Made by a program: the position numbers and the translations under genes | Assembly (NCBI GenBank): GCA_947259495.1 | Contig: CAMYLV010000013.1 | Span: 206,078-270,077 of the forward strand | DNA from: an uncultured Desulfobacterales bacterium | GTDB taxonomy: Bacteria > Desulfobacterota > Desulfobacteria > Desulfobacterales > JAHEIW01 | Direction of reading: 5' to 3' | Length of the DNA stretch: 64,000 nucleotides | The notes under the pieces: generated by a model | Database searches by the model: none | The model's input: only the letters and a program-made list of their open reading frames with translations | Told to the model about the DNA's origin: nothing | Shown: in pieces, positions 1 to 64,000 of the stretch | How the letters are laid out: each line of letters begins with the position of its first letter | Numbering within the stretch: the first letter of the stretch is position 1

Positions 1-71
1 AAAATCCAAACAAGAGACGGCAGACCATACAGCTGTCGCCTATTCGAATGCTTTAATTTCTTTGCCAATTG

Positions 72-503
72 ATGAAAATCAGCCTGATCATATCCGTGCT
101 CATCAGCCTGAGCATTGTAGCTTGCGCCACGCAACAAATTGATTCGGTTACCATTTTTTCAATCGAAGGCCGCGTCCTGGATCAGGCGTCAAACTTCCCA
201 CTTCAAGATGTAAATGTTTACTTTATCGATACCGGTTATGATGATACCCTTTCTAAAAAACAGACGCCGGTTAAGATTGCCCGGAGTAATGCAAGAGGAA
301 AAATTGCGGCACGCTTTAATTACTGGTGGGGCAAAAAAATGTCCGTTCTCGATAATCGGCCGAAAGCAACATTTGACATCGTTTTATCCAGAGAGGCCTA
401 TGCGGAAAAGCGCTTTCATTTTAAAGAGTCAGAACTTCAAACCGACGGTGTCACATTTTTGGTTAACTTAGAAGATGTTTACCTGGTTCGCGAAAATGAA
501 TGA
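72..503 (+). CDS. Small predicted lipoprotein with a carboxypeptidase-regulatory-like fold
   Basis: Predicted secreted lipoprotein of 143 residues. Residues 1-18 form a short hydrophobic signal ending in the lipobox-like LSIVAC, so Cys would be lipidated. The mature part begins with a pattern (GRVLD, then PLQDVNVYF) typical of the first strands of carboxypeptidase regulatory-like or CNA-B-like beta sandwiches. The remainder has no recognisable catalytic motif. A TTG at 69 immediately precedes the ATG used here, and no strong Shine-Dalgarno is visible. Family assignment is inference; the ORF and signal are directly seen. Confidence 0.6.
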   Translation: MKISLIISVLISLSIVACATQQIDSVTIFSIEGRVLDQASNFPLQDVNVYFIDTGYDDTLSKKQTPVKIARSNARGKIAARFNYWWGKKMSVLDNRPKATFDIVLSREAYAEKRFHFKESELQTDGVTFLVNLEDVYLVRENE

Positions 504-594
504 AAAGCCCCCGATCGGGGACAGCGAATAACGGCAGCGCGCAACTATTATCACAATAAACAGAAACGAATCGCCAAGACCGGGAGCCATAAGC

Positions 595-1221
595 TTGCAA
601 CCCAAAAGCCATTTGACATCAACAGCCGTGTATGCGGTCGCAATCCTATGTTTGGTGCTGAACAATCTTTTCTGTTCATCTTGCACTCAAACCGGCGCGC
701 AAGCGCCCGAACCGTCAACGGCTGGTAAGACAAATGATGCGACGGCTGCAATTTGGGACGAACTGCTCCAAAAATCACCATATCCGCATGCAGCCCCCCT
801 GCCGCCTGCGGAGCGCACGCCGCTGGACGGAACCTATGTTAAGATCGACCCCAAAAAAACACCGCTGGTGCCCTGCCGACGGTGTCCGGATTATGCGCCG
901 CAGGGCGGGATCTGGAAACTGAACCTGGACAGGGGTGTTTTTCGCATTTTTCACGAATTTACCGGCTGGCGAAGCATCGGATCTTTTCGGGTTGACGGCG
1001 CTCGGGTAATTTTTTTTAATGACCCCTATTGTATGGCGGTGTTCGGCACATACGACTGGACATTGACCGGGGAACAATTGCAGTTTCATGTTGTTAAGGA
1101 CGAATGCGCTATTAGATTACGGGCAAAAACTTTGGTTAACATTCCATGGCTTGCATGCGGGGTGTTTTCAATGGAAACCGGCGGCGGTAAGGGCCGTCTA
1201 AAACCACCCGGCTGCGATTGA
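595..1221 (+). CDS. Exported hypothetical protein, possible small beta-barrel domain
   Basis: A 208-residue protein starting at TTG. Residues 10-28 are a hydrophobic export signal followed by Cys residues (LFCSSC); the lipobox is not canonical, so lipidation is uncertain. The region from about residue 80 (GTYVKIDP) to 185 alternates short glycine- and aromatic-rich strands, resembling lipocalin-like stress or META-type barrels, with two Cys pairs (CRRC near residue 95 and later Cys). I do not recognise the family. Upstream sequence has no clear Shine-Dalgarno, so the start may be further downstream, but the signal sequence supports this one. Confidence 0.5.
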   Translation: MQPKSHLTSTAVYAVAILCLVLNNLFCSSCTQTGAQAPEPSTAGKTNDATAAIWDELLQKSPYPHAAPLPPAERTPLDGTYVKIDPKKTPLVPCRRCPDYAPQGGIWKLNLDRGVFRIFHEFTGWRSIGSFRVDGARVIFFNDPYCMAVFGTYDWTLTGEQLQFHVVKDECAIRLRAKTLVNIPWLACGVFSMETGGGKGRLKPPGCD

Positions 1222-1284
1222 TGCGATACGTTCCACAGACACACAGAGCGCAACAACAGATAGATGGCCTGCGGGAAAGGATGA

Positions 1285-1782
1285 ATGATGCTCGATATCA
1301 AATTGGCCCAAAATGATGGCTTTGAAGCGATCTGGCCGGTTGTGCACGAAGTATTGCGCACGGGTGATACCTATCCGTTTGCGCCGGAAACGACCCGGGA
1401 AGAGGCTTTTCAAATCTGGATGAAAAAACCGCAAGCTACCTATGTTGCCTACCTTGATGACGAAATCGTGGGGACCTATTACATCAAAGCCAATCAGCCG
1501 GGACTGGGGTCTCACGTCTGCAACGCCGGCTACATGGTTCGCGCCGGCGCTCGCGGAAAAGGTATCGGCAAAGCCATGTGCAAGCACTCGCTGGGTGAAG
1601 CCCGCAAGCTTGGATTTAAGGCCATGCAATACAACCTGGTGGTCAGCACCAATACCGGTGCGGTTAAGCTATGGCAGGATATGGGGTTTGAAATAATCGG
1701 CACCCTTTCAAAAGCGTTCAATCATCGTGAAAAGGGGTTTGTCGATGCTTTTGTGATGTATCAATGGCTGGATGAGATATGA
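1285..1782 (+). CDS. GNAT family N-acetyltransferase
   Basis: Cytoplasmic acetyl-CoA-dependent N-acetyltransferase of 165 residues, the usual size for a single GNAT domain. The acetyl-CoA binding motif A is visible as ARGKGIGKAMCKHSL near residues 88-102, followed by the N-[TS]-G-A turn (NTGAVKLWQDMGFE) that marks the C-terminal half. It resembles phosphinothricin/YhhY-like acetyltransferases, but the substrate cannot be told. A GGAAAGG Shine-Dalgarno lies just upstream. Its stop overlaps the start of the HAD phosphatase gene (ATGA), so the two are probably translationally coupled. Confidence 0.8.
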   Translation: MMLDIKLAQNDGFEAIWPVVHEVLRTGDTYPFAPETTREEAFQIWMKKPQATYVAYLDDEIVGTYYIKANQPGLGSHVCNAGYMVRAGARGKGIGKAMCKHSLGEARKLGFKAMQYNLVVSTNTGAVKLWQDMGFEIIGTLSKAFNHREKGFVDAFVMYQWLDEI

Positions 1783-2540
1783 GCATACAGGGAGTTTTCT
1801 TTGATCTTTACGGTACCTTGCTGGTCTACGGCGATATGAATCAGGCCTGGTCTGACTGGCTTGCGGCATTTTATGACCTGTTAAAAACACAGGGGTTAAA
1901 TATATCCAAAGCCTCCTTTTCACAGAAATGCGACGGCTTTTTCAGCGCGTCGGCGCCGGCCGGGGAAAACGATAATTTAACCGTTCTCGAGCGCCGTATT
2001 CAGCGCTTATGCGCAAAGCTCAGGCATGAGCTTCGCACAGCAGAACTCCGTAATATCGCCGACAGAATTGCCGCAGCGTGGCAAGCGCATATTTCAATCG
2101 ATCCTGAGGCCATGGCGGTCCTTGCGGATTTAAAGCGACATAAAAGAACGATCGGCCTGGTGAGCAACTTTGATCATCCGCCGCATGTTCGGCGCATTTT
2201 GTCTGAAAATGGATGGGCAGACATCTTTGATACCATCATCATATCCAGTGAAGTGGGTGTTAAAAAACCGGACCCGGCCATCTTTACGCTGGCGCTGCAA
2301 AAAACCGGGGTCTCACGGGCGGATGCGGTCTATGTCGGAGATACGAATGAAGATGTTGCCGGGGCTATCGCTGCCGGGATCCGTCCGATATTCATCACTC
2401 GAACGGACAACCCCACTGACGGCCGTGCTCTGGATTTCCAGCTGGCCGACCACCGCCCGGATTTTTCCCAAAGCAGGTTTTCGAATAACACGGTTACGGT
2501 AATCCAGAATCTGAAGGAAATTATAAATATCGCAAAATAA
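1779..2540 (+). CDS. HAD-superfamily hydrolase (phosphatase-like)
   Basis: Predicted HAD subfamily IA hydrolase, 253 residues. All four HAD motifs are present: motif I FDLYGTLL (nucleophile and acid-base Asp/Tyr variant, residues 8-15), motif II LVSNFD (near 128), motif III Lys in KKPDPAIF (near 165) and motif IV YVGDTNEDVAGA (near 187). Motif I has DLYGT, usual for the haloacid dehalogenase/phosphoglycolate-like branch. An alpha-helical cap occupies residues 20-100. Substrate unknown; 5'-nucleotidase or small phosphoester activity is likely. It overlaps the upstream GNAT gene by four bases. Confidence 0.8.
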   Translation: MSIQGVFFDLYGTLLVYGDMNQAWSDWLAAFYDLLKTQGLNISKASFSQKCDGFFSASAPAGENDNLTVLERRIQRLCAKLRHELRTAELRNIADRIAAAWQAHISIDPEAMAVLADLKRHKRTIGLVSNFDHPPHVRRILSENGWADIFDTIIISSEVGVKKPDPAIFTLALQKTGVSRADAVYVGDTNEDVAGAIAAGIRPIFITRTDNPTDGRALDFQLADHRPDFSQSRFSNNTVTVIQNLKEIINIAK

Positions 2541-2587
2541 CCTTTGAGGCCGATTAACCCGCTGCATTCCGGCGCCCGGAGAATCCC

Positions 2588-3136
2588 ATGAATCCGACCC
2601 GCGATTTAAAATTTAAAGCCAAAAGAGTCACCCGCCAATATGTTCAGACAATTATGGCCGAGCCGTCTGTGGTTCATTCATTGATCTGCCCGGTCAAAGA
2701 AGCCGAGTGGCTCGAAGGCTGGGATTATCGCCTGATTTTTTCGCATTCCGGTATTGCCGAACAGGGATGCGTGTTCACCTCTCGAAGTGCAGGGGAAGAC
2801 ACCATCTGGCTGATTACCAAAAGAGATGATGCCGGCTGTGAAACGGAATTTGCCCGGGTCACCCCGGGGTCCAGAGTCGCTTTTGTGACGGTTCGCATCG
2901 AAGACAGAGGCAACCAGACCTCCCGGGTTTACATCAAATATACCATCACCGCACTGACCGCGGCGGGCAATGCGTTTATTGATAATTTTACGGAAGAGAA
3001 TTTCGTTAAAGATATGCAATTCTGGGAAGCTACCATGAACCATTATCTGAAAACCGGCAAACCGCTCGCCCAACCCGACGCCGAGCATTGGTTACATCAT
3101 GAATCCGATAAAAACATGCCACAGGCGGACCGATGA
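2588..3136 (+). CDS. SRPBCC-like (START/Bet v 1 fold) hypothetical protein
   Basis: A 182-residue cytoplasmic protein starting at an ATG preceded by GGAGAATCCC. The pattern of an N-terminal helix, a run of beta strands (about residues 35-125) and a long C-terminal helix around residues 130-160 fits the SRPBCC ligand-binding fold. Phrases such as WLEGWDYRLIFS and GSRVAFVTVRIED match many polyketide-cyclase-like hypothetical proteins. No catalytic residues can be assigned. Its stop overlaps the next start (ATGA), coupling it to the DUF2238 membrane protein. Confidence 0.6.
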   Translation: MNPTRDLKFKAKRVTRQYVQTIMAEPSVVHSLICPVKEAEWLEGWDYRLIFSHSGIAEQGCVFTSRSAGEDTIWLITKRDDAGCETEFARVTPGSRVAFVTVRIEDRGNQTSRVYIKYTITALTAAGNAFIDNFTEENFVKDMQFWEATMNHYLKTGKPLAQPDAEHWLHHESDKNMPQADR

Positions 3137-3774
3137 CGCCTGTACCGTTTTCATATTCCCGCGCGCCCTTGATTCTTTTAGGAATTGTCATCGTCGTCTG
3201 CGTTGCGACCGTGTGGGCGCCTCCGGCAGGAAGAGTGAGCTGGCTGCTGGAGGTGGGCCCCGGACTGGCCGGCATAGCCGCACTCATCGGGCTTTATCGC
3301 CGCTTTCCCATGTCGCACATGGCGTACTGGTGTGTATTTTTTCACATTTTTATCTTGATCTACGGCGGTTACTACACCTATGCCAAAACGCCCCTGGGCA
3401 ACTGGGCGATGGAGGCTTTCGGCTTCAGCCGCAACCACTATGATCGTGTGGGCCATATCGCCCTGGGTGTTTTTCCGGTTTTTATTATCCGCGAAGTTCT
3501 GCTGCGCGTCACCGCACTGCAAAAAGGCGGCTGGTTTTATTTTATTGTCTTCAGCATCGTGCTGGCGATTGCGGCCTTTTGGGAACTGCTCGAGTGGTGG
3601 ATCGCGCTGGTTGCCGCCCCTGATGTCGGCACTGCCTTTCTGGGGTCTCAGGGTGATGTCTGGGATGCCCAGTGGGATATGTTTCTGGCTCTTGTCGGAG
3701 CCATGGTTGCCGTGCCTCTTTTATATCGCGTGCATGATAAGTCGATGGTGCGGCTCAGGAAGGTTTTGCCCTGA
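3133..3774 (+). CDS. DUF2238 (YjdF-like) integral membrane protein
   Basis: Inner-membrane protein of 213 residues with about six hydrophobic segments. The core sequence YTYAKTPLGNW followed by NHYDRVGHIALG and a later WELLEWW is diagnostic of the DUF2238/YjdF family, whose function is not established. Its start overlaps the stop of the SRPBCC gene by four bases, and the GNAT gene follows closely, suggesting one transcription unit. The family call is firm; the role is unknown. Confidence 0.8.
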   Translation: MTPVPFSYSRAPLILLGIVIVVCVATVWAPPAGRVSWLLEVGPGLAGIAALIGLYRRFPMSHMAYWCVFFHIFILIYGGYYTYAKTPLGNWAMEAFGFSRNHYDRVGHIALGVFPVFIIREVLLRVTALQKGGWFYFIVFSIVLAIAAFWELLEWWIALVAAPDVGTAFLGSQGDVWDAQWDMFLALVGAMVAVPLLYRVHDKSMVRLRKVLP

Positions 3775-3837
3775 TTGAACGTTAATCAAATACAGGACAG
3801 GGAAAATAAAATGGCTGCCAATTTGAGGAGTGTTATA

Positions 3838-4320
3838 ATGCCGAAAGATATCACTATCAGAAAAGCAAAACCATCCGATCATGCCGACGTTATTGCCGCC
3901 TTGCAAAGCTGGTGGGGCGGGCGTGATCTTACGGCCATGCTGCCTAAACTGTTTTTGAACCACTTTTACGATACATCCTTTATGATCGAACAAAAGGGGC
4001 AGATGATCGGTTTTCTGATTGGCTTTACGTCCCCTGCCCTTGAAAACGAAGCCTACGTTCATTTTATGGGGATCCGGCCGGATTCCCGCAATAAAGGCCT
4101 GGGCAAAACTGTCTACGAGCATTTTTTTGAACTCTGTCGCAGCCAAAACCGCACGGTTATCCGTGCGTGCACTTCGCCGGTAAACAAAGGTTCGGTCGTT
4201 TTTCACGAAAAGATCGGATTTCGGGTGGAATCCGGCGATGACGAGATCGATGGAATCCCGGTAACGCGCGATTACAACCGGCCCGGTGACCACAAAGTGC
4301 GGTTTACAAAATTTATTTAA
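3838..4320 (+). CDS. GNAT family N-acetyltransferase
   Basis: Second GNAT acetyltransferase in this region, 160 residues from the ATG at 3838. The open frame extends back to a TTG at 3775, but 3838 has a good GAGGAG Shine-Dalgarno and gives the usual N-terminus ITIRKAKPSDHADV. Motif A is MGIRPDSRNKGLGKTVYEHF near residues 82-101, followed by VNKGSVVFHEKIGF. No substrate can be named. The stop codon is immediately followed by the ATG of the queuosine-salvage gene, with no intergenic base. Confidence 0.8.
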   Translation: MPKDITIRKAKPSDHADVIAALQSWWGGRDLTAMLPKLFLNHFYDTSFMIEQKGQMIGFLIGFTSPALENEAYVHFMGIRPDSRNKGLGKTVYEHFFELCRSQNRTVIRACTSPVNKGSVVFHEKIGFRVESGDDEIDGIPVTRDYNRPGDHKVRFTKFI

Positions 4321-5286
4321 ATGGACATCCACTTACTCGAGCAGGTGCGCGCAGGCTGCAAAACTGCAGCCGAGCGCGCCGCCCACATTCAAATCAATTA
4401 TGAACACATCCCGGCCTATGCCGCCGCATTGCCCATTACGGATGCGGCTCGGCCCGAACATGATCCTGGGTGCCATTATCTGGGCCGCGGCGATGATACA
4501 GCTGCCTTTTTCCTGACTTTAGATACCATAAATTTTGGATCCGGCTTCTTCCCGCATCTGCGCAAACACACGGGCAAGTCCGGCTACTTTACGATAGCCG
4601 GCTGCCTGAATGCGCACTTCAAAAAAAATGGGCCGTTTTCGGCCCTGGCGCTCACCCGGCTGACCCCCGCCGACTGCACACGAATATTCGCGCAAAATTC
4701 CAGCAATAAGCCCATTGCGAAACTCATGCGGCTTTTTGCCAAAGCCTTAAATGAGTTGGGTGCCTATATACTGACAAATTTTAGTGGAAGCTTCACGGGC
4801 TTGATCGCGGCTGCCGACGCATCGGCCGAACGTCTGGTACAACTGCTGATTCAAATGCCTTGTTTCAGGGACATCGCGATATGGGAAGGGATTGAAGTGC
4901 CTTTTTTCAAACGCGCCCAGCTAGCCGCTGCTGATCTGTCGCTGGCATTCGACGGCCAAGGGCCGGGTCGATTCGACGATCTGGCGCATCTAACGATTTT
5001 TGCGGACAACCTGGTGCCGCACGTCCTGCGGGTGGATCATATTCTGGAATTCTCAACAGATTTAAGGACTTGGATCGAAGCCGGCGATCTCATTGCGGCC
5101 GGCTCAAGGGAAGAAATTGAAATTAGAGCCTGTGCCCTACACGCCGTCGAACTGATCAAGGCGGCGCTCAACGCATCCGGGCAGACGATCAACGCTATGG
5201 CGCTTGATTTTTTGCTCTGGAATCGCGGCCAACAAGCGACCTATAAATCCATCCCGCGCCACCGCACCCGAACGATATTTTATTAA
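4321..5286 (+). CDS. Queuosine salvage glycosidase, Q_salvage/DUF2419 family (Qng1-like)
   Basis: Predicted queuosine (5'-monophosphate) N-glycosidase that releases queuine for tRNA modification, 321 residues. Recognisable family signatures are LDTINFGSGFFP (about residue 62), a central LTIFADNLVPHVLRVD (about 227-242), EIEIRACALHAVELI (about 262) and the C-terminal LDFLLW. The family is known in eukaryotes and a minority of bacteria that scavenge queuine rather than only making it. The gene starts directly after the GNAT stop codon and ends the + strand run. Assignment is by motif memory; active-site Asp residues are plausible but were not mapped. Confidence 0.75.
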   Translation: MDIHLLEQVRAGCKTAAERAAHIQINYEHIPAYAAALPITDAARPEHDPGCHYLGRGDDTAAFFLTLDTINFGSGFFPHLRKHTGKSGYFTIAGCLNAHFKKNGPFSALALTRLTPADCTRIFAQNSSNKPIAKLMRLFAKALNELGAYILTNFSGSFTGLIAAADASAERLVQLLIQMPCFRDIAIWEGIEVPFFKRAQLAAADLSLAFDGQGPGRFDDLAHLTIFADNLVPHVLRVDHILEFSTDLRTWIEAGDLIAAGSREEIEIRACALHAVELIKAALNASGQTINAMALDFLLWNRGQQATYKSIPRHRTRTIFY

Positions 5287-5402
5287 AAGCACTTCACCCC
5301 ATCACTACACGGACGGCCATTGAAAGCAATTTAACCTGCCGCTTTCCGTCAAAAATTTGCCAAATCCCTAAATAATCTGTTAAAATTAAAACAACGGCAT
5401 TC

Positions 5403-5432
5403 ACCTGAATCTTGCATGAAAATTAATGAGAA
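5403..5432 (+). repeat. Half-arm of dispersed repeat (ACCTGAAT...ATGAGAA type)
   Basis: The 30 bases here match, with one or two changes, 20571-20600 and the arms of the hairpin at 31182-31346. It is joined directly to a remnant of the 105-bp element at 5434-5463. The whole gap 5287-5607 otherwise shows only AT-rich non-coding sequence. Confidence 0.6.
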
Positions 5433-5433
5433 T

Positions 5434-5463
5434 TGGAAACATTATTATGATCAGCGGTATAAT
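5434..5463 (+). repeat. Remnant of the 105-bp dispersed element (right end)
   Basis: Carries GGAAACATTATTATG and AGCGGTATAA, the right-end signature of the element complete at 7081-7184, 14948-15050 and 48429-48530. The left hairpin half is missing. Confidence 0.55.
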
Positions 5464-5607
5464 TCAATCCGTCTTACCGCTTGTATCGGAATGATTTAAA
5501 GATTTCCAACTAATGGCCGATATTAAGATAGTGCAAGTTGGACATTATCTCGACAGAAAGCAGAACTTCGTCGGCACAGGCCGAAACCGTCTACTGCAGG
5601 GTTCCCG

Positions 5608-6051
5608 ATGAAAGCTGATCGCTTCAAAATGACAGCCGTCAGCGACCGATTGTGTACACCCGTCCTGGCGCCAGTGATGCAAAGCCGATGGATCATCGCC
5701 CTGCTGGGAGCCGCTACCGTTATTCAGGTGGCAGTGACCGCCATGGATTTAACGGCATGGCAATGTCCGCTAAAATCGACGCTGGGGGTGGCCTGTCCCG
5801 GCTGCGGTCTGACGCGGGCGATCGTTTTGTTGGCTCAGGGAAAATGGCTGGCAGCCATTCATTTGCACGCATTTGCCCCTGTTGGTTTGGCAATCGGCCT
5901 GCTGCTGGTTGCGGGCACGCTGTTGCCGGCAAAGCTGCGGCACAGAGCGGCCGAACACCTGGCGACTTTTGAAAGACGCAGCGGAATGGTGGCCTGGCTG
6001 GCCTTAAGCGCGTTGATCTACTGGATATGCCGCATAATGATTTACATCTAA
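5608..6051 (+). CDS. DUF2752 family membrane protein
   Basis: Small inner-membrane protein of 147 residues with three or four hydrophobic helices. The family hallmark CPGCGLTRA lies near residues 67-75, preceded by a CPLKSTLG stretch. DUF2752 proteins are widespread and of unknown function; the conserved Cys pair is the main clue and may bind a metal or undergo thiol chemistry. Start at 5608 has only a weak ribosome site (CAGGG). It stands alone between the queuosine gene and the TPR gene. Confidence 0.75.
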   Translation: MKADRFKMTAVSDRLCTPVLAPVMQSRWIIALLGAATVIQVAVTAMDLTAWQCPLKSTLGVACPGCGLTRAIVLLAQGKWLAAIHLHAFAPVGLAIGLLLVAGTLLPAKLRHRAAEHLATFERRSGMVAWLALSALIYWICRIMIYI

Positions 6052-6115
6052 ATTAAAGGTACGATCTAAATCAAATAAAATAAACAGAGGGGGTATTGAA
6101 CAGAAGAGGTAAAAC

Positions 6116-6985
6116 ATGACTGAAATGATTTTAGGTATTTTGTTCCCGCTGTTGTCGCTAGTGGGTTTGATTGTCTTTATCATCGTTTTAATTAAACAAT
6201 TTAAACACGGCGGGGCATTGCAGGGCATTCTCGGAATTATTACCTGCGGTTTATGGACATTCATCTGGGGCTGGATCAAGCATAAAAGCCTGGCCATGAC
6301 CAAACTGATGATTTTGTGGACAATCATTCAGGTGACGCCGCTGATACTGTTCGGTGTATTTGGCGCTGCCATGATGGGCGAGATGTATAAAATGATCGGT
6401 GAAATAGCCGGAGACCCCAAGCTGGTGATGAAACAAAACCAGGAAAGGACGGTCAACCCCAGACTTAATCGGAACAACGCACGGGCAAAGCTTCCGAAAC
6501 GGACAGTCAATAAGGCACCGGCGGCAAATAATACGGACTGGAACGCCGCCGCCCTGGCACTCTGGCAAAACGGACAATACAACGATCCTGATAAAGCCAA
6601 AAAATACTGGGACAAGGCCATTGCCGCCAACCCCCGGCTCGCCGAAGCTTATAATAACCGGGGATTGGCTTTCTACAATCTAAAGCAGCACCAGCAGGCC
6701 ATCGAAGACTTCAGCCAGGCCATCCGGATCAATCCGAAATATGCCGAAGCCTACAACAATCGCGGCAATGCCTATTATGCTCTGGATCAATACCAGCAAG
6801 CCGAGGCTGATTTTAATCAAAGCCTGCAATTCAAGCCCAAATACGCCAGGGCCCATTTGAATCGGGGTCTGGCTTTTTTTCAGATGCAAAAAGTCACTGA
6901 ATCCTGCAGTGATTTCAAGCGGGCCTGCGACCTGGGAGATTGTGACGGATTGCAGTGGGCCATGCAGAATGGTTTTTGCAAATAG
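6116..6985 (+). CDS. Membrane-anchored TPR repeat protein
   Basis: A 289-residue protein. The first about 95 residues hold two to three hydrophobic segments interrupted by a Gly-rich ILGIITCGLWTFIWGW stretch, similar to the DUF4234/superinfection-immunity-type N-terminus. A basic linker follows (about 100-140), then roughly four tetratricopeptide repeats (residues 140-275) with repeated AYNNRG and YNLKQHQQAIEDFSQAI consensus. It probably scaffolds protein interactions at the membrane face. A GAGGTAAAAC ribosome site precedes the ATG. Partner unknown. Confidence 0.75.
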   Translation: MTEMILGILFPLLSLVGLIVFIIVLIKQFKHGGALQGILGIITCGLWTFIWGWIKHKSLAMTKLMILWTIIQVTPLILFGVFGAAMMGEMYKMIGEIAGDPKLVMKQNQERTVNPRLNRNNARAKLPKRTVNKAPAANNTDWNAAALALWQNGQYNDPDKAKKYWDKAIAANPRLAEAYNNRGLAFYNLKQHQQAIEDFSQAIRINPKYAEAYNNRGNAYYALDQYQQAEADFNQSLQFKPKYARAHLNRGLAFFQMQKVTESCSDFKRACDLGDCDGLQWAMQNGFCK

Positions 6986-7051
6986 CGATAAAATTTAAGG
7001 AAAGAATACGGAGAGAAGGAAACTGTTAAGGAAGCGGTCTGTTTGTCCTCT

Positions 7052-7079
7052 CACGGAGGGCCGACAGGCCGTTTTTATT
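7052..7079 (+). terminator. Possible intrinsic terminator after the TPR gene
   Basis: GGCCGACAGGCC, a short GC stem with a four-base loop, is followed by GTTTTTATTTT. The stem is only four to five pairs, so this is a weak call. Confidence 0.35.
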
Positions 7080-7080
7080 T

Positions 7081-7184
7081 TATAGTGGTTGTCAAAAAAA
7101 CGTTCCGATATTCAAACGTTTTTTTCTACAACCACTTATGCCCCAATTCCGTAAATCGGAACACTATTATGGAAAGCGGTATAG
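7081..7184 (+). repeat. 105-bp dispersed palindromic element, copy A
   Basis: Starts TATAGTGGTTGTC, forms a hairpin through ACGTT ... AACGT and ACAACCACTTATG, and ends GGAAAGCGGTATA. Copies B (14948-15050) and E (48429-48530, reverse) share the same order of blocks. A GAACCTATCTCA arm follows at 7209-7220 and supplies the stop codon of the HdrD-like gene. Confidence 0.8.
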
Positions 7185-7217
7185 GTAGTGCTCCACCAAA
7201 GACATATTGAACCTATC

Positions 7218-8483
7218 TCAAAAAGATTGAATCAACGCATCCGCAATCATCGAACTCAAAAACCTGACGTCAACCCCCATTTCGTAATGCGTGTTTAAAT
7301 TGCCCAACTGGGCATGACAATTTTCACAAGCCGTGGCTAAAATTTTGGCGCCTGTTGTATTGACCTGGTCGACTTTGACGCTGGCGGATTTCATCCGAAA
7401 ATCCAGCGTATCTTCTCCCATGGCGACCAGTCCGCCACCGCCGCCGCAACACCAGTTGTAGCGGGGCTCATCGGTCAACTCACGGTAATCTTCGGTGAGA
7501 TGCTGCAAAATATAGCGCGGTTCATCAATGACGCCGGCGTTGCGCGCAATCTGGCAGGGATCGTGATAGGTGACGGCACCATTCACCCTGGTTTTATCCA
7601 GCTTGATACGGCCTTCCCGGATATAGCGCGCATGCACTTCGGTAATCGAGCTGACCTTAAAGGGCTGCTTGCCGGTCAGCTGCTTCATGACCCGATAAGC
7701 CGTGCCGCATTCGCAGATACAGACCTCTTTGACTTTCAGGCGTTTGGCTTCGTTGACAATCCGATCCAGTATCAACTTGGTCTTGGCGGGATCGCCCACA
7801 AAGGCGCCGAAATTAACGGCTTCAAAAAAACTCAGGGTCCAGTTCTCTTTGGCGGCATTGAATATGGCGGCCGCCGGGATGATCGAGTGCGCTCCGGCCA
7901 GGGCAACATAAAGCAAATCAGCGCCTTCGACATCCACCGGAATAGCGGTTTCACCGGCTTCTAATTTCCATTTTGAAACCACTTCCGCTTCAAGCCGTTT
8001 GATGCCTTCCATAAAGCTGTCTTTAAACAGATCGATGGATTTTCCTTTTTCAATCGATGTATCGGCCAGCAAGGTAAGAATTTCGGGCTCCATTTCGGCA
8101 CCGACCAGCAGCAGTTTGGCAATCGACATCAGCATCTGGGTATCAATGCCGAAGGGGCAATACACCATGCACCGCCGGCAACCCGTGCAGGAGTATGCGG
8201 CTTCGTATAGCTCTTCGAGCGCCATTTCGCTCAGCGCTTTGGCCTCACCGACCGAGGGCCAGATTTTACCGCGGCCCTTGAAATACTTTTTGTAGAGGCG
8301 ACGCACAATTTCAGCCCGATAGGCGGCAATGTACTTCACCTGCCCCATTGAGGCGTGCACATGACAGGCCTCGGTGCACACCCCGCAGCGCGTGCAGGTT
8401 TCCAGATATAGCCGCATGGCTTCGTTTAATTTACTTTGAAACAACTTGAGCAAATCATCTCTTGTTTTTTGATCCATCATCAA
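7218..8483 (-). CDS. HdrD/TmcB-like (Fe-S)-binding oxidoreductase subunit
   Basis: A 421-residue cytoplasmic iron-sulfur protein related to heterodisulfide reductase subunit D and the TmcB/DsrK group. Two 4Fe-4S ferredoxin motifs are seen: CTRCGVCTEACH (residues 30-41) and CTGCRRCMVYCPF (near 97-109). The C-terminal half has two Cys-rich CCG domains: one with HDPCQIARN, and one containing CCGGGGG and the late ACENCHAQL. Such subunits take electrons to or from a thiol-disulfide or a membrane cytochrome b. It lies 226 bases downstream of the broken NarI-like gene. Three consecutive ATGs begin the frame. Its stop codon is inside a repeat arm. The redox partner is inferred only. Confidence 0.8.
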   Translation of the reverse strand: MMMDQKTRDDLLKLFQSKLNEAMRLYLETCTRCGVCTEACHVHASMGQVKYIAAYRAEIVRRLYKKYFKGRGKIWPSVGEAKALSEMALEELYEAAYSCTGCRRCMVYCPFGIDTQMLMSIAKLLLVGAEMEPEILTLLADTSIEKGKSIDLFKDSFMEGIKRLEAEVVSKWKLEAGETAIPVDVEGADLLYVALAGAHSIIPAAAIFNAAKENWTLSFFEAVNFGAFVGDPAKTKLILDRIVNEAKRLKVKEVCICECGTAYRVMKQLTGKQPFKVSSITEVHARYIREGRIKLDKTRVNGAVTYHDPCQIARNAGVIDEPRYILQHLTEDYRELTDEPRYNWCCGGGGGLVAMGEDTLDFRMKSASVKVDQVNTTGAKILATACENCHAQLGNLNTHYEMGVDVRFLSSMIADALIQSF

Positions 8484-8576
8484 CGCCCCGTCAGTAATAT
8501 AGTCTTACTTAATGGATTCCAATTATCACTGATATAAATTTATAAAATGATCCCGTTTCCCCACATTTTGGTTTCC

Positions 8577-8700
8577 GGTGTCAGATCACAGAGATCAGAT
8601 GTCAAAGGACAGAAAACAGAAATTAAAACATAGAGGACAAAACATATCTTCTGTAATCTGTCCTCTGTTTTCTGTTATCTGTTGACTGATCTCTGACACC
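8577..8700. repeat. Word-reiterating hairpin (CAGA/ACAGAAAACAG words)
   Basis: GGTGTCAG at 8577-8584 pairs with CTGACACC at 8693-8700. Between them the left arm repeats purine-rich CAGA/GACA words and the right arm their complements (TCTGTCCTCTG type). It sits between the HdrD-like gene and the membrane subunit. Confidence 0.75.
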
Positions 8701-8709
8701 TTCCATCTC

Positions 8710-9340
8710 CTAACCGCGCCTGAGCTTGTTCATCGGTAACGACAAAAACGAATGCATACTCTGACTGAACGGAAAAAACATCAAAAACAAATTCGCAAAA
8801 AAGACATGCAGCACCAGTATAAATGAATGGCCCGTGTCGGTCACCTCAACAGGCAACTCCGGCCGGAAGTATAAAAGACTCGAAAGGTAGTCCCGATAAT
8901 GCTCAACCGTTAATTCCTCATAGGCATACCACCTGCGGGCCCAGTCCATCTGACTGCCGAACAAAACGACCAGAAACAGCAGAATCAGCAGATAATAATC
9001 TTCCGGAACCGAAAGTTCCCGCACCGGTGAGATAAAGCGGCGAAACAGAAAATAAAGCAACGCAATTGAAACGATCAAACCCACTAACCCCTGACCCAGA
9101 AATATCTCATGGGGAATCAGTTGCAGCGTTTCGATTTCGCCAAAAAGCTCCAGATGCCCGAGAATAAGCAGCAAGATGCAAATATGAAACGGGTTTTTTC
9201 TCAGGATAGATCTGAAGCGTGGCCGGATATTTGGGCGCGCGAAAGATTTTGATCAAACGGACCGTCGTGCCGATAAAAAAAATGGCAAAGGCAACGTAGA
9301 CCATCGGCACCAGTATGATGTAATATAGTGTATCCAACAT
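8710..9340 (-). pseudogene. Broken NarI/TmcC-like cytochrome b membrane subunit
   Basis: Two overlapping frames encode halves of one membrane protein. The upstream half (9340 down to about 9200) begins with a transmembrane segment MLDTLYYIILVPMVYVAF and reaches IYPEKKP. The other frame resumes with FHICILLLILGHLELFG and continues through several helices to the end FSQSMHSFLSLPMNKLRRG, typical of nitrate-reductase-gamma/TmcC-like subunits. Family members, from memory, carry about 25-30 residues between these two points (a loop and the start of helix 2), so there seems to be a deletion that also shifts the frame near 9195-9205. It could be a real lesion or an assembly gap. Neighbours suggest it anchors the HdrD-like protein and passes electrons to quinone. 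Confidence 0.7.
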
Positions 9341-9415
9341 GACCTCCCGTTAAATAGTGAACAGACCAACCCCTATCAGATACAGTGCGGCTGAAAGCAA
9401 CGCCCCGGCATCGGT

Positions 9416-9658
9416 TCAGGCCTTGCGTTTGATATAAAACTTAATCACATCATCATCTTGTTCGGTTTTCAGAATTTCATTGCCGCTGGTTCTGGCCCAG
9501 GCCGGAAAGTCCGTTAGCGAGCCCGGGTCCGTCGATTGGGCTTCGATCACCTGACCGATCTCAACCTCTTTGATGCCCTTGCTGACCTTAACAACCGGCA
9601 TGGGGCATGGCAGTCCCTTCAAATCAAATACCTTGTCGACTTTGATATCATCACTCAT
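9416..9658 (-). CDS. TusA family sulfur carrier protein
   Basis: An 80-residue TusA/SirA-like protein. The sulfur-accepting Cys lies in GLPCPMPVVK (Cys at residue 18), and the fold ends in IKFYIKRKA. TusA proteins carry persulfide sulfur between enzymes in the cytoplasm. It is 19 bases downstream of the DsrE-like gene and ahead of the NarI-like gene, so it most likely works with them in sulfur relay or thiol redox rather than in tRNA thiolation. The DPGSLTDFPAW segment is typical of the sulfur-oxidation/respiration-linked TusA group. Confidence 0.85.
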   Translation of the reverse strand: MSDDIKVDKVFDLKGLPCPMPVVKVSKGIKEVEIGQVIEAQSTDPGSLTDFPAWARTSGNEILKTEQDDDVIKFYIKRKA

Positions 9659-9677
9659 TTCTTACCTCCTTATGAAA

Positions 9678-10229
9678 TTAAATGAATAACTGAACTTTGC
9701 TGTTGCCGGCCTCTTCCAGGAATTTGGCAACGCCGCAAAAAGTCAAATTTTCGTAGTCGATCATTTCCTCTCTTTTAAATCCCATCAAATCCATTGACAT
9801 TTCGCAGATAAAAATCCGCACTCCCAATTCCTCGGCCATTGCCAGAAATTCCTCCAGAGAGGCCACATTTTTCTTTTTCATCAGCGATTTCATCATGGCC
9901 GTGCCCATGCCTCCCATGTTCATCTTGGAAAGCTTTAGCTGGCCCATCCCTTTGGGCAGCATGGTGCCAAACATTTTGCCGAAGGTGTCTTTGCCACCGA
10001 CGTTTTTCTTGGCATCCCTGAGAACAGGGGTACCCCAGAAGGTAAAAAACATGACCGCGTCCATTCCCATGGCAACCGCCCCGGTGGCAATAACGAAAGC
10101 GGCGATGATTTTGTCCAGATCCCCGCTGAACACTACCATCGAAAGTTTGTCTTCCGGGGCCTTTTTATCCAGTGCCGACAACTGGGATTTAAGCTCTGTG
10201 AATTGGTTTTCGATATTTTGCATATCCAT
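9678..10229 (-). CDS. DsrE/DsrF-like (DsrE2-type) sulfurtransferase family protein
   Basis: A 183-residue protein of the DsrE/DsrF-like superfamily. Residues 28-58 (MVVFSGDLDKIIAAFVIATGA) form the Rossmann-like first strand and helix. A Met- and Gly-rich insert at 90-115 precedes the conserved Cys in RIFICEMSMDLMG (about residue 140), the persulfide site in this family, and a second Cys lies in TFCGVAKF. It is the first structural gene after the MarR regulator and is followed by TusA, an arrangement recurring in dissimilatory sulfur metabolism. Its substrate is unknown. Confidence 0.8.
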   Translation of the reverse strand: MDMQNIENQFTELKSQLSALDKKAPEDKLSMVVFSGDLDKIIAAFVIATGAVAMGMDAVMFFTFWGTPVLRDAKKNVGGKDTFGKMFGTMLPKGMGQLKLSKMNMGGMGTAMMKSLMKKKNVASLEEFLAMAEELGVRIFICEMSMDLMGFKREEMIDYENLTFCGVAKFLEEAGNSKVQLFI

Positions 10230-10406
10230 AATTGACCTCCTTTAGTTATGGGTATAAACCCTTTTTTTCATATAATTATAATAATATATAAATAAATCTC
10301 CTAAATATAGTTTATGTTATCAACTAATATCTGAAAAAATATATACCGTTTAATTCCATTAATCTATTCAATCATTCGAACTGCTCGACCTGTCAGACCC
10401 ACTCAT

Positions 10407-10898
10407 TTACACCATCATTTCTTTAACCGCTTCCATTGAGGCTTTGAGAATGTCCAGATTGGTCAAAACCGCTTTGCGCTGGTCCGGGGCAATTTGAAGC
10501 AGAATCTGGTGATGCAAACCCTGAAGAAACATATTGATATGATTTAACTTTTTATGTCCTTCCGGCGTGAGGCTCAGCAGGCTGACTCGGGAGTCTTCGG
10601 GGTCTTTGATGCGCTGTACCAGTTTCTTTTTAAGGAGGCCCTCAACAATTTTGGATACCCGGCTTTTGACAACATTCATTTTGGACGCAATCCCTTTGGC
10701 GGTCAGATAGCGCTCTTCGCCGAACAGCATCAGGCACCTGAATTCGGCGTCCGGCAGATTAAAACGCTCGCATTGATACAGCATCCGCTCCTGGCAACAT
10801 TGGAATAGCTTAAGTATAAGCTCCTGAAATTGCTTTAATTGATAATCAGATACCTCAGCCTCAGGTTCTGTTGAAGTTCTATTTGTAATTTGGTTCAT
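10407..10898 (-). CDS. MarR family transcriptional regulator
   Basis: Winged helix-turn-helix repressor, 163 residues from the ATG at 10898. The frame is open to 10988, but the first about 30 residues look unrelated and a promoter lies over them. The recognition helix region is YLTAKGIASKMNVVKSRVSKIVEGLLKKKLV and the wing KDPEDSRVSLLSLTPEG, a textbook MarR pattern with DxRx. Flanking helices form the dimer. The operon that follows encodes sulfur-transfer and redox proteins, so its ligand may be a reactive sulfur species or phenolic compound (inference). Likely autoregulated through the dyad at 10893-10907. Confidence 0.8.
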   Translation of the reverse strand: MNQITNRTSTEPEAEVSDYQLKQFQELILKLFQCCQERMLYQCERFNLPDAEFRCLMLFGEERYLTAKGIASKMNVVKSRVSKIVEGLLKKKLVQRIKDPEDSRVSLLSLTPEGHKKLNHINMFLQGLHHQILLQIAPDQRKAVLTNLDILKASMEAVKEMMV

Positions 10899-10907
10899 AC
10901 CATGAAC
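10893..10907. promoter_or_regulatory. Inverted repeat overlapping the marR start (candidate operator)
   Basis: GTTCAT-ACC-ATGAAC is a perfect six-base dyad with a three-base spacer. It covers the start codon and the end of the predicted -10 of marR, a position suited to autorepression. Confidence 0.5.
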
Positions 10908-10933
10908 TATAATAGATAATAAGGGGCTGTCAA
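10906..10933 (-). promoter_or_regulatory. Sigma-70-type promoter for marR
   Basis: On the minus strand TTGACA (10928-10933) and TATAGT (10906-10911) are separated by 16 bases. The predicted start of transcription lies at or next to the ATG at 10898, so the mRNA might be leaderless. Confidence 0.5.
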
Positions 10934-11142
10934 GTCCTTTTTGTAAAATTGTGCCGATTTCATCTGAAGCAAAAAAACTGCACGGCAATCGCGTTTAATG
11001 CTTCGCGGATGAATGAATATAATTTACTTTCTTTCGTTTTTATAATATAATCTAAGTAATTTAACAGTGAAGAACTGCAGCAAAAACCAGCATTTACGAA
11101 CCTGCCTGCAGATAAATTACCCGTTTCTACGAGGAGGGCATC

Positions 11143-11685
11143 ATGCACAAAACAATGCGTAGGGGCTTAATCCTCTTGCTGATGATCCCGGCTCTGGCGA
11201 TCATTCCAGCCTGCGCTAAAAAAGCCACGACGGTCGAGAAAGAAGCGAGCCCCAAAATAGATCAGGCGGCCATAGATCGCCAGAAGGAATTGGAGGCCGA
11301 ACGTAAACGAAAAGAAGCCGAGCAACGTCGGTTTCAGGCGGCTAAAACTCAGTTTATGTCTGAAGATATCTATTTTCAGAAAGGAAGCTATCGGCTGCAG
11401 CCGCAAGCCCGCACGATTTTATATCGCAAAGCCAATTTCTTAAAAACATACCCGGATGTCGCGGTGATCATCGAAGGGCACACCGATGAACGCGGTTCCC
11501 GGGAAACCAATATTGCTTTTGGGGATCGCCGCGCAGGCGCCGTAAAGTCGTTCTTGATCCGAGAAGGCGTCGACAGGTACCGGCTCATACCCGTCAGTTT
11601 CGGCAAAGAACGCCCCATCGATATGGGCAAGACTGAAGCCGCCCACGCAAAAAACAGGCGAGTGCATTTTGTCGTTAAGGAATAA
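11143..11685 (+). CDS. pal: Peptidoglycan-associated lipoprotein Pal (OmpA-like)
   Basis: Outer-membrane lipoprotein of 180 residues. A signal (residues 5-24) ends in the lipobox IIPACA. A charged coiled-coil-like linker (about 35-65) leads into an OmpA-like domain with the peptidoglycan-binding core (VIIEGHTDERGSRETN, about 106-121, then DRRAGAVKSFL). It tethers the outer membrane to peptidoglycan and normally works with TolB. The usual tol genes are not next to it. A strong GAGGAGGG ribosome site precedes the ATG. It is divergent from marR. Confidence 0.85.
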   Translation: MHKTMRRGLILLLMIPALAIIPACAKKATTVEKEASPKIDQAAIDRQKELEAERKRKEAEQRRFQAAKTQFMSEDIYFQKGSYRLQPQARTILYRKANFLKTYPDVAVIIEGHTDERGSRETNIAFGDRRAGAVKSFLIREGVDRYRLIPVSFGKERPIDMGKTEAAHAKNRRVHFVVKE

Positions 11686-11779
11686 TCGGGTTTCAGCCCT
11701 CTAAGAGAAACCATTCCTTACTGATGTTTAATTGATTCTTCCTTGATTTGAAGCCCATCTTCAGATAAACCCTCTGTGC

Positions 11780-11851
11780 GGGCGGGGATAAACCCCGCCC
11801 CGACAAGACGGATCAAACAGCTTTAGGTAGGGGCGGGCTTTACGCCCGCCC
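11780..11851. repeat. Paired GC-rich hairpins (GGGCGGGG ... CCCGCCC)
   Basis: Two stem-loops, GGCGGGG-ATAAA-CCCCGCC and GGGCGGGC-TTTAC-GCCCGCCC, which are also roughly complementary to each other. They lie after pal and could terminate transcription, although no T-run follows. Confidence 0.7.
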
Positions 11852-11922
11852 AATCTTCCATCCAAGACAAACCTGAATTGAGCTTTTCACTTTTTTAAAA
11901 CTGGGGTTAAATTAGAAATCGA

Positions 11923-14295
11923 TTGCGACGCGAACTGAAAATTGCGGTGCGGGAACTCGTCGAATATGTGCTCCGATCCGGGGATCTGGCGTTTGAGTTT
12001 CTGGGATCCAGCCGTCCGGTCGAGGCGATTCGGGCCCATCAAAAAATTCAAAATTCACGTCCCGCTACCTATCAACCCGAAGTTGCGATTACCCATCAGG
12101 TTGAAACCGATCGATTCCGTCTGAGTATCGGCGGCCGCATCGACGGCATAGATAGCGGGCCCGATCGCACCATCATCGAAGAAATAAAAACCACCACCCG
12201 CGACCCGGCTTATTTTGAAAAAACCGAAAACCCGGTCCACTGGGGGCAGGTTAAAACCTACGCCTACATTTATGGGCTTCAAAATGGCCTGGATGAAATT
12301 ACCATCCAGCTCACCTATTATCAGATCGATACCGGCAACCACCGCGAAATCAAGCGCACGTTTAACATTTCAGAACTGGAGATTTTTTTTAATGACCTGG
12401 TAACCCGTTACCTGGAATGGGCCACAACCCTGGTCGATTGGTCCGACCGCCGGGATGCATCAATTCAGGATTTAGAATTTCCTTTTGCAACCTACCGACC
12501 CGGGCAGCGCCAGATGGCGGTGGCAGCATACCGTACGATTCGCAACTGTGGGCAGCTGTTGGTTCAGGCGGCCACCGGTATTGGCAAAACCATCGCCGTG
12601 CTCTATCCGGCCGTCAAAACCCTTGCTGAAAGTCGCGATCAAAAAATTTTTTATCTGACCGCGCGCACTACCGGCCGGATGGCGGCGGAAAAGGCCGTCG
12701 CTGCGCTAAGGACCAAAGGTCTCAGGTTAAAATCTTTAACCCTGACGGCAAAGGACAAGATCTGTTTTTGTCCCCAGAGTGCCTGCCATCCGGATGAATG
12801 TGAATTTGCCCGGGGTCACTATGACCGCATTAATACCGCAGTGGAAAACATCTTCAAGCAGGAGGCCTTTACCCGTGAACAGATTGTCGACACGGCCCAA
12901 GCATTTCGGGTGTGCCCGTTTGAGTTTTCATTAGAGCTGGCGGTCCGGGCGGACTGTATCATCTGTGATTACAACTATGTATTTGATCCGCGCGTATATT
13001 TGCGCCGATTTTTCCAGGAGGAAAACGGTGCCTATATCTTTTTAATAGATGAAGCGCATAATCTGGTGGATCGCTCGCGGGACATGTTTTCGGCCGAAAT
13101 TTTCAAACAGCCGGTATTGGACATTCGCCGGCAGTTAAAAAATGAACTGCCGCAAGTATTTAAAAGCCTCGGCCGCATTAATGCCTGGCTGGTTAAAGCC
13201 CGCAAAAAATGTGAAGCATCGGGCAATCCACTGGCGGAAGAAAACCCGCCGGAGGAACTGATTCCACTTTTGAGAGGTTTTCTTTTCATAACCGAGCGCT
13301 GGCTTTCAAAAAACAAAAAGACAGCCTTTCGCGAGGGCCTGCTTGATCTTTATTTTGCAATATCCGGCTTCATCCGGGTGGCCGATCAATATGATCATAG
13401 TTACACCACCTGCTATGAAAAAAGTGGAAAAGACCTGAAAATCAAGCTGTTTTGTATTGATCCCGCCGTCCATCTCGAACGTGCACTGCAACGGTGTCGC
13501 ACAGCCATATTTTTTTCGGCCACCATGACACCCATCGATTATTTCAAACAAATACTGGGCAGCGAGCCGACCACCCCCCACCTGATTCTGCCATCACCCT
13601 TCCCCGGCGAAAATTTGGGCCTGTTCATCGCCGATCAAATTTCGACCTACTATCGTCAACGGAATCAGACCGTGGACCAGGTAGCGCAGGTCGTTGCAGC
13701 CCTGGTCGGGCAAAAGAGCGGAAATTATCTGCTGTATTTTCCTTCCTACGCCTACATGCGCAAAATTTTTGATGCCTTTACCGCCCGTAATCCGCACACT
13801 GAAATCATTCGGCAAACGCCAGGCATGCCGGAGGCTGCAAGAGAGGCGTTTTTAATGCGTTTTTCTCATGATAACCCGCAAACACTTGTCGGATTTGCAG
13901 TAATGGGCGGAATTTTCGGTGAGGGCATCGACCTGGTCGGCGATCGCCTGGTGGGTGCGGCGGTGGTCGGAGTCGGATTGCCCGGTATCAGTCTGGAAAG
14001 AGAATTGATCAAGGAATTTTTTGCCAATTCCCTGAATGCAGGATTCGAATACGCCTATCTTTACCCCGGTATCAACCGCGTGTTGCAGGCCGCAGGTCGG
14101 GTGATCCGGACAGAAAATGATCGCGGGGTGGTTCTGTTAATCGATCAGCGCTATGCCCGCTATCAATATAAAACCCTGCTTCGCGAAGAATGGGATCCGA
14201 TCAGGGTGCAGGATGCGCAGCAGCTGGCCGGTAGCCTGCAGGATTTCTGGAACCAAAACAATTCACCGCAAAGACGCAGAGAGCGCAGAGATTGA
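11923..14295 (+). CDS. ATP-dependent DNA helicase with N-terminal PD-(D/E)XK nuclease domain (DinG/XPD family)
   Basis: A 790-residue fusion. Residues 1-175 form a RecB/Cas4-type PD-(D/E)XK domain with GRIDGID (metal Asp) and IEEIKTT (Glu-x-Lys), followed by QVKTYAYIYG. Residues 185-780 are an XPD/DinG superfamily 2 helicase: Walker A ATGIGKT (about 218), a four-Cys cluster ICFCPQSACHPDEC (about 280-293) likely binding 4Fe-4S, the DEAH box (about 375), and the C-terminal half with FSATM and a late GRVIRTENDRG. It probably processes damaged or structured DNA. It starts at TTG with no clear Shine-Dalgarno. The last residues (PQRRRERRD) are encoded by a hairpin repeat. Confidence 0.8.
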   Translation: MRRELKIAVRELVEYVLRSGDLAFEFLGSSRPVEAIRAHQKIQNSRPATYQPEVAITHQVETDRFRLSIGGRIDGIDSGPDRTIIEEIKTTTRDPAYFEKTENPVHWGQVKTYAYIYGLQNGLDEITIQLTYYQIDTGNHREIKRTFNISELEIFFNDLVTRYLEWATTLVDWSDRRDASIQDLEFPFATYRPGQRQMAVAAYRTIRNCGQLLVQAATGIGKTIAVLYPAVKTLAESRDQKIFYLTARTTGRMAAEKAVAALRTKGLRLKSLTLTAKDKICFCPQSACHPDECEFARGHYDRINTAVENIFKQEAFTREQIVDTAQAFRVCPFEFSLELAVRADCIICDYNYVFDPRVYLRRFFQEENGAYIFLIDEAHNLVDRSRDMFSAEIFKQPVLDIRRQLKNELPQVFKSLGRINAWLVKARKKCEASGNPLAEENPPEELIPLLRGFLFITERWLSKNKKTAFREGLLDLYFAISGFIRVADQYDHSYTTCYEKSGKDLKIKLFCIDPAVHLERALQRCRTAIFFSATMTPIDYFKQILGSEPTTPHLILPSPFPGENLGLFIADQISTYYRQRNQTVDQVAQVVAALVGQKSGNYLLYFPSYAYMRKIFDAFTARNPHTEIIRQTPGMPEAAREAFLMRFSHDNPQTLVGFAVMGGIFGEGIDLVGDRLVGAAVVGVGLPGISLERELIKEFFANSLNAGFEYAYLYPGINRVLQAAGRVIRTENDRGVVLLIDQRYARYQYKTLLREEWDPIRVQDAQQLAGSLQDFWNQNNSPQRRRERRD

Positions 14296-14384
14296 AAATC
14301 CTTTTGATTTGCCGGCCTCTCAGCGGCAAATGAAAAATATCTTTTCTCAGCGACCTTTGCGTCTCTGCAGTGAGCTAAAAGGCT
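14264..14384. repeat. Word-reiterating hairpin (GCAAAGACGCAGAG words)
   Basis: CACCGCAAAGACGCAGAGAG at its left end pairs with the CCTTTGCGTCTCTGCAGTG arm on the right. The left arm lies inside the last codons of the helicase gene. Confidence 0.7.
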
Positions 14385-14388
14385 AAAA

Positions 14389-14847
14389 TCAGCGGCTGTA
14401 AGTGCCCATCAGCTGGCCCTCGGCCAGGATGTGGCCTTCAATCGCTTCGAGCAACTGGGCTTTAGTAATACCACTGTCAAGGTTAAGCTCGGTGTCCAGC
14501 GCATAGAGCTTGAAAAAGTAGCGGTGGGTGCCACCCGGGGGACAGGGCCCACCGTAACCCGGTTTGCCAAAATCATTTGTTCCATGGCAGGCGCCGTTTT
14601 CCAGCGTCGCGTCTGGCGGTATTTCGGCTGGCAACCCGTCTGCGTCGGCCGGGATGTTAAAGAGCACCCAGTGCACCCAGGTGCCCATGGGCGCATCCGG
14701 ATCATCACATATCAGCGCCAGGCTTGCGGCCGCCTCGGGGACACCGCTCCACGTTAAATCCGGGGAAACATCCGGACCGTCGCAGGTATGACGGGTGGGA
14801 ATAGTTTGACCTTCGGAAAAAGCCGAACTGATTATGACAAGTGCCAT
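14389..14847 (-). CDS. YbhB/YbcL-type PEBP (Raf kinase inhibitor-like) protein
   Basis: Phosphatidylethanolamine-binding-protein family member of 152 residues, a usual length. The signature DGPDVSPDLTWSGVP lies near residues 23-37, followed by ALICDDPDAPMGTWVHWVLFNIP and GKPGYGGPCPPGGTHRYFFKLYALD. The family binds small anionic ligands; the bacterial role is uncertain. It is transcribed opposite to its neighbours, with the ATG at 14847. Upstream, 14848-15135 is occupied by a 105-bp element and other repeat arms. Confidence 0.85.
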   Translation of the reverse strand: MALVIISSAFSEGQTIPTRHTCDGPDVSPDLTWSGVPEAAASLALICDDPDAPMGTWVHWVLFNIPADADGLPAEIPPDATLENGACHGTNDFGKPGYGGPCPPGGTHRYFFKLYALDTELNLDSGITKAQLLEAIEGHILAEGQLMGTYSR

Positions 14848-14947
14848 GATATACCTCCTGTTGTCATATTTAGAATGGTTTCTGGTGATCCATCTCGCAA
14901 ATAATTTAGTAAAGATAAGCCGGTCATGTCATTTTCTTCTTTTTATC

Positions 14948-15050
14948 TATAGGGGTTGTCAAAAAAACGTTTCTGTATTCAAAAGTTTTTTCTACAACCC
15001 CTTATGCCGCACTTCCGTATTCCGGAACATTACTATGGAAAACGGTATAA
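14948..15050 (+). repeat. 105-bp dispersed palindromic element, copy B
   Basis: Same block order as copy A: AGGGGTTGTC, an inverted AACGTT-type stem, ACAACCCCTTATGCCG, TCCGGAACATTACTATGG, and AACGGTATAA. It is followed at 15070-15082 by the GAACCTATCTCAA arm and preceded at 14922 by GGTCATGTCA, which also ends the 24846-25026 palindrome. Confidence 0.8.
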
Positions 15051-15135
15051 TTTTTGAAACAGGCTTTGAGAACCTATCTCAATGGTTTGACACCGAATTA
15101 AATTAAGAATATACTTAGTATTTTTGGAGAGGTAA

Positions 15136-15660
15136 ATGAAATTTTTACCGATTATCATCTGCATTCTGCTGGTGGGCGTATTCAGTTCCGGACTGATCGC
15201 CGGGCAGGTTTATACCTGGACGGATGAAAACGGCAACTTGCATGTCACCGACACCCCGCCGCCGCCAAAATCTAAAGTCAAAGATACGTTGGAATACCAG
15301 GAAAAAACCGCCGCCGATATCCAGGAATTGCAAAATATCAAAGAGAGACGCGACCAGGATCGTTTACAAGAAACAAAAACAAACCGAGTCGCAGAAGCAA
15401 AAAAACGAGCCAGGCAAGCAGATAAAGCGGCCCAAACAGCTGCCGAGCAAGCCGATCAAATTACCCAGGAAGTTGAAGTCTATATCCGCCGACTCGGCTC
15501 GACCAAGGAAAAAAGAAAACAATTCAGAAAAAAAATCCAAAGAGAAATACAGCGCGCTGAAGCGGCGCAAATGCGCGCCAGGCAAGCTGCCGAAGATGCC
15601 AAGCAAGCTGCCGAAGACGCACGACTAGCGGAAGAAGAATTAAAACCGCAAAAAGAGTAA
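15136..15660 (+). CDS. DUF4124 domain protein with coiled-coil tail
   Basis: An exported 174-residue protein. A signal peptide (residues 1-23, ending SGLIAG) leads directly into the DUF4124 motif QVYTWTDENGNLHVTDTPPPP (about 24-44), common in periplasmic proteins of proteobacteria. The rest (60-170) is an uninterrupted Ala/Glu/Lys/Gln-rich helix with KQAAEDA-type near-repeats, expected to be a coiled coil. Function unknown. GGAGAGGTAA is a strong ribosome site. Confidence 0.75.
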   Translation: MKFLPIIICILLVGVFSSGLIAGQVYTWTDENGNLHVTDTPPPPKSKVKDTLEYQEKTAADIQELQNIKERRDQDRLQETKTNRVAEAKKRARQADKAAQTAAEQADQITQEVEVYIRRLGSTKEKRKQFRKKIQREIQRAEAAQMRARQAAEDAKQAAEDARLAEEELKPQKE

Positions 15661-15671
15661 ACCGAAAAACC

Positions 15672-16559
15672 ATGAGTATATATCGTAACTGGGTGATGGC
15701 AAGCCGACCGTGGTCTTTTTCGATGACAGCTATTTCTGTCAGCGTCGGATCGGCCATAGCTGCCATCGACGGGAATTTTTCATGGGCTTTTTATCTGCTG
15801 ACCCTTTTAGCTGGCATTTTCATGCATGCCGCCACCAATCTGCTCAATGACTATTATGACGTCAAAAGCGGCGTGGATTTTAAAGGCGTTTCCACCGGTA
15901 TTTACCGCCCCCACCCCCTTCTTGAGGGCAAGTTAACGTCTCGGCAAGTGCTCATGGAGACCTGTTTGCTCTACGCAATTGCGACAGCCATCGGCCTGTA
16001 TCTGGCAGCTGCCCGCGGATGGTCGTTATTGGCAATCGGCCTGATAGGCGTTTTTGCGAGTATTACCTACACGGCACCACCGTTTAAATACAAATACATG
16101 GCGCTCGGAGAGCTTTCCGTATTTTTAATGTGGGGGCCGTTAATGGTAATGGGTTCTTATTTCATTCAACGCCAGGCATTTAGTGCCAATGCGCTTTTCA
16201 TATCCATTCCATTCGGAATTCTGGTGGCCCTCGTTTTGCTGGCCAATAATATCCGCGACATCTCCCATGACCGCAGCAAGGGCATTCTAACGCTGCCGAT
16301 AATCATCGGCGAACGCAATGGTCTGCGTCTGTACAGCATTCTGGTCATTGTGGCCTACACCGGCATCATCGGCATGTCGCTTGCCGGTCCCCTGCACCTG
16401 TGGACCCTAATCGTCCTGCTATCAATGCCCCTGGCCCTGAAACTGATGTGCCAGATGATGAAAAACATACCGGACGACGCTGATGCACAAACCGCAAAAC
16501 TGGATACCGCCTTCGGCGTATTACTGGTTATCTCTCTTGTGTTGGAGGGCATGGTTTGA
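15672..16559 (+). CDS. menA: UbiA-family prenyltransferase (MenA-like 1,4-dihydroxy-2-naphthoate polyprenyltransferase)
   Basis: Integral membrane prenyltransferase, 295 residues with about eight helices. The first Asp-rich motif is NLLNDYYDVKSG (about residues 57-68) and the second is NNIRDISHDRSKG (about 192-204); both bind the Mg-prenyl diphosphate. The product would be demethylmenaquinone if the acceptor is dihydroxynaphthoate, as expected for an anaerobe respiring with menaquinone. No other men genes are in the window, so MenA versus another UbiA enzyme is not settled. It overlaps the CPBP protease gene by four bases. Confidence 0.7.
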   Translation: MSIYRNWVMASRPWSFSMTAISVSVGSAIAAIDGNFSWAFYLLTLLAGIFMHAATNLLNDYYDVKSGVDFKGVSTGIYRPHPLLEGKLTSRQVLMETCLLYAIATAIGLYLAAARGWSLLAIGLIGVFASITYTAPPFKYKYMALGELSVFLMWGPLMVMGSYFIQRQAFSANALFISIPFGILVALVLLANNIRDISHDRSKGILTLPIIIGERNGLRLYSILVIVAYTGIIGMSLAGPLHLWTLIVLLSMPLALKLMCQMMKNIPDDADAQTAKLDTAFGVLLVISLVLEGMV

Positions 16560-17182
16560 AGCACAACGAGTTTCGTCCCATGGCGGTCGCTCTTACCGTT
16601 GGTCTGGCATCTGTGCTGTGGTTTGTGACTTTCTACCTGAGCGGGTCAACATTCTGGATAAAAATTTCCTTTTCGGCCGCCACCCTGGCCATTTTGTCCC
16701 TGTGGCTCCAGCCCAACCGCGCCGATCAGTTCCGGTTTAACAAAAGCGCCATTGTCATCGGGTTTGTGTCAGCAGGCTTACTCTACTTTATCTTCTTTCT
16801 GGGCAAGGGGATTGCAAGTGCCGCGCTGCCCTTTGCTCAGGGGCAGATCGGCGCTATTTACGGAAAAGGGGCGGGAACCTCAACAACGATTATCGCCTTT
16901 TTACTTTTTTTTATCACCGGACCCTGCGAGGAAATTTATTGGCGCGGCTATTTGCAAAAAAACCTCATGACTCGCTACGGCCACTGGCAGGGATGGCTGC
17001 TGGCCACAGTCATCTATGCCGGAGTGCACATCTGGTCATTTAACTTCATGCTCACGGGTGCAGCCGGTGTAGCAGGGGCCTTCTGGGGCGCGATGTTTTG
17101 GCGCTTTAAAAACCTGGCGCCGGTAATTGTCTCCCATTCTATCTGGAGCACGGTAATTTTTGCGGTTTTTCCGATGCACTGA
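16556..17182 (+). CDS. CPBP family intramembrane metalloprotease
   Basis: Membrane protein of 208 residues with about six to seven helices, belonging to the CPBP (CAAX/Abi) glutamic-type proteases. Motif 1 is PCEEIYWRGYLQ (about residues 122-133, paired Glu and Arg) and motif 2 has the His in IYAGVHIWSFN; a third conserved His is in VSHSIW. Substrate unknown. It starts at TTG overlapping the MenA-like stop, so both are likely one operon. Confidence 0.75.
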   Translation: MKHNEFRPMAVALTVGLASVLWFVTFYLSGSTFWIKISFSAATLAILSLWLQPNRADQFRFNKSAIVIGFVSAGLLYFIFFLGKGIASAALPFAQGQIGAIYGKGAGTSTTIIAFLLFFITGPCEEIYWRGYLQKNLMTRYGHWQGWLLATVIYAGVHIWSFNFMLTGAAGVAGAFWGAMFWRFKNLAPVIVSHSIWSTVIFAVFPMH

Positions 17183-17183
17183 T

Positions 17184-17615
17184 TTATTTGGTTGTGTCAG
17201 AGGCCTCCACTATTTCCTTGATCACATCTAGCATCGGCGGTTTGAGCGTTCGCCATCTGGGCTCGATAGCCCGGCCTTCATGCCAGGTGAATTCCACAAC
17301 GTCATATTTTTCAGGGATAATGTGCTCGTTGTGTTCGCCATAAGCGGTTTCGGGATAAAACTCAATATAGAGCATCCGATCCGGTTCGATCGTAAACTGG
17401 CGGGCAACATTGGTGGCAATATGGCCGGTGCAGCTGCGCACCGACATTCGGCTTTCCGGAATGTCGGAAACAATGACGATAATCGGTCTGAGATGCGCCG
17501 GGCCGTCAGCATTTTCCTTTTGTAAATCAAATATGCGCAACCGGCACTCACCGCTTGCCAGACGCAGCTGACCGCCCCATCCTTCCCAGGAAAAAATATC
17601 ATCATAGACCATCAT
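17184..17615 (-). CDS. Conserved hypothetical protein
   Basis: A 143-residue protein from the ATG at 17615; an open frame continues upstream to 17744 but looks non-coding. Features are MVYDDIFSWEGWGG at the start, RLRIFDL, RMSVRSCTGHIAT (about 68-80) and WRTLKPP near the end. I know this pattern as a recurring uncharacterised family in Desulfobacterota, without a function. It is convergent with the CPBP gene and divergent from TraB. The start has only a weak GGAAA ribosome site. Confidence 0.6.
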   Translation of the reverse strand: MMVYDDIFSWEGWGGQLRLASGECRLRIFDLQKENADGPAHLRPIIVIVSDIPESRMSVRSCTGHIATNVARQFTIEPDRMLYIEFYPETAYGEHNEHIIPEKYDVVEFTWHEGRAIEPRWRTLKPPMLDVIKEIVEASDTTK

Positions 17616-17792
17616 GGTAGAATTTCCAGAGCCAAGCGACCGCATCAGGCATCTGAGTCTTGTACGACCGCTTGTCTGTTGCCTTGCACGGTGGAATATA
17701 CTATAGTCCGTGCAGGTATTACCTTGAATTTTGGTAACAGGCATTAATCGGGCCTTTGAGCGCCTCCGACAGGAATATATACTGAAATAACG

Positions 17793-18968
17793 ATGACAGA
17801 CAACCCTAATTTAACCCACTTGAAATTTGATGAAAAGGAATTCATCCTCATTGGAACTGCGCACGTCTCAAAAGAAAGTACGCGGCTGGTCAAATCAGTA
17901 ATCGAGGAAGAAAAACCGGATACCGTCTGTGTCGAACTCTGTTCGTCTAGATTCCAGGCCATCCAGCAAAAGGATCGCTGGCGGGATACCGATATCGTCA
18001 AAATCGTTAAGGAAAAAAAATCATTTTTGCTTCTGTCGAATCTCCTGCTGGCCTCCTTTCAAAAACGAATTGCCAAACAGTTTGATGTCAAGCCCGGTGA
18101 GGAAATGATAGCGGCCATCGATACCGCTGAATCCGTAGGTGCCCAGATTCATCTTGCCGACCGCGATATTCGCACCACCCTGTCCAGAACCTGGCGTGTG
18201 ATGGGATTATGGAGCAAAATAAAACTGATTTTTCAATTGATGCTGTCCCTGGGACAGCTGGATGAAATCAAAGAAGAAGATATTGAAGAAATGAAGCAGC
18301 AGGACGTTTTGGAAACGCTGCTGGCTGAAGTCGGCAAATCGCTGCCGGAAATAAAAACCATTCTAATTGATGAGCGCGATCAGTATTTGACCGAAAAGAT
18401 TCGCACGGCACCCGGCAACAAAATTGTGGCCGTCGTGGGCGCCGGCCATATCCCGGGAATTCAAAAAAACTGGAATAACGAAATCAATACCCGGGCGCTG
18501 GAACAACTGCCGCCCAAAAGTAACTCCGCCGGGATTCTAAAATGGCTGCTCCCGGCTGTTATCATCGGGCTGTTTCTGGCCGGATTTTTTTTCGGCGGCA
18601 AAAAAGCGGGTACGGACATGATTGTCTGGTGGATCCTGGCCAACGGTATTCTGGCCGGAGTCGGCGCAATCATCGCCCTGGCTCACCCGGCCACCATTTT
18701 GTCCGCCATTCTGGCCGCACCGTTGACCTCGCTTAACCCCATGATCGCTGCTGGATGGGTGTCGGGACTTGTGGAGGCCTTTTCGCGGAAGCCCAAAGTA
18801 AAAGATTTGGAAACATTGCCGGAAGATATTCTATCTGTTCGTGGATTCTGGAAAAACAACGTGACCCGCATTCTGTTGGTGGTGGTATTTACCAATCTCG
18901 GAAGCTCTCTGGGAACCTTTATCGCCTTTCCCGTCATTGTCAAAGTGCTGTTGGGCGCGTCACCCTAG
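17793..18968 (+). CDS. TraB/PrgY-type membrane protein
   Basis: A 391-residue member of the TraB family. The N-terminal half (1-230) carries the domain with LIGTAHVSKESTRLV (about 18-32), CVELCSSR (about 48) and VAVVGAGHIPGI (about 211-222). The C-terminal 150 residues hold about four transmembrane helices. Related proteins are implicated in pheromone inhibition in Gram-positives and are suggested to be metal-dependent proteases. The bacterial role here is not known. It stands alone, with no clear Shine-Dalgarno. Confidence 0.8.
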   Translation: MTDNPNLTHLKFDEKEFILIGTAHVSKESTRLVKSVIEEEKPDTVCVELCSSRFQAIQQKDRWRDTDIVKIVKEKKSFLLLSNLLLASFQKRIAKQFDVKPGEEMIAAIDTAESVGAQIHLADRDIRTTLSRTWRVMGLWSKIKLIFQLMLSLGQLDEIKEEDIEEMKQQDVLETLLAEVGKSLPEIKTILIDERDQYLTEKIRTAPGNKIVAVVGAGHIPGIQKNWNNEINTRALEQLPPKSNSAGILKWLLPAVIIGLFLAGFFFGGKKAGTDMIVWWILANGILAGVGAIIALAHPATILSAILAAPLTSLNPMIAAGWVSGLVEAFSRKPKVKDLETLPEDILSVRGFWKNNVTRILLVVVFTNLGSSLGTFIAFPVIVKVLLGASP

Positions 18969-18972
18969 TAAA

Positions 18973-19061
18973 GGTGTCAGGAAACAGATGACAGATGATA
19001 AAAACTTGAAAATTATTCACCGGATCTGTTTTCTGTCCTCTGTCTTCTGATCTCTGACACC
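18973..19061. repeat. Word-reiterating hairpin (GGTGTCAG ... CTGACACC)
   Basis: Same terminal octamers and internal CAGATGACAGATG / CTGTCCTCTGTC words as 8577-8700. It lies 12 bases before the SPOR-NlpC gene. Confidence 0.75.
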
Positions 19062-19072
19062 CCGATATATTT

Positions 19073-19870
19073 ATGATGAACCATCGAACGTTTCGAAATA
19101 CAAGCTTAGTTAGCAAAACATGCATCTTTTTCAACATCCTGGGATGGCTGCTGGTGGTGACCGGCTGCGGTGGCGGGCACACCGTTCAGCCCGACGCTTC
19201 TTCTATAGCAAAAGAACCCGGCCTGCAGCGGATGGGCTATGCCATTCAGGTCGGCGCCTTTTCGAACATCGACAATGCGGTGCGCCTGACCGCGTCGTTG
19301 CAGCGGCAGGGCCTTGATGCCTATCATTTTCTTGACCGTACAGGGCTGTATAAGGTGCGGTTTGAAAACTACAGGACCAAAGCTGCCGCCCGCAGCAGAG
19401 CGGAAGACATACAGCGCAGCGGTATCATCGAGTCGTTTTATATCGTCGAACCGAAAACGTACGCCACTGACCGGGATAAGCGTAGCGCAAATCTGCAATT
19501 CAGGCAGGAAATAGTCAAAACCGCCCGGCGTTACGTCGGTGTGCCCTATCGCTGGGGCGGCGAATCTCCGCGCACCGGCTTTGATTGCAGCGGGTTTACC
19601 ATGGTGGTCTATCGCCTCAACGGCCTGAATTTACCGCGTTCATCCAGACTGCAATGGACGGCCGGCAAAAAAATTGGACGCCGCCAGCTGAGAATGGGAG
19701 ATCTGGTGTTTTTTGCGACAACCGGCGCTGGCAGGGTTTCCCACGTCGGTATCTATGCGGGCGAAGATAAATTTTTACATGCCCCGCGCAGAGGCAGCCG
19801 CATTAAAGCATCTTCTCTATCCAGTCGCTATTTCAGAACTCGCTATGTGGGTGCCCGATCCTACCTTTAG
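19073..19870 (+). CDS. SPOR-NlpC/P60 cell-wall hydrolase lipoprotein
   Basis: Predicted 265-residue envelope lipoprotein. The N-terminus (residues 17-32) is hydrophobic and ends in LVVTGC, a lipobox. Residues 57-127 are a SPOR domain (YAIQVGAFSN ... LYKVRFENY) that binds denuded peptidoglycan, and 140-265 an NlpC/P60 peptidase with the triad Cys in FDCSGF (about 170), His in VSHVGIY (about 223) and His in FLHAP (about 235). It cleaves peptide cross-bridges in cell-wall remodelling or division. The pairing with SPOR directs it to septa. Confidence 0.8.
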   Translation: MMNHRTFRNTSLVSKTCIFFNILGWLLVVTGCGGGHTVQPDASSIAKEPGLQRMGYAIQVGAFSNIDNAVRLTASLQRQGLDAYHFLDRTGLYKVRFENYRTKAAARSRAEDIQRSGIIESFYIVEPKTYATDRDKRSANLQFRQEIVKTARRYVGVPYRWGGESPRTGFDCSGFTMVVYRLNGLNLPRSSRLQWTAGKKIGRRQLRMGDLVFFATTGAGRVSHVGIYAGEDKFLHAPRRGSRIKASSLSSRYFRTRYVGARSYL

Positions 19871-19883
19871 GACGATATACCGA

Positions 19884-20540
19884 CTATTCGACTTTCGGTA
19901 AAATCTCCACAATGGACCGCTGGCGTTTTTGTCCGCCGGCCAGCGTGTAAGTCTTCTTAATCGTTTTTAAACGACCCTCAGCAAACAACTGGATGCATTT
20001 CGGGTAAAGCGCCCACTCCAGCTCCAGACCCTTTTTGCGGATGGATTCTAGGGTATCGCCCGGGGCAATCGCAAATGCCCGCTGACCGATTATCGGTCCG
20101 GTGTCCTCACCGTAATCAATGAAATGGACCGTACTTCCGGCGACTTTGCAACCGTAGCGAAACGTGTCGCCGTATCCGTCTGTGCCGGGAAATGCCGGGA
20201 GCAAGGCCGGATGAATGTTCATGATCCGGGGGTTGCCGCGGTCCAGATTGACTCGATCAATAAAATAAGGCGTCAAGGTTCTCATAAAATAGTCAAAGTC
20301 CGCCGGCAGGCGGGTGGTTGCGGGATCCGCTTTAAACTGTTGAATAATTGAGGCATAATCGACAACAAATGCTGGAATTTGGGCCGCTGCGGCTCTTTTA
20401 AGGCCATGGGCGCGGGGGTTGTCGGATCCGATAAAGCTCAATTCCCCACTAATCTTGCCATTTTCGCAACAATCCATTATCGCCTGCAGATTTGAACCAC
20501 CCCCTGAGATCAGGGCGCCGATACGAATCTTATTTCCCAT
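19884..20540 (-). CDS. purN: Phosphoribosylglycinamide formyltransferase
   Basis: Folate-dependent GAR transformylase of purine synthesis, 218 residues from the ATG at 20540 (GGAAAGGCGG upstream; the frame extends to 20585 without support). Glycine-rich LISGGGSNLQAI opens the protein. The catalytic Asn and His lie in MNIHPALLPAFPG, the catalytic Asp in YGEDTGPII. The stretch between about residues 60 and 110 is slightly longer than in the E. coli enzyme. It is convergent with the NlpC gene and isolated from other pur genes. Confidence 0.85.
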   Translation of the reverse strand: MGNKIRIGALISGGGSNLQAIMDCCENGKISGELSFIGSDNPRAHGLKRAAAAQIPAFVVDYASIIQQFKADPATTRLPADFDYFMRTLTPYFIDRVNLDRGNPRIMNIHPALLPAFPGTDGYGDTFRYGCKVAGSTVHFIDYGEDTGPIIGQRAFAIAPGDTLESIRKKGLELEWALYPKCIQLFAEGRLKTIKKTYTLAGGQKRQRSIVEILPKVE

Positions 20541-20570
20541 TGTTTCCGCCTTTCCGGTGCATAGATTGCT

Positions 20571-20600
20571 ACCTGAATATTGCATGAAAATTAATGAGAA
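20571..20600 (+). repeat. Half-arm of dispersed repeat (ACCTGAAT...ATGAGAA type)
   Basis: Near-identical to 5403-5432 and similar to both arms of 31182-31346. It lies in the purN leader. Confidence 0.6.
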
Positions 20601-20671
20601 GTTGTCATTATTTTTATACGAAAGCCTCCGACTTGTCCGCCTCTGGGGGACCGGTGCAAAATTCAGATCCT

Positions 20672-20820
20672 AACTAATTGGGGGGTCGGGGAGTTTTTCT
20701 GCCCAGCCCTTGTCAATAGCGGAATGAATTATCAGCAGCGAAATCGGGTCCGCCGCAGGCGGATTTGAATGCATTAGGGAGCGACCGATTTAAAAAAATT
20801 CCCCGACCCCTCAACTAATT
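20672..20820. repeat. Palindromic element, 149 bp
   Basis: AACTAATTGGGGGGTCGGGG (20672-20691) pairs with CCCCGACCCCTCAACTAATT (20801-20820). Internal sequence AATAGCGGAATGAATTAT recurs at 49133-49177, and GTCCGCCGCAGGCGG recurs inside 25112-25329. The gap 20541-21226 is filled by this, the half-arm above and a shortened 105-bp element. Confidence 0.75.
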
Positions 20821-20944
20821 CGTCTGATCGTGCTTTGACCTGAAATCCCCATTGTTTAGGTTGTCAAAAACCGGTGTTCAAATCAATGCTTAAGTTTAAA
20901 TTCCCCCCTGGCGGCCGGCCGTTAATTGTGATGGCGGATCATTT

Positions 20945-20991
20945 CTATGGTGGTTGTCAACAAAACGTTCCGTATTATGAAAAGCGGTATA
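20945..20991 (+). repeat. Shortened copy of the 105-bp element
   Basis: CTATGGTGGTTGTC joins directly through AACGTTCCG to TATTATGAAAAGCGGTATA. The middle 60 bases of the full element are missing. Confidence 0.65.
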
Positions 20992-21226
20992 AACGGCACC
21001 TTCAAAGAATTTCAATTACCGCTTATGCATTGACACCGATCCTGAGTTTCACTATAACCTTTGTTCAATTTTCACATTCAAACGGGCAAAACTACAACCG
21101 GCTGATGGGAACACGATCGGCAGTCCGCACGATGGCCCGCTGCCCGGGATGCCGAGGTTGACAATATAACCGCACATTACTATTATGAAATCGTATTTTA
21201 TTTTGATAAGGAAAGGATGAAAAATC

Positions 21227-21553
21227 ATGGCAGAAGGCATCATGGAAATAGATGATGGCAATTTTGAAGCAGAGGTACTTCAGGCGGATAAACCGGTTAT
21301 GGTTGATTTTTGGGCACCCTGGTGCGGCCCGTGCAAAGCCATTGGACCCATGGTAGAGGATTTGGCCGGCACGTTCGGTGAAAAGGTGAAGTTTGCCAAA
21401 TGCAATGTCGATAACAGCCCGGTCACCCCGAGCAAATACGGTATCAAAGCGATTCCGACGCTTATTTTTTTTAAGAACGGAGACGTTGTAGAACAAATCA
21501 CCGGAATGGTCGCCAAATCAAAACTGGAAGATGCATTAAACAAAATCACTTAG
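21227..21553 (+). CDS. trxA: Thioredoxin
   Basis: Canonical 108-residue thioredoxin that reduces protein disulfides in the cytoplasm. The active site WCGPCK is at residues 32-37, the buried Asp at 27, and the cis-Pro in AIPTLIFF near 77. The start is an ATG preceded by GGAAAGGATG. The likely electron donor is thioredoxin reductase, which is not in the window. It precedes bamD by 43 bases. Confidence 0.9.
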   Translation: MAEGIMEIDDGNFEAEVLQADKPVMVDFWAPWCGPCKAIGPMVEDLAGTFGEKVKFAKCNVDNSPVTPSKYGIKAIPTLIFFKNGDVVEQITGMVAKSKLEDALNKIT

Positions 21554-21596
21554 ACAAATCCAGTGTGTAAGGCAATTTAACAGAGGCAAAATCCAC

Positions 21597-22277
21597 ATGC
21601 GGCCCACACCGATCATATGCCTGGTTGCATTGCTGATTGCAACCGGGTGTTCAACCATTGAAAAGCAATACGATAAACTTTTTGGGATTGATGACGGCGG
21701 CACCGCCCAGGAGCTGGCCTGGGATGGTATGGATGCCTATGAAAACGGTAAATATGATAAAGCCATCGAAAAATTTCAAAAGCTTAAGGATTATTACCCA
21801 TTTTCGAAATATGCCATCCTGGCTGAATTAAAAATCGCGGACGCCCACTACCAGCGCGAGGAGTATGGTGAAGCCATTTTTGCCTATGAAAATTTTGAAC
21901 AGCTTCATCCACGCAACGAGGCGATTCCCTATGTCATCTACCAGATTGGCAGATGCTATTATGACCAGATCGGTACGCCGGACCGTGATCAGACGTCCGC
22001 CCAAAAAGCGCTGGAATCATTTCAACGCTTAATGCAACAATTTCCCCAGGACCAGTATGCGGTAAGAGCCGGCGAGCACATCGACAAATGTCAAAAAAGC
22101 CTGGCCGGACATGATTATGCTGTCGGCGTGTTTTACTACAAGACCAAACATTACAAGGCTGCTTTACACCGCTTTATGACCATCATTTCCGACTACCCGG
22201 ACGTGGGATATCATCAAAAAGCGCTCGCATACATTGCCAGGTGCGAGGCCTCCATCACCAAAGAGGAGAAACAATAG
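21597..22277 (+). CDS. bamD: Outer membrane assembly lipoprotein BamD
   Basis: A 226-residue lipoprotein of the BAM complex that inserts outer-membrane beta barrels. The signal ends in ATGCS (lipobox at about residue 18). Residues 35-215 carry tandem TPR-like helices: GMDAYENGKYDKAIEKFQKLKDYYPFS is a clear first repeat, followed by HYQREEYGEAIFAYENFEQLHP and later repeats. BamD links BamA to the periplasmic chaperone path. The ATG has a modest AGAGGC site upstream. Confidence 0.85.
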   Translation: MRPTPIICLVALLIATGCSTIEKQYDKLFGIDDGGTAQELAWDGMDAYENGKYDKAIEKFQKLKDYYPFSKYAILAELKIADAHYQREEYGEAIFAYENFEQLHPRNEAIPYVIYQIGRCYYDQIGTPDRDQTSAQKALESFQRLMQQFPQDQYAVRAGEHIDKCQKSLAGHDYAVGVFYYKTKHYKAALHRFMTIISDYPDVGYHQKALAYIARCEASITKEEKQ

Positions 22278-22372
22278 ATCGCATAAAAAGGCTTTACAGG
22301 TGGCTTGATTTGGTGTACTGAGCCATGTTCAAATTGACAAACAAGTATTTCAGTATAAAAGGAGAGCGGGTC

Positions 22373-22564
22373 ATGTCAAAAGAATGTGAGATTTGCGGTA
22401 AAAAACCAATGGTAGGAAATAACGTCAGTCATGCCCATAATGTGACCAAGCGACGGTTCAACCCCAACTTGCAAAGAGTGCGCGCCGTTTCCGGCGGACG
22501 GGTTAAAAAAATGATGGTCTGCACCAGTTGCATCAAATCCGGAAATGTTGTCAAAGCACCTTAA
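22373..22564 (+). CDS. rpmB: 50S ribosomal protein L28
   Basis: Ribosomal protein of 63 residues, starting at the ATG at 22373 behind GGAGAGCGGG; an upstream in-frame ATG at 22325 would give an atypical 16-residue extension. The zinc-type Cys pairs are CEICGKKP (about 5-12) and CTSCIKSG near the C-terminus. The core [18 protein letters not shown] is family-typical. Its stop codon shares the TTAA with the convergent Rel/SpoT gene, so the two terminate within four bases of each other. Confidence 0.95.
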
Positions 22565-24702
22565 CCGACCCGCTTTACCTCCTGCACGTGTCTAACCTTT
22601 TTGACGGCGGCCAAAATCTTATTCAGATGGGTGGTGTCCTCAACCCCGATTGTAAAAAAACTATCAACCATTTTGTTTTCCCGTGTTTCGGTTTTGGCAT
22701 TTAGGATATTGGCGCCCAGCTTACTGATATTGCCTACCAAATCAGCCAGCAATCCCATCCGGTCCTGTGATATGATTCTGATTTTGACCGGGTAGGTGTC
22801 GTTGGCGTGCTGGTTCCAGGACACCTCGATTTGGCGTTCCGGATTCATCCTCAGGGCGTTGACACAACTGGTACGGTGAACGGTTACGCCATATCCCTGG
22901 GTAATGTAACCCACAATGGGATCACCGGGCACAGGCTGGCAGCATTTGCCAAATTTGATCAGGATATCATCCACGCCGTTTACCAATATGCCGGCCTTGA
23001 GCTTTTTCTTTCTGACCCGCCCCATTAATTTGTTGAAAATCGATCCGTCAACATCCGCTGCTTCGGTTTTGGGCACAAACTTGCGCAACACCTGCAGGGG
23101 CGTAATCTTGCCATAACCCACGTTGGCAATCAGGTCATCAACGGTCTTGAAGCCAAATTGTTCGACAACGGCCGACATCTGATCCGATTTAACCAGATTG
23201 TTAAAACTCAGGCGTTCCTTGCGAAATGCCTTTTCACACATCTCGCGACCCAAAGTGAGACTGCGTTGTGTTTCCTGGACCTTGATCCAGTGCCTGATCT
23301 TTGAGCGGGCTTTGACCGTTTTGACAAAGTTGAGCCAATCCTTGCTCGGGTGATGATTTTTAGAGGTAACGATTTCAACGATATCGCCGGTTTTCAGTTC
23401 ATAAGGCAGCGGTACCATCCGTCCGTTTACTTTTGCACCGGTACACAGGTTACCCACTTCAGAGTGAATCAGATAGGCAAAATCAACCGGGGTAGCGCCG
23501 CGCGGCAGGGTTTTGACCTCGCCGCGCGGGGTGAAGACATAGACTTCATCAGGGAAAAGATCGATGCGAACATTCTCCAAAAACTCACCGGGATCCAGGA
23601 AATTTTCCTGGTTTTCGATTAGATTCTGTATCCAGGCAAACTTGCGACTCACATTTTCATCAAGGTGCTTGCCTTCTTTATAGCCCCAGTGAGCGGCAAT
23701 ACCGGATTCGGCCACTCTGTCCATCTCCCATGTGCGGATCTGGATCTCAATGCGCTCTCCAACCGGTCCGATGACGGTGGTATGCAGCGACTGGTACATA
23801 TTGGTCTTGGGGCGCCCGATGTAGTCTTTAAATTTGTGATCAATAGGCTTCCACAATGAATGGATGAGACCCAATGCCTCGTAACAATTGGGCACGCTAT
23901 CGAGAATAATCCTGAATGCGATAATGTCATAAATTTCCTCAAAGGGCAGGTTCTGGGATACCATTTTATTATAGATGCTGTAATTATTTTTAATGCGGCC
24001 CAGGACCTCGCACTTTAGGTTGGCGTCATCCATTGCTTTTTTAAGGTCGCTTTTGACTTTCTCGATGTATTTTTCACGACCAGTCCTGGATTTGCTCCGA
24101 AGCCTGTCGATGCGGGCGAATTCCTCCGGTTGGGTATATTTGAAAGAAGTTTCTTCCAGCTCATTTTTGAATCTATAAATTCCCAGCCGGGAGGCGATGG
24201 GTGCGTAAATATCAAGCGTTTCCTGGGCAATTTCCTTTCTTCTGTCGGAACTGTGAAATTGCAGGGTGCGCATGTTGTGCAGCCGGTCAGCCAGTTTAAT
24301 GAGTATGACGCGTATATCGTCGGCCATCGCCAGAAACATTTTACGTATGCTTTCAGCCTGACGGGCCTGGGAACTGCCAAAAGACAGACTGCTGAGCTTA
24401 GAAACGCCGGACACGATATGCAAGACTTCGGGGCCAAATAGATCTTTAATTTCTTCGGGAGTGGCGGGCGTGTCTTCAATAACGTCATGCAGAATGCCGG
24501 CGGCAACGCTTTCCGGATCTAATTTCATATCCGCCAGTATACCGGCCACTTCAAGGGGATGGGATAAATAAGGCTCTCCGGAGAGTCTTACCTGACCCTC
24601 ATGAACCCGGGCCGAATAAATGTAGGCGCGTTCGATGAGGTCTAAATCGGCATCCGGCACATAATCGGATACCTTTTCAACTATATCATTAATCCGGATC
24701 AA
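22561..24702 (-). CDS. spoT: Bifunctional (p)ppGpp synthetase/hydrolase (Rel/SpoT)
   Basis: A 713-residue stringent-response enzyme. The HD hydrolase domain holds [10 protein letters not shown] (about residues 69-78), so hydrolysis should be active. The synthetase has [18 protein letters not shown] (about 305). TGS follows (about 385-445), then a C-terminal ACT domain (about 640-710). This full-length layout is the normal form of a single Rel in this group. A hairpin-rich intergenic region of about 620 bases separates it from proS. Confidence 0.9.
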
Positions 24703-24845
24703 GGCAGGTCGTTCTTAAATCTTTAAGGGTTATCAATTATACAATTAGATTTTTGCTTCGTTGAACCCGACTAAAAAAACACCAAGCCATTTTATTAATA
24801 TCGCTTTAAATGCACTAAATCAAAAAAATTTCTAAAAGAAGAATC

Positions 24846-25026
24846 GGTCATGTCAATTTCTTCGAGGCGCTATGAACAGCCAGTTGCCTGTGACCTGATA
24901 TTTGGGATTAAATCCACGATATTACCAAACCCAATAGCATGGTTGCCATTCATCCCAAATATCAGGCCACGATGTAACATGCCTGTTAAATTTTCAACAT
25001 AGCGCCTTTCAGAAAATAACATGACC
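24846..25026. repeat. Long palindrome with nested arms, 181 bp
   Basis: Outer arms GGTCATGT (24846) / AACATGACC (25018), then AGGCGCTATG / CATAGCGCCT, then CCTGATATTTGGGAT (24894-24908) / ATCCCAAATATCAGG (24952-24966). The outer GGTCATGTCA also occurs next to element B at 14922. The region 24703-25326 contains no gene. Confidence 0.75.
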
Positions 25027-25111
25027 TTTTGGATATTGCGCTCAGAATTAGATCTAGAAATCTCCCATAATGACTAAGTTGCTATGGTAAATTATTTCTG
25101 TAACATGAATA

Positions 25112-25329
25112 TAGAACCTATCTCAAAAATAGTAGATCACGTCTTAGGGCGCGACGCAAACCGATTCAAAAGTGGAGCATACACGATAGTATTCGAGCAT
25201 TTTGAATCGGTTTGATGCACACTTTAATATTCATAAAATAGATGTGTAATCCCGTTTTCTCGGGGCAACAAAGCCCTTGGGCGCCTGTCCGCCGCAGGCG
25301 GGTTGGATGCATTTTTGAGATAGGTTCTA
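25112..25329. repeat. Element with perfect 19-bp terminal inverted repeats
   Basis: TAGAACCTATCTCAAAAAT (25112-25130) is the exact complement of 25311-25329. Inside lies a second palindrome, ACCGATTCAAAAGTGGAGC ... GAGCATTTTGAATCGGT (25158-25213), whose core matches 48957-49101. The right terminal repeat contains the proS stop codon. No transposase or target duplication was found. Confidence 0.75.
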
Positions 25330-26847
25330 GTAGGCTTTGGCGAATACTACCTGACTTTCACTCTTTTTGCCGCAGCAAACACAGCGGCCTTTACCCGCTT
25401 CGCTATCAAAGGGAATGCATCGAATCGTCACTGCGAGATCCTCTTTAATTTTTGATTCGCACTCAGCGGAACCGCACCAGCCGGAGATGGCAAAGCCGCC
25501 ATGGATTTCAGGTTTTTCGGCATTTTGAGGCGTAAAAAAATCATAGAACGTTTTCTGATCTTCAATCTCAATGGTATGTGCTTCCCGAAACGCCAGAGCC
25601 CGTTGGAATAGATTTTGTTGGATGTCGTCCAGAATATCGGTAACTTCGGCCACAAATTGATCCCGCTTGACGGCACTTTTTTCATTGGGCGGCTGGTCCC
25701 GTCGTCCCACAAAGACCGCGTTTTCAGCGATATCCCGCGGCCCGATTTCCACTCGCAGCGGGATTCCTTTCTTGATCCAATCCCAGCCGCGCGCACCCCC
25801 GATGTCGCGATCATCGATCTCAACCAATATGTTGCGTTGGTGGTAGACTTTTGCGGATAATTCCCGCGCCAGCTTTTGAGCATAATCCATAACTGCTTGC
25901 CGATCATCAGGGTTTCGGATGATGGGCAGCAGCACGACATGGGCCGAGGCAACTTTAGGCGGTAAAATAAGGCCGTCATCATCACTGTGAATCATGATGA
26001 TCCCGCCGATCATTCGGGTAGACGAGCCCCATGAGGTGGTCCAGGCGTATTCTTCGGTTTCGGCGGCGGTTTGAAATTTAATGTCGAAACCCCGGGCAAA
26101 ATTTTGTCCCAGAAAATGCGACGTCCCGGACTGCAGGGCCTTGCGATCCTGCATCATGGCTTCAATAGCCAAGGTATCCACTGCCCCCGGGAACCGTTCG
26201 GCAGGCGATTTGCGGCCCCGGATAACCGGCATTGCCAGGTAATCCTCGACACAAGTGGTGTAGACATCCAGCATCATGCTTGTCCGCTCAAGGGCCTCTT
26301 CAGCAGTGGCGTGCGCGGTGTGTCCTTCCTGCCACAAAAATTCGCTGGTTCTTAAGAATATACGGGTGCGCATTTCCCAGCGCACAACATTGGCCCACTG
26401 GTTGATAAGGATCGGCAAATCACGATAGCTGCTCACCCAGCGGGAAAAAGAATCGCCGATGATAGTCTCGGAAGTTGGGCGCACCACCAGAGGCTCCGCC
26501 AGCTTCCCGGCGGGTTCAAGGCCGCCGCTTTTGCCCTTCTCCAGTCGATGATGGGTGACCACCGCGCATTCTTTGGCAAAGCCCTCAACGTGCTCGGCCT
26601 CTTTTTCGAGAAAACTCAAAGGAATAAAAAGCGGGAAATAGGCGTTTTTGACGCCGGTGGCCTTGAATAAATTATCCATCGCCTGCACAATATTTTCCCA
26701 CAGGGCATAGCCCCAGGGTTTGATGACCATACAGCCCCTGACCGTCGACCGCTCCGCCAGATCTGAGGCTTTAATGATCTGCTGGTACCATTCCGGGTAA
26801 TCTTCGCTTCGTGTCGGTGAAATCGCTGTCTTGACTTGCTTTGCCAT
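25327..26847 (-). CDS. proS: Prolyl-tRNA synthetase, archaeal/eukaryote-like type
   Basis: Class II ProRS of 506 residues (start at 26847 behind AAAGG; a longer frame to 26868 is unlikely). Motif 2 is VVRWEMRTRIFLRTSEFLWQ (about 147-166). It lacks the large bacterial INS editing insertion. The C-terminus has a Cys-rich zinc-like region and ends in a tyrosine (CVCCGKK ... AKAY), as in the archaeal/eukaryotic type. Several bacterial lineages carry this type by old transfer. It is 30 bases downstream of ispG and is probably cotranscribed with it. Confidence 0.9.
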   Translation of the reverse strand: MAKQVKTAISPTRSEDYPEWYQQIIKASDLAERSTVRGCMVIKPWGYALWENIVQAMDNLFKATGVKNAYFPLFIPLSFLEKEAEHVEGFAKECAVVTHHRLEKGKSGGLEPAGKLAEPLVVRPTSETIIGDSFSRWVSSYRDLPILINQWANVVRWEMRTRIFLRTSEFLWQEGHTAHATAEEALERTSMMLDVYTTCVEDYLAMPVIRGRKSPAERFPGAVDTLAIEAMMQDRKALQSGTSHFLGQNFARGFDIKFQTAAETEEYAWTTSWGSSTRMIGGIIMIHSDDDGLILPPKVASAHVVLLPIIRNPDDRQAVMDYAQKLARELSAKVYHQRNILVEIDDRDIGGARGWDWIKKGIPLRVEIGPRDIAENAVFVGRRDQPPNEKSAVKRDQFVAEVTDILDDIQQNLFQRALAFREAHTIEIEDQKTFYDFFTPQNAEKPEIHGGFAISGWCGSAECESKIKEDLAVTIRCIPFDSEAGKGRCVCCGKKSESQVVFAKAY

Positions 26848-26877
26848 GTTGTGCCTTTCTGAGATCAAATCCGGTGA

Positions 26878-27975
26878 TTAAGAGTTCCGCTTTTCGCTAT
26901 CCAGATCATTTACATATTGCCGCACTTCATCCAGCAGGACATCCACCAGTTTATCCTGCGCGAATTTCTTAACCACCCGGCCCTTTCGAAACAGCACCCC
27001 GGTACCGTCCCCGCCGGCGATGCCGATGTCCACCTCCTTAGCTTCACCCGGACCATTGACCACGCATCCCATGATGGCGATCTTGACCGGTTCGGCAGTG
27101 GTCATCAAGGCTTTTTCAACCCGCTCAACGATGTCAAACAGCTCAATGCTGCAGCGCCCGCAGGTGGGACAGGCGATAATTTCCGGACCGCGGCGGCGAA
27201 TATCCAGGGCCTTCAGGATTTCGAATCCGACCCGCACCTCTTCAACCGGGTCGCGGGTCAGAGAAACCCGGATGGTGTCACCAATACCTTCAGCCAGCAA
27301 CATACCAATCCCCAGCGCCGATTTAACGATTCCAGGATAAAGGGCACCGGCTTCGGTGACACCGACATGCAGGGGCAGGTCTGTTTTTGTGGACAGGAGC
27401 CGATAGGCTTCCAGTGTGCGCTGCACATCGGACGCCTTGAGGGAAATCTTTATCTGGTCAAAATCCAATGATTTGAGCAGCTCCACATGGCGCATACCGC
27501 TTTCCACCATGCCGGCCGCTGTAACCCCATTGTATTTTTTAAGGATATCTTTTTCAAGGGATCCGGAATTGACCCCGATGCGGATGGGGATATCGTGGTC
27601 CTTGGCACTAGTGACGACGGCTTTGACCTTTTTCAGACCGCCGATGTTGCCGGGATTTAATCGAAGCCCATCCGCCCCGGCTTTAGCGGCCGCAATCGCA
27701 AGCCGGTAATCGAAGTGGATGTCGGCAATCAGCGGAATGTGGATCTGCTTTTTGATGGCCGCGACGGCCTTCGCAGCTTCTTGATCCGGCACGGCCACAC
27801 GTACTATTTCGCATCCGGCTTCTTGCAGTCGCTGAATCTGTGCCACCGTAGCGTCCACATCCGGGGTCGGCGTATTTGTCATGGATTGAACCGCGATGGG
27901 TGCCGCTCCACCGATTTTTACGTTACCGATTGAAATCTGGCGCGTTTTTTTACGCTTAATCTTTGAATGTTGCAT
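26878..27975 (-). CDS. ispG: 4-hydroxy-3-methylbut-2-enyl diphosphate synthase (IspG)
   Basis: Iron-sulfur enzyme of the MEP isoprenoid pathway, 365 residues (short form without the plant insert). The N-terminal TIM-barrel contains VQSMTNTPT and LIADIHFDYRLA. The C-terminal cluster-binding Cys residues are in IACPTCGRCSIELF (about 265-278), with another in IMGCVVNGPGEAKEVDIG. It uses electrons from ferredoxin or flavodoxin. It lies directly upstream of proS. Confidence 0.9.
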   Translation of the reverse strand: MQHSKIKRKKTRQISIGNVKIGGAAPIAVQSMTNTPTPDVDATVAQIQRLQEAGCEIVRVAVPDQEAAKAVAAIKKQIHIPLIADIHFDYRLAIAAAKAGADGLRLNPGNIGGLKKVKAVVTSAKDHDIPIRIGVNSGSLEKDILKKYNGVTAAGMVESGMRHVELLKSLDFDQIKISLKASDVQRTLEAYRLLSTKTDLPLHVGVTEAGALYPGIVKSALGIGMLLAEGIGDTIRVSLTRDPVEEVRVGFEILKALDIRRRGPEIIACPTCGRCSIELFDIVERVEKALMTTAEPVKIAIMGCVVNGPGEAKEVDIGIAGGDGTGVLFRKGRVVKKFAQDKLVDVLLDEVRQYVNDLDSEKRNS

Positions 27976-28267
27976 GAAAATGGTTGTAGTTCCTTCAGTA
28001 AAATTATGGTATGGTGCTTCTGGGTTCCAGTTACGGCTGCAATCGGACTTTTGTCTGTCTTTCAGTTAGAAAATTAATGCGCTTTAATCTATCTGTAAAG
28101 TGGTCTCCTATTCGGCAAAATGGTCACAAAAAGCGGGAGATTACGCCAACAGCAGAAACCGGCCTGGGCTCAGTATCCGAATGCCCGATATTAGCAATGA
28201 AATCTCGAGTGGTTTAGATATCTTACACTAACAAACGGATTGAGATTATTCAAGTAAAATAGCGCAG

Positions 28268-28335
28268 CCCAAGGTGGCCTTTGGGGCCTGCTCGCCCGAA
28301 TTTGGATTCGGGCGTTCCCACTGTGCTTTAAGTGG
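28268..28335 (+). other. Three consecutive stem-loops upstream of the duplicated small protein
   Basis: CCCAAGG/CCTTTGGG (28268-28284), a perfect 8-bp CGCCCGAA-TTTGGA-TTCGGGCG (28293-28314) and CCACT/AGTGG (28318-28335) lie 30-100 bases before the ATG at 28367. This may be a structured leader, a terminator or a small RNA. The rest of the gap 27976-28366 shows nothing recognisable. Confidence 0.5.
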
Positions 28336-28366
28336 TTGCCAATACGCATTCATCAGGAATTCAACA

Positions 28367-28801
28367 ATGAAACGTCAAAATGGTCAAAAATTTGCCGACA
28401 AACACGACTCCGACGCTCAGATCGATGCCCGCATCAAAAACGCTCTCGTCCAACAGACAAAAGACAATGAGGTCCCCTGTGCGGTGGCCTTTAAAATTGC
28501 CGCAGCGTTGCAGGTTTCACCGTCTGATGTGGGTAAAACAGTTGATTTATTGGAAATGGAGCTGGTAAAATGTCAGCTGGGGTTATTTGGCTATAAGCCT
28601 GACAAAAAGATCGTAACGCCCAAAGCGCCTGAACATCCAAACCTTGAAAAAACCATTCGGGATTCACTGATCGACGGTAAACTTCCCTGCCGCAGGGCCT
28701 GGGATATAGCCCTTAGCCATGATCTTTCAAAAATGGCCGTCAGCGCGGTCTGTGAGCACCTTAGGATCAAAATAAAACCCTGCCAGCTCGGTGCTTTTTA
28801 G
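28367..28801 (+). CDS. Small protein with internal duplication ending in CQLG motifs
   Basis: Hypothetical protein of 144 residues from the ATG at 28367 (AGGAATTC upstream). It contains two copies of a helix-rich unit: residues about 25-84 end in VKCQLGLFGY, and about 92-144 end in IKPCQLGAF. Each begins with an I-x-x-[AS]-L helix, then PC, then A..IA, then a helix-turn-helix-like step (SPSDVGKTVD; LSKMAVSAV). The conserved Cys pair per unit (NEVPC/KCQL, KLPC/PCQL) may bind metal. I have seen related unnamed proteins in sulfate reducers, but the function is unknown. Confidence 0.55.
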   Translation: MKRQNGQKFADKHDSDAQIDARIKNALVQQTKDNEVPCAVAFKIAAALQVSPSDVGKTVDLLEMELVKCQLGLFGYKPDKKIVTPKAPEHPNLEKTIRDSLIDGKLPCRRAWDIALSHDLSKMAVSAVCEHLRIKIKPCQLGAF

Positions 28802-28947
28802 ACTCCGGCGATTTAAGATTGTGCGCATTTGAGACGATAATAGATAGTGCAACCTATTCATTTAAAAATCGGCTTGAAGCCGGGTCGTTTTTTGGGTTAA
28901 TAAGTAATTATTATAGGTATTTAACGCATAAATTGAGCCGCTTGAGG

Positions 28948-30369
28948 ATGGCTATTGTGAGTATGTCGGCAGTTAACAATATTTTACGCCACAGAACCGG
29001 TTTTCAGGTAACCGTCCTGATCATCTGGGGGGTGATCGGCTATTATTTGTTGAGTCCCGTTCTTGGCGACTATAAATTTGTTACCCTGCAAAAAATCCTG
29101 AGAACCGGACAAATAACGGTTGTCACGCGCAATACCGCCCACTGTTACTATCTTTACCGGGATCAGCCGATGGGTTTTGAGTACGAACTGGCCCAGGCCT
29201 TCGCCGCACATCTGGGCGTGCGCTTAGAGGTAGCGGTTGTTGATCATTGGGATGACATGATCAGAGCTATAAACCGCGGTTCGGCCGCGTTTATCGCCGC
29301 CAGTGCGCCGATCATGCCGGAACGCCAGCAGGCGGTCGCTTTTTCAGACGGTTACATGGAGGTGGCCCAACAAATTATTACCCATCGTAAAAATGCCCGC
29401 ATCAAAAACATAGAGGATCTTTCGGGTAAAACCATAGACGTCAGAAAGGGAACGGCCTATCAGCTGCGCCTGGCAGAGCTCAAAGATCAGGGAATCGACC
29501 TGGCAATCCGGTTGCACGAGGACCTGCCCACCGAAGAACTCATTCAAAAAGTAGCTGCCGGCGAAATCAACTTTACGATTGCCAACAGCAATATCATTTT
29601 AATCAACCGGCGAAATTTCCCGGGGGCGGTCAGTGCCGGTTCAATTAAAGATCGCCTGCAGCTGGGCTGGGCGGTGTATCCAAAATCTATTGAGTTGCGC
29701 GACCGCATGAATGAATTTTTCCAGGCGATCAAAAAAAGCGGTGAATACGATAAGATCTACCAGAAATATTACGGGGACAGTATGGATTTTGATTATGTGG
29801 ATTTAAAAGCGTTTCACCGGCGGCTGAAATCCAGACTCTCCCGTTACAGTCCCTTTATCAAGGTCGCCGCCAACAAACATGGGTTTGACTGGCGACTGAT
29901 TGCCGCTCAGATTTACCAGGAATCACATTTAAATCCCTGGGCCAAAAGCAGGGCCGGTGCCAGGGGTCTAATGCAAATTTTGCCTTCCACCGCCAGAGGT
30001 CTGGGGGTCACCGACCTTTTCGATCCGGTGCAAAACATCAATGCCGGTGTGGAGCACTTAAAAAAGCTCTATGTTTATTACAAAAAAGCCAAAGGCAAGG
30101 ACCGCTTGCTGATTTCACTGGCAGCCTATAATACCGGTCAGGGGCATATTGCCGATGCCCGCACCCTCGCCAAAAAAAAGGGACTCGATCCCAATAAATG
30201 GGAGTCCCTTGTCCAGACCCTGCCGTTACTACAGTATCGAAAATACTATAAACACGCCAAGTACGGCTTTTGCCGCGGTAGCGAACCGGTGCGTTACATT
30301 AAGCAAATTATGATTTATTACGATGTGTTGAAGCGCCAGGGATTCGAATATAAAACGGCAGAAGCGTAA
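28948..30369 (+). CDS. mltF: Membrane-bound lytic transglycosylase MltF-like
   Basis: A periplasmic peptidoglycan lyase, 473 residues from the ATG at 28948 (28963 or the frame start at 28819 are alternatives). A transmembrane anchor (about 18-38) precedes a periplasmic binding-protein-like (SBP_bac_3) domain (about 50-290) with GFEYELAQAFAAHLGV. The C-terminal soluble lytic transglycosylase domain has the catalytic Glu in QIYQESHLNPWAKS and GARGLMQILPSTA, then AYNTGQGH. The two-domain layout is that of MltF, which senses or recycles cell-wall fragments. Confidence 0.8.
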   Translation: MAIVSMSAVNNILRHRTGFQVTVLIIWGVIGYYLLSPVLGDYKFVTLQKILRTGQITVVTRNTAHCYYLYRDQPMGFEYELAQAFAAHLGVRLEVAVVDHWDDMIRAINRGSAAFIAASAPIMPERQQAVAFSDGYMEVAQQIITHRKNARIKNIEDLSGKTIDVRKGTAYQLRLAELKDQGIDLAIRLHEDLPTEELIQKVAAGEINFTIANSNIILINRRNFPGAVSAGSIKDRLQLGWAVYPKSIELRDRMNEFFQAIKKSGEYDKIYQKYYGDSMDFDYVDLKAFHRRLKSRLSRYSPFIKVAANKHGFDWRLIAAQIYQESHLNPWAKSRAGARGLMQILPSTARGLGVTDLFDPVQNINAGVEHLKKLYVYYKKAKGKDRLLISLAAYNTGQGHIADARTLAKKKGLDPNKWESLVQTLPLLQYRKYYKHAKYGFCRGSEPVRYIKQIMIYYDVLKRQGFEYKTAEA

Positions 30370-30374
30370 TCTTC

Positions 30375-30476
30375 GGGTTGCCCGTTAGCCTGTTGCGTCC
30401 GTTACCCGTTTGACCCGTACATAAACCTACTGATGAAAACCGGCTAAACCGGCAAACGGGTTAACTGGCCAACCGC
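30375..30476. repeat. Word-reiterating hairpin (ACCCGTT/AACGGG words)
   Basis: TTGCCCGTT...TTACCCGTTTGACCC on the left is countered by ACCGGCAAACGGGTTAAC and GGCCAACCG on the right. A similar word set is at 58657-58750. Confidence 0.65.
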
Positions 30477-30488
30477 GAAGTGTTGTCT

Positions 30489-31124
30489 CTAATACACCGC
30501 ATTCACTCCCACAAACGGATTGGTTTGCTTTTCATGTCCGATGGTCGTTTCCGGCCCGTGCCCGGTGTAAACGCGGACATTTTCAGCGAGTGCAAACAAT
30601 TTGTCTTGAATACTGGATTTCAGGGTTTCAAAATCACCTCCCGGAAAATCAGTACGGCCGATTGACCCCGCAAACAATGTATCCCCCACAAAGACGTGGC
30701 CATCAGCAAAAAGAGAAACACCGCCGGGGGTATGCCCGGGCGTGTGAATCACGTTCAGGGTAATGTTGCCGACGGTGATGATATCGCCGTCATCGATGTT
30801 GCGGTCAGGGGCCGGTGAATCTACTGCGGAAAGGCCCCAGTTCGCAGCACTGGCAGCTATTTGGGCCAACATGGGTTCATCCAGTGCATGAATTAAGATT
30901 GGCGCGTTGGTGGCTGCATGGATGCTTTTGTTGGCACTGACATGATCAAAATGACCATGGGTGTTAATGATATGAGTGACGTTTAAGTTCGAATCAGCCA
31001 CGGACTGCAGAATTCTATCCGCCTCATCGCCCGGATCGATAATGGCTGCTTGCAGTGTTTCTTCGCATCCAATAATAAAACAATTTGCCATAATGGGTCC
31101 CACAGGTAATGTTTTGATGATCAT
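30489..31124 (-). CDS. MBL-fold metallohydrolase (glyoxalase II/YcbL-like)
   Basis: A 211-residue metallo-beta-lactamase-fold hydrolase. The metal signature is NTHGHFDHVSANK (about residues 53-65), with later His in HTPGHTPGGVS (about 131) and GHGPETTIG (about 190). The length fits the short glyoxalase II/YcbL branch that hydrolyses thioesters. Substrate is not certain. It is the last gene of the minus-strand riboflavin block but is separated from nusB by a repeat. Confidence 0.8.
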   Translation of the reverse strand: MIIKTLPVGPIMANCFIIGCEETLQAAIIDPGDEADRILQSVADSNLNVTHIINTHGHFDHVSANKSIHAATNAPILIHALDEPMLAQIAASAANWGLSAVDSPAPDRNIDDGDIITVGNITLNVIHTPGHTPGGVSLFADGHVFVGDTLFAGSIGRTDFPGGDFETLKSSIQDKLFALAENVRVYTGHGPETTIGHEKQTNPFVGVNAVY

Positions 31125-31181
31125 CGAATCATCCTCCAGCTTCAGTTAATTTTAGATTGCAATCCGAAATCCTAAATTGAA

Positions 31182-31346
31182 TACCTGAATTTTGCACGAG
31201 TCGGAGGGTGAAAATAGATGAGAAATAAAAAAGATCATCATCCGATTTACTTTTTTGTTAAAATGTATTGCAGGCAATTCAGGTACGAACCTGTTTGAAT
31301 TAAATAACCAAAAGATTCTCATCTATTTTCATGCAAAATTTAGGTA
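31182..31346. repeat. Palindromic element (TACCTGAATTTTGCA arms)
   Basis: TACCTGAATTTTGCA...TGAAAATAGATGAGAA (31182-31224, with a 12-base insert) pairs with TTCTCATC...TTTAGGTA (31316-31346). Single arms occur at 5403-5432 and 20571-20600. It occupies the 31125-31383 gap. Confidence 0.7.
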
Positions 31347-31383
31347 ATACACCGGATACCTTTTAATCATAAACCAGTCTATA

Positions 31384-31842
31384 TCATTCAGGTTTTTTGT
31401 TTGCCGTTTCGATCGGCATGTCTGACTGTATTTCTCCATTTTCGAGGGCGATCCGGATCCGGTCGACAATGCCGTTAATAAACGCCCCGGATTCCTCGGT
31501 ACCGAATTTTTTAGCAACGTCTATGGCTTCGTTGATGGACACCTTGGGGGGAATGTCGGGACAAAACAGCATTTCAAATACAGCCACCCGCATGACATTG
31601 CGGTCCACACAGGACATCCGGTGTACTCTCCAATTTTTGGAATATCGCTCTATGAGGGAATCGATCTGCGGTTGGGCTGCTAAAACGCCGTTTACCAGCT
31701 GCAAAAAAAACGGCCGCACGTTTTGGGGCAGGCTAAAATTTTCACAGAAACGTTCCAGCATCCGCGGGGAGCCGTTCTGTTGGGTATCCATGTAAAAGAG
31801 CGCCTGCATGGCCAGCTCTCGAGCTCGGCGACGGGTCCCCAT
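31384..31842 (-). CDS. nusB: Transcription antitermination protein NusB
   Basis: RNA-binding antitermination factor of 152 residues. The Arg-rich start GTRRRARELAMQALFY and the later DRNVMRVAVFEML with SINEAIDVAKKFGTEES are family hallmarks. It joins the boxA antitermination complex on rRNA operons together with S10. It follows ribH with 8 bases between, the usual pairing. Confidence 0.9.
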   Translation of the reverse strand: MGTRRRARELAMQALFYMDTQQNGSPRMLERFCENFSLPQNVRPFFLQLVNGVLAAQPQIDSLIERYSKNWRVHRMSCVDRNVMRVAVFEMLFCPDIPPKVSINEAIDVAKKFGTEESGAFINGIVDRIRIALENGEIQSDMPIETANKKPE

Positions 31843-31850
31843 GACGAAAT

Positions 31851-32318
31851 CTATCCCACAACCTCAAGCAGGTTGGCCATTTCAACGGCTGCCATGGCTG
31901 CGCTCCAGCCCTTATTGCCGGCTTTGGTACCGGCGCGCTCAATGGCCTGCTCGATGGTATCGGTGGTGACGATGCCAAAAATAATCGGCACTTCAGATTC
32001 AAGGCTGACCTGGGCAATGCCTTTAGACACTTCAGCGCTGACATATTCGAAATGAGGGGTTGCGCCCCGGATAACCGCACCCAGACAGATGATGGCGTTG
32101 ACCTTTTTCTTTGCTGCCATTTTTTTGGCAACCAGCGGAATCTCAAAAGCCCCGGGAACCTTGACAATCTGGATATCACTGTCTTTGGCCCCCGAGCGTA
32201 CCAGGGCATCCAGGGCACCACTCAGGAGTTTATCGGTAATAAATTCGTTAAACCGGCTTACAACCAGGGCAAACTTTTTGCCCTCGGCATTTAGGTGAGC
32301 TTCAAGAGTCTTGGCCAT
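31851..32318 (-). CDS. ribH: 6,7-dimethyl-8-ribityllumazine synthase
   Basis: Lumazine synthase, 155 residues from the ATG at 32318 (GGAGCTTTT upstream). It condenses the four-carbon unit from RibB with the pyrimidine from RibD. Motifs are [29 protein letters not shown] and [16 protein letters not shown], and the catalytic His is in ATPHFEY. It lies between ribBA and nusB in the riboflavin operon. Confidence 0.92.
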
Positions 32319-32384
32319 AAAAGCTCCTTTCAATGTAGGCTATTGTTAGGTAACACAACTAAATTACAGAATACGGTTTATTAT

Positions 32385-32547
32385 GGGTGTCAGGTAGCAA
32401 ATCCCCAGGTTCAGGGTTCAAAGGTTCTGGATTCTGGGTTTAGAAGTTATGTTTTCAACGGATTCATGGTTTCTGTTTTCTGACCACTGTCATCTGTTTT
32501 CTGCTATCCAACCGCTGAACCTATGAACGTTGAACCTTTGAACCTAG
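32385..32547. repeat. Word-reiterating hairpin (GGTTCA/TGAACC and TCTGTTTTCTG words)
   Basis: AGGTTCAGGGTTCAAAGG (from 32407) pairs with GTTGAACCTTTGAACCT (to 32545). A GGTGTCAGG start and TTCTGTTTTCTGACC internal words link it to the CAGA family. Confidence 0.7.
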
Positions 32548-32625
32548 CGTTGATTAAAGAGCACAACAGGACAATAATATACCGGACAACCTTTAATACC
32601 AATTTTATGGGATACAATACGAGCG

Positions 32626-33840
32626 CTACGGTGCGGCATCCACATTAAGAAGATGCCCCATTTTAAGCTTTTTACATTCCAGATAGCATTTATTGTATTC
32701 ATTCGCCGGGACTTCAATTGCAACCTGCTCTACAATTTTAAGCCCGTAACCGTCTAATCCCACCATTTTTTTGGGGTTGTTGGTCATAAGCCTCATTTTG
32801 CGCACACCCAGATCGACCAGGATTTGGGCGCCGATGCCGTAATTGCGCATGTCCGGTTTAAAACCGAGTTTTTCGTTGGCCTCAACCGTATCCAGCCCAT
32901 CGTCCTGGAGCGCATAGGCCCGCAACTTATTTACCAGGCCAATACCACGGCCCTCCTGCCGGATGTAAAGCAGAACACCGCATTTTTCCTGCTCAATCAT
33001 TTTCATGGCCCGGTGCAGCTGAGGTCCGCAATCGCATCGCATGGAACCGAAAATATCACCGGTCAGGCACTCGGAATGCACCCGCACCAGAACCGGTTTG
33101 GCAGAATCAATCTCGCCTTTGACCATCGCAATGTGTAGGAGTTTATCGAGATCATTTTCATACACGATGGCTTTGAATTCACCCCCCATGGAAGTGGGAA
33201 TAACCGTTTCTGCCGATCGTTGCACAAAAGATTCGGTCCGCATGCGGTATTCAATTAAGTCTTCGATGGTACAAATGCCGATCCCGTGTTTTTCGCTGAA
33301 CTTTTCCAGTGCCGGCATACGGGCCATTGTCCCGTCTTCGTCCATGATTTCACAGATTACGCCGGCGGATTTCAACCCGGCCAGACGGGCAAGGTCTACC
33401 GAGCCTTCCGTTTGCCCGGCCCGCACGATCGCCCCGCCGGCTTTCGCTCTTAGCGGAAATATATGACCCGGTCGCACCAGATCCCGAGGCTGGCAATCAT
33501 CGGCAACGGCCGTTAGAATGGTGGTCGCACGGTCATGGGCCGAAATACCGGTGCTCACACCGCAGCGGGCTTCAATTGAAACAGTAAAACCGGTTCCGAA
33601 TGGAGACTGGTTGTTGTCGACCATTGGCGGCAAATCAAGCGAATCACACTTTTCAGGAGTCATCGCCAGACAAATGAGACCCCGTCCATACTTGGCCATA
33701 AAATTGATGGCGTTCGGCGTCACCTTCTCGGCCGCCATGCAAAGATCGCCCTCGTTTTCGCGATCTTCATCATCCACCAGGACGACCATCTTGCCATCGG
33801 TGATATGTTGAATGGCCTCTTCTATTGTCAGATGTGGCAT
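32626..33840 (-). CDS. ribBA: Bifunctional DHBP synthase / GTP cyclohydrolase II
   Basis: A 404-residue fusion. Residues 1-205 are RibB ([14 protein letters not shown] at about 20-33), making 3,4-dihydroxy-2-butanone 4-phosphate. Residues 205-404 are RibA, with zinc Cys ligands in [21 protein letters not shown] and the catalytic region [11 protein letters not shown]. It converts GTP and ribulose 5-phosphate to the two riboflavin precursors. Both active sites look intact. Confidence 0.92.
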
Positions 33841-33898
33841 GGGTTGTCGATCTCCTAATGTTTTTTTGTGATAATTTCTGCGTCGCTGCGATAAGATC

Positions 33899-34564
33899 CT
33901 AAAGATATCCTGATTTGGCTAAAAATGCCATATCAATAGCGGAAGACGCCGTCTTTTTTTCACCGTCCTGAACGGCTTTGCCCAGGGTAAATTGTTCGAC
34001 GTATTTGCCGATCATATCGGTTTCGATATTAACCGGGTCCCCCTTTTTTTTTGTTCCCAAGGTCGATGAGTCAGCGGTATGCGGGATAATGCTGATCGTG
34101 AAGCTGCTGTCATCGCAGGTGTTGATGGTCAAACTGATCCCGTCTACGGCGACTGAGCCTTTGCGAATCATGTAGCGCGCAAGGGCCTCCGGCACGGCAA
34201 TGGTCACTATGATGGCATTCCCCAGTTTTTCCTGTTGCTTAATAAAGCCGATACCATCAATATGTCCGGAAACCAGGTGCCCGTCAATGCGGTCTGACAA
34301 CCGCATGGCGCGCTCGAGGTTTAAGCGGTCGCCCCGCTTTGCTTTATCAAATGTGGAGGTTGCCAGCGTTTCGGGAGAAAGGTCCACTTCAAAATGTTTA
34401 GCGCTGATTTTGACAACCGTCAGGCAGGCGCCGTTGACCGCAACGCTGTCACCAATTTTGGTTTGATCAAGAGAAAAGTCCGCCTGGATCGATAGGCGCT
34501 TTCCCTGACCGGCAGGCCGTATCCCGCTAATGGTCCCTAAACCTTCAATTATTCCGGTAAACAT
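33899..34564 (-). CDS. ribE: Riboflavin synthase alpha chain
   Basis: Trimeric riboflavin synthase of 221 residues. The true start is MFTGIIEGLG at 34564; the open frame runs upstream to 34612 only because the hairpin there happens to be open. Two homologous lumazine-binding domains are seen: GACLTVVK about residues 47-54 and GISLTINTC about 147-155. It dismutates two lumazines to riboflavin. Confidence 0.92.
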   Translation of the reverse strand: MFTGIIEGLGTISGIRPAGQGKRLSIQADFSLDQTKIGDSVAVNGACLTVVKISAKHFEVDLSPETLATSTFDKAKRGDRLNLERAMRLSDRIDGHLVSGHIDGIGFIKQQEKLGNAIIVTIAVPEALARYMIRKGSVAVDGISLTINTCDDSSFTISIIPHTADSSTLGTKKKGDPVNIETDMIGKYVEQFTLGKAVQDGEKKTASSAIDMAFLAKSGYL

Positions 34565-34569
34565 AATTT

Positions 34570-34720
34570 TGTCTGTTGTCCATTGTCCGTCGTCCGTCGT
34601 CCGTCGCACCACGTACCTGACAATTGTATCTGTGAAAATTCAGCAGATCAAACTTAAAAACCACTCTCAATATAATTATCATCTTGCAACTTACAACAGA
34701 CAACTGACCACGCGCAACTA
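34570..34720. repeat. Word-reiterating hairpin (GTCCGTC / CAACTTACAACAGAC words)
   Basis: GTCTGTTGTCCATTGTCCGTCGTCCGTC with complementary but divergent AACTTACAACAGACAACTGACC near ribD. It overlaps the last codons of ribD. Confidence 0.6.
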
Positions 34721-35809
34721 TCGGATATACCCTTCAATCATAACATCTTCGGCAAAGCGCTGGACGCGAATATTTTTGAGCTGAATGCTGTCTTTCATCC
34801 GCGCCGGTCCCGATCCCCGAAAAATGGGTATGCCGTCATCGCCGCCTAAAATTTTAGGAGCATAAAAGAACAGCGCCTTATCGACGATACCGCTGCGCAA
34901 TGCCGAAGCCAGTACGCGACTGCCCCCTTCAATCAGAAGGCTGGTAATACCCTCTGAGCCCAGCCGGTCCATCAGGGACTTCAGATCAATTTGACCAACT
35001 TTGACCGGCTGTTCGATAACACGCACCCCATTTTGCTGAACCTGTTTCCGTTTCGCTTTAGCTGCAGATTTCCCGACAATCAGAATCGTATCGGAATCAG
35101 AATTCAGCTGCAGTATCCTGGCATCGGGAGAAATGGAAAGGTGTGTATCAAGGACAATCCGAACCGGATCGGCACCTTTTTTTGAATCCAAGCGCGTGGT
35201 CAAACGCGGGTTATCGGTCTGGATCGTGCCGATGCCTACCAAAATGGCATCAACAGCATGTCGCAGCCGGTGCACAAATTTGCGGGCCTTTTCTCCGGTT
35301 ACCCATTTGGAATCACCAGTGCGGGTTGCAATGCGTCCATCCAGGGTAGCCGCGCATTTCAGAATGACAAACGGACGGCCGGTACTTACATATTTAACGA
35401 ACACCTCGTTGAGCCTGGCGGCCTGTTTTTCACACACACCGGTCAGCACATCGATGCCGTGCTGCCTTAAAAATACGGCGCCGCCGCCGGCCTTCGTATG
35501 CGGGTCCGCCATTGCCAAAATAACCCGGCGAATGCCCGCTTGAAGAATTTTGCGGGTGCAGGCCGGCGTTCGCCCGTAGTGATTGCAGGGCTCAAGATTG
35601 ACGTACAGCGAGGCACCCTTGGCCTTGATGCCGGCTTCCTCAATGGCATTGACCTCGGCATGGGCCTGCCCGGCCGCCCGATGGTATCCGCGACCGACCA
35701 CTTCACCATCTTTGACTATCACAGCGCCCACCATCGGGTTGGGTGAAGTGCAGCCCTGTGCCTTCTTGGCAAGGTTCAAGGCCATTCGCATAAAATATTG
35801 ATGATCCAT
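34718..35809 (-). CDS. ribD: Riboflavin biosynthesis deaminase/reductase RibD
   Basis: A 363-residue bifunctional enzyme. The N-terminal deaminase has the zinc motif HAEVNAIEEAG and PCNHYGRTPACT (about residues 50-85). The C-terminal reductase starts about 150 with FVILKCAATLDGRIATRTGDSKW, then binds NADPH. It catalyses the second and third steps after GTP cyclohydrolase II. The preceding hairpin 35817-35970 separates it from nrdR. No FMN riboswitch is visible upstream. Confidence 0.92.
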   Translation of the reverse strand: MDHQYFMRMALNLAKKAQGCTSPNPMVGAVIVKDGEVVGRGYHRAAGQAHAEVNAIEEAGIKAKGASLYVNLEPCNHYGRTPACTRKILQAGIRRVILAMADPHTKAGGGAVFLRQHGIDVLTGVCEKQAARLNEVFVKYVSTGRPFVILKCAATLDGRIATRTGDSKWVTGEKARKFVHRLRHAVDAILVGIGTIQTDNPRLTTRLDSKKGADPVRIVLDTHLSISPDARILQLNSDSDTILIVGKSAAKAKRKQVQQNGVRVIEQPVKVGQIDLKSLMDRLGSEGITSLLIEGGSRVLASALRSGIVDKALFFYAPKILGGDDGIPIFRGSGPARMKDSIQLKNIRVQRFAEDVMIEGYIR

Positions 35810-35816
35810 TGCATTC

Positions 35817-35970
35817 AGAGAACAGAAAACAGTCGTCGGAGGTCAGCGGCCAGAAGGCAGATGACAGATGACAGACCACGAATATTGTAATTAACATATT
35901 GAAAGCCAGAACGTATCTGATTACTGTCCTCTGTCCTCTGTTTTCTGCCTTTTGACATCTGCCCTCTGTT
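35817..35970. repeat. Word-reiterating hairpin (CAGA/TCTG words)
   Basis: AGAACAGAAAACAG, GGCAGATGACAGATGACAG on the left; CTGTCCTCTGTCCTCTGTTTTCTGCC on the right. Same class as 8577-8700 and 18973-19061. Confidence 0.7.
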
Positions 35971-35975
35971 AAGGG

Positions 35976-36434
35976 TTACTCCTGTTTACTGAGCAGGGTT
36001 TTGAGTTCAGAAACAAAGTCATTCACGTCCTTAAATTCCCGATAGACCGAGGCAAAACGAACATATGCGACGTCATCCAGGTCATGCAGCATTGTCATGA
36101 TTTTTTCCCCAAGAAAGGACGCCGGTATTTCTTTTTCACCAGTCTCTCTGAGATCCCGTTCGAGATCATCGATGAATTCTTCGATCACATTTATGCTGAT
36201 GTTTCGCTTTTGACATGCTTTTTTTAGGCCGGCAAGTACCTTATCCCGGTTAAATACTTCGCGGCGGCCGTCTTTCTTGACAATCATAATCGGGATTTCT
36301 TCAATGTGCTCGTAGGTTGTAAATCGGCGGGTGCATACAATGCATTCTCGGCGGCGACGGATAACGCTGGCATCTTTACTCAACCTTGAATCGATGACTT
36401 TGTTGTCGATTTCACCACAATATGGACACTTCAT
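35976..36434 (-). CDS. nrdR: Transcriptional repressor NrdR
   Basis: A 152-residue regulator of ribonucleotide reductase genes. The zinc ribbon is [15 protein letters not shown] with the second Cys pair in [10 protein letters not shown] (residues 3-42), followed by an ATP-cone (about 48-138) that senses dATP/ATP. It overlaps the end of the deaminase gene by four bases (ATGA), consistent with a shared role in nucleotide control. Confidence 0.9.
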
Positions 36435-36910
36435 GGTTCTTCCCCCTGCTGTTTGGCGTCAAGGTGAATCAGCTCTATTTTAGCTTCTTGTATCATGTCC
36501 TGCGATAGTTGATCCGCATAACCCGATCGGAAATAAATCTTGTTAATACCTGCATTAATGATCATCTTCGCACATATTGAACAGGGCAAATTGGTACAAA
36601 ATACACTGGCGCCTTTTAAAGAAACGCCATGGTAAGCCGCCTGGATAATCGCATTTTGCTCCGCATGGATTCCGCGGCATAACTCATGCATTTTGCCGGA
36701 CTCAATCCCTAATTTTTCACGCAAACACCCCACTTCTTCACAATGGCGAACACCGGTCGGTGCCCCATTATAACCGGTTGAAAGGATTCGTTTATCCTTT
36801 ATGATGACCGCGCCAACAGCCCGTCGAAGACAAGTTGAACGCCGGGCGACAAGCATCGCTATGTCCATAAAATAATTTTCCCAGGAAGGTCGCTGATCAT
36901 CGGCTACCAT
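36431..36910 (-). CDS. dCMP deaminase (ComEB/cytidylate deaminase-like)
   Basis: Zinc deaminase of 159 residues. The zinc site is HAEQNAI (catalytic Glu, about 83-89) and [10 protein letters not shown] (about 108-117). The stretch [14 protein letters not shown] is conserved in dCMP deaminases. It likely turns dCMP into dUMP for thymidylate synthesis. It starts 4 bases after the fabF stop and overlaps nrdR. Confidence 0.85.
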
Positions 36911-36914
36911 AAAA

Positions 36915-38162
36915 TTAATTTTTCTCGGTGTATTTTTTCAAAATCAGTGTGGCGTTAGTTCCACCGAAACCAAATGAATTGGTCATGGCTACATTAACCG
37001 GGGCCCGGCGCGCGGCATTGGGCACATAGTCCAGGTCGCATTCATCTGCCGGGTTCTCATAATTGATGGTCGGCGGAATCACATCGTGATAGACGCTCAA
37101 GACACTGAACACGGTCTCAATGCCGCCGGCGCCGCCCAGCAGATGCCCGGTCATGGACTTGGTGGAACTAATCGCCAGTTTATAAGCGTGGTCTTTAAAT
37201 ACCGCTTTGACCGCACGGCTTTCGTACAGATCGTTGAGCTCGGTGGAGGTTCCATGCGCATTGATGTAGTCCACCTGATCGGGGGTCAGACCGGCGTCAA
37301 CCAATGCCGTCTGCATGCAGCGTACCGCGCCGTCACCATCCGGACAGGGTGAAGTGATGTGGTAACCATCTCCGGTCATCCCGAAACCCACCATCTCGGC
37401 ATAGATCCTTGCGCCCCTTTCCAGCGCATGATCTAAAGCTTCAAGTATCAACATACCACTGCCCTCACCAATCACAAAACCGTCACGGTCCCGCTCAAAA
37501 GGCCGTGAGGCTTTCTCAGGCGCATCGTTGCGGGTCGACAACGCTTTCATGGCATTGAAGCCGGCCACTGCGGTCCTGGATACGACGGCTTCGGTCCCGC
37601 CGGTGATCATGCCTTCGGCCATGCCGTTTTGAACCATTTTGAAAGAGTCGCCTACTGCATGGGCCCCGGCGGCACAGGCGGTGGCGAGGGACAAATTCGG
37701 ACCCTTGGGCCCCAAATGAATGGAAATCATGCCCGGTGCCATGTTGCCGATCATCATTGGGATGAAAAACGGGCTCACCCGTCTGGGGCCTTTAGTGGCA
37801 ACGTTAAGGATCGTATCTTCCATAATTCCAAGACCGCCCAGACCACAGCCGGTAACAACCCCGATTCGATCCGCATTGGAGCTGTCGATCACCAGATCGG
37901 CATCTTCCAGGGCCATGCGCGCTGCTGCCATCGCATATGAAATAAAAAGCTCGTTGCGCTTGGCCTCTTTTTTCGGCATAAAATCTTCTGCGTTAAAACC
38001 CTTGACTTCGCCGGCGATTCGGGTCAGATAGGCCGATGCGTCAAATCGAGTTATTTCAGCTATACCCGATTTTCCGGCACAAAGCGCCGACCAGCTATCC
38101 TCAACGCCGATTCCGATAGGGGTAACCAATCCCATTCCTGTAACGACAACACGCCTTTGCAA
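36915..38162 (-). CDS. fabF: 3-oxoacyl-[ACP] synthase II (FabF)
   Basis: Beta-ketoacyl-ACP synthase II, 415 residues. The catalytic Cys is in [12 protein letters not shown] (about 163), the two His in NAHGTST (about 303) and [12 protein letters not shown] (about 340). It elongates acyl-ACP with malonyl-ACP. Located downstream of acpP with 266 bases between, in the usual acpP-fabF order. Confidence 0.92.
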
Positions 38163-38428
38163 GGGACCTCCTTTGTGGATTGACCGGGCTAATCCAATAA
38201 CCCGTGCTTTGTTAGGAATTTGACCTGACCGCGACTCAGGGCGCCTGCTACCGTCAAAGCAACGCGGCCCTTAAGGACGGGCGCCCGCCTGTGGATTTGG
38301 GATGAACAGCTGCGGTTAATTGGGTCCCGCATCCGATCCAGGTGCAGCGGAAATGCTTTTCTGATAACGAAGCGCGCAACGGCGGTTACAGGCCGGTAAA
38401 ATGCACAAAACAGCTGGGAAATGCCTGC

Positions 38429-38656
38429 CTACTGTGCGTTGATAAAGTTAATGGCATCCTTAACAGTTGTGATTTGTTCGGCGTCCTCGTCGGAAATATC
38501 GGTGTCAAACTCCTCCTCCATGGACATGATCAACTCAACGAGATCAAGTGAATCGGCTCCCAAATCGTCTACAAATGAAGCCTCAGGGACAACCTCTTCC
38601 AAATCAACACTCAGTTTTTCGGCAATGATCTTTTTGACTTGCTCCTCAACAGACAT
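38429..38656 (-). CDS. acpP: Acyl carrier protein
   Basis: ACP of 75 residues. The phosphopantetheine Ser lies in [15 protein letters not shown] (Ser about residue 36), with surrounding acidic helices typical of AcpP. A good GGAGGAAAATC ribosome site (minus strand) precedes it. Between fabG and fabF; a 144-bp palindrome separates it from fabG. Confidence 0.95.
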
Positions 38657-38776
38657 CTGATTTTCCTCCTTACCCGGTTAGTCCGGTCGACAATAGTTTT
38701 TATTCCCGATTCATAACTTAATAAATGTTACTAAAAGCAATCATAAAAATAGGTGCTCAAAGCTTTGATAATTAGT

Positions 38777-38920
38777 AACTGGCTTTAAATGGGCAAGTTT
38801 TTAGCCGAAGACAAGGCGCGGGGAGGAGAATATCGTGCCGCGTAAGTTTTGTACGTTAGCGGTTTTCTCCTTCTTGCAACGCTGTATTCGGTTAAAAGAT
38901 GGCCCATTTAAAGTCAGTTT
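38777..38920. repeat. 145-bp palindromic element with central GTAC stem
   Basis: AACTGGCTTTAAATGGGC (38777-38794) pairs with the GCCCATTTAAAGTCAGTTTT end. The centre has CGTAAGTTTTGTACG. Same length and layout as 43734-43879 and 48957-49101. Its right end is the fabG stop codon. Confidence 0.7.
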
Positions 38921-39651
38921 TACATGTACATCCCGCCGGTGACGTGTATAACCTGGCCAGTGATGTAAGCCGCGCCGTCGGAAGCCAGGAAGGTAATCGC
39001 ATCGGCCACATCCTGCGGGCTACCGGCTCTTTGCAAAGGTATGATGCTGAGCATCGCGTCCCGGGCTTTATCTGACAGAACGGCTGTCATATCGGTTTCG
39101 ATAAAACCCGGAGCAACAGCGTTTACCGTAATACCTCTTGATCCGAGTTCTTTGGCAACCGTTTTGGTGAGGCCGATCATACCGGCCTTTGAAGCGACAT
39201 AATTGGCCTGGCCGGGGTTGCCCATTACCCCCACGACCGAGGCCAGGTTGATGATGCGGCCCGAGCGCTGCTTGACCATAATTTTAGAAATCGCCTTGAT
39301 ACAATTGAATGCACTTTTAAGGTTGACGCTGATAACGGCATCCCAGTCTTCTTCTTTCATTCGCATAATCAGACCGTCGCGGGTGATTCCGGCATTGTTC
39401 ACCAGCACGTCAATTTGACCGAATTGATCCAAAACCGCATCCACCCAGTCAGACACAGATGTACTGTTGGCAACGTCTACCTGTGTAAAAGAAGCTTCGG
39501 GGCCCAGGGCCTTTGCAGCGGCAGCCCCTGAGTCGGCGTTGATGTCGCAGATCGCAACCTTAGCACCTTCTTTGGCAAAGTTTTCAGCCGTCACCTGTCC
39601 GATTCCAGCCGCCCCTCCGGTAACCATGACCACTTGGTTTTCAAATCGCAA
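38920..39651 (-). CDS. fabG: 3-oxoacyl-[ACP] reductase
   Basis: A 243-residue NADPH-dependent SDR enzyme. The cofactor-binding GGAAGIGQ is at about residues 12-19, NNAG at about 88, and the catalytic Tyr and Lys in NYVASKAG about 151-158. It reduces 3-oxoacyl-ACP. It sits between acpP and the acyl-CoA dehydrogenase. The usual neighbour fabD is missing. Confidence 0.9.
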   Translation of the reverse strand: MRFENQVVMVTGGAAGIGQVTAENFAKEGAKVAICDINADSGAAAAKALGPEASFTQVDVANSTSVSDWVDAVLDQFGQIDVLVNNAGITRDGLIMRMKEEDWDAVISVNLKSAFNCIKAISKIMVKQRSGRIINLASVVGVMGNPGQANYVASKAGMIGLTKTVAKELGSRGITVNAVAPGFIETDMTAVLSDKARDAMLSIIPLQRAGSPQDVADAITFLASDGAAYITGQVIHVTGGMYM

Positions 39652-39680
39652 TCGGACCTCCTTTCACACCCTGCAACATC

Positions 39681-39836
39681 CTAATTGAGCGATGCACGCT
39701 CAATTAGGCGTTAATGGTTATTAGAATTCGATGGCAACCTGATCTTATATTCCCATAACTCGTGAGATATAAAATTAGATGCCATTCCATTATAACCAAT
39801 AACAAATAACGAATAACAGATAACTCCCAATTGGGA
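39681..39836. repeat. Stem-loop and word hairpin (AATAAC / GTTATT words)
   Basis: A perfect CTAATTGAGC/GCTCAATTAG stem (39681-39707), then a GTTAATGGTTATTAG arm against AACCAATAACAAATAACGAATAAC near 39820. Between fabG and the acyl-CoA dehydrogenase. Confidence 0.65.
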
Positions 39837-39843
39837 TTATTGC

Positions 39844-41511
39844 TTAACGATTAAATATAATGTCAGCTGCACGGTTCATGTCGGGAATAATGTTTTGATA
39901 GCTCTCTGCCAGTTTGGCGTGTGATAGTTCTGACAAAAAGGCCGCGCTCTGCCCGGCGTCAAAAACGCCGGAACCATACAGAATTTTTAAAATATTGCCG
40001 GATGTCACTTGCGCAATTTCGTTGGCAAACACACGTGAAAAAACGCATGTTTTTTCGGCTTGCGGGTGATTTTCCGCTGTGCAAGCCACAGCCTGCCGCG
40101 CAAAGCTGGCCGCCACCTCGACATGCAGCATCATATCCGCCAGCGCAAACATGATGGTCTGTTCACGGGTCAAGCGATTATCATTGACCAAAAAAATGGC
40201 TTTGTTTAGCGCCCGGGCCGCCAGACTAATGAAGCGGCAACCCGCATGGCTGCTCTGAGCTTCTAGCCTGTCCATTTCGTCGGCAATGCCATCGTAAAAA
40301 GCGCCTTTTGATTTGCGCGTTATCTTCCAGCGGAAGGTACTAATGATGTTCTGTTGGATTTCGCTGGTCCCCTCATAAATGCAAGTAATTTTGACATCGC
40401 GTTTGATTTTCTCGACGCCGTATTCAGTGATATAGCCATAGCCGCCCAGGGCCTGCATGGCATCATCGGCCGCTTTATTGGCCGCTTCGGTGGCAAACAG
40501 CTTGGCGATGGAACCCTCTACTTCGAGGCCCTGCTCCCCCGCATCCAATCTTGTGGCCACCTCATCAATATAGGTCGCTGCTGCCGCCAGCCGAACGGCA
40601 TGCGGCACAACCAGCTTGTGGGTGTAACCTTGCTTTTCTGAGAGCGGCGTTTTAAATTGGATGCGCTCCTGGGCATAAGGGACAACAATATCCAGGGCCG
40701 CCTCACCGCCGCCAAGCGCCATAGAGGCAACCATTAGCCGGGTATACCCGAATACCTTGCTGGCCTGTTTGAGTCCCTGTCCGGTCACACCGCCAATCAC
40801 ATTTTTCACCGGCACAAAAACATCGGTAAAGGTCAACGGCGAGGTGTTCGAAGCCCGGATGCCATGCTTTTCTTCGCCTTTGCCCCGCTCGTAGCCCTCG
40901 GTGTCTTTTTCAATGATAAAAAAGGTCGCACCTTCGGGGGTATTGGCCAGCAGGGTGATGAATTCCGCATAACCGCCGGTGGAAATAAACTGCTTGGTAC
41001 CGTTTATCTTGTAGCCGCTAATGTCCCCGCTTTCATCCATTACCGGTTCGGCCTTGGTTTTGATGGAAGCCACATTGCTGCCGGCATCGGGTTCGGTGAC
41101 CGCATAGGCCACAAGGGCCTCTCCGGCGGCAATTTTCCCAAGCCACTTTTGTTTTTGTTCTTTGGTGCCCCCCACGATGATGGGATCTGCACCCAGCTGA
41201 ATGGCAAAAAAGGCCGTTGTAATGCCCAGACATATTTTGGCCATTTCTCTGGTGATGGCGCAGCTGTCACGAGCCCCGCCGCCCAGACCACCATATTCCT
41301 CGGGAATCATTAAAAGCTGAAGTCCGATTTCCGGGCCCAGCATTTCACGAATAGTGTCTTCGGGAAAGATCTCCTGCCGATCGAATTCAGTAATCTTTTC
41401 AGGTGTCAAAAGCCGTTTTTTCAGCTGCCCAAGCGTATCCAGAACCATTTGCCTGGATTCAAGGTCCAATCCGTAAAGATCTCTGCTATTTGATGTCGCG
41501 TCTGAAGCCAT
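39844..41511 (-). CDS. Acyl-CoA dehydrogenase family protein
   Basis: Flavin-dependent acyl-CoA dehydrogenase of 555 residues, longer than the usual 380 by a C-terminal helical extension (about 410-555). FAD and substrate motifs: AVTEPDAGSN (about 131), ISTGGYAEF (about 168), and ALGGYGYITEYGVEKI. The catalytic Glu is CIYEGTSEIQ (about 377). It presumably oxidises a fatty or aromatic acyl-CoA and passes electrons to ETF. It occupies the slot where plsX-fabH-fabD usually lie between rpmF and fabG. Confidence 0.8.
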   Translation of the reverse strand: MASDATSNSRDLYGLDLESRQMVLDTLGQLKKRLLTPEKITEFDRQEIFPEDTIREMLGPEIGLQLLMIPEEYGGLGGGARDSCAITREMAKICLGITTAFFAIQLGADPIIVGGTKEQKQKWLGKIAAGEALVAYAVTEPDAGSNVASIKTKAEPVMDESGDISGYKINGTKQFISTGGYAEFITLLANTPEGATFFIIEKDTEGYERGKGEEKHGIRASNTSPLTFTDVFVPVKNVIGGVTGQGLKQASKVFGYTRLMVASMALGGGEAALDIVVPYAQERIQFKTPLSEKQGYTHKLVVPHAVRLAAAATYIDEVATRLDAGEQGLEVEGSIAKLFATEAANKAADDAMQALGGYGYITEYGVEKIKRDVKITCIYEGTSEIQQNIISTFRWKITRKSKGAFYDGIADEMDRLEAQSSHAGCRFISLAARALNKAIFLVNDNRLTREQTIMFALADMMLHVEVAASFARQAVACTAENHPQAEKTCVFSRVFANEIAQVTSGNILKILYGSGVFDAGQSAAFLSELSHAKLAESYQNIIPDMNRAADIIFNR

Positions 41512-41560
41512 TAAATTTTATCCTTTTGAAAATTGAAACGTTTGGCAATGGGATTCAAGA

Positions 41561-41743
41561 TTAGTCTTTTTCGGTCTCGACAATCTTACGGCCTTTATAA
41601 AAGCCACAATTTGGGCAGGCATGGTGAGGCTGCGTGGCTTCACCACACTCCGGACAGGATGACACATTCAGTGCGGTAAGTTTTTGGTGGGTCCGGCGCT
41701 TATCGCGCTTTGACTTTGATTTTTTACGTTTTGGGACCGCCAT
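41561..41743 (-). CDS. rpmF: 50S ribosomal protein L32
   Basis: L32, 60 residues: an Arg/Lys-rich start (AVPKRKKSKSKRDKRR) and a zinc ribbon CPECGEAT ... CPNCGFYKGR. The gene starts a minus-strand run. Its upstream region 41744-42246 (about 500 bases) is AT-rich and non-coding; a TTGACA (minus strand) lies at 41837-41842 but without a good -10. The region also holds a small ATTCAAATA/TATTTGAAT hairpin at 42142-42169. Confidence 0.95.
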   Translation of the reverse strand: MAVPKRKKSKSKRDKRRTHQKLTALNVSSCPECGEATQPHHACPNCGFYKGRKIVETEKD

Positions 41744-42246
41744 AAGTAATCTCCTAATTATTTGAATTTTATATAAATTTTAATTTATACGACCCGGTCT
41801 AAAGGGTGCGCATCTAGTAATTTATCTGAAAACGATTGTCAAGTGTTTTCATCGATTTTATGCAATTTGTTCTCTTGTACTCGCTATCCTTGTGTGATAT
41901 TGAAATGCACCGCCGCAAAGATAATATCCAGATCGGTTTAATATTCTAATATCATTAATTTTATATGATGATACCGTCGTCCCGTTAACGTATTGTAAAT
42001 TTGAATCTCGTATCGACGACAGACCACATCGGCGCGAAAGGTGATTTTATAATTATTTTTAAGCCGCTTTCGTTTACTTGTCAAACAATTAAATTAGGTA
42101 ATTGGTCTAAGATTGACGCTCTGCAATATATTAGATTAAAAATTCAAATATTTAAAATTTTATTTGAATAATTTTCACTGTAAAAATGACTTAAAAATTT
42201 ACTCACATAGCACCACCCGAAGACACAAAACAGAGGTAACGCTAAA

Positions 42247-43671
42247 ATGCAAATGGAGATGAGAAGTGATCTGATTGTGACCCGCTTTCCCCCCAGCCCT
42301 ACCGGCTTTCTGCATGTCGGCAATGCACGCACGGCGATCTTTAACTGGCTGTACGCCCGCCGGATGAAAGGAAAATTTGTTTTGCGTATTGAAGACACCG
42401 ATATCGAACGCTCGACCCGGCAGGCCATCGACACCATTTTTGAGGCCCTTGAGTGGCTGGGCATCGACTGGGACGAGGGCCCCTATTATCAAACCAAAAG
42501 ACTTGATATTTACAACCGCTACTTAGAACGCCTCCTGGATTCCGGTCATGCTTACTATTGCACCTGTTCGCCCGATGAAATTACGGCAATGCGCGAAAAG
42601 GCCATGGCCACCGGCGGCAAACCGAAATATGACGGCACCTGCCGCGATAAAGAACTGTCGAAAACATCAGGGGCCGTTATACGCTTAAAAGCGCCCTTAA
42701 GCGGAACAACGGTGGTTGAAGACGTAATCAAAGGCAGCATCATGTTTCAGAATGATGAACTGGATGACTTTATTTTGTGTCGCAGCGACGGCATTCCCAC
42801 CTACAACTTTGCGGTGGTCATCGACGATATGACCATGCAGGTTAACACGGTTATCCGCGGCGATGACCATGTCATGAATACCCCTAAACAAATACTCATT
42901 TACAAAGCGCTGGATTGCCCGTTACCGGTTTTCGGACATGTCCCCATGGTGCTGGGAACAGACAAAAGCCGTTTCAGCAAACGCCATGGAGCCGTATCGG
43001 TATCGGCTTACCGGGACATGGGCTACCTGCCGGATGCCATGCTTAACTATCTGGTTCGGCTGGGCTGGTCACACGGGGATCAGGAATTTTTTACCCGCCA
43101 GGAGCTGATCGAGGTATTTGACCTGGAACACATCGGGCGTTCCGCCGGGGTTTTTGATTCTGAGAAACTCTTAGCACTGAATGCCGACCATATTCGGGCC
43201 ACGCCTGCTGAAAAACTTGTGGAGCCCCTTGAGCCCTTTTTAAAGCGCCGCGGGATCAGCATTGAGGACAGTGACCTGTTGGTTAAGATCATCGAAACCC
43301 TGCACGCCCGCAGCAAAACCCTGGACGAAATGGCTGAAAGCGCTTTGTTTTATTTTGCAGATGAGATCGAATATGAGGAAAAGGCTGCAAAGAAGTTTTT
43401 AAAACCGGCGGTGCTGGATGCCTTGCAATTGCTGTTGGCGCAATTTGAAACCCTGCAATCGTTTTCAGAGGAAATTTTGGAAACGGCTTTTAAGGCCGTC
43501 ATGGACCAAACCGGGCTTAAGCTGGGCAAAATAGCCCAGCCCGTGCGGGTGGCCCTGACCGGTAAAACCGCCAGCCCCGGCATTTTTGAAGTGACTGCAA
43601 TCATCGGCAAAGACAAGGTAATTTCACGGCTGCAAAAAGCTATCCGCTATATAAAGGATAGAGAAGATTAA
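42247..43671 (+). CDS. gltX: Glutamyl-tRNA synthetase
   Basis: Class I GluRS of 474 residues. The HIGH motif region is RFPPSPTGFLHVGNARTA (about residues 13-30) and the KMSKS-equivalent is SRFSKRHGAVS (about 239-249). A C-terminal helical anticodon-binding domain fills 320-474. GAGGTAACGC precedes the ATG. It is followed by tRNA-Gln, and glnS is about 3 kb further on. Since GlnRS is present, this enzyme is expected to be discriminating for Glu. Confidence 0.92.
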   Translation: MQMEMRSDLIVTRFPPSPTGFLHVGNARTAIFNWLYARRMKGKFVLRIEDTDIERSTRQAIDTIFEALEWLGIDWDEGPYYQTKRLDIYNRYLERLLDSGHAYYCTCSPDEITAMREKAMATGGKPKYDGTCRDKELSKTSGAVIRLKAPLSGTTVVEDVIKGSIMFQNDELDDFILCRSDGIPTYNFAVVIDDMTMQVNTVIRGDDHVMNTPKQILIYKALDCPLPVFGHVPMVLGTDKSRFSKRHGAVSVSAYRDMGYLPDAMLNYLVRLGWSHGDQEFFTRQELIEVFDLEHIGRSAGVFDSEKLLALNADHIRATPAEKLVEPLEPFLKRRGISIEDSDLLVKIIETLHARSKTLDEMAESALFYFADEIEYEEKAAKKFLKPAVLDALQLLLAQFETLQSFSEEILETAFKAVMDQTGLKLGKIAQPVRVALTGKTASPGIFEVTAIIGKDKVISRLQKAIRYIKDRED

Positions 43672-43733
43672 TTTTCAAAGTTTAAATTCACCACAGAGAA
43701 CACAGCGCTCACCGAGTTTATTTTAATTAGTAA

Positions 43734-43879
43734 TTTTTCCAATTTCTGAATGAGGAATTTTTTAATGAGCAAGGCCGCACAAGGCTTTTGGCCTTCGGCG
43801 TACTGTGAGTACGTTGAAGGTCAAAAGCCGCGGAGAACGCAGCTCATCGGAAAAATAACCGTTCAGAAATTGGAAAAAA
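43734..43879. repeat. 146-bp palindromic element with central GTAC stem
   Basis: TTTTTCCAATTTCTGAA (43734-43750) pairs with TTCAGAAATTGGAAAAA (43862-43878). The centre is GGCGTACTGTGAGTACG. It ends just where the tRNA-Gln promoter begins. Confidence 0.75.
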
Positions 43880-43913
43880 TTGACTTGACGGGCGGGCTGA
43901 TGATATATATTTA
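43880..43913 (+). promoter_or_regulatory. Promoter of tRNA-Gln
   Basis: TTGACT (43880) or TTGACG (43885-43890) with TATATA or TATTTA at 43908-43913 after 17-18 bases. The start would be near 43920, just before the tRNA. Confidence 0.5.
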
Positions 43914-43930
43914 AATGTCATTTAACATGC

Positions 43931-44004
43931 TGAGGGATCGTCTAGCGGCAGGACGACGGGTTCTGGCCCCGTTAACCCAGGTTCGAATCCTGGTCCCTCA
44001 GCCA
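43931..44004 (+). tRNA. tRNA-Gln (anticodon CUG)
   Basis: A cloverleaf folds with acceptor TGAGGGA/TCCCTCA, D-arm GTC-TAGCGGCAG-GAC, anticodon stem ACGGG/CCCGT with loop TTCTGGC (anticodon CTG at 43963-43965), T-arm CCAGG-TTCGAAT-CCTGG, and encoded CCA (44002-44004). Reads CAG. Confidence 0.9.
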
Positions 44005-44013
44005 TTTCGACGC

Positions 44014-44056
44014 AAAAAGGGCATCATCAAAACAAATTGATATGTGCCCTTTTTTT
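44014..44056 (+). terminator. Intrinsic terminator of tRNA-Gln
   Basis: AAAAAGGGCA pairs with TGCCCTTTTTT around a 21-base loop, ending in a T-run. Confidence 0.65.
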
Positions 44057-44208
44057 GCTCAAGGCCTCTGGCCGGAGTGATAAACACTGTGATTGTCAAG
44101 GGTTAGAATCTATAGCAAAAATTTTATGGCTTTTTAAACGAAATGAAATCCTTTTGACGGCTCTCTTGTCTGCTCGTTTATAGCCAAATTATACAATTCG
44201 GTGAAAGT

Positions 44209-44418
44209 GTGGATTACGTATACGAAATATACGATTTGGGAAGTAACGAAAGTAGCGGAATTTTACACTTGATAGCTATGGGGGGTGTTGGATCTGCACC
44301 GCTGTCGGCTGCAGAGGCACAATTAGTGCATTGCCAAATAGGATCTACTCGATTTTGCGCAAATCATGCCTGTCAGGAAGAAAAAGCAACTAATTTTCAG
44401 TTTAAAGTGACTGCTTAA
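44209..44418 (+). CDS. Doubtful small ORF
   Basis: A 69-residue frame starting at GTG, without a good ribosome site or recognised motif. It has the ordered-looking sequence YEIYDLGSNESSGILHLIAMGG and Cys residues near the end. It may be a short protein or chance. The stop meets the end of the convergent radical SAM gene. Confidence 0.2.
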   Translation: MDYVYEIYDLGSNESSGILHLIAMGGVGSAPLSAAEAQLVHCQIGSTRFCANHACQEEKATNFQFKVTA

Positions 44419-45758
44419 TATCTCAGGACTGTTCCTTCCTGCGCCATACTATCGGCAGGGATATAAATCCGTTGCGTTTGCCACTCCAGCTTTTGGTAAT
44501 CCTTTTTTATCTTTCTGTTTATGCTCCAATTCATGGCGAGAAAGAGTATAGGGTGAGAAAGGTTATCCGGAAGTCTTTTCATAATATTTGTTATTTTTGA
44601 AAACTCCTTCTTAACCCAGATCTTGCCCTTCTGAAGTTCATATGCACTCATATGTTTTGGCCTGAAAACACAGGTTGCGTGATCATAGTATTTCCAATCT
44701 TCAGTGATCAGTCTGCCTTTTTTTTTAAACTGCTCATAAACCCTGGTTCCAGGGTAGGGCGTGAGGATGTTAAAAGAGGCTGTTGCCACCTTTGCTGTGT
44801 TCAGAAATTCCAGTGTTTCAGGAAAAACAGCTTGCGTATCATCATCAAAACCAAATATCAGTGATGCATGAAAGTGGATTCCAAAATCCATAACACGCCT
44901 TACTGCCTCTTTAATTTTCATCACCTCACTTGCTGATTTTTTCATCCGTTTCAATTGTGTTTCAGAAACACTCTCCACACCGAAAAAGAGAGCGATGCAT
45001 CCGCTTTTCGCGGCAAGCTTCATAAGCTCTGTTTCATTTGCAAAAGAGACAGTAGCCTGACCGACCCATTTAATATTTAGAGGTTTTATCGCTTTAAAAA
45101 GTGCCTGCGCATACTTTGGGTGGCCTATAATATTGTCATCAAGGAACATATATTTTTTTCCCCCCGACTCCTCAATTTGTCGAACAACATTCTCAATGGG
45201 AACATGCCTGATTTTTCTTCCATAAATGTTCGTTACTGAACAGAATTCACAGTTGTATGGACAGCCGCGGGTAGTCATTATCGGAAGGACGTTAAACGGC
45301 CCTCCTCTCTTTTCCTTCTTATTTTTCGTCGGAATGTATCTTTCCAGGTTGGGTGGCTCTTTTTGGTAAAACTTTTTTAGTTTACCGGCCTTAAAATCTT
45401 CCAGTAACTCTTCCCATATATTTTCAACCTCTCCAATAACAACAGCATCTGCGTGCGGCGCAGCCTCCTCCGGCAGAATAGTTGGGTGCACTCCCCCAAG
45501 CACAACCGTTTTTTCCCTCTTTCTGAATTCTGCAGCAAAATAGTAGGCTCTTGGAGCATTTGCCGTCATACAGCTCAATCCGACAAGATCACATTCCTCG
45601 TCAAGGTCAACATCATCTGTCTCTTCCTCAATAATGTGAACTTCATGTTCCTCCGGCGTCAACCCCTCAAGGATATGAAGCGCAAGCTGAGGCATCATTT
45701 CACGTTTAGGTGTTTTGAATCTCACATTCTTACAAGGTGAAATAAGCAATATTTTCAT
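44415..45758 (-). CDS. B12-binding domain radical SAM protein
   Basis: A 447-residue enzyme of the class B radical SAM methyltransferase/cyclase type. The N-terminus (about 1-130) is a B12-binding Rossmann domain with VGLSCMTANAPRAYYFA and VVLGGVHPTILPEEA. The radical SAM cluster is in TTRGCPYNCEFCSV (Cys-x3-Cys-x2-Cys, about residues 167-178), followed by FLDDNIIGHPKYAQ. Start at 45758 has GGAGG and is preferred over 45773. Related proteins methylate or rearrange lipids and porphyrins. No neighbours indicate its substrate. Confidence 0.8.
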   Translation of the reverse strand: MKILLISPCKNVRFKTPKREMMPQLALHILEGLTPEEHEVHIIEEETDDVDLDEECDLVGLSCMTANAPRAYYFAAEFRKREKTVVLGGVHPTILPEEAAPHADAVVIGEVENIWEELLEDFKAGKLKKFYQKEPPNLERYIPTKNKKEKRGGPFNVLPIMTTRGCPYNCEFCSVTNIYGRKIRHVPIENVVRQIEESGGKKYMFLDDNIIGHPKYAQALFKAIKPLNIKWVGQATVSFANETELMKLAAKSGCIALFFGVESVSETQLKRMKKSASEVMKIKEAVRRVMDFGIHFHASLIFGFDDDTQAVFPETLEFLNTAKVATASFNILTPYPGTRVYEQFKKKGRLITEDWKYYDHATCVFRPKHMSAYELQKGKIWVKKEFSKITNIMKRLPDNLSHPILFLAMNWSINRKIKKDYQKLEWQTQRIYIPADSMAQEGTVLRY

Positions 45759-46158
45759 ACAACCTCCAGGCATCTTTTAACACCATATGCTTACAATCCC
45801 GAAGGGGCAACTGATTTGGCGCTCCCTTTTGGCTTGCCACATAATGGTCCTGTAACCTCGTACAATTACTAAACGCCGGCGGGAGTTACAAAAGAAATAC
45901 TTCCGCCTGATGGACACATATCGGTAGAAAGGCCAAGAATTTTAGGCAGGACAATCAGAAGTGCGTGATACGCCCCGTTTTTTCGCGCCCTTTCGTTTCT
46001 TGATCGAGAGAGATAAACTAACCTCGATCACTGGAAAAGTGTATCTAACATCGTCTTAGCTAAATTCGGCCGGATTTTACTCTGGCACAACATGACGGTA
46101 AGGAAACCTGTGGCACTTAGCACGTATCTGTAACGTCTGCTATGGTGTGCCCGGCGCG

Positions 46159-46476
46159 CTATTCCTCGTCGCTGTCCACGCCTTTTTGGGGTGGTCCTGA
46201 ATCATCCAGATCTGCAACGATGCCCTCGTAGCAGTTAGGACACAACCCGTGAGTTAATCTGGGCATCTCAACGGCCTCAAAAGGCCTCAATTGGGTCAAA
46301 CCCTCTTCGATCTCAACCCATTTACTATGGGAAGTCAAGATCTTCTTGCACATACTGCAGATCCTGATGAAATCGCTCGACCTTGGCATGTCTTTGTCAA
46401 GCAAACTGACGGGATCGCGGCGTTCGGATCTTATGATAGTGCTGGTGATGTCAATCTGGCCATCTGGCAGCGGCAA
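46159..46476 (-). CDS. Small Cys-rich protein resembling the tail of sensor kinases
   Basis: A 105-residue (or 77-residue from the ATG at 46390) protein. Residues from 36 onward read RICSMCKKILTSHSKWVEIEE ... THGLCPNCYEG, which resembles the RICAWCKRIRD ... HGICPECAE motif found at the end of PAS kinases and response regulators. Two CxxC pairs may bind zinc. No kinase or receiver domain is present, so it is either a stand-alone domain or a remnant. The TTG start has no ribosome site. The 45774-46158 gap upstream of the radical SAM gene shows nothing. Confidence 0.45.
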   Translation of the reverse strand: MPLPDGQIDITSTIIRSERRDPVSLLDKDMPRSSDFIRICSMCKKILTSHSKWVEIEEGLTQLRPFEAVEMPRLTHGLCPNCYEGIVADLDDSGPPQKGVDSDEE

Positions 46477-46538
46477 GAGGAGAAGCTTTAGAAATCTCCG
46501 CTCTTGGGGAGAATCACACCGAAACGGAATCGGTCCGG

Positions 46539-46594
46539 TAAGGGGTTGTAGAATAAAACGTTTGAATACCGCAACGTTTTTTTACAACCCCTAT
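46539..46594. repeat. Hairpin half of the 105-bp element
   Basis: AGGGGTTGTAGAATAAAACG pairs with CAACGTTTTTTTACAACCCCT. The GGAACATTATTATG right block is absent. Confidence 0.65.
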
Positions 46595-46697
46595 AAAGTA
46601 AACCCGTTGAAATTCATCAAATCGTTTGATTTTTTTAAAAATGCATTCTAATTTAGGGCCATATGTGAATTGCCGTTCGTTTTGAGGAACATCCGTT

Positions 46698-48419
46698 ATG
46701 AAGTCTCCCGCGCCCAAAAACGCAAATGAATTTACTGCGCCGCCGAACTTTATCAAACACATTATCGATGAAGACATCAAGGCCGGCAAAAACGACGGAC
46801 GTATCCACACACGCTTTCCGCCGGAGCCCAACGGGTATCTGCACATTGGACACGCGAAATCCATCTGTTTAAATTTCGGGCTGGCCGAAGAATACCGCGG
46901 CCTGTGCAACCTGCGCTTTGACGATACCGACCCGGCCAAAGAAGAGGTCGAGTACGTAGAATCCATCAAGCAGGACGTTCGCTGGCTGGGTTTTGACTGG
47001 CAAGATCGTCAATACCATGCCTCTGATTATTTTGAGCAACTATTTGAATTTGCAATTCAACTGATCAAAAAGGGTAAGGCCTACGTTGACAGCCTGAGCT
47101 CTGATCAGATCAGGGAATATCGCGGCACCCTGACGCAACCCGGTAAAAACAGTCCCTATCGTGCGCGCACGATTGAAGAAAATCTGGACCTGTTTGAACG
47201 CATGCGGGCCGGTGAATATGATGAAGGCGAACATGTGCTAAGGGCCAAGATCGACATGGCGTCCCCTAATATGCTGATGCGCGATCCCACCCTGTATCGG
47301 ATCAAAAAAGTCCCCCATTATCGAACCGGCGGTATGTGGGTGATTTACCCCATGTATGACTTTACCCACTGTCTCTCGGATTCGATCGAGGGCATCACCC
47401 ATTCTATTTGTACCCTGGAATTTGAAATCAATCGTGAGCTCTATGACTGGGTTCTGGACCAGTTGGAGGTCTACCATCCCCAGCAAATCGAATTTGCGCG
47501 TCTTAACCTCAACTATACGGTACTCAGCAAGCGCAAGCTGATCCGCCTGGTGGAAGAAGGCCATGTCAACGGCTGGGATGATCCGCGCATACCAACCCTC
47601 TCCGGTTTGCGGCGCCGCGGATATACCCCTGAATCCATTCGTAATTTCTGTGAGCGCATCGGGGTGGCCAAAGCCGACAGCATGGTGGATATTGCTCTGC
47701 TGGAATACTGTATCCGGGAGCAACTGAATAAAATTGCGCCCCGGGTAATGGGCGTCTTGCGGCCCTTGAAAGTCATCATTGACAATTACCCCGCCGATAA
47801 GGTGGAAGAATTGGGTGCCATCAACAACCCGGAAGATCCGGATATGGGCACCCGCAAAATCCCCTTTTCCCGGGAGCTGTACATCGAGCAGGATGATTTT
47901 ATGGAAGAACCGCCCAAAAAGTTTTTCCGCCTGGCGCCGGGCCGGGAAGTCCGCCTGCGCTATGCCTATTTTATTACCTGTGTCGATGTGGTCAAAGATT
48001 CCGCAACCGGAGAAGTGACCGCGCTGCATTGCACCTATGACCCGCAAACCCGCGGCGGCGATGCGCCGGATGGCCGTAAAGTCAAAGGGACGCTGCATTG
48101 GGTTTCAGCATCGCATGCGCTGAGCGCCCAGGTGCGTCTCTATGAACATCTTTTTGTTAAAGAAAATCCCAACGCGGTCAAAGAGGGAAAGGATTTCACC
48201 GCTTATATTAACCCCAACTCGCTTGAAATATTGACAAATTGCATGGTAGAACCCGGTCTGGCCGCCGCCCGACCCGGCGATCGCTATCAGTTTGAGCGCC
48301 TGGGCTATTTTAGCGTGGACACCAAAGACGTCGGGCCGGAATCTCTGGTATTCAATCGCATCGTCACCTTGCGGGATACCTGGGCAAAAATTCTTAAAGC
48401 CCAGCAACAAAAAAAATAG
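46698..48419 (+). CDS. glnS: Glutaminyl-tRNA synthetase
   Basis: GlnRS of 573 residues. HIGH appears as [17 protein letters not shown] (about 34-50) and KMSKS as [10 protein letters not shown] (about 276). The C-terminal half (about 345-570) is the two-barrel anticodon-binding domain. Direct glutaminylation is usual only in part of the bacteria, and here it accompanies gltX and a tRNA-Gln gene. GAGGAACATCCG precedes the ATG. Confidence 0.93.
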
Positions 48420-48428
48420 CGACAGCGC

Positions 48429-48530
48429 TTATACCGCTTTTCATAATAATGTTCCGAAAAAGGATGGCGGCATAAGTGCTGTAATAAAAAAACGTCCCGC
48501 AATCGGTACGTTTTTTTGACAACCACTATA
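48429..48530 (-). repeat. 105-bp dispersed palindromic element, copy E (reverse)
   Basis: The reverse complement reads TATAGTGGTTGTCAAAAAAA ... CACTTATGCCG ... CGGAACATTATTATGAAAAG, matching copy A block by block. The gap 48420-49183 also contains 48957-49101 and several short open frames without support. Confidence 0.8.
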
Positions 48531-48956
48531 AATCCGCTTTGGCTATTGAATTGTGCGATAAATTATGGTACCAACATTACCAGATGAGGGGGGTGATATC
48601 CTCCAGATTGTCCTAAAAATCAAAAATCCGATTTCGGGGTGGTTTGCCGATCAGACTCTGGCAAAGCGAATATATATTTTTCCCAACATTTTCTGTTTTA
48701 AGTGTCCATTTCGAGATCACCGGCACCATGTTTTTTCCGGTCAATAAGACGGAAACCATGGCGCATGACTTGCAGCTTGAAGATTTTGTCGTGCCGCAGC
48801 CATATTCCCATTCAGACGGGATGGCCATTAGTAGCGGCAGGAGGAGAGCAGATCTGGTTTAAAAGTAGGGGTGATTTCGGATTTAAATTCATTGTGGACC
48901 CATAAAGGGGAAGGACATTAGAGAGTCTATCTGGCTGCCACCCCGATGCTTTTTTC

Positions 48957-49101
48957 AAAGTGGCTTTTAAACCCTCATCTTTTGCCCGATGGCTGCGTTA
49001 GGATCCGCTTCAAAATGCTCGCGTACTGCCGTGTACGCTCCACTTTTGAACCGAATCTTGCCTTGCCCTCGAACAAAATCTAAAGGTTTAAAAGCCACTT
49101 T
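48957..49101. repeat. 145-bp palindromic element with central GTAC stem
   Basis: AAAGTGGCTTTTAAAC (48957-48972) pairs with GTTTAAAAGCCACTTT (49086-49101). The core CTTCAAAATGCTCGCGTACT ... GTACGCTCCACTTTTGAA is the reverse complement of the core inside 25158-25213. Confidence 0.75.
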
Positions 49102-49132
49102 ACAATTTCATAATCCTCCGTAAAACCTGCCT

Positions 49133-49177
49133 GGAGTTTTTCTACTCAATCCCTGACAATAGCGGAATGAATTATTT
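49133..49177 (+). repeat. Partial copy of the 20672-20820 element
   Basis: GGAGTTTTTCT, then CAATAGCGGAATGAATTAT, as at 20690-20732. The terminal arms are lost. Confidence 0.55.
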
Positions 49178-49183
49178 GAAAGA

Positions 49184-50044
49184 TTAAAAAACAATTCCCA
49201 CGTATCCCACAAAACTATCCGCCGGGTTTTTATCATAGCTGGTGGCATAGGCAATGGATTCAGCCTGATCGGCTCCCAGATGTTTTGCGGTTTCGATTGC
49301 TGTTGCAGCTGCACCGGCACAGCATGCGTTCTGGCTGACCAAGGCTTCATTGATTACCTTTTCAGCATCCATATCCAGCATCAAGTCAATGATGCGACGA
49401 TCGTTTTGATGGCGCACCCAATCAACCGCCTGTGAACCGGCTCCTTCAGATACGAACCCATAATTCGGGCCGTAATGCGTCAGGTCCGTCGATCCAATCA
49501 CTTTAACATTTAAATCCAAACGCTTGGCGATATCAGCCACCGCCCGGCCGATTGCCAGCGAGCTTTTGGCAGGCGGCACCCCCATGGCGACGATCCGTAC
49601 ATTTTTAAAGAAATATTTGATAAAGGGTAGCTGCAGCTCGATGGTATTGTCCTGGGCAAAATTATTGAAAGATTCAAGGCTAAAGGAAAATTGCCGTGTC
49701 AGCTCATCGGTCAATCGCTCTTCAACAGCAATTTCACCGAAAGGTGTCTCCCAGGCGCCTTTGGCCATAATCACACAGGGGTCATCCGGATGAAGGTGCA
49801 TTCCAAAAACCACCAACACATCGGGCGGATCATCTGATTTCAGGCTGTTGATCACATTGCAGGCGATACTTCCTGAAAAATACCAGCCGGCGTGCGGCAC
49901 GATACCGCCGATTCGCTCTCCAGCCGGAAAATCGAGCTTCTGACCCTCCGCCAGAAATCCGTTGATTTCTTTTTCGCATTCGGCCGGGCTTGAAGGATAC
50001 CAGCTGCCGGCAAATACCGCTCTTCTGAGTTTTGTGGATTTCAT
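49184..50044 (-). CDS. MEMO1-family protein (AmmeMemoRadiSam system protein B-like)
   Basis: A 286-residue protein from the ATG at 50044 (GGGAGAACGG upstream; the frame runs to 50095). Motifs: AGSWYPSSPAECEKEI (about 10-25), IGGIVPHAGWYFSGSIA (about 43-59), VVFGMHLH, and the later GSTDLTHYGPNYGF with VNWVRH-like VDWVRHQ. The fold is that of class III dioxygenases with a probable metal site. Often found with AMMECR1 and a radical SAM enzyme, but neither is adjacent here. Function unknown. Confidence 0.8.
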   Translation of the reverse strand: MKSTKLRRAVFAGSWYPSSPAECEKEINGFLAEGQKLDFPAGERIGGIVPHAGWYFSGSIACNVINSLKSDDPPDVLVVFGMHLHPDDPCVIMAKGAWETPFGEIAVEERLTDELTRQFSFSLESFNNFAQDNTIELQLPFIKYFFKNVRIVAMGVPPAKSSLAIGRAVADIAKRLDLNVKVIGSTDLTHYGPNYGFVSEGAGSQAVDWVRHQNDRRIIDLMLDMDAEKVINEALVSQNACCAGAAATAIETAKHLGADQAESIAYATSYDKNPADSFVGYVGIVF

Positions 50045-50110
50045 GGCCGTTCTCCCAAAATGCGTTTGTTGGCTGCAGAACCGCCCCGGACACAAACTGG
50101 TAATTTTCTT

Positions 50111-50147
50111 AAAGCGGTTTCTCGTTCATCTTTTGACAACCACTATA
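50111..50147 (-). repeat. Remnant of the 105-bp element (reverse)
   Basis: The reverse complement begins TATAGTGGTTGTC and ends near ACCGCTTT; most of the middle is gone. The rest of 50148-50491 shows no gene or clear regulatory site. Confidence 0.5.
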
Positions 50148-50491
50148 ATATATCAACATGCTCTGTAGCTGATCTGCAAGTATTTCTATCCGCGCAGCGG
50201 AATGCGTCGGTGGCGGATTAAAGAATCGCTATTGAGTTGGAAGCAGAAGATAAATTAAGCAGCACATCAACTTGGAACTCTATCAAATTTCGCAGTGTCC
50301 GTATTATATAGATTCAGCGAGGGCTTGTCCATGCCATTTTGTGAATATCGCTGTTAAGGCGGCGGATGTCTCATTGTATCGCTGTGGCAGTTAGCTTTGC
50401 TTTTTAAAAAAAATGATTAATATGTGATTTAGACGTCTGGCTGAATCGGCGAATTTGCGCAGGTTAATTATTAATTTAACGGGAGGTAAAT

Positions 50492-51319
50492 ATGTGGGAA
50501 TATACCGATAAAGTTAAGGATCATTTTCTCAATCCGCGCAACGTGGGTGTGATCGAGGATGCCGATGGGGTGGGAGAGGTCGGCTCGATCGCATGCGGTG
50601 ATGCTCTGACATTTTACTTCAAGCTCGATGAAAACGGCAAAATAAAAGACGCCACATTTCAAACATTTGGCTGCGCCAGTGCAATCGCTTCTTCATCGGC
50701 CTTAACGGAAATGGTCAAAGGCATGACGCTGGAGGAAGCCAAAAAAATTACCAACGAAGACATCGCCGCTTACCTGGGTGGCCTTCCAAAAGAAAAAATG
50801 CATTGTTCGGTGATGGGCCGCGATGCGCTGGAAAAGGCTATTGGCTGCTATCTCGATGAACCCGAAAAAGAGGTTGATGGGGAAATCGTGTGCGAGTGCT
50901 TCGGTGTCACGGACCGTGAAATCGAACGTGTGGTTCGTGAAAATCATGTATCGACCATTGAAGGCGTTACCGACTACGTCAAAGCCGGTGGCGGCTGCGG
51001 CAACTGCCATGACCGCATCCAGGAAATCATCGATGGGATCATGGGCAAAGAGCGACCGGTTCAGAAAAAAGTGCCGACCTTGACCAATTTACAAAAAATT
51101 AAATTGATTGAAGAAAGTATCGAGCGCGAGATCAATCCGACCCTGAAAAAAGATGCCGGCCGGCTTGACTTGATTGACGTCGACGGTAATCGGGTCCTGG
51201 TGCGCATGGGTGGTTCCTGTGCAGCATGTGCCAAATCACCGGTTACGCTTAAACACTATGTTGAATCCAAATTGCGGGAGCTGGTATCGCCGGAAATCGT
51301 GGTCGAGGAGGTACAATGA
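50492..51319 (+). CDS. nifU: Fe-S cluster scaffold NifU (three-domain)
   Basis: A 275-residue full-length NifU. The N-terminal IscU-like domain (1-125) has Cys in SIACGDAL and TFQTFGCASAIASSS and the third in MHCSVM. The central 2Fe-2S BFD-like domain has CECFGV and VKAGGGCGNCHDRI (about 138-175). The C-terminal Nfu domain contains CAACAKS (about 249). It assembles clusters with the cysteine desulfurase that follows. A strong GGGAGGTAAAT site is present. No nitrogenase genes are nearby, so it serves housekeeping assembly. Confidence 0.92.
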   Translation: MWEYTDKVKDHFLNPRNVGVIEDADGVGEVGSIACGDALTFYFKLDENGKIKDATFQTFGCASAIASSSALTEMVKGMTLEEAKKITNEDIAAYLGGLPKEKMHCSVMGRDALEKAIGCYLDEPEKEVDGEIVCECFGVTDREIERVVRENHVSTIEGVTDYVKAGGGCGNCHDRIQEIIDGIMGKERPVQKKVPTLTNLQKIKLIEESIEREINPTLKKDAGRLDLIDVDGNRVLVRMGGSCAACAKSPVTLKHYVESKLRELVSPEIVVEEVQ

Positions 51320-52413
51320 TGAATGTGATTTATGTTGACAACAATGCCACGACCATGGTCGCGCCGGAAGTGCTGGAGGCCATGATGCCCTATTTCAGCA
51401 CCTATTACGGCAACCCGTCCAGTATGCATTCTTTCGGCGGTGACGTTGCCGGAGCCATTAAAACCGCCCGAGAAAATGTCGCAAATCTGATTGGCGCCGC
51501 GCCCGGGGAAATCGTTTTCACCAGTTGCGGAACAGAAAGTGACGGCACGGCAATACGCGCAGCCATCGAATCCTATCCGGATAAAAAGCATATTGTGACC
51601 TCCAGAGTAGAGCACCCGGCCATAAAAAATCTTTATGAATCCCTTTCAAAAAAGGGATACCGCGCCACATTCGTCCCGGTTGATGGCAGCGGCAGACTCG
51701 ATATCGACTATCTGTATAACAGTTTGAGCGAAGATACGGCCATTGTCAGCCTGATGTGGGGCAACAACGAAACCGGCGTACTTTTTCCCATCGAAGAAAT
51801 CTCCGGTGAGGTCAAAAGCCGGGGGATTTTATTTCATACCGATGCGGTTCAGGCCGTGGGAAAAATCTCCATCAATGTGACCGAGAGCGGCGTGGATATG
51901 CTTTCGCTTTCCGGCCACAAGTTGCATGCGCCCAAGGGAATCGGCGCGCTGTATATCCGCAAAGGCACCAAATTTTCTCCATTTATGATTGGCGGCCACC
52001 AGGAAAGCGGACGCCGCGGATATGACGCCGTCAGCCGGTTGCGTGACAAGCTTGAGCATGCCCTGCTGGAAAAGGTGCCCAATGCGATAGTCAACGGTGA
52101 CCCGACCAGCCGACTGCCCAACACCACCAGCATTGCCTTCGAATATGTAGAAGGTGAGGCGATCCTTTTGATGATGAATGAACACGGCATTTGCGCCTCT
52201 TCGGGCTCCGCCTGTACATCCGGCTCGCTGGAACCCTCGCACGTGTTACGCGCAATGGGGGTTCCCTTTACCGCAGCTCACGGCTCCATTCGCTTTAGTC
52301 TCAGCCGCTATAATACTGAAGATGAAATAAATGTGATTCTGCAGGAGCTGCCGCCCATCATCGAACGGTTGAGAGAGCTGTCGCCCTTTTGGAAAGAAGC
52401 CATGGAAGGGTAG
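51316..52413 (+). CDS. nifS: Cysteine desulfurase NifS
   Basis: PLP-dependent class V aminotransferase-like desulfurase, 365 residues. The PLP Lys is in LSLSGHKLHAPKG (about residue 201), and the active-site Cys region is SSGSACTSGSLEPSHVL (about 297-313). It starts at ATGATG overlapping the nifU stop, so expression is coupled. It mobilises sulfur from cysteine to NifU. Confidence 0.92.
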   Translation: MMNVIYVDNNATTMVAPEVLEAMMPYFSTYYGNPSSMHSFGGDVAGAIKTARENVANLIGAAPGEIVFTSCGTESDGTAIRAAIESYPDKKHIVTSRVEHPAIKNLYESLSKKGYRATFVPVDGSGRLDIDYLYNSLSEDTAIVSLMWGNNETGVLFPIEEISGEVKSRGILFHTDAVQAVGKISINVTESGVDMLSLSGHKLHAPKGIGALYIRKGTKFSPFMIGGHQESGRRGYDAVSRLRDKLEHALLEKVPNAIVNGDPTSRLPNTTSIAFEYVEGEAILLMMNEHGICASSGSACTSGSLEPSHVLRAMGVPFTAAHGSIRFSLSRYNTEDEINVILQELPPIIERLRELSPFWKEAMEG

Positions 52414-52470
52414 CGGGATTGGTATTGGCTGTTTTCGTGCCACAAATCAGCTAAAAAAAATAATAAGGAA

Positions 52471-53256
52471 CTAACGGGCTTTACCTTTAATCTTGTCTTT
52501 TAACCATTCGATCCAGGGTTCAAAGCCTTCCTCGGTTTTGGCGGAAATTTCAAAAACCGGCATTTGCGGATGAACCTGATGGATGAAATCAATCGCTTTT
52601 TGTTTGTCGAAATCCAGATAAGGCAGCAAATCAACCTTATTTAAAAGCGCCACCTCACATTCCCTAAACATCAGCGGGTATTTGACCGGCTTATCTTCGC
52701 CCTCGGTTACACTCAAAATCACCACACGTGAATCCTCACCGATATCAAACTCGGCCGGACAGACTAGATTTCCAACGTTTTCAACGACCAAGAATTCGAT
52801 CGCATCAAGATCAAGGGTAACGGCCGCCTTTTCGATGACATGCGCAACCAGGTGACAATCGCCCCCGAACTCATCGGTATTGATCTGTACCACCGGCGCT
52901 TCGGTTTTGGCCAGCCGGTCGGCATCGTGGGTGGTACAGATATCGCCGACAATTACCGCACTTTTGATTTCCGGCATAATTCGAGCCAGGGTTTTTTCAA
53001 GGGTAGTTGTTTTGCCGGAGCCCGGCGAGCTCATGACATTGAGCACAAAAATGCCTTTTTCGGCAAAAAGCCGGCGATTTTGCTCGGCCAATTTGGCGTT
53101 CACATCCAGCACGCGGCGCACGACCTTTATCTCGCGTGTTCCGCTTTTTTGAGTCCTCACGTCCCCCGGCGGATGATGTGCCTGAGAGTGGCGGGGTTTG
53201 TGAAAATCTTTATGATGAAAATAGCGTTTTATTTTAAAACGATCACCCGGAATCAT
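52471..53256 (-). CDS. hypB: Hydrogenase nickel incorporation protein HypB
   Basis: GTPase of 261 residues for nickel delivery to hydrogenase. The N-terminal stretch is His-rich (HHKDFHKPRHSQAHH, about 12-26), suited to nickel storage. Walker A is SSPGSGKTT (about 70-78), Cys/His metal-site residues lie in GDICTTHDADR and FGGDCHLV, and NKVD is present. The start at 53256 overlaps the end of hypA; a longer frame to 53541 is only the shadow of hypA. No hydrogenase structural genes are in the window. Confidence 0.92.
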   Translation of the reverse strand: MIPGDRFKIKRYFHHKDFHKPRHSQAHHPPGDVRTQKSGTREIKVVRRVLDVNAKLAEQNRRLFAEKGIFVLNVMSSPGSGKTTTLEKTLARIMPEIKSAVIVGDICTTHDADRLAKTEAPVVQINTDEFGGDCHLVAHVIEKAAVTLDLDAIEFLVVENVGNLVCPAEFDIGEDSRVVILSVTEGEDKPVKYPLMFRECEVALLNKVDLLPYLDFDKQKAIDFIHQVHPQMPVFEISAKTEEGFEPWIEWLKDKIKGKAR

Positions 53257-53611
53257 GTTTTTCCTCTTCCACAACCTCGATGGACTCGATGTCGAGTTCG
53301 CGCCCGGAAAGAATTTCCAGAGAACCGCTCTGACATGTTTTGCAAATAAAAACAGGCTCGACGATCGTCCATTGCGCATCGCAATCATTACACCTTGCCA
53401 CAACCGGAATTTCTTCAATGGCCAGTTTGGCGCCCTCAAGTGCTGTGCCTTTGATGGCCACATTAAAACAAAACCGCAGGCTTTCAGGCACAACCGCGGC
53501 CAATTTGCCGATTTTGAGATTGATCGCAGCGACCCGGGCATCTCCTAAATCCGCCGGCAGGGAGGCGTTGGCAATTTCAACAATCTGCAGGACGATACCC
53601 ATTTCGTGCAT
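53243..53611 (-). CDS. hypA: Hydrogenase nickel incorporation protein HypA
   Basis: A 122-residue nickel chaperone. It begins MHEMGIVLQI, where His2 is the nickel ligand, and the zinc ribbon is VARCNDCDAQ and FICKTCQSG (about residues 72-94). Ends EEEKHDSG. It overlaps hypB by 14 bases and is 120 bases from sucD across a hairpin. Confidence 0.92.
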   Translation of the reverse strand: MHEMGIVLQIVEIANASLPADLGDARVAAINLKIGKLAAVVPESLRFCFNVAIKGTALEGAKLAIEEIPVVARCNDCDAQWTIVEPVFICKTCQSGSLEILSGRELDIESIEVVEEEKHDSG

Positions 53612-53633
53612 CGATGAATTTCCTATAAAATTT

Positions 53634-53719
53634 AGACAGGATTAACAGGATCTACTGGATATTATTTGGGACATCAGACTTCATCCAAATGATCCTGCAA
53701 ATCTTGTTAATCCTGTCAA
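53634..53719. repeat. Word-reiterating hairpin (GGATTAACAGGAT words)
   Basis: GACAGGATTAACAGGATC on the left; GATCCTGCAAATCTTGTTAATCCTGTC on the right. Between hypA and sucD. Confidence 0.7.
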
Positions 53720-53730
53720 GCAATTATAGC

Positions 53731-54603
53731 TTAAGAAAATATATTGGCGCAGAATTCACCCAGGGTTCCCAGATCTTCACACACATGAACCCCACTGGCC
53801 TTCATGGCCTCTATTTTGGCCTGGGCCGTTCCGCTGCTGCCGGATATAATAGCGCCGGCGTGGCCCATCCGTCGGCCGGGGGGTGCCGTTAAACCGGAGA
53901 TAAAGCCCACAACCGGAATGGACATCTTATTAGCGATAAAATCGGAAGCATCCTCCTCGGCCGTCCCGCCGATTTCACCGACCATCACCACGCCCCGGGT
54001 GGCGGAATCCTGCTCAAAAGCTTCCAGACAATCAATAAAGCTCGAACCGCAGATCGGATCGCCCCCGATGCCGATACAGGTCGTCTGCCCGATGCCTTGC
54101 AGGGTTAACTGATGAACCACTTCGTAGGTCAGAGTCCCGGATCTGGATACCACCCCGATCGGCCCACCGGGCTTGTGAATAGGCCCCGGCATAATACCAA
54201 TTTTGGCCTCACCGGGTGTAATGATTCCCGGGCAGTTGGGTCCGATCATGCGCACGGGTTTAGCATACAGATAATTTTTGACCCGCATCATATCCAGCAC
54301 CGGGATTCCCTCGGTAATCACCACCACCAGGCGCAGTCCCGCATCAGCGGCTTCCATGATCGCATCGGCGGCAAAGGCCGGCGGTACGAATATCAAGCTG
54401 CAATCAGCACCGGTTGCATCAACGGCATCTTGCACGGTATTGAATACCGGAACATCATCCATTTTCTGCCCGGCTTTGCCGGGCGTAACCCCGGCAATAA
54501 TCTGGGTGCCGTAATCAATACAATGCCGTGTATGAAACTGCCCTTCTTTTCCGGTAATCCCCTGAACCACAACCCGGGTGTGCTTATCCGCAAAAATGCT
54601 CAC
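53731..54603 (-). CDS. sucD: Succinyl-CoA synthetase alpha subunit
   Basis: A 290-residue ligase subunit. The CoA-binding domain has [14 protein letters not shown] and IAGVTPGK; the phospho-His region is [13 protein letters not shown] (about residues 243-255). With SucC it converts succinyl-CoA to succinate with ATP or GTP production. It is the last gene of the propionate block, 255 bases from sucC. Confidence 0.93.
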
Positions 54604-54642
54604 GATAGGCTCCTATACTATTAAAAACAATAATCTACATAA

Positions 54643-54795
54643 AAGGAATACCGGAATAGTGGGATGTTGGAATGCTGGGTGAGGTACAATGAGATTAAAT
54701 TCTGAATGGATGACCCGCATCGGAAATAAAAATCAGGATACCATCCGCTTTTCATACCCCATATTCCACCATTCCATTATTCCATCAGACACCTG
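54643..54795. repeat. Word-reiterating hairpin (GGAAT / ATTCC words)
   Basis: GGAATACCGGAATAGTGGGATG, then TTGGAATG, against TATTCCACCATTCCATTATTCC. Between sucC and sucD. Confidence 0.65.
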
Positions 54796-54858
54796 ACCAA
54801 ACGTCAGACACCGTTCTTCTGGCATAATTTAAAGCTCAAGCCATTAAACGCCTATTGC

Positions 54859-56019
54859 TTATTGAACGACCTCGGCGATTTTTTGAGCGGCATCTCTTAA
54901 ATCGGCAGCGGTGATCAGATTCAGACCGGACTCAGCCAGAATTTTCCGCCCCTCTTCAACATTGGTCCCTTCCATGCGCACCACCACCGGAACTTTAATC
55001 CCGGTTTTTTTGGCGGCCTCTACTACACCATTGGCCAGAACATCACAGCGTAAAATTCCGCCAAATATATTGATTAAAATGCCTTTGACATTTGGATCAC
55101 TTAAAATGATTCGAAATCCGTTTTCGACCATTTCGGCACTGGCGCCGCCGCCGACATCTAAAAAATTGGCCGGCTCCGCCCCGGCCTGTTTGATAATATC
55201 CATGGTGGCCATCGCCAGCCCGGCACCGTTGACCATGTTGCCCACATTGCCGTCCAGATTAATATAATTCAGATTGAATTTGGAGGCTTCCACCTCGAGC
55301 GGATCTTCCTCATCAAGATCACGGTATTCCTGAATATCCGGATGCCGGAAAAGGGCATTATCATCAAAATTCACTTTGGCATCCAGCGCCATCACGGTTT
55401 CTTCAGCGGTTATGACCAGTGGATTGATTTCAAGCAGCGAACAATCAGCGCCAACAAAAAGCCGGTAAAGATTCTTTAACATGGCCACAAACGGTTTCAT
55501 AACAACCGGGTTCAAATTCAAACCAAAAGCCACCGCGCGGCAATGATAGGACTGCAAACCCAGCAGCGGATTTATCGGAACCTTGATAATTTTTTCCGGC
55601 GTTTCAGCAGCCACCGCTTCAATGTCCATACCGCCGGCCTCACTCGCCATAATAACAATCTGGGCCGTTGAACGGTCAGGAATAATGCTCACATACAGCT
55701 CTTTGGCAATGTTCAGGCCTTGTTCGACCAGAACTTTTTTTACCAGGCGGCCCCCCGCACCGGTCTGATGGGTCACCAAGTTCATTCCAATAATTTCCTG
55801 CGCCACGCGCCCGACTTCATCAGCCGCCCCAGCCAGCTTGACGCCACCGCCTTTGCCGCGGCCTCCGGCATGAATTTGGGCTTTTACGACCACCGGATAA
55901 CCGCCTAACTTTTTGGCGACGCCAACGGCTTCAGCGGCAGTGAAAGCGATCCCGCCTTTCGGCACAGGGACCGCATATTTGTTAAACAATTCTTTGGCCT
56001 GGTATTCATGGATCTTCAT
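54859..56019 (-). CDS. sucC: Succinyl-CoA synthetase beta subunit
   Basis: A 386-residue ATP-grasp subunit. N-terminus [21 protein letters not shown], then [14 protein letters not shown] (about 46-59). Metal ligands lie in [10 protein letters not shown]-terminal [10 protein letters not shown] and [11 protein letters not shown] are standard. It partners SucD. A hairpin separates it from the fused carboxyltransferase gene. Confidence 0.93.
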
Positions 56020-56084
56020 TTTCGTCTTCTCCGTCTATAACACAAGCGCAAAGGTAAAATTAAAAAGCTCAGCCGTCGGTCGCC

Positions 56085-56228
56085 TGGTTCAAGGGTTCAG
56101 CCTTCAAAGGTTCAGAGGTTATAAACTACAGATAGAGACGTGCAGTGGGTTTCCAAAGACAGGGGCAGCAATTGGCAGCAAGAAACCAGAGCCCTTGGAC
56201 CCTGAACGCGGAACCCTGAACCTTTGTT
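56085..56228. repeat. Word-reiterating hairpin (GGTTCA / TGAACC words)
   Basis: GGTTCAAGGGTTCAGCC and TTCAAAGGTTCAGAGG against CCTGAACGCGGAACCCTGAACC. Same word class as 32385-32547. Confidence 0.7.
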
Positions 56229-56231
56229 CCT

Positions 56232-58253
56232 TTAACCGATCACCGCCAATACATCCCCTTTGGCCACTGAATCGCCGCTGCTGAAATTGACGCTTTTAAT
56301 GGTTCCGCTGGCGGGCGACGGCAAAGCATTTTCCATTTTCATGGCTTCCAGAACCACCACGGTTTCACCCTGATTGACGGCATCTCCCTCGTTTTTCTCA
56401 TACTTGACAATCATCCCGGGCATGGGCGCGGTAAGCGGAGTGCCTTCCACCGCTGCGGCCGGGGCAGCAGCCGGCGTCTTGGGCTTGGCTTTTTTGGCTT
56501 CAGCTGCCGCCGGTTTTTGAGCGGCTGGCGCAGCAGCCGGAGCAACCGGTGGTGCGGCGGCCGGCATTTGCATTCCTGCGGCCATTGGCTGAACGTAGCT
56601 GACCACCGGAGAGCCGCCGACTTCGTCCACCGCGACCTCAAAATAGTCATCATCAACAAAGACATTAAATGTCCGGGAGCTCTCGCTTTTTTCCGGTCTG
56701 TCTTTATCTGATTTCTCAACAAGCAGGCCGGCCTTGGCCTTTTTTAACAACTCTTGCTCGGCCATCGCGTCTTGCAGTGTTCTGGGCTGCACATCTTGCG
56801 GGGGCTGTTCCTTGCCGTATTTCCATTTCAAAAAGCGCTTTCCGGTAACCGGGTACAGCGCATAGATCAGGGCGTCGTCCAGATCAGCGGCCAGATCACC
56901 AATTTCTGCTTTGGCTTTTTCCAACTCAGGTTCCAGAACCTCCGCCGGCCGGCAGACAATGGGCTCCTCACCGCGCTCATAGCCTTTGAGCGCCTTTTTC
57001 TGCACCTCCGGATCAATTGGAATGGCGGTTTTGCCGTACAAACCGTAGCACAGGTCTTTTACCTGGCCGGTGATCATTTTATAACGCTCATTTTTGTCGT
57101 CAAACAGCACATTGTTGACCGTCTGGGTGCCCACAATCTGGCTGGTGGGGGTGACCAGCGGAATTTGTCCCAGCTCTTTTCTGACCCGCGGCAATTCGGC
57201 ATAGACCTGATCAATCTTATCCAGTGCATCCATTTCTCTTAGTTGATTGACCAGGTTGGACAGCATCCCGCCCGGTGTCTGGTGGAGCAGCACGTTAATG
57301 TCGATAATGGACATCTTGGTATCATCCAACAGGTGTCGGTATTTGGGCATGATCTCTTTTTCAAGGACTTCGTTGATCCGTGCCATCAACCGAATATCAA
57401 AGCCGGTGTCCCGGTTGGTGCCCAGCAGGGTCATGACCAGAGGTTCGATGGCCGCGTGGCATGTCCGATACGCATACGGTGACATACAGGTATCAATAAT
57501 ATCCACACCGGCTTCGATGGCCTTCAGGTGGGTCATCGGCGACATCCCTGATGTAAAATGGCTGTGCAGGTGAATCGGCGGTTTGACCGCCGCCTTCAGG
57601 GCTTTGATCAGATGAAAGGCATCATAGGGCGCCAGCAGGCCGGCCATGTCTTTGACGCAGATGCTGTCTGCCCCCATATTTTCGAGAGCTTTGGCCTTGT
57701 TAATGTAATAGTCGATATTGTAAACCTCTCCGCCCATGCGCGGCTCGGTCATCGTATAACACATACAGCCCTGGAAATGCTTGCCATACTCTTTAATCAC
57801 CGGGACCACGGTTTCAAAGTTACGATAGTCGTTCAGGGCGTCAAATGTTCGAAAGATGTCCATCCCGTTTTCACAGGTCCTTTCGACAAAGGCCTTGGCG
57901 ACATCATCGGCATAGTTGCGATAGCCTACCAGATTCTGGGCCCGCAGCAGCATTGAAAACGGCGTTTTTTTAACATATCGCTTTAAGGTGCGCATGCGTT
58001 CCCAGGGGTCTTCATTTAAAAACCGGTGCATGGTATCAAAGGTTGCCCCGCCCCAGACTTCCATGGCCCAAAAACCGACGTCGTCCATCATTTCGGCCAC
58101 CGGAATCATATCTTCGGTGCGGCCCCGGGTCGCAAACAGGGATTGATGGCCGTCACGAAGTGACAGGTCTTCGACCTTAACGGGATTTTCCGCCGTGGGC
58201 CGCTCTTTGTCATAATTCATGGTCGTCATTTTTACTTGAATGTCTTCACTCAT
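56232..58253 (-). CDS. Fused carboxyltransferase 5S-like / biotin carrier (methylmalonyl-CoA carboxyltransferase or decarboxylase component)
   Basis: A 673-residue protein. Residues 25-500 are a pyruvate carboxylase B/oxaloacetate decarboxylase alpha-like barrel: LRDGHQSLFATR (about 32-43), the carboxylated Lys in CVKDMAG (about 198) and metal His in HLHSHFTSG (about 228). An Ala/Pro linker (about 575-605) leads to a biotinyl domain with EAMKMEN (about 638). It lies with a 12S-like subunit and mutase, so the likely reaction is carboxyl transfer between pyruvate/oxaloacetate and propionyl-CoA/methylmalonyl-CoA. Pyruvate carboxylase subunit B is the alternative. Confidence 0.8.
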   Translation of the reverse strand: MSEDIQVKMTTMNYDKERPTAENPVKVEDLSLRDGHQSLFATRGRTEDMIPVAEMMDDVGFWAMEVWGGATFDTMHRFLNEDPWERMRTLKRYVKKTPFSMLLRAQNLVGYRNYADDVAKAFVERTCENGMDIFRTFDALNDYRNFETVVPVIKEYGKHFQGCMCYTMTEPRMGGEVYNIDYYINKAKALENMGADSICVKDMAGLLAPYDAFHLIKALKAAVKPPIHLHSHFTSGMSPMTHLKAIEAGVDIIDTCMSPYAYRTCHAAIEPLVMTLLGTNRDTGFDIRLMARINEVLEKEIMPKYRHLLDDTKMSIIDINVLLHQTPGGMLSNLVNQLREMDALDKIDQVYAELPRVRKELGQIPLVTPTSQIVGTQTVNNVLFDDKNERYKMITGQVKDLCYGLYGKTAIPIDPEVQKKALKGYERGEEPIVCRPAEVLEPELEKAKAEIGDLAADLDDALIYALYPVTGKRFLKWKYGKEQPPQDVQPRTLQDAMAEQELLKKAKAGLLVEKSDKDRPEKSESSRTFNVFVDDDYFEVAVDEVGGSPVVSYVQPMAAGMQMPAAAPPVAPAAAPAAQKPAAAEAKKAKPKTPAAAPAAAVEGTPLTAPMPGMIVKYEKNEGDAVNQGETVVVLEAMKMENALPSPASGTIKSVNFSSGDSVAKGDVLAVIG

Positions 58254-58284
58254 TTTTTGTTGCTCCTTTTATGTACTTTATACA

Positions 58285-58402
58285 GTCTGGTGTTTGGTGT
58301 TTAGTATCTAGTTTTTGGTGTTTGGTATTTAGTGTTTGGTGTTTGGTTTTTTTGATGGACGGTCATGTATGCCAAACACAAAACACTCAAACACAAAACA
58401 CC
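58285..58402. repeat. Word-reiterating hairpin (TTTGGTGTTTAG / CAAACACAAAACAC words)
   Basis: GTCTGGTGTTTGGTGTTTAG on the left; CAAACACAAAACACTCAAAC on the right. It lies directly upstream of the fused carboxyltransferase gene, covering its leader. Confidence 0.7.
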
Positions 58403-58404
58403 TT

Positions 58405-58632
58405 TTATAATTTACGAAATGTTCTCAGCTGCATCAAATTGCGCATCTGCATTTGCGCCTGTCGGCCGCTAACGCCCCAGGGCTTGAATACCGGCGCCGG
58501 TTGCCGTGCGAACATCGGCATCTGGGGTGAAGCCGCCTGCAGGGCAACCTGCATCGCAATGGCTTCTTCTTCGGTTTTGATATATTGCAGCACCGCTGCT
58601 ATGGCCGCAGCGGATTTTTGGGCATTTCCCAT
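58405..58632 (-). CDS. Small subunit-like protein of the carboxyltransferase operon
   Basis: A 75-residue protein between the 12S-like and 5S-like genes. The pattern KSAAAIAAVLQYIKTEEEA, a Pro-rich middle, then WGVSGRQAQMQMR resembles short proteins that sit in methylmalonyl-CoA decarboxylase and acyl-CoA carboxylase operons of anaerobes, often annotated OadG-like or hypothetical. There is no transmembrane helix, unlike true OadG. It may be an assembly or linker subunit. Position and length support a real gene. Confidence 0.6.
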   Translation of the reverse strand: MGNAQKSAAAIAAVLQYIKTEEEAIAMQVALQAASPQMPMFARQPAPVFKPWGVSGRQAQMQMRNLMQLRTFRKL

Positions 58633-58656
58633 TTGAACTCCTTTTTTATCAAGTTA

Positions 58657-58750
58657 AGCCGGTTGAGCCCGTTTTCCGGTTTTGCCGGAAAAGAATTGGC
58701 CTTCAAGGTCGTAACGGGCTAAACGGGCAAACTGGCCAACGGGCAAACCG
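58657..58750. repeat. Word-reiterating hairpin (CGGGC / GCCCG words)
   Basis: AGCCGGTTGAGCCCGTT and CCGGTTTTGCCGG versus AACGGGCTAAACGGGC and GGCCAACGGGC. Similar to 30375-30476. Confidence 0.65.
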
Positions 58751-58751
58751 A

Positions 58752-60305
58752 TTACATTGGAATATTGCCGTGTTTTTTCGGCGGCCGGGTTTCCCGTTTT
58801 GTGCACAACACTTCCAGGGCATCGATCAGGCGCGACCGGGTCTCGGCAGGTTCGATAACCGCATCAATATAGCCCCGATTGGCCGCCTGATAGGGATTTG
58901 AAAACAGCTCTTCATATTCTTTAATCTTTTCCTGGCGCTTGGCTGCCGAATCCTCGGCCTGCGAAATTTCCTTGCGGTGTATAATATTGGCTGCGCCGGC
59001 CGCACCCATGACGGCAATTTCCGCCGTGGGCCAGGCAAATGCCATATCCGCACCCAGGTCTTCGGAGCACATCGCCAGATAAGAGCCCCCGTAATCTTTG
59101 CGGGTTACCAGCAGCAGCTTGGGCACTGTGGCCTCCGAGTAACACCACAGAAGCTTGGCGCCATGCCGGATGATCCCACCCCATTCCTGTTGGCTGCCGG
59201 GCAGGTATCCCGGCACATCGGCGATAGTAAGCATCGGAATGTTAAATGCGTCGCAAAATCGAATGAAACGGGTGGCTTTGTCCGAAGCATTGATGTCCAA
59301 ACAGCCGGCCAGGACCTTTGGCTGGTTGGCAATAATGCCGATGCTTCTGCCATTCAAGCGGGCAAAACACACCACCATGTTGCGGGCAAAATATTGATGG
59401 GGTTCAAAAAATTCCCCGTCATCGACGATGGACCGAATGACGTCTTTCATATCGTAGGATTTATTGGGGCTGTCCGGGATAATCGAATTTAACGCCGAAT
59501 CTATGCGATGGGGATCATCACCGGTGTCCACAAGGGGTGGATCTTCCATATTATTGGACGGTAGATAGGATAGAAGCCGTTTGATCCGATCGATGGCATC
59601 TTCATCGCTTTCACATGCAAAGTGAGCCACACCGCTCTTTTCATTATGCGTTTTGGCGCCGCCCAGATCTTCAAAGGTGATTTCCTCACCGGTAACGGCT
59701 TTAATGACTTCGGGTCCGGTAATGAACATATAGCCGCTGCCTTTTACCATAAATACCCAATCGGTCATGGCCGGTGAATACACTGCCCCGCCGGCGGTGG
59801 GTCCCATAATCGCTGAAATCTGAGGGATAACACCCGAGGCGGCAGAATTGCGGAAAAAAATCTGTCCGTACCCGGAAAGGGCATCGACACCTTCCTGAAT
59901 GCGGGCACCACCCGAGTCGTTTATACCCACAAACGGCACGCCGGCCTTCAAGGCCAGATCCATGACTTTACAAATCTTTTTGGAATGCATTTCCCCCAGA
60001 CTGCCGGCTCTGGCCGTAAAATCCTGGGAAAACGCAAACACCGGCCGACCATTGACCAGGCCATGGCCGGTGATGACCCCGTCGGACGGGATATCGACTT
60101 TTTGCATGCCAAAATTCACGCAGCGATGATTGACAAACATATCGATCTCGCGAAAAGTTCCTTGATCAAATAACAGGTTAAACCGCTCCCGGGCGGTGAG
60201 CTTGTTTTTTTCATGCTGCTTGGCGACCGCTTTTTCGCCGCCCATCTCAAGGGTTTTGGCTTCACGTGCTTTAAGTTCTTTGATTTTATCTTCGACAACA
60301 CCCAT
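58752..60305 (-). CDS. Acyl-CoA carboxylase/carboxyltransferase beta subunit (12S-like)
   Basis: A 517-residue carboxyltransferase of the PccB/MmdA type, starting at 60305 (AAAGGATACAG upstream; the frame goes to 60371). Two crotonase folds: N half with GDSGGARIQEGV-type INDSGGARIQEGVD (about 110) and C half with AWPTAEIAVMGAAGA. It transfers carboxyl between biotin and propionyl-CoA or methylmalonyl-CoA. Operon context favours propionate metabolism. Whether it works as transcarboxylase, decarboxylase or carboxylase cannot be decided. Confidence 0.85.
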   Translation of the reverse strand: MGVVEDKIKELKAREAKTLEMGGEKAVAKQHEKNKLTARERFNLLFDQGTFREIDMFVNHRCVNFGMQKVDIPSDGVITGHGLVNGRPVFAFSQDFTARAGSLGEMHSKKICKVMDLALKAGVPFVGINDSGGARIQEGVDALSGYGQIFFRNSAASGVIPQISAIMGPTAGGAVYSPAMTDWVFMVKGSGYMFITGPEVIKAVTGEEITFEDLGGAKTHNEKSGVAHFACESDEDAIDRIKRLLSYLPSNNMEDPPLVDTGDDPHRIDSALNSIIPDSPNKSYDMKDVIRSIVDDGEFFEPHQYFARNMVVCFARLNGRSIGIIANQPKVLAGCLDINASDKATRFIRFCDAFNIPMLTIADVPGYLPGSQQEWGGIIRHGAKLLWCYSEATVPKLLLVTRKDYGGSYLAMCSEDLGADMAFAWPTAEIAVMGAAGAANIIHRKEISQAEDSAAKRQEKIKEYEELFSNPYQAANRGYIDAVIEPAETRSRLIDALEVLCTKRETRPPKKHGNIPM

Positions 60306-60421
60306 TATCTGTATCCTTTCATGTAAAAATACTTGCCAGACTGCCTGCAGCCCCTCCTGGCGCTCGGGCAAATGACTACATATTTCTAATGCCGCAAAAT
60401 AAGAGGTAAAAATTAAACTTT

Positions 60422-61414
60422 CTAGACCGAACGCTGATTGTCAAGAAAAAAAAGCAATTTATCGGCTGCAAGGGTCGGGGCGGTTTCCCCTCTGGCAACC
60501 GCACGCGTAATCTGATCGAGTCCTTGCTTGATATCAGGATTATTATAAAATCGCTGTTTCAGCTCATCTTCAACCATGGACCAGAGCCAATCCAGAGCTT
60601 GCTTTTGGCGCTTATGTTCCAGTTCACCGCTGTTGGTAAACTTTTTATGGAATTTCAAAACCGTTTGCCAGATTTCAGCGATACCCGTCATCTCCAGCGC
60701 ACTGCAGATCAGCACCGGTGGCTGCCAGTTGGGGGATGCGGGCTGCAGCATATGCAGCGCAGAGGCATATATTTTGGCGGCCTTTTTGGCCTTTTCGATG
60801 TTGTCGCCATCGGCCTTGTTAATGGCAATGGCATCCGCCAGTTCCAATACGCCTCTTTTTATCCCCTGCAACTCATCGCCGGCACCGGCGAGCATCAAGA
60901 CAAGGAAAAAATCAACCATTGATGCCACGGTGGTCTCTGACTGTCCGACACCGACCGTCTCGACGATGATCACATCAAAACCGGCGGCTTCGCAAACCAG
61001 CATGGTTTCCCGTGTTTTGCGGGCCACGCCCCCCAGCGTGCCACCGGAGGGCGACGGACGAATAAATGCATTTTCTTCAACCGCAAGCTTTTCCATGCGG
61101 GTCTTATCGGCCATCACGCTGCCACCGCTTCTGGAACTGCTGGGATCCACAGCCAAAACCGCCGCTCGGTGGCCGCCTTCCACCAGCGACATGCCCAGAC
61201 TTTCAATGAAGGTACTTTTGCCAACTCCGGGTACGCCGGTAATGCCCAGACGAATCGCTTTGCCGGTATGCGGCAACAGTCTATCAACGATTTTGCGCGC
61301 CAATTGCTGATGATCGGGGCGCGAACTTTCGATCAGGGTGATGGTTTTAGACAGTAGCCGGCGGTCCTGCTGGCGGACACCCTTGATCAATATTTTTGGA
61401 TCAGCCGGATTCAT
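60422..61414 (-). CDS. meaB: Methylmalonyl-CoA mutase-associated GTPase MeaB
   Basis: G3E GTPase of 330 residues that guards and reactivates the B12 mutase. Walker A GVPGVGKST (about 60-68), the switch region AVDPSSSRSGGS, VETVGVGQSE (about 154-163) and NKADGD (about 201). Located directly downstream of the mutase, as is typical. Confidence 0.9.
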   Translation of the reverse strand: MNPADPKILIKGVRQQDRRLLSKTITLIESSRPDHQQLARKIVDRLLPHTGKAIRLGITGVPGVGKSTFIESLGMSLVEGGHRAAVLAVDPSSSRSGGSVMADKTRMEKLAVEENAFIRPSPSGGTLGGVARKTRETMLVCEAAGFDVIIVETVGVGQSETTVASMVDFFLVLMLAGAGDELQGIKRGVLELADAIAINKADGDNIEKAKKAAKIYASALHMLQPASPNWQPPVLICSALEMTGIAEIWQTVLKFHKKFTNSGELEHKRQKQALDWLWSMVEDELKQRFYNNPDIKQGLDQITRAVARGETAPTLAADKLLFFLDNQRSV

Positions 61415-61555
61415 CTAAATGTCATTTAGTTCTTTAAATATCCCTGTAGCTGTTAATTGTTTTTCGCGATAGCCATTAAAAAAATCGAATATCGAATATC
61501 CAGCGCCGAATCTCTTTGCAGCCGTCTCTTTCAGATGAAGCGACAGGTGATGATC

Positions 61556-63691
61556 TTATTTGCGCTGCTCCAGCGCATTGAGCACCTGATTGGCGGAATC
61601 GGTCACCGGCGTCCCGGGACCGAAAATGCCGACAACGCCGGCGTCATAAAGCGCCTCATAATCCGACGGTGGTATGATCCCGCCGACCACCACCAATATG
61701 TCCCCACCGCCTTCTTTTTTGAGCGCTGCGATCATCTCCGGGACCAGGATTTTGTGACCGGCGGCCAGGCTGGATGGGCCGACCACATGAACATCATTTT
61801 CCACTGCCATACGGGCGGCCTCCCCGGGTGTTTGAAACATGGGGCTGATATCCACATCAAATCCAAGATCGGCAAAAGCGGTGGCAATGACCTTAATACC
61901 GCGATCGTGACCATCCTGGCCCATTTTGGTCACCAGGATTCTCGGACGCCGGCCTTCTTTTTCCTTGAATTCAGCGGTGCGCTTGCGAATCGATTCTATA
62001 ATTTCACTGTCACCGTATTCGGAAGCATACACACCCGAAATACACTGGGTGGTGGCCACGTAACGCCCGAATGTTTTTTCAAGGGCATCTGAGATTTCAC
62101 CACCGGTGGCCCGGGCCCGCACCGCCGGAATGCAGGCTTCCAGCAAATTGCCGCCGGATTCTGCAGCGTTAACCACAGCCTGCAACGCCTGCTCTAAAGC
62201 CTTTGCGTCCCGGTTTGCTTTGAGCTGCTTTAATCGCGTGACCTGCTCATCCCGAACGCTGGCCGGAACTTCAAGAATCTCCAGATCCACGTCCTCTTCG
62301 ATCGGGTATTTGTTGACGCCCACAATGACGTCTTTGCCCTGGTCGATGCGCGCCTGCCGGCGGGCAGCTGCCTCTTCAATCCGCATTTTGGGCATACCGG
62401 TTTCAATCGCTTTTGCCATACCGCCCATTTCTTCGATTTCATCGATGATTTTACCGGCCTCGCGAATAATGCCGTCGGTTAAGGACTCGACGTAGTAAGA
62501 GCCTGCCAGCGGATCAACGGCATGGCAAATCTGAGATTCTTCCTGAACAATCAGCTGGGTATTGCGCGCAATCCGGGCCGAAAAGTCGGTAGGCAGGCCG
62601 ACCGCTTCGTCAAAAGAGTTGGTATGCAGCGACTGGGTTCCGCCCAGGGCGGCCGACAGACATTCCAGCGTGGTCCGGATAATATTATTATAAGGATCCT
62701 GGGCCGTCAGGCTCCAGCCCGATGTCTGACAATGGGTGCGCAGCATGGTTGAGCGCGGATCTTTGGGATTAAACTGACTGATAATTTTATGCCACAGAAA
62801 CCGCGCTGCCCGCAACATAGCGATTTCCATAAAAAAGTTCATACCGATCCCGAAGAAAAAAGACAGCCGCGGCGCAAAAGTGTCAATATGCAGCCCGGCA
62901 TTGAGGGCCGCCCGAACATATTCCAGCCCGTCAGCCAGGGTAAAGGCCGCCTGCAGCACGGAGTCGGCCCCGGCCTCCATCATGTGATAACCGCTGATAC
63001 TGATGGTGTTGTAGCGGGGCATGTGGCTCGAACAATAACCGATAATATCAGAAACAATTCGCATGGACGGTTCCGGCGGATAGATATAGGTGTTTCGGGT
63101 CAGGTATTCCTTTAAGATGTCATTTTGGATGGTTCCGGCCAGTTTCTTCTGACTGACGCCCTGTTCTTCAGCGGCGACTATGTACCCGGCTAAAATAGGC
63201 AGGACCGCACCATTCATGGTCATGGAAACCGTCATCTGATCCAGCGGAATCTGGTCAAACAAAATTTTCATATCTTCAACCGAGTCTACCGCCACACCGG
63301 CCTTGCCGACGTCCCCGCTGACCCGTGGGTGATCGGAGTCGTATCCGCGGTGAGTCGCCAGATCAAATGCCACCGATAGCCCTTTTTGGCCGGCAGCCAG
63401 ACACCGGCGATAAAAGGCGTTGGACTTTTTGGCAGTGGAAAACCCGGCGTATTGCCGGATGGTCCACGGCCTTCCCGCATACATGGTTGCCCGGGGACCC
63501 CGCATGTAGGGTTCCAGACCCGGCAGCGTATTGAGATGACCCATTCCCTCGAGATCTTCAGCCGTGTACAAGGGCTTTACGGGTATACCTTCCGGTGTCT
63601 TCCAGTCCAGGGATTCCAGCGGTTTGCCCCTTAACGCTTTTTCGGCAAGCTCCTGCCATTTTTTAATATCCGGGTGTTTTGCCATGGTCAT
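61556..63691 (-). CDS. Methylmalonyl-CoA mutase (single-chain)
   Basis: B12-dependent mutase of 711 residues. The TIM-barrel part begins [11 protein letters not shown] (about 35) and includes [13 protein letters not shown] (about 79). The C-terminal cobalamin domain has the base-off motif GQDGHDRG (about residue 590), with [10 protein letters not shown] and GGIIPPSD later. The single polypeptide with both domains fits the large subunit of a homodimer-type enzyme. It interconverts succinyl-CoA and (R)-methylmalonyl-CoA. An AAGGAGC ribosome site precedes the ATG at 63691. Confidence 0.92.
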
Positions 63692-63768
63692 TTGCTCCTT
63701 TTTTAAATCATTTTCCCACGAAACGAATACTTTTAGATAAATGGTTACAATTAGAATTTTAGTGTTCG

Positions 63769-63871
63769 CATGTCAGCAAACAGATGACAGAGGGCAGAAA
63801 GGGTGCTTCCTATTCCAGGTTTTACCATCTGTTTTCTGTCATCTGACCTCTGTCAACTGAATCCTGACACG
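63769..63871. repeat. Word-reiterating hairpin (TGTCAG ... CTGACA)
   Basis: TGTCAGCAAACAGATGACAGAG on the left; CATCTGTTTTCTGTCATCTGACC and CTGACA on the right. Same class as 8577-8700 and 18973-19061. Confidence 0.7.
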
Positions 63872-63919
63872 TGCCACTTAATTGATTTGCTGCAATCGAC
63901 AACCGGGCTCAACCGAAAT

Positions 63920-64000
63920 TTAATCTCTTTGACAAAGCTCAACAAGCACCCCGTTCGTGGATTTAGGGTGCAGAAAAGCAATTTTGGCTCCCCCGGCACC
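63920..64000 (-). CDS. mce: Methylmalonyl-CoA epimerase, C-terminal fragment (cut by window end)
   Basis: The last 26 codons and stop of a minus-strand gene whose start is outside the window. The translation is GAGGAKIAFLHPKSTNGVLVEL then CQRD, matching the C-terminus of methylmalonyl-CoA epimerases (the KIAFLHPKSTNGVLVEL pattern includes the conserved metal-ligand Glu). It would supply (R)-methylmalonyl-CoA to the mutase next to it. Confidence 0.85.
   Translation of the reverse strand, partial: GAGGAKIAFLHPKSTNGVLVELCQRD

Follow-up and report, generated by a model that had tools for sequence, protein, structure and literature searches.

Intergenic hairpins built from reiterated short words: about ten word classes within one Desulfobacterales genome

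Cyanobacterial genomes carry heptanucleotide tandem repeats between genes, known as STRR. Intergenic heptamer repeats of unknown function have been described in Xanthomonas (GGGAATC/(GGGANTN)n) and Nostoc (GGGGA(C/T)T), and in two Xanthomonas genomes 70 and 75 convergent inverted pairs were counted, with 89-93% of the repeats being intergenic (PMC4692102). As described there, most downstream repeats lie within 50 nt of a stop codon, some overlap the stop, and divergent gaps are under-represented; after a stop codon the G-rich strand is the coding strand in Xanthomonas, whereas Nostoc prefers the non-coding strand (PMC4692102). Direct repeats of TAACTGA occur in Beggiatoaceae, cyanobacteria and Bacteroidetes. 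In the BOGUAY genome these are reported mostly just before start codons, as 169 direct sets and one indirect set, and between two Cyanothece strains their indels are mostly in 7-nt steps (PMC4679880). Thiomargarita has palindromic repeat motifs together with TAACTGA (PMC4853749), and for REPINs compensatory changes are reported as common, with clusters beside RAYT genes (PMC3116915). No account of the word families described below was found among the top-ranked matches in the literature, a set in which few subscription papers were covered.

The window analyzed here is a 64-kb stretch (G000:C13:206078-270077) of a draft genome (4.44 Mb, 69 contigs). A first-pass annotation of this window had listed 15 intergenic hairpins whose arms are tandem near-repeats of short words. 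Each site was compared, as its own 221-nt stretch, with 200 dinucleotide-preserving shuffles. The inverted repeat was matched by none of the shuffles at 13 sites and by a single one at 56085, which bears out the claim of arm complementarity beyond shuffled controls at 14 of the 15 sites (at most 1/200); the signal was weaker at 34570 (12/200). Word reiteration with a period of 6 to 10 was above chance at 13 of the 15 sites (0-6/200). It was borderline at 14264 (period 9, 16/200), and at 11780 it was matched by 157/200 shuffles, so that site is a plain hairpin with no word array and the description of its arms as near-repeats did not stand. The best period at the 13 clear sites was 7 at eight sites, 8 at 32385, 54643 and 58657, and 9 at 30375 and 53634. 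Among 52 random control stretches of the window, none reached an inverted-repeat score of 16 and one scored at least 9 for words. Scanning 40 gaps led to the per-site picture again, and hairpins without words were likewise common. The elements are collected in Table 1.

Table 1. Hairpins and word arrays of the window. Coordinates are window positions and carry no strand assignment; the shuffle columns give the shuffles that matched the inverted repeat or the word reiteration.
Position	Element	Words (nt)	Inverted repeat	Word reiteration	Context
8570..8700	CAGA/TCTG hairpin, outer word GGTGTCAG	7	0/200	0/200	just after gene 8710-9174(-); in family alignment
11780..11851	GGGCGGG/CCCGCCC hairpin, not a word array		0/200	157/200	
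14263..14373	GCAGAG/CTCTGC hairpin	9	0/200	16/200	
18973..19061	CAGA/TCTG hairpin		0/200	0/200	5 nt past stop of gene 17793-18968(+)
30371..30480	CCGTT/AACGG hairpin	8-9	0/200	6/200	convergent genes on either side
32415..32544	GTTCA/TGAAC hairpin	7-8	0/200	0/200	TCTG words within right half
34583..34717	GTTGTC/GACAAC element, array strong, pairing weak		12/200	0/200	
35815..35992	CAGA/TCTG hairpin		0/200	0/200	class identical in 3/3 congeners
39704..39816	GTTATT/AATAAC hairpin	7	0/200	0/200	none called in G001, G003
53623..53729	ACAGGAT/ATCCTGT hairpin	9	0/200	2/200	same gap in G001: GTTATT hairpin
54653..54783	GGAAT/ATTCC hairpin	8	0/200	0/200	same gap in G001: CACCGCAAAG hairpin
56086..56222	GTTCA/TGAAC hairpin		1/200	1/200	just after carboxylase-like gene 56232-58253(-)
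58285..58402	GTGTTT/AAACAC array and hairpin	7	0/200	0/200	
58639..58761	CCGTT/AACGG hairpin	8	0/200	0/200	spans stop of gene 58752-60371(-); G002: ATTGAAT hairpin
63758..63881	CAGA/TCTG hairpin		0/200	0/200	between mutase-like gene 61556-63691(-) and next same-strand gene

In the GCAGAG hairpin, the left arm includes, at 14263-14295, the last codons and the stop of a helicase-like ORF (11923-14295, + strand), as if the element had been substituted for the original end of this ORF. The 64 kb of the window contain 15 inverted repeats that score at least 8 for words, compared with 9 in 200 kb made up of ten 20-kb stretches of the same genome that had not been picked for TCTG (L027, L032-L038, L049 and L050).

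The words had been said to differ between classes, each with its own set, and this was confirmed together with recurrence: four classes were searched genome-wide and all recurred in the genome of the window, with reversed patterns found there 0-2 times. Within its own genome CTGTTTTCTGTNNTCTG matched 34 times against 0 for the reversed pattern, AATAACN x3 11 times against 2, TGAACNN x3 10 times against 0 and ACTCCANN x3 10 times against 0, with matches of the last three patterns overlapping inside any given array. Across the five other genomes of the bacterial family, the respective counts were 9-57, 18-65, 13-35 and 0-24. Elsewhere in the order, CTGTTTTCTGTNNTCTG gave 1-2 matches in 5 of 34 genomes. 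Counts of the remaining three patterns were also made in four of the genomes outside the family. G011 had 20 matches to AATAACN, which overlap and represent few arrays, and 9 to TGAACNN against 12 reversed; G030 had 9 to TGAACNN against 1 reversed; all remaining counts were 0.

Placement and word order were determined in a larger hairpin set from about 740 kb of four genomes, comprising 309 inverted repeats, of which 106 had a word score of at least 9 and 97 of these were mostly intergenic; stretches of the own genome were chosen partly for TCTG matches, so the density of hairpins in this set is biased. Gene calls came from ORF scoring within this analysis, with seven ORFs added by hand, and are not curated annotation. 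Among gaps of at least 60 nt, word hairpins occurred in 76 of the 286 between co-directional genes, 12 of the 59 between convergent genes and 4 of the 79 between divergent genes; inverted repeats without words occurred in 46, 18 and 22 of the same gaps, respectively. Word hairpins in co-directional gaps lay a median of 11 nt from the upstream stop and 49 nt from the next start, with 57 of 78 nearer the stop, and an annotated stop codon was spanned 20 times by the 97 hairpins. The first-pass annotation had located the hairpins in gaps within operons as well as at ends, and this was correct. A hairpin of GAGGACGAG words with a period of 6, unlike the others, was observed at G003:C111 8922-9011 (L042) and 27639-27723 (L043), one copy being in a divergent gap.

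With class labels taken from word patterns drawn from elements already seen, a word was followed by its complement in 111 cases and the reverse order was found in 0, the 111 not being separate elements because classes overlap in this count. Unpaired arrays consisted of the word 68 times and of the complement 61 times. The G-rich arm came first in 82 of the 97 word hairpins and the C-rich arm in 13, with 2 ties; of 117 inverted repeats without words, 69 were likewise G first and 41 were not, the other 7 being ties. Elements with unread bases were left out of the G-first count, of the first own-versus-cross comparison of arms and of the count of G-U and A-C mismatches, both given below. By eye, GGG is present here and there in the arrays of GTTCA and CCGTT, and CAGA, GTTATT and GTGTTT words are free of it.

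The CAGA/TCTG class was characterized in depth using 73 paired elements from four genomes, all of them CAGA...TCTG and none in reverse order. After alignment, 43 lay in + and 30 in - orientation, around a loop with a consensus near TGGTAAAAACTGGAAGATGAAGC. The CTG cores were spaced by 7 nt 235 times and by 14 nt 18 times. Linker letters varied, the third being the most variable at 1.77 bits. Elements held 2-15 words in the left arm and 3-15 in the right, and their outer ends were ragged by whole words. Minority letters made up 8.7% of cores, 33.5% of linkers and 41.4% of the loop, a difference that in part reflects selection bias, since the elements were chosen by exact cores. A family sequence model was built from 38 of the 73 elements, those at directly addressable loci with loops of 24-36 nt. 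Its matches in the six host-family genomes numbered at least 144, 100, 132, 152, 82 and 58 (both strands, 142 candidates scored per genome) and included the element at 63758, matched at G000:C13:269848-269931. In the rest of the order it gave 2-15 weak matches in 10 of 24 genomes, with E no better than 7.5e-7. Relative to gene direction in annotated co-directional gaps, 16 of 23 elements pointed one way and 7 the other, a lean too small to read. CAGA/TCTG is one homologous repeat family with a direction and a common loop.

TCTG words were found well outside this family. Among the matches listed, and going by record titles, TCTGTNN x3 occurred in many phyla, including Omnitrophota, Planctomycetota, Nitrospirae, Accumulibacter and Gallionella, and a contig scan yielded at least 118 stretches, 22 of which had CAGA words within 120 nt upstream. 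Facing CAGA and TCTG arrays were seen in distantly related bacteria, Gallionella and Planctomycetia among them (L076, L083, L121, L163 and others), and in some distant pairs, read by eye, the loop contains an inner hairpin rich in GC (Accumulibacter, L084).

Loops within a class were more alike than shuffled loops in several classes: z was 39.9 for TCTG (61 loops), 24.5 for GGTGTCAG, 11.7 for ACGAAG, 5.6 for GTTCA and 3.4 for GTTATT, the last on four loops only. Thus, four classes beyond CAGA/TCTG also have common loops. Loop homology was weak or absent for GTGTTT (z 2.5, 6 loops), unclassed elements (z 2.2) and GGAGTA (z 1.0, 4 loops); in three classes loops were too scarce for this comparison.

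The first-pass annotation had argued that simple drift would not keep arms complementary. For comparison, arms were picked by word runs alone, and each was paired with its own partner or with arms of other elements of the same class. Own partners had no advantage among the 73 CAGA/TCTG elements (mean score 19.1 own versus 20.8 cross), for which the direction of the element is a likely reason. An own-partner excess was equally absent from GTGTCAG (n=22, 16.4 versus 16.9), GTTCA (n=9, 12.4 versus 15.3), GTGTTT (n=7), GTTATT (n=5), ACGAAG (n=9) and CCGTT (n=5), with p from 0.57 to 1.00 in these six smaller classes; GGAGT had only two elements, too few for the comparison. An own-partner advantage seen earlier in six of eight classes (p <0.05) came from arms that had been picked by their own pairing, and was gone once arms were defined by word runs. 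Covariation between arms was also absent from CAGA/TCTG, the only class of sufficient size for this analysis: 903 of 2,071 variable-column cells were complementary versus 882 ± 17 after shuffling, and RNAalifold on 38 of the 73 elements gave 10 pairs with 0 compensatory changes and a covariation term of 0.01. Since there was neither an own-partner advantage nor covariation, the complementarity of CAGA/TCTG arms looks inherited from a palindromic ancestor. Drift from such a family ancestor is enough to account for complementarity, and the argument against drift fails, own arms pairing no better than foreign ones in seven classes.

The window is collinear with contig C33 of the congener G001, aligned stretches being 78-87% identical, and also with parts of G002 and of G003. 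An ortholog was available for 58 of 120 gaps, and 118 of 120 gap pairs were counted, two being left out for unread bases. Among 98 orthologous co-directional or convergent pairs, a word hairpin was present in both genomes in 17, in G000 only in 13, in the relative only in 7 and in neither in 61; among 20 divergent pairs, the relative alone had a word hairpin in 2. A narrower count restricted to the window (62 pairs) gave 16, 10, 4 and 32, respectively. Detection in gap pairs misses some hairpins, such as the CACCGCAAAG hairpin of G001 at 54604-54858, which is plain by eye and was not called. Congeners are 78-88% identical overall in aligned stretches and are thus too far apart to show precise insertion; no clean empty site was seen in the orthologous gaps read by eye.

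Where both genomes had a word hairpin, the class was the same in 10 pairs and different in 7. Class changes included CCGTT versus GGAGT in G001 at 30370-30488, ACAGGAT versus GTTATT in G001 at 53542-53730 and GTTCA versus GTGTTT in G003 at 32334-32625. Hairpins of different class at the same gap were somewhat over-frequent (7/20 versus 7/68, odds ratio 4.7, p 0.014, on pairs that are not independent). Three of the seven cases are CAGA versus GTGTCAG, which have the CAG core in common, and without these the comparison is 4/17 versus 7/68. This over-frequency could reflect a role at the site.

Other hairpins were also observed in the window. A second type, GTGGTTGTCAAAAAAACGTT...AACGTTTTTTTCTACAACCAC and its variants, lies at 7084-7136, 14951-15002, 46541-46592 and 48486-48517 and recurs elsewhere in the genome (L029, L033, L035, L049 and L050); its T runs, present on either strand, point to a terminator that works in both directions or to a repeat of a separate kind. 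Longer hairpins, about 106-157 bp in size, lie at 38777-38919, 43729-43885, 48957-49101 and 48429-48534. The stretches 43736-43876, 48958-49100 and 48429-48534 each have at least 12 congener matches among those listed, about 75-94% identical, and so the word hairpins occur alongside homogeneous repeat families of the ordinary sort.

Taken as a whole, the hairpins are genuine, they recur, and they belong to a kind that has been described before but lacks an explanation. Each arm strings together words of 7-9 nt in which the core is fixed and the linkers are freer, with word number varying by copy. We think it probable, with moderate confidence, that they are several families of short (about 90-180 bp) non-coding dispersed palindromic repeats, copied as DNA inside a single bacterial family and tolerated at the 3' ends of genes. 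Copies would be inserted by some DNA-level process, probably via a folded single strand, and word number may then shift through slippage or recombination in word register. Survival at gene ends would follow from the removal of insertions in genes and promoters, and arm complementarity would have been handed down from the family ancestor. Several observations count against these dispersed families. The orthologous gaps read by eye showed no clean empty site, and the ragged whole-word ends are unlike those of a classical mobile element. Plain drift is insufficient for cores that are far better conserved than loops, although selection bias contributes to this difference, and the descent of one family does not explain TCTG words across many phyla. 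The faint loop homology of GGAGTA and GTGTTT, the over-frequency of different classes at the same gap, the lean of TCTG elements relative to gene direction and the earlier own-partner advantage also belong on this side. No mobilizing enzyme was found, the candidate examined being Y1_Tnp. Y1_Tnp genes occur at three loci in the own genome, and to a distance of about 1.5 kb none of these loci has an inverted repeat that scores at least 14; over 30 genomes Y1_Tnp number does not track repeat number (G006 has 12 and G014 has 24, both with 0 model matches). Mobilization by a RAYT was thus unsupported by both neighborhood and copy number.

A role in RNA, in which a hairpin after the stop codon ends transcription or protects the 3' end of the mRNA and pairing is selected whatever the words, fits the sites just past stop codons, their near-absence from divergent gaps and the persistence of hairpins in the same congener gaps, at times with another word class. 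It nevertheless appears unlikely. A selected RNA hairpin should show more G-U, and mismatched cells on the transcribed strand of 78 elements were G-U in 116 and A-C in 146, with no excess of G-U and thus no support for selection at the RNA level; own arms were no better matched than foreign ones, and CAGA/TCTG lacked covariation. An Rfam scan of the window at gathering scores returned only the tRNA at 43931-44001. A role at transcript ends, raised in the first-pass annotation as something to check, found no support in the sequence: at least 6 T in the 8 nt downstream followed 6 of 78 hairpins versus 9 of 78 on the other side, which is no T-tract signature of intrinsic terminators. Arrays might instead grow from short seeds by polymerase slippage, like simple sequence repeats, with template switching giving the inverted partner. 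Length differences in whole words, perfect arrays of like kind in other genomes and the published over-representation of heptamers, as described in PMC4692102, are in keeping with this origin, which we consider quite unlikely: independent slippage at each site would not yield loops that are homologous within several classes, or the positional consensus and direction of the TCTG class, and a single word order was found.

Two further proposals take the word order as their starting point. All classes might come from one machinery that writes class-specific word strings in a fixed order, mostly with the G-rich arm first, at gene 3' ends, such that a gap can swap word sets; if so, the TCTG words of different phyla would each have arisen from widespread word-writing and would not descend from one repeat. 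We regard this as very doubtful. A telomere-like end extension, in which a templated polymerase adds class-specific words to broken DNA ends that are then joined, would give word, gap and complement in one order. The order of 111 to 0, the lead of the G-rich arm in 82 of 97 hairpins (C-rich 13, ties 2), the ragged ends and the different words at the same gap agree with it; the loops common within several classes and the G-first lean of wordless inverted repeats (69 to 41, 7 ties) speak against it, and it seems extremely improbable.

Good pairing of an intergenic hairpin is no proof of an RNA structure under selection, and here the pairing looks inherited from a family ancestor. Intergenic heptamer arrays occur in many bacteria; about ten classes, congeners with matching gaps and a strict word order provide a setting in which the origin of heptamer arrays can be tested.

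Compared with known systems, the word hairpins are closest to the Xanthomonas and Nostoc repeats in having heterogeneous words of 7 nt, some positions being fixed and others free, as in CAGA/TCTG (other classes here have 8- or 9-nt words), two convergent arrays close together (here 111 versus 0 in reverse), sites near stop codons and an under-representation in divergent gaps. They also resemble cyanobacterial STRR in being tandem heptamers between genes. Like TAACTGA as described, they include intergenic 7-nt repeats with a patchy distribution over phyla; TAACTGA repeats of the BOGUAY genome are reported as nearly all direct and mostly just before starts, whereas those here form hairpins past stop codons. 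With REPINs, as far as the published description goes, they have in common that they are palindromic, dispersed, extragenic, many per genome and of several flavors, but neither compensatory arm changes nor repeats beside Y1_Tnp genes were found here. For MITEs, which are marked by fixed terminal inverted repeats and a target-site duplication, the point of comparison here is ends that are ragged by whole words. The Xanthomonas and Nostoc account, in what it describes, deals with one word per genome chosen for G4 formation, in contrast to about ten classes with words of 7, 8 and 9 nt here, and the loops common within several classes here point to repeat families. The combination of many word classes, three word lengths and common loops is what is new, and the new part is the presence of about ten word classes within one genome.
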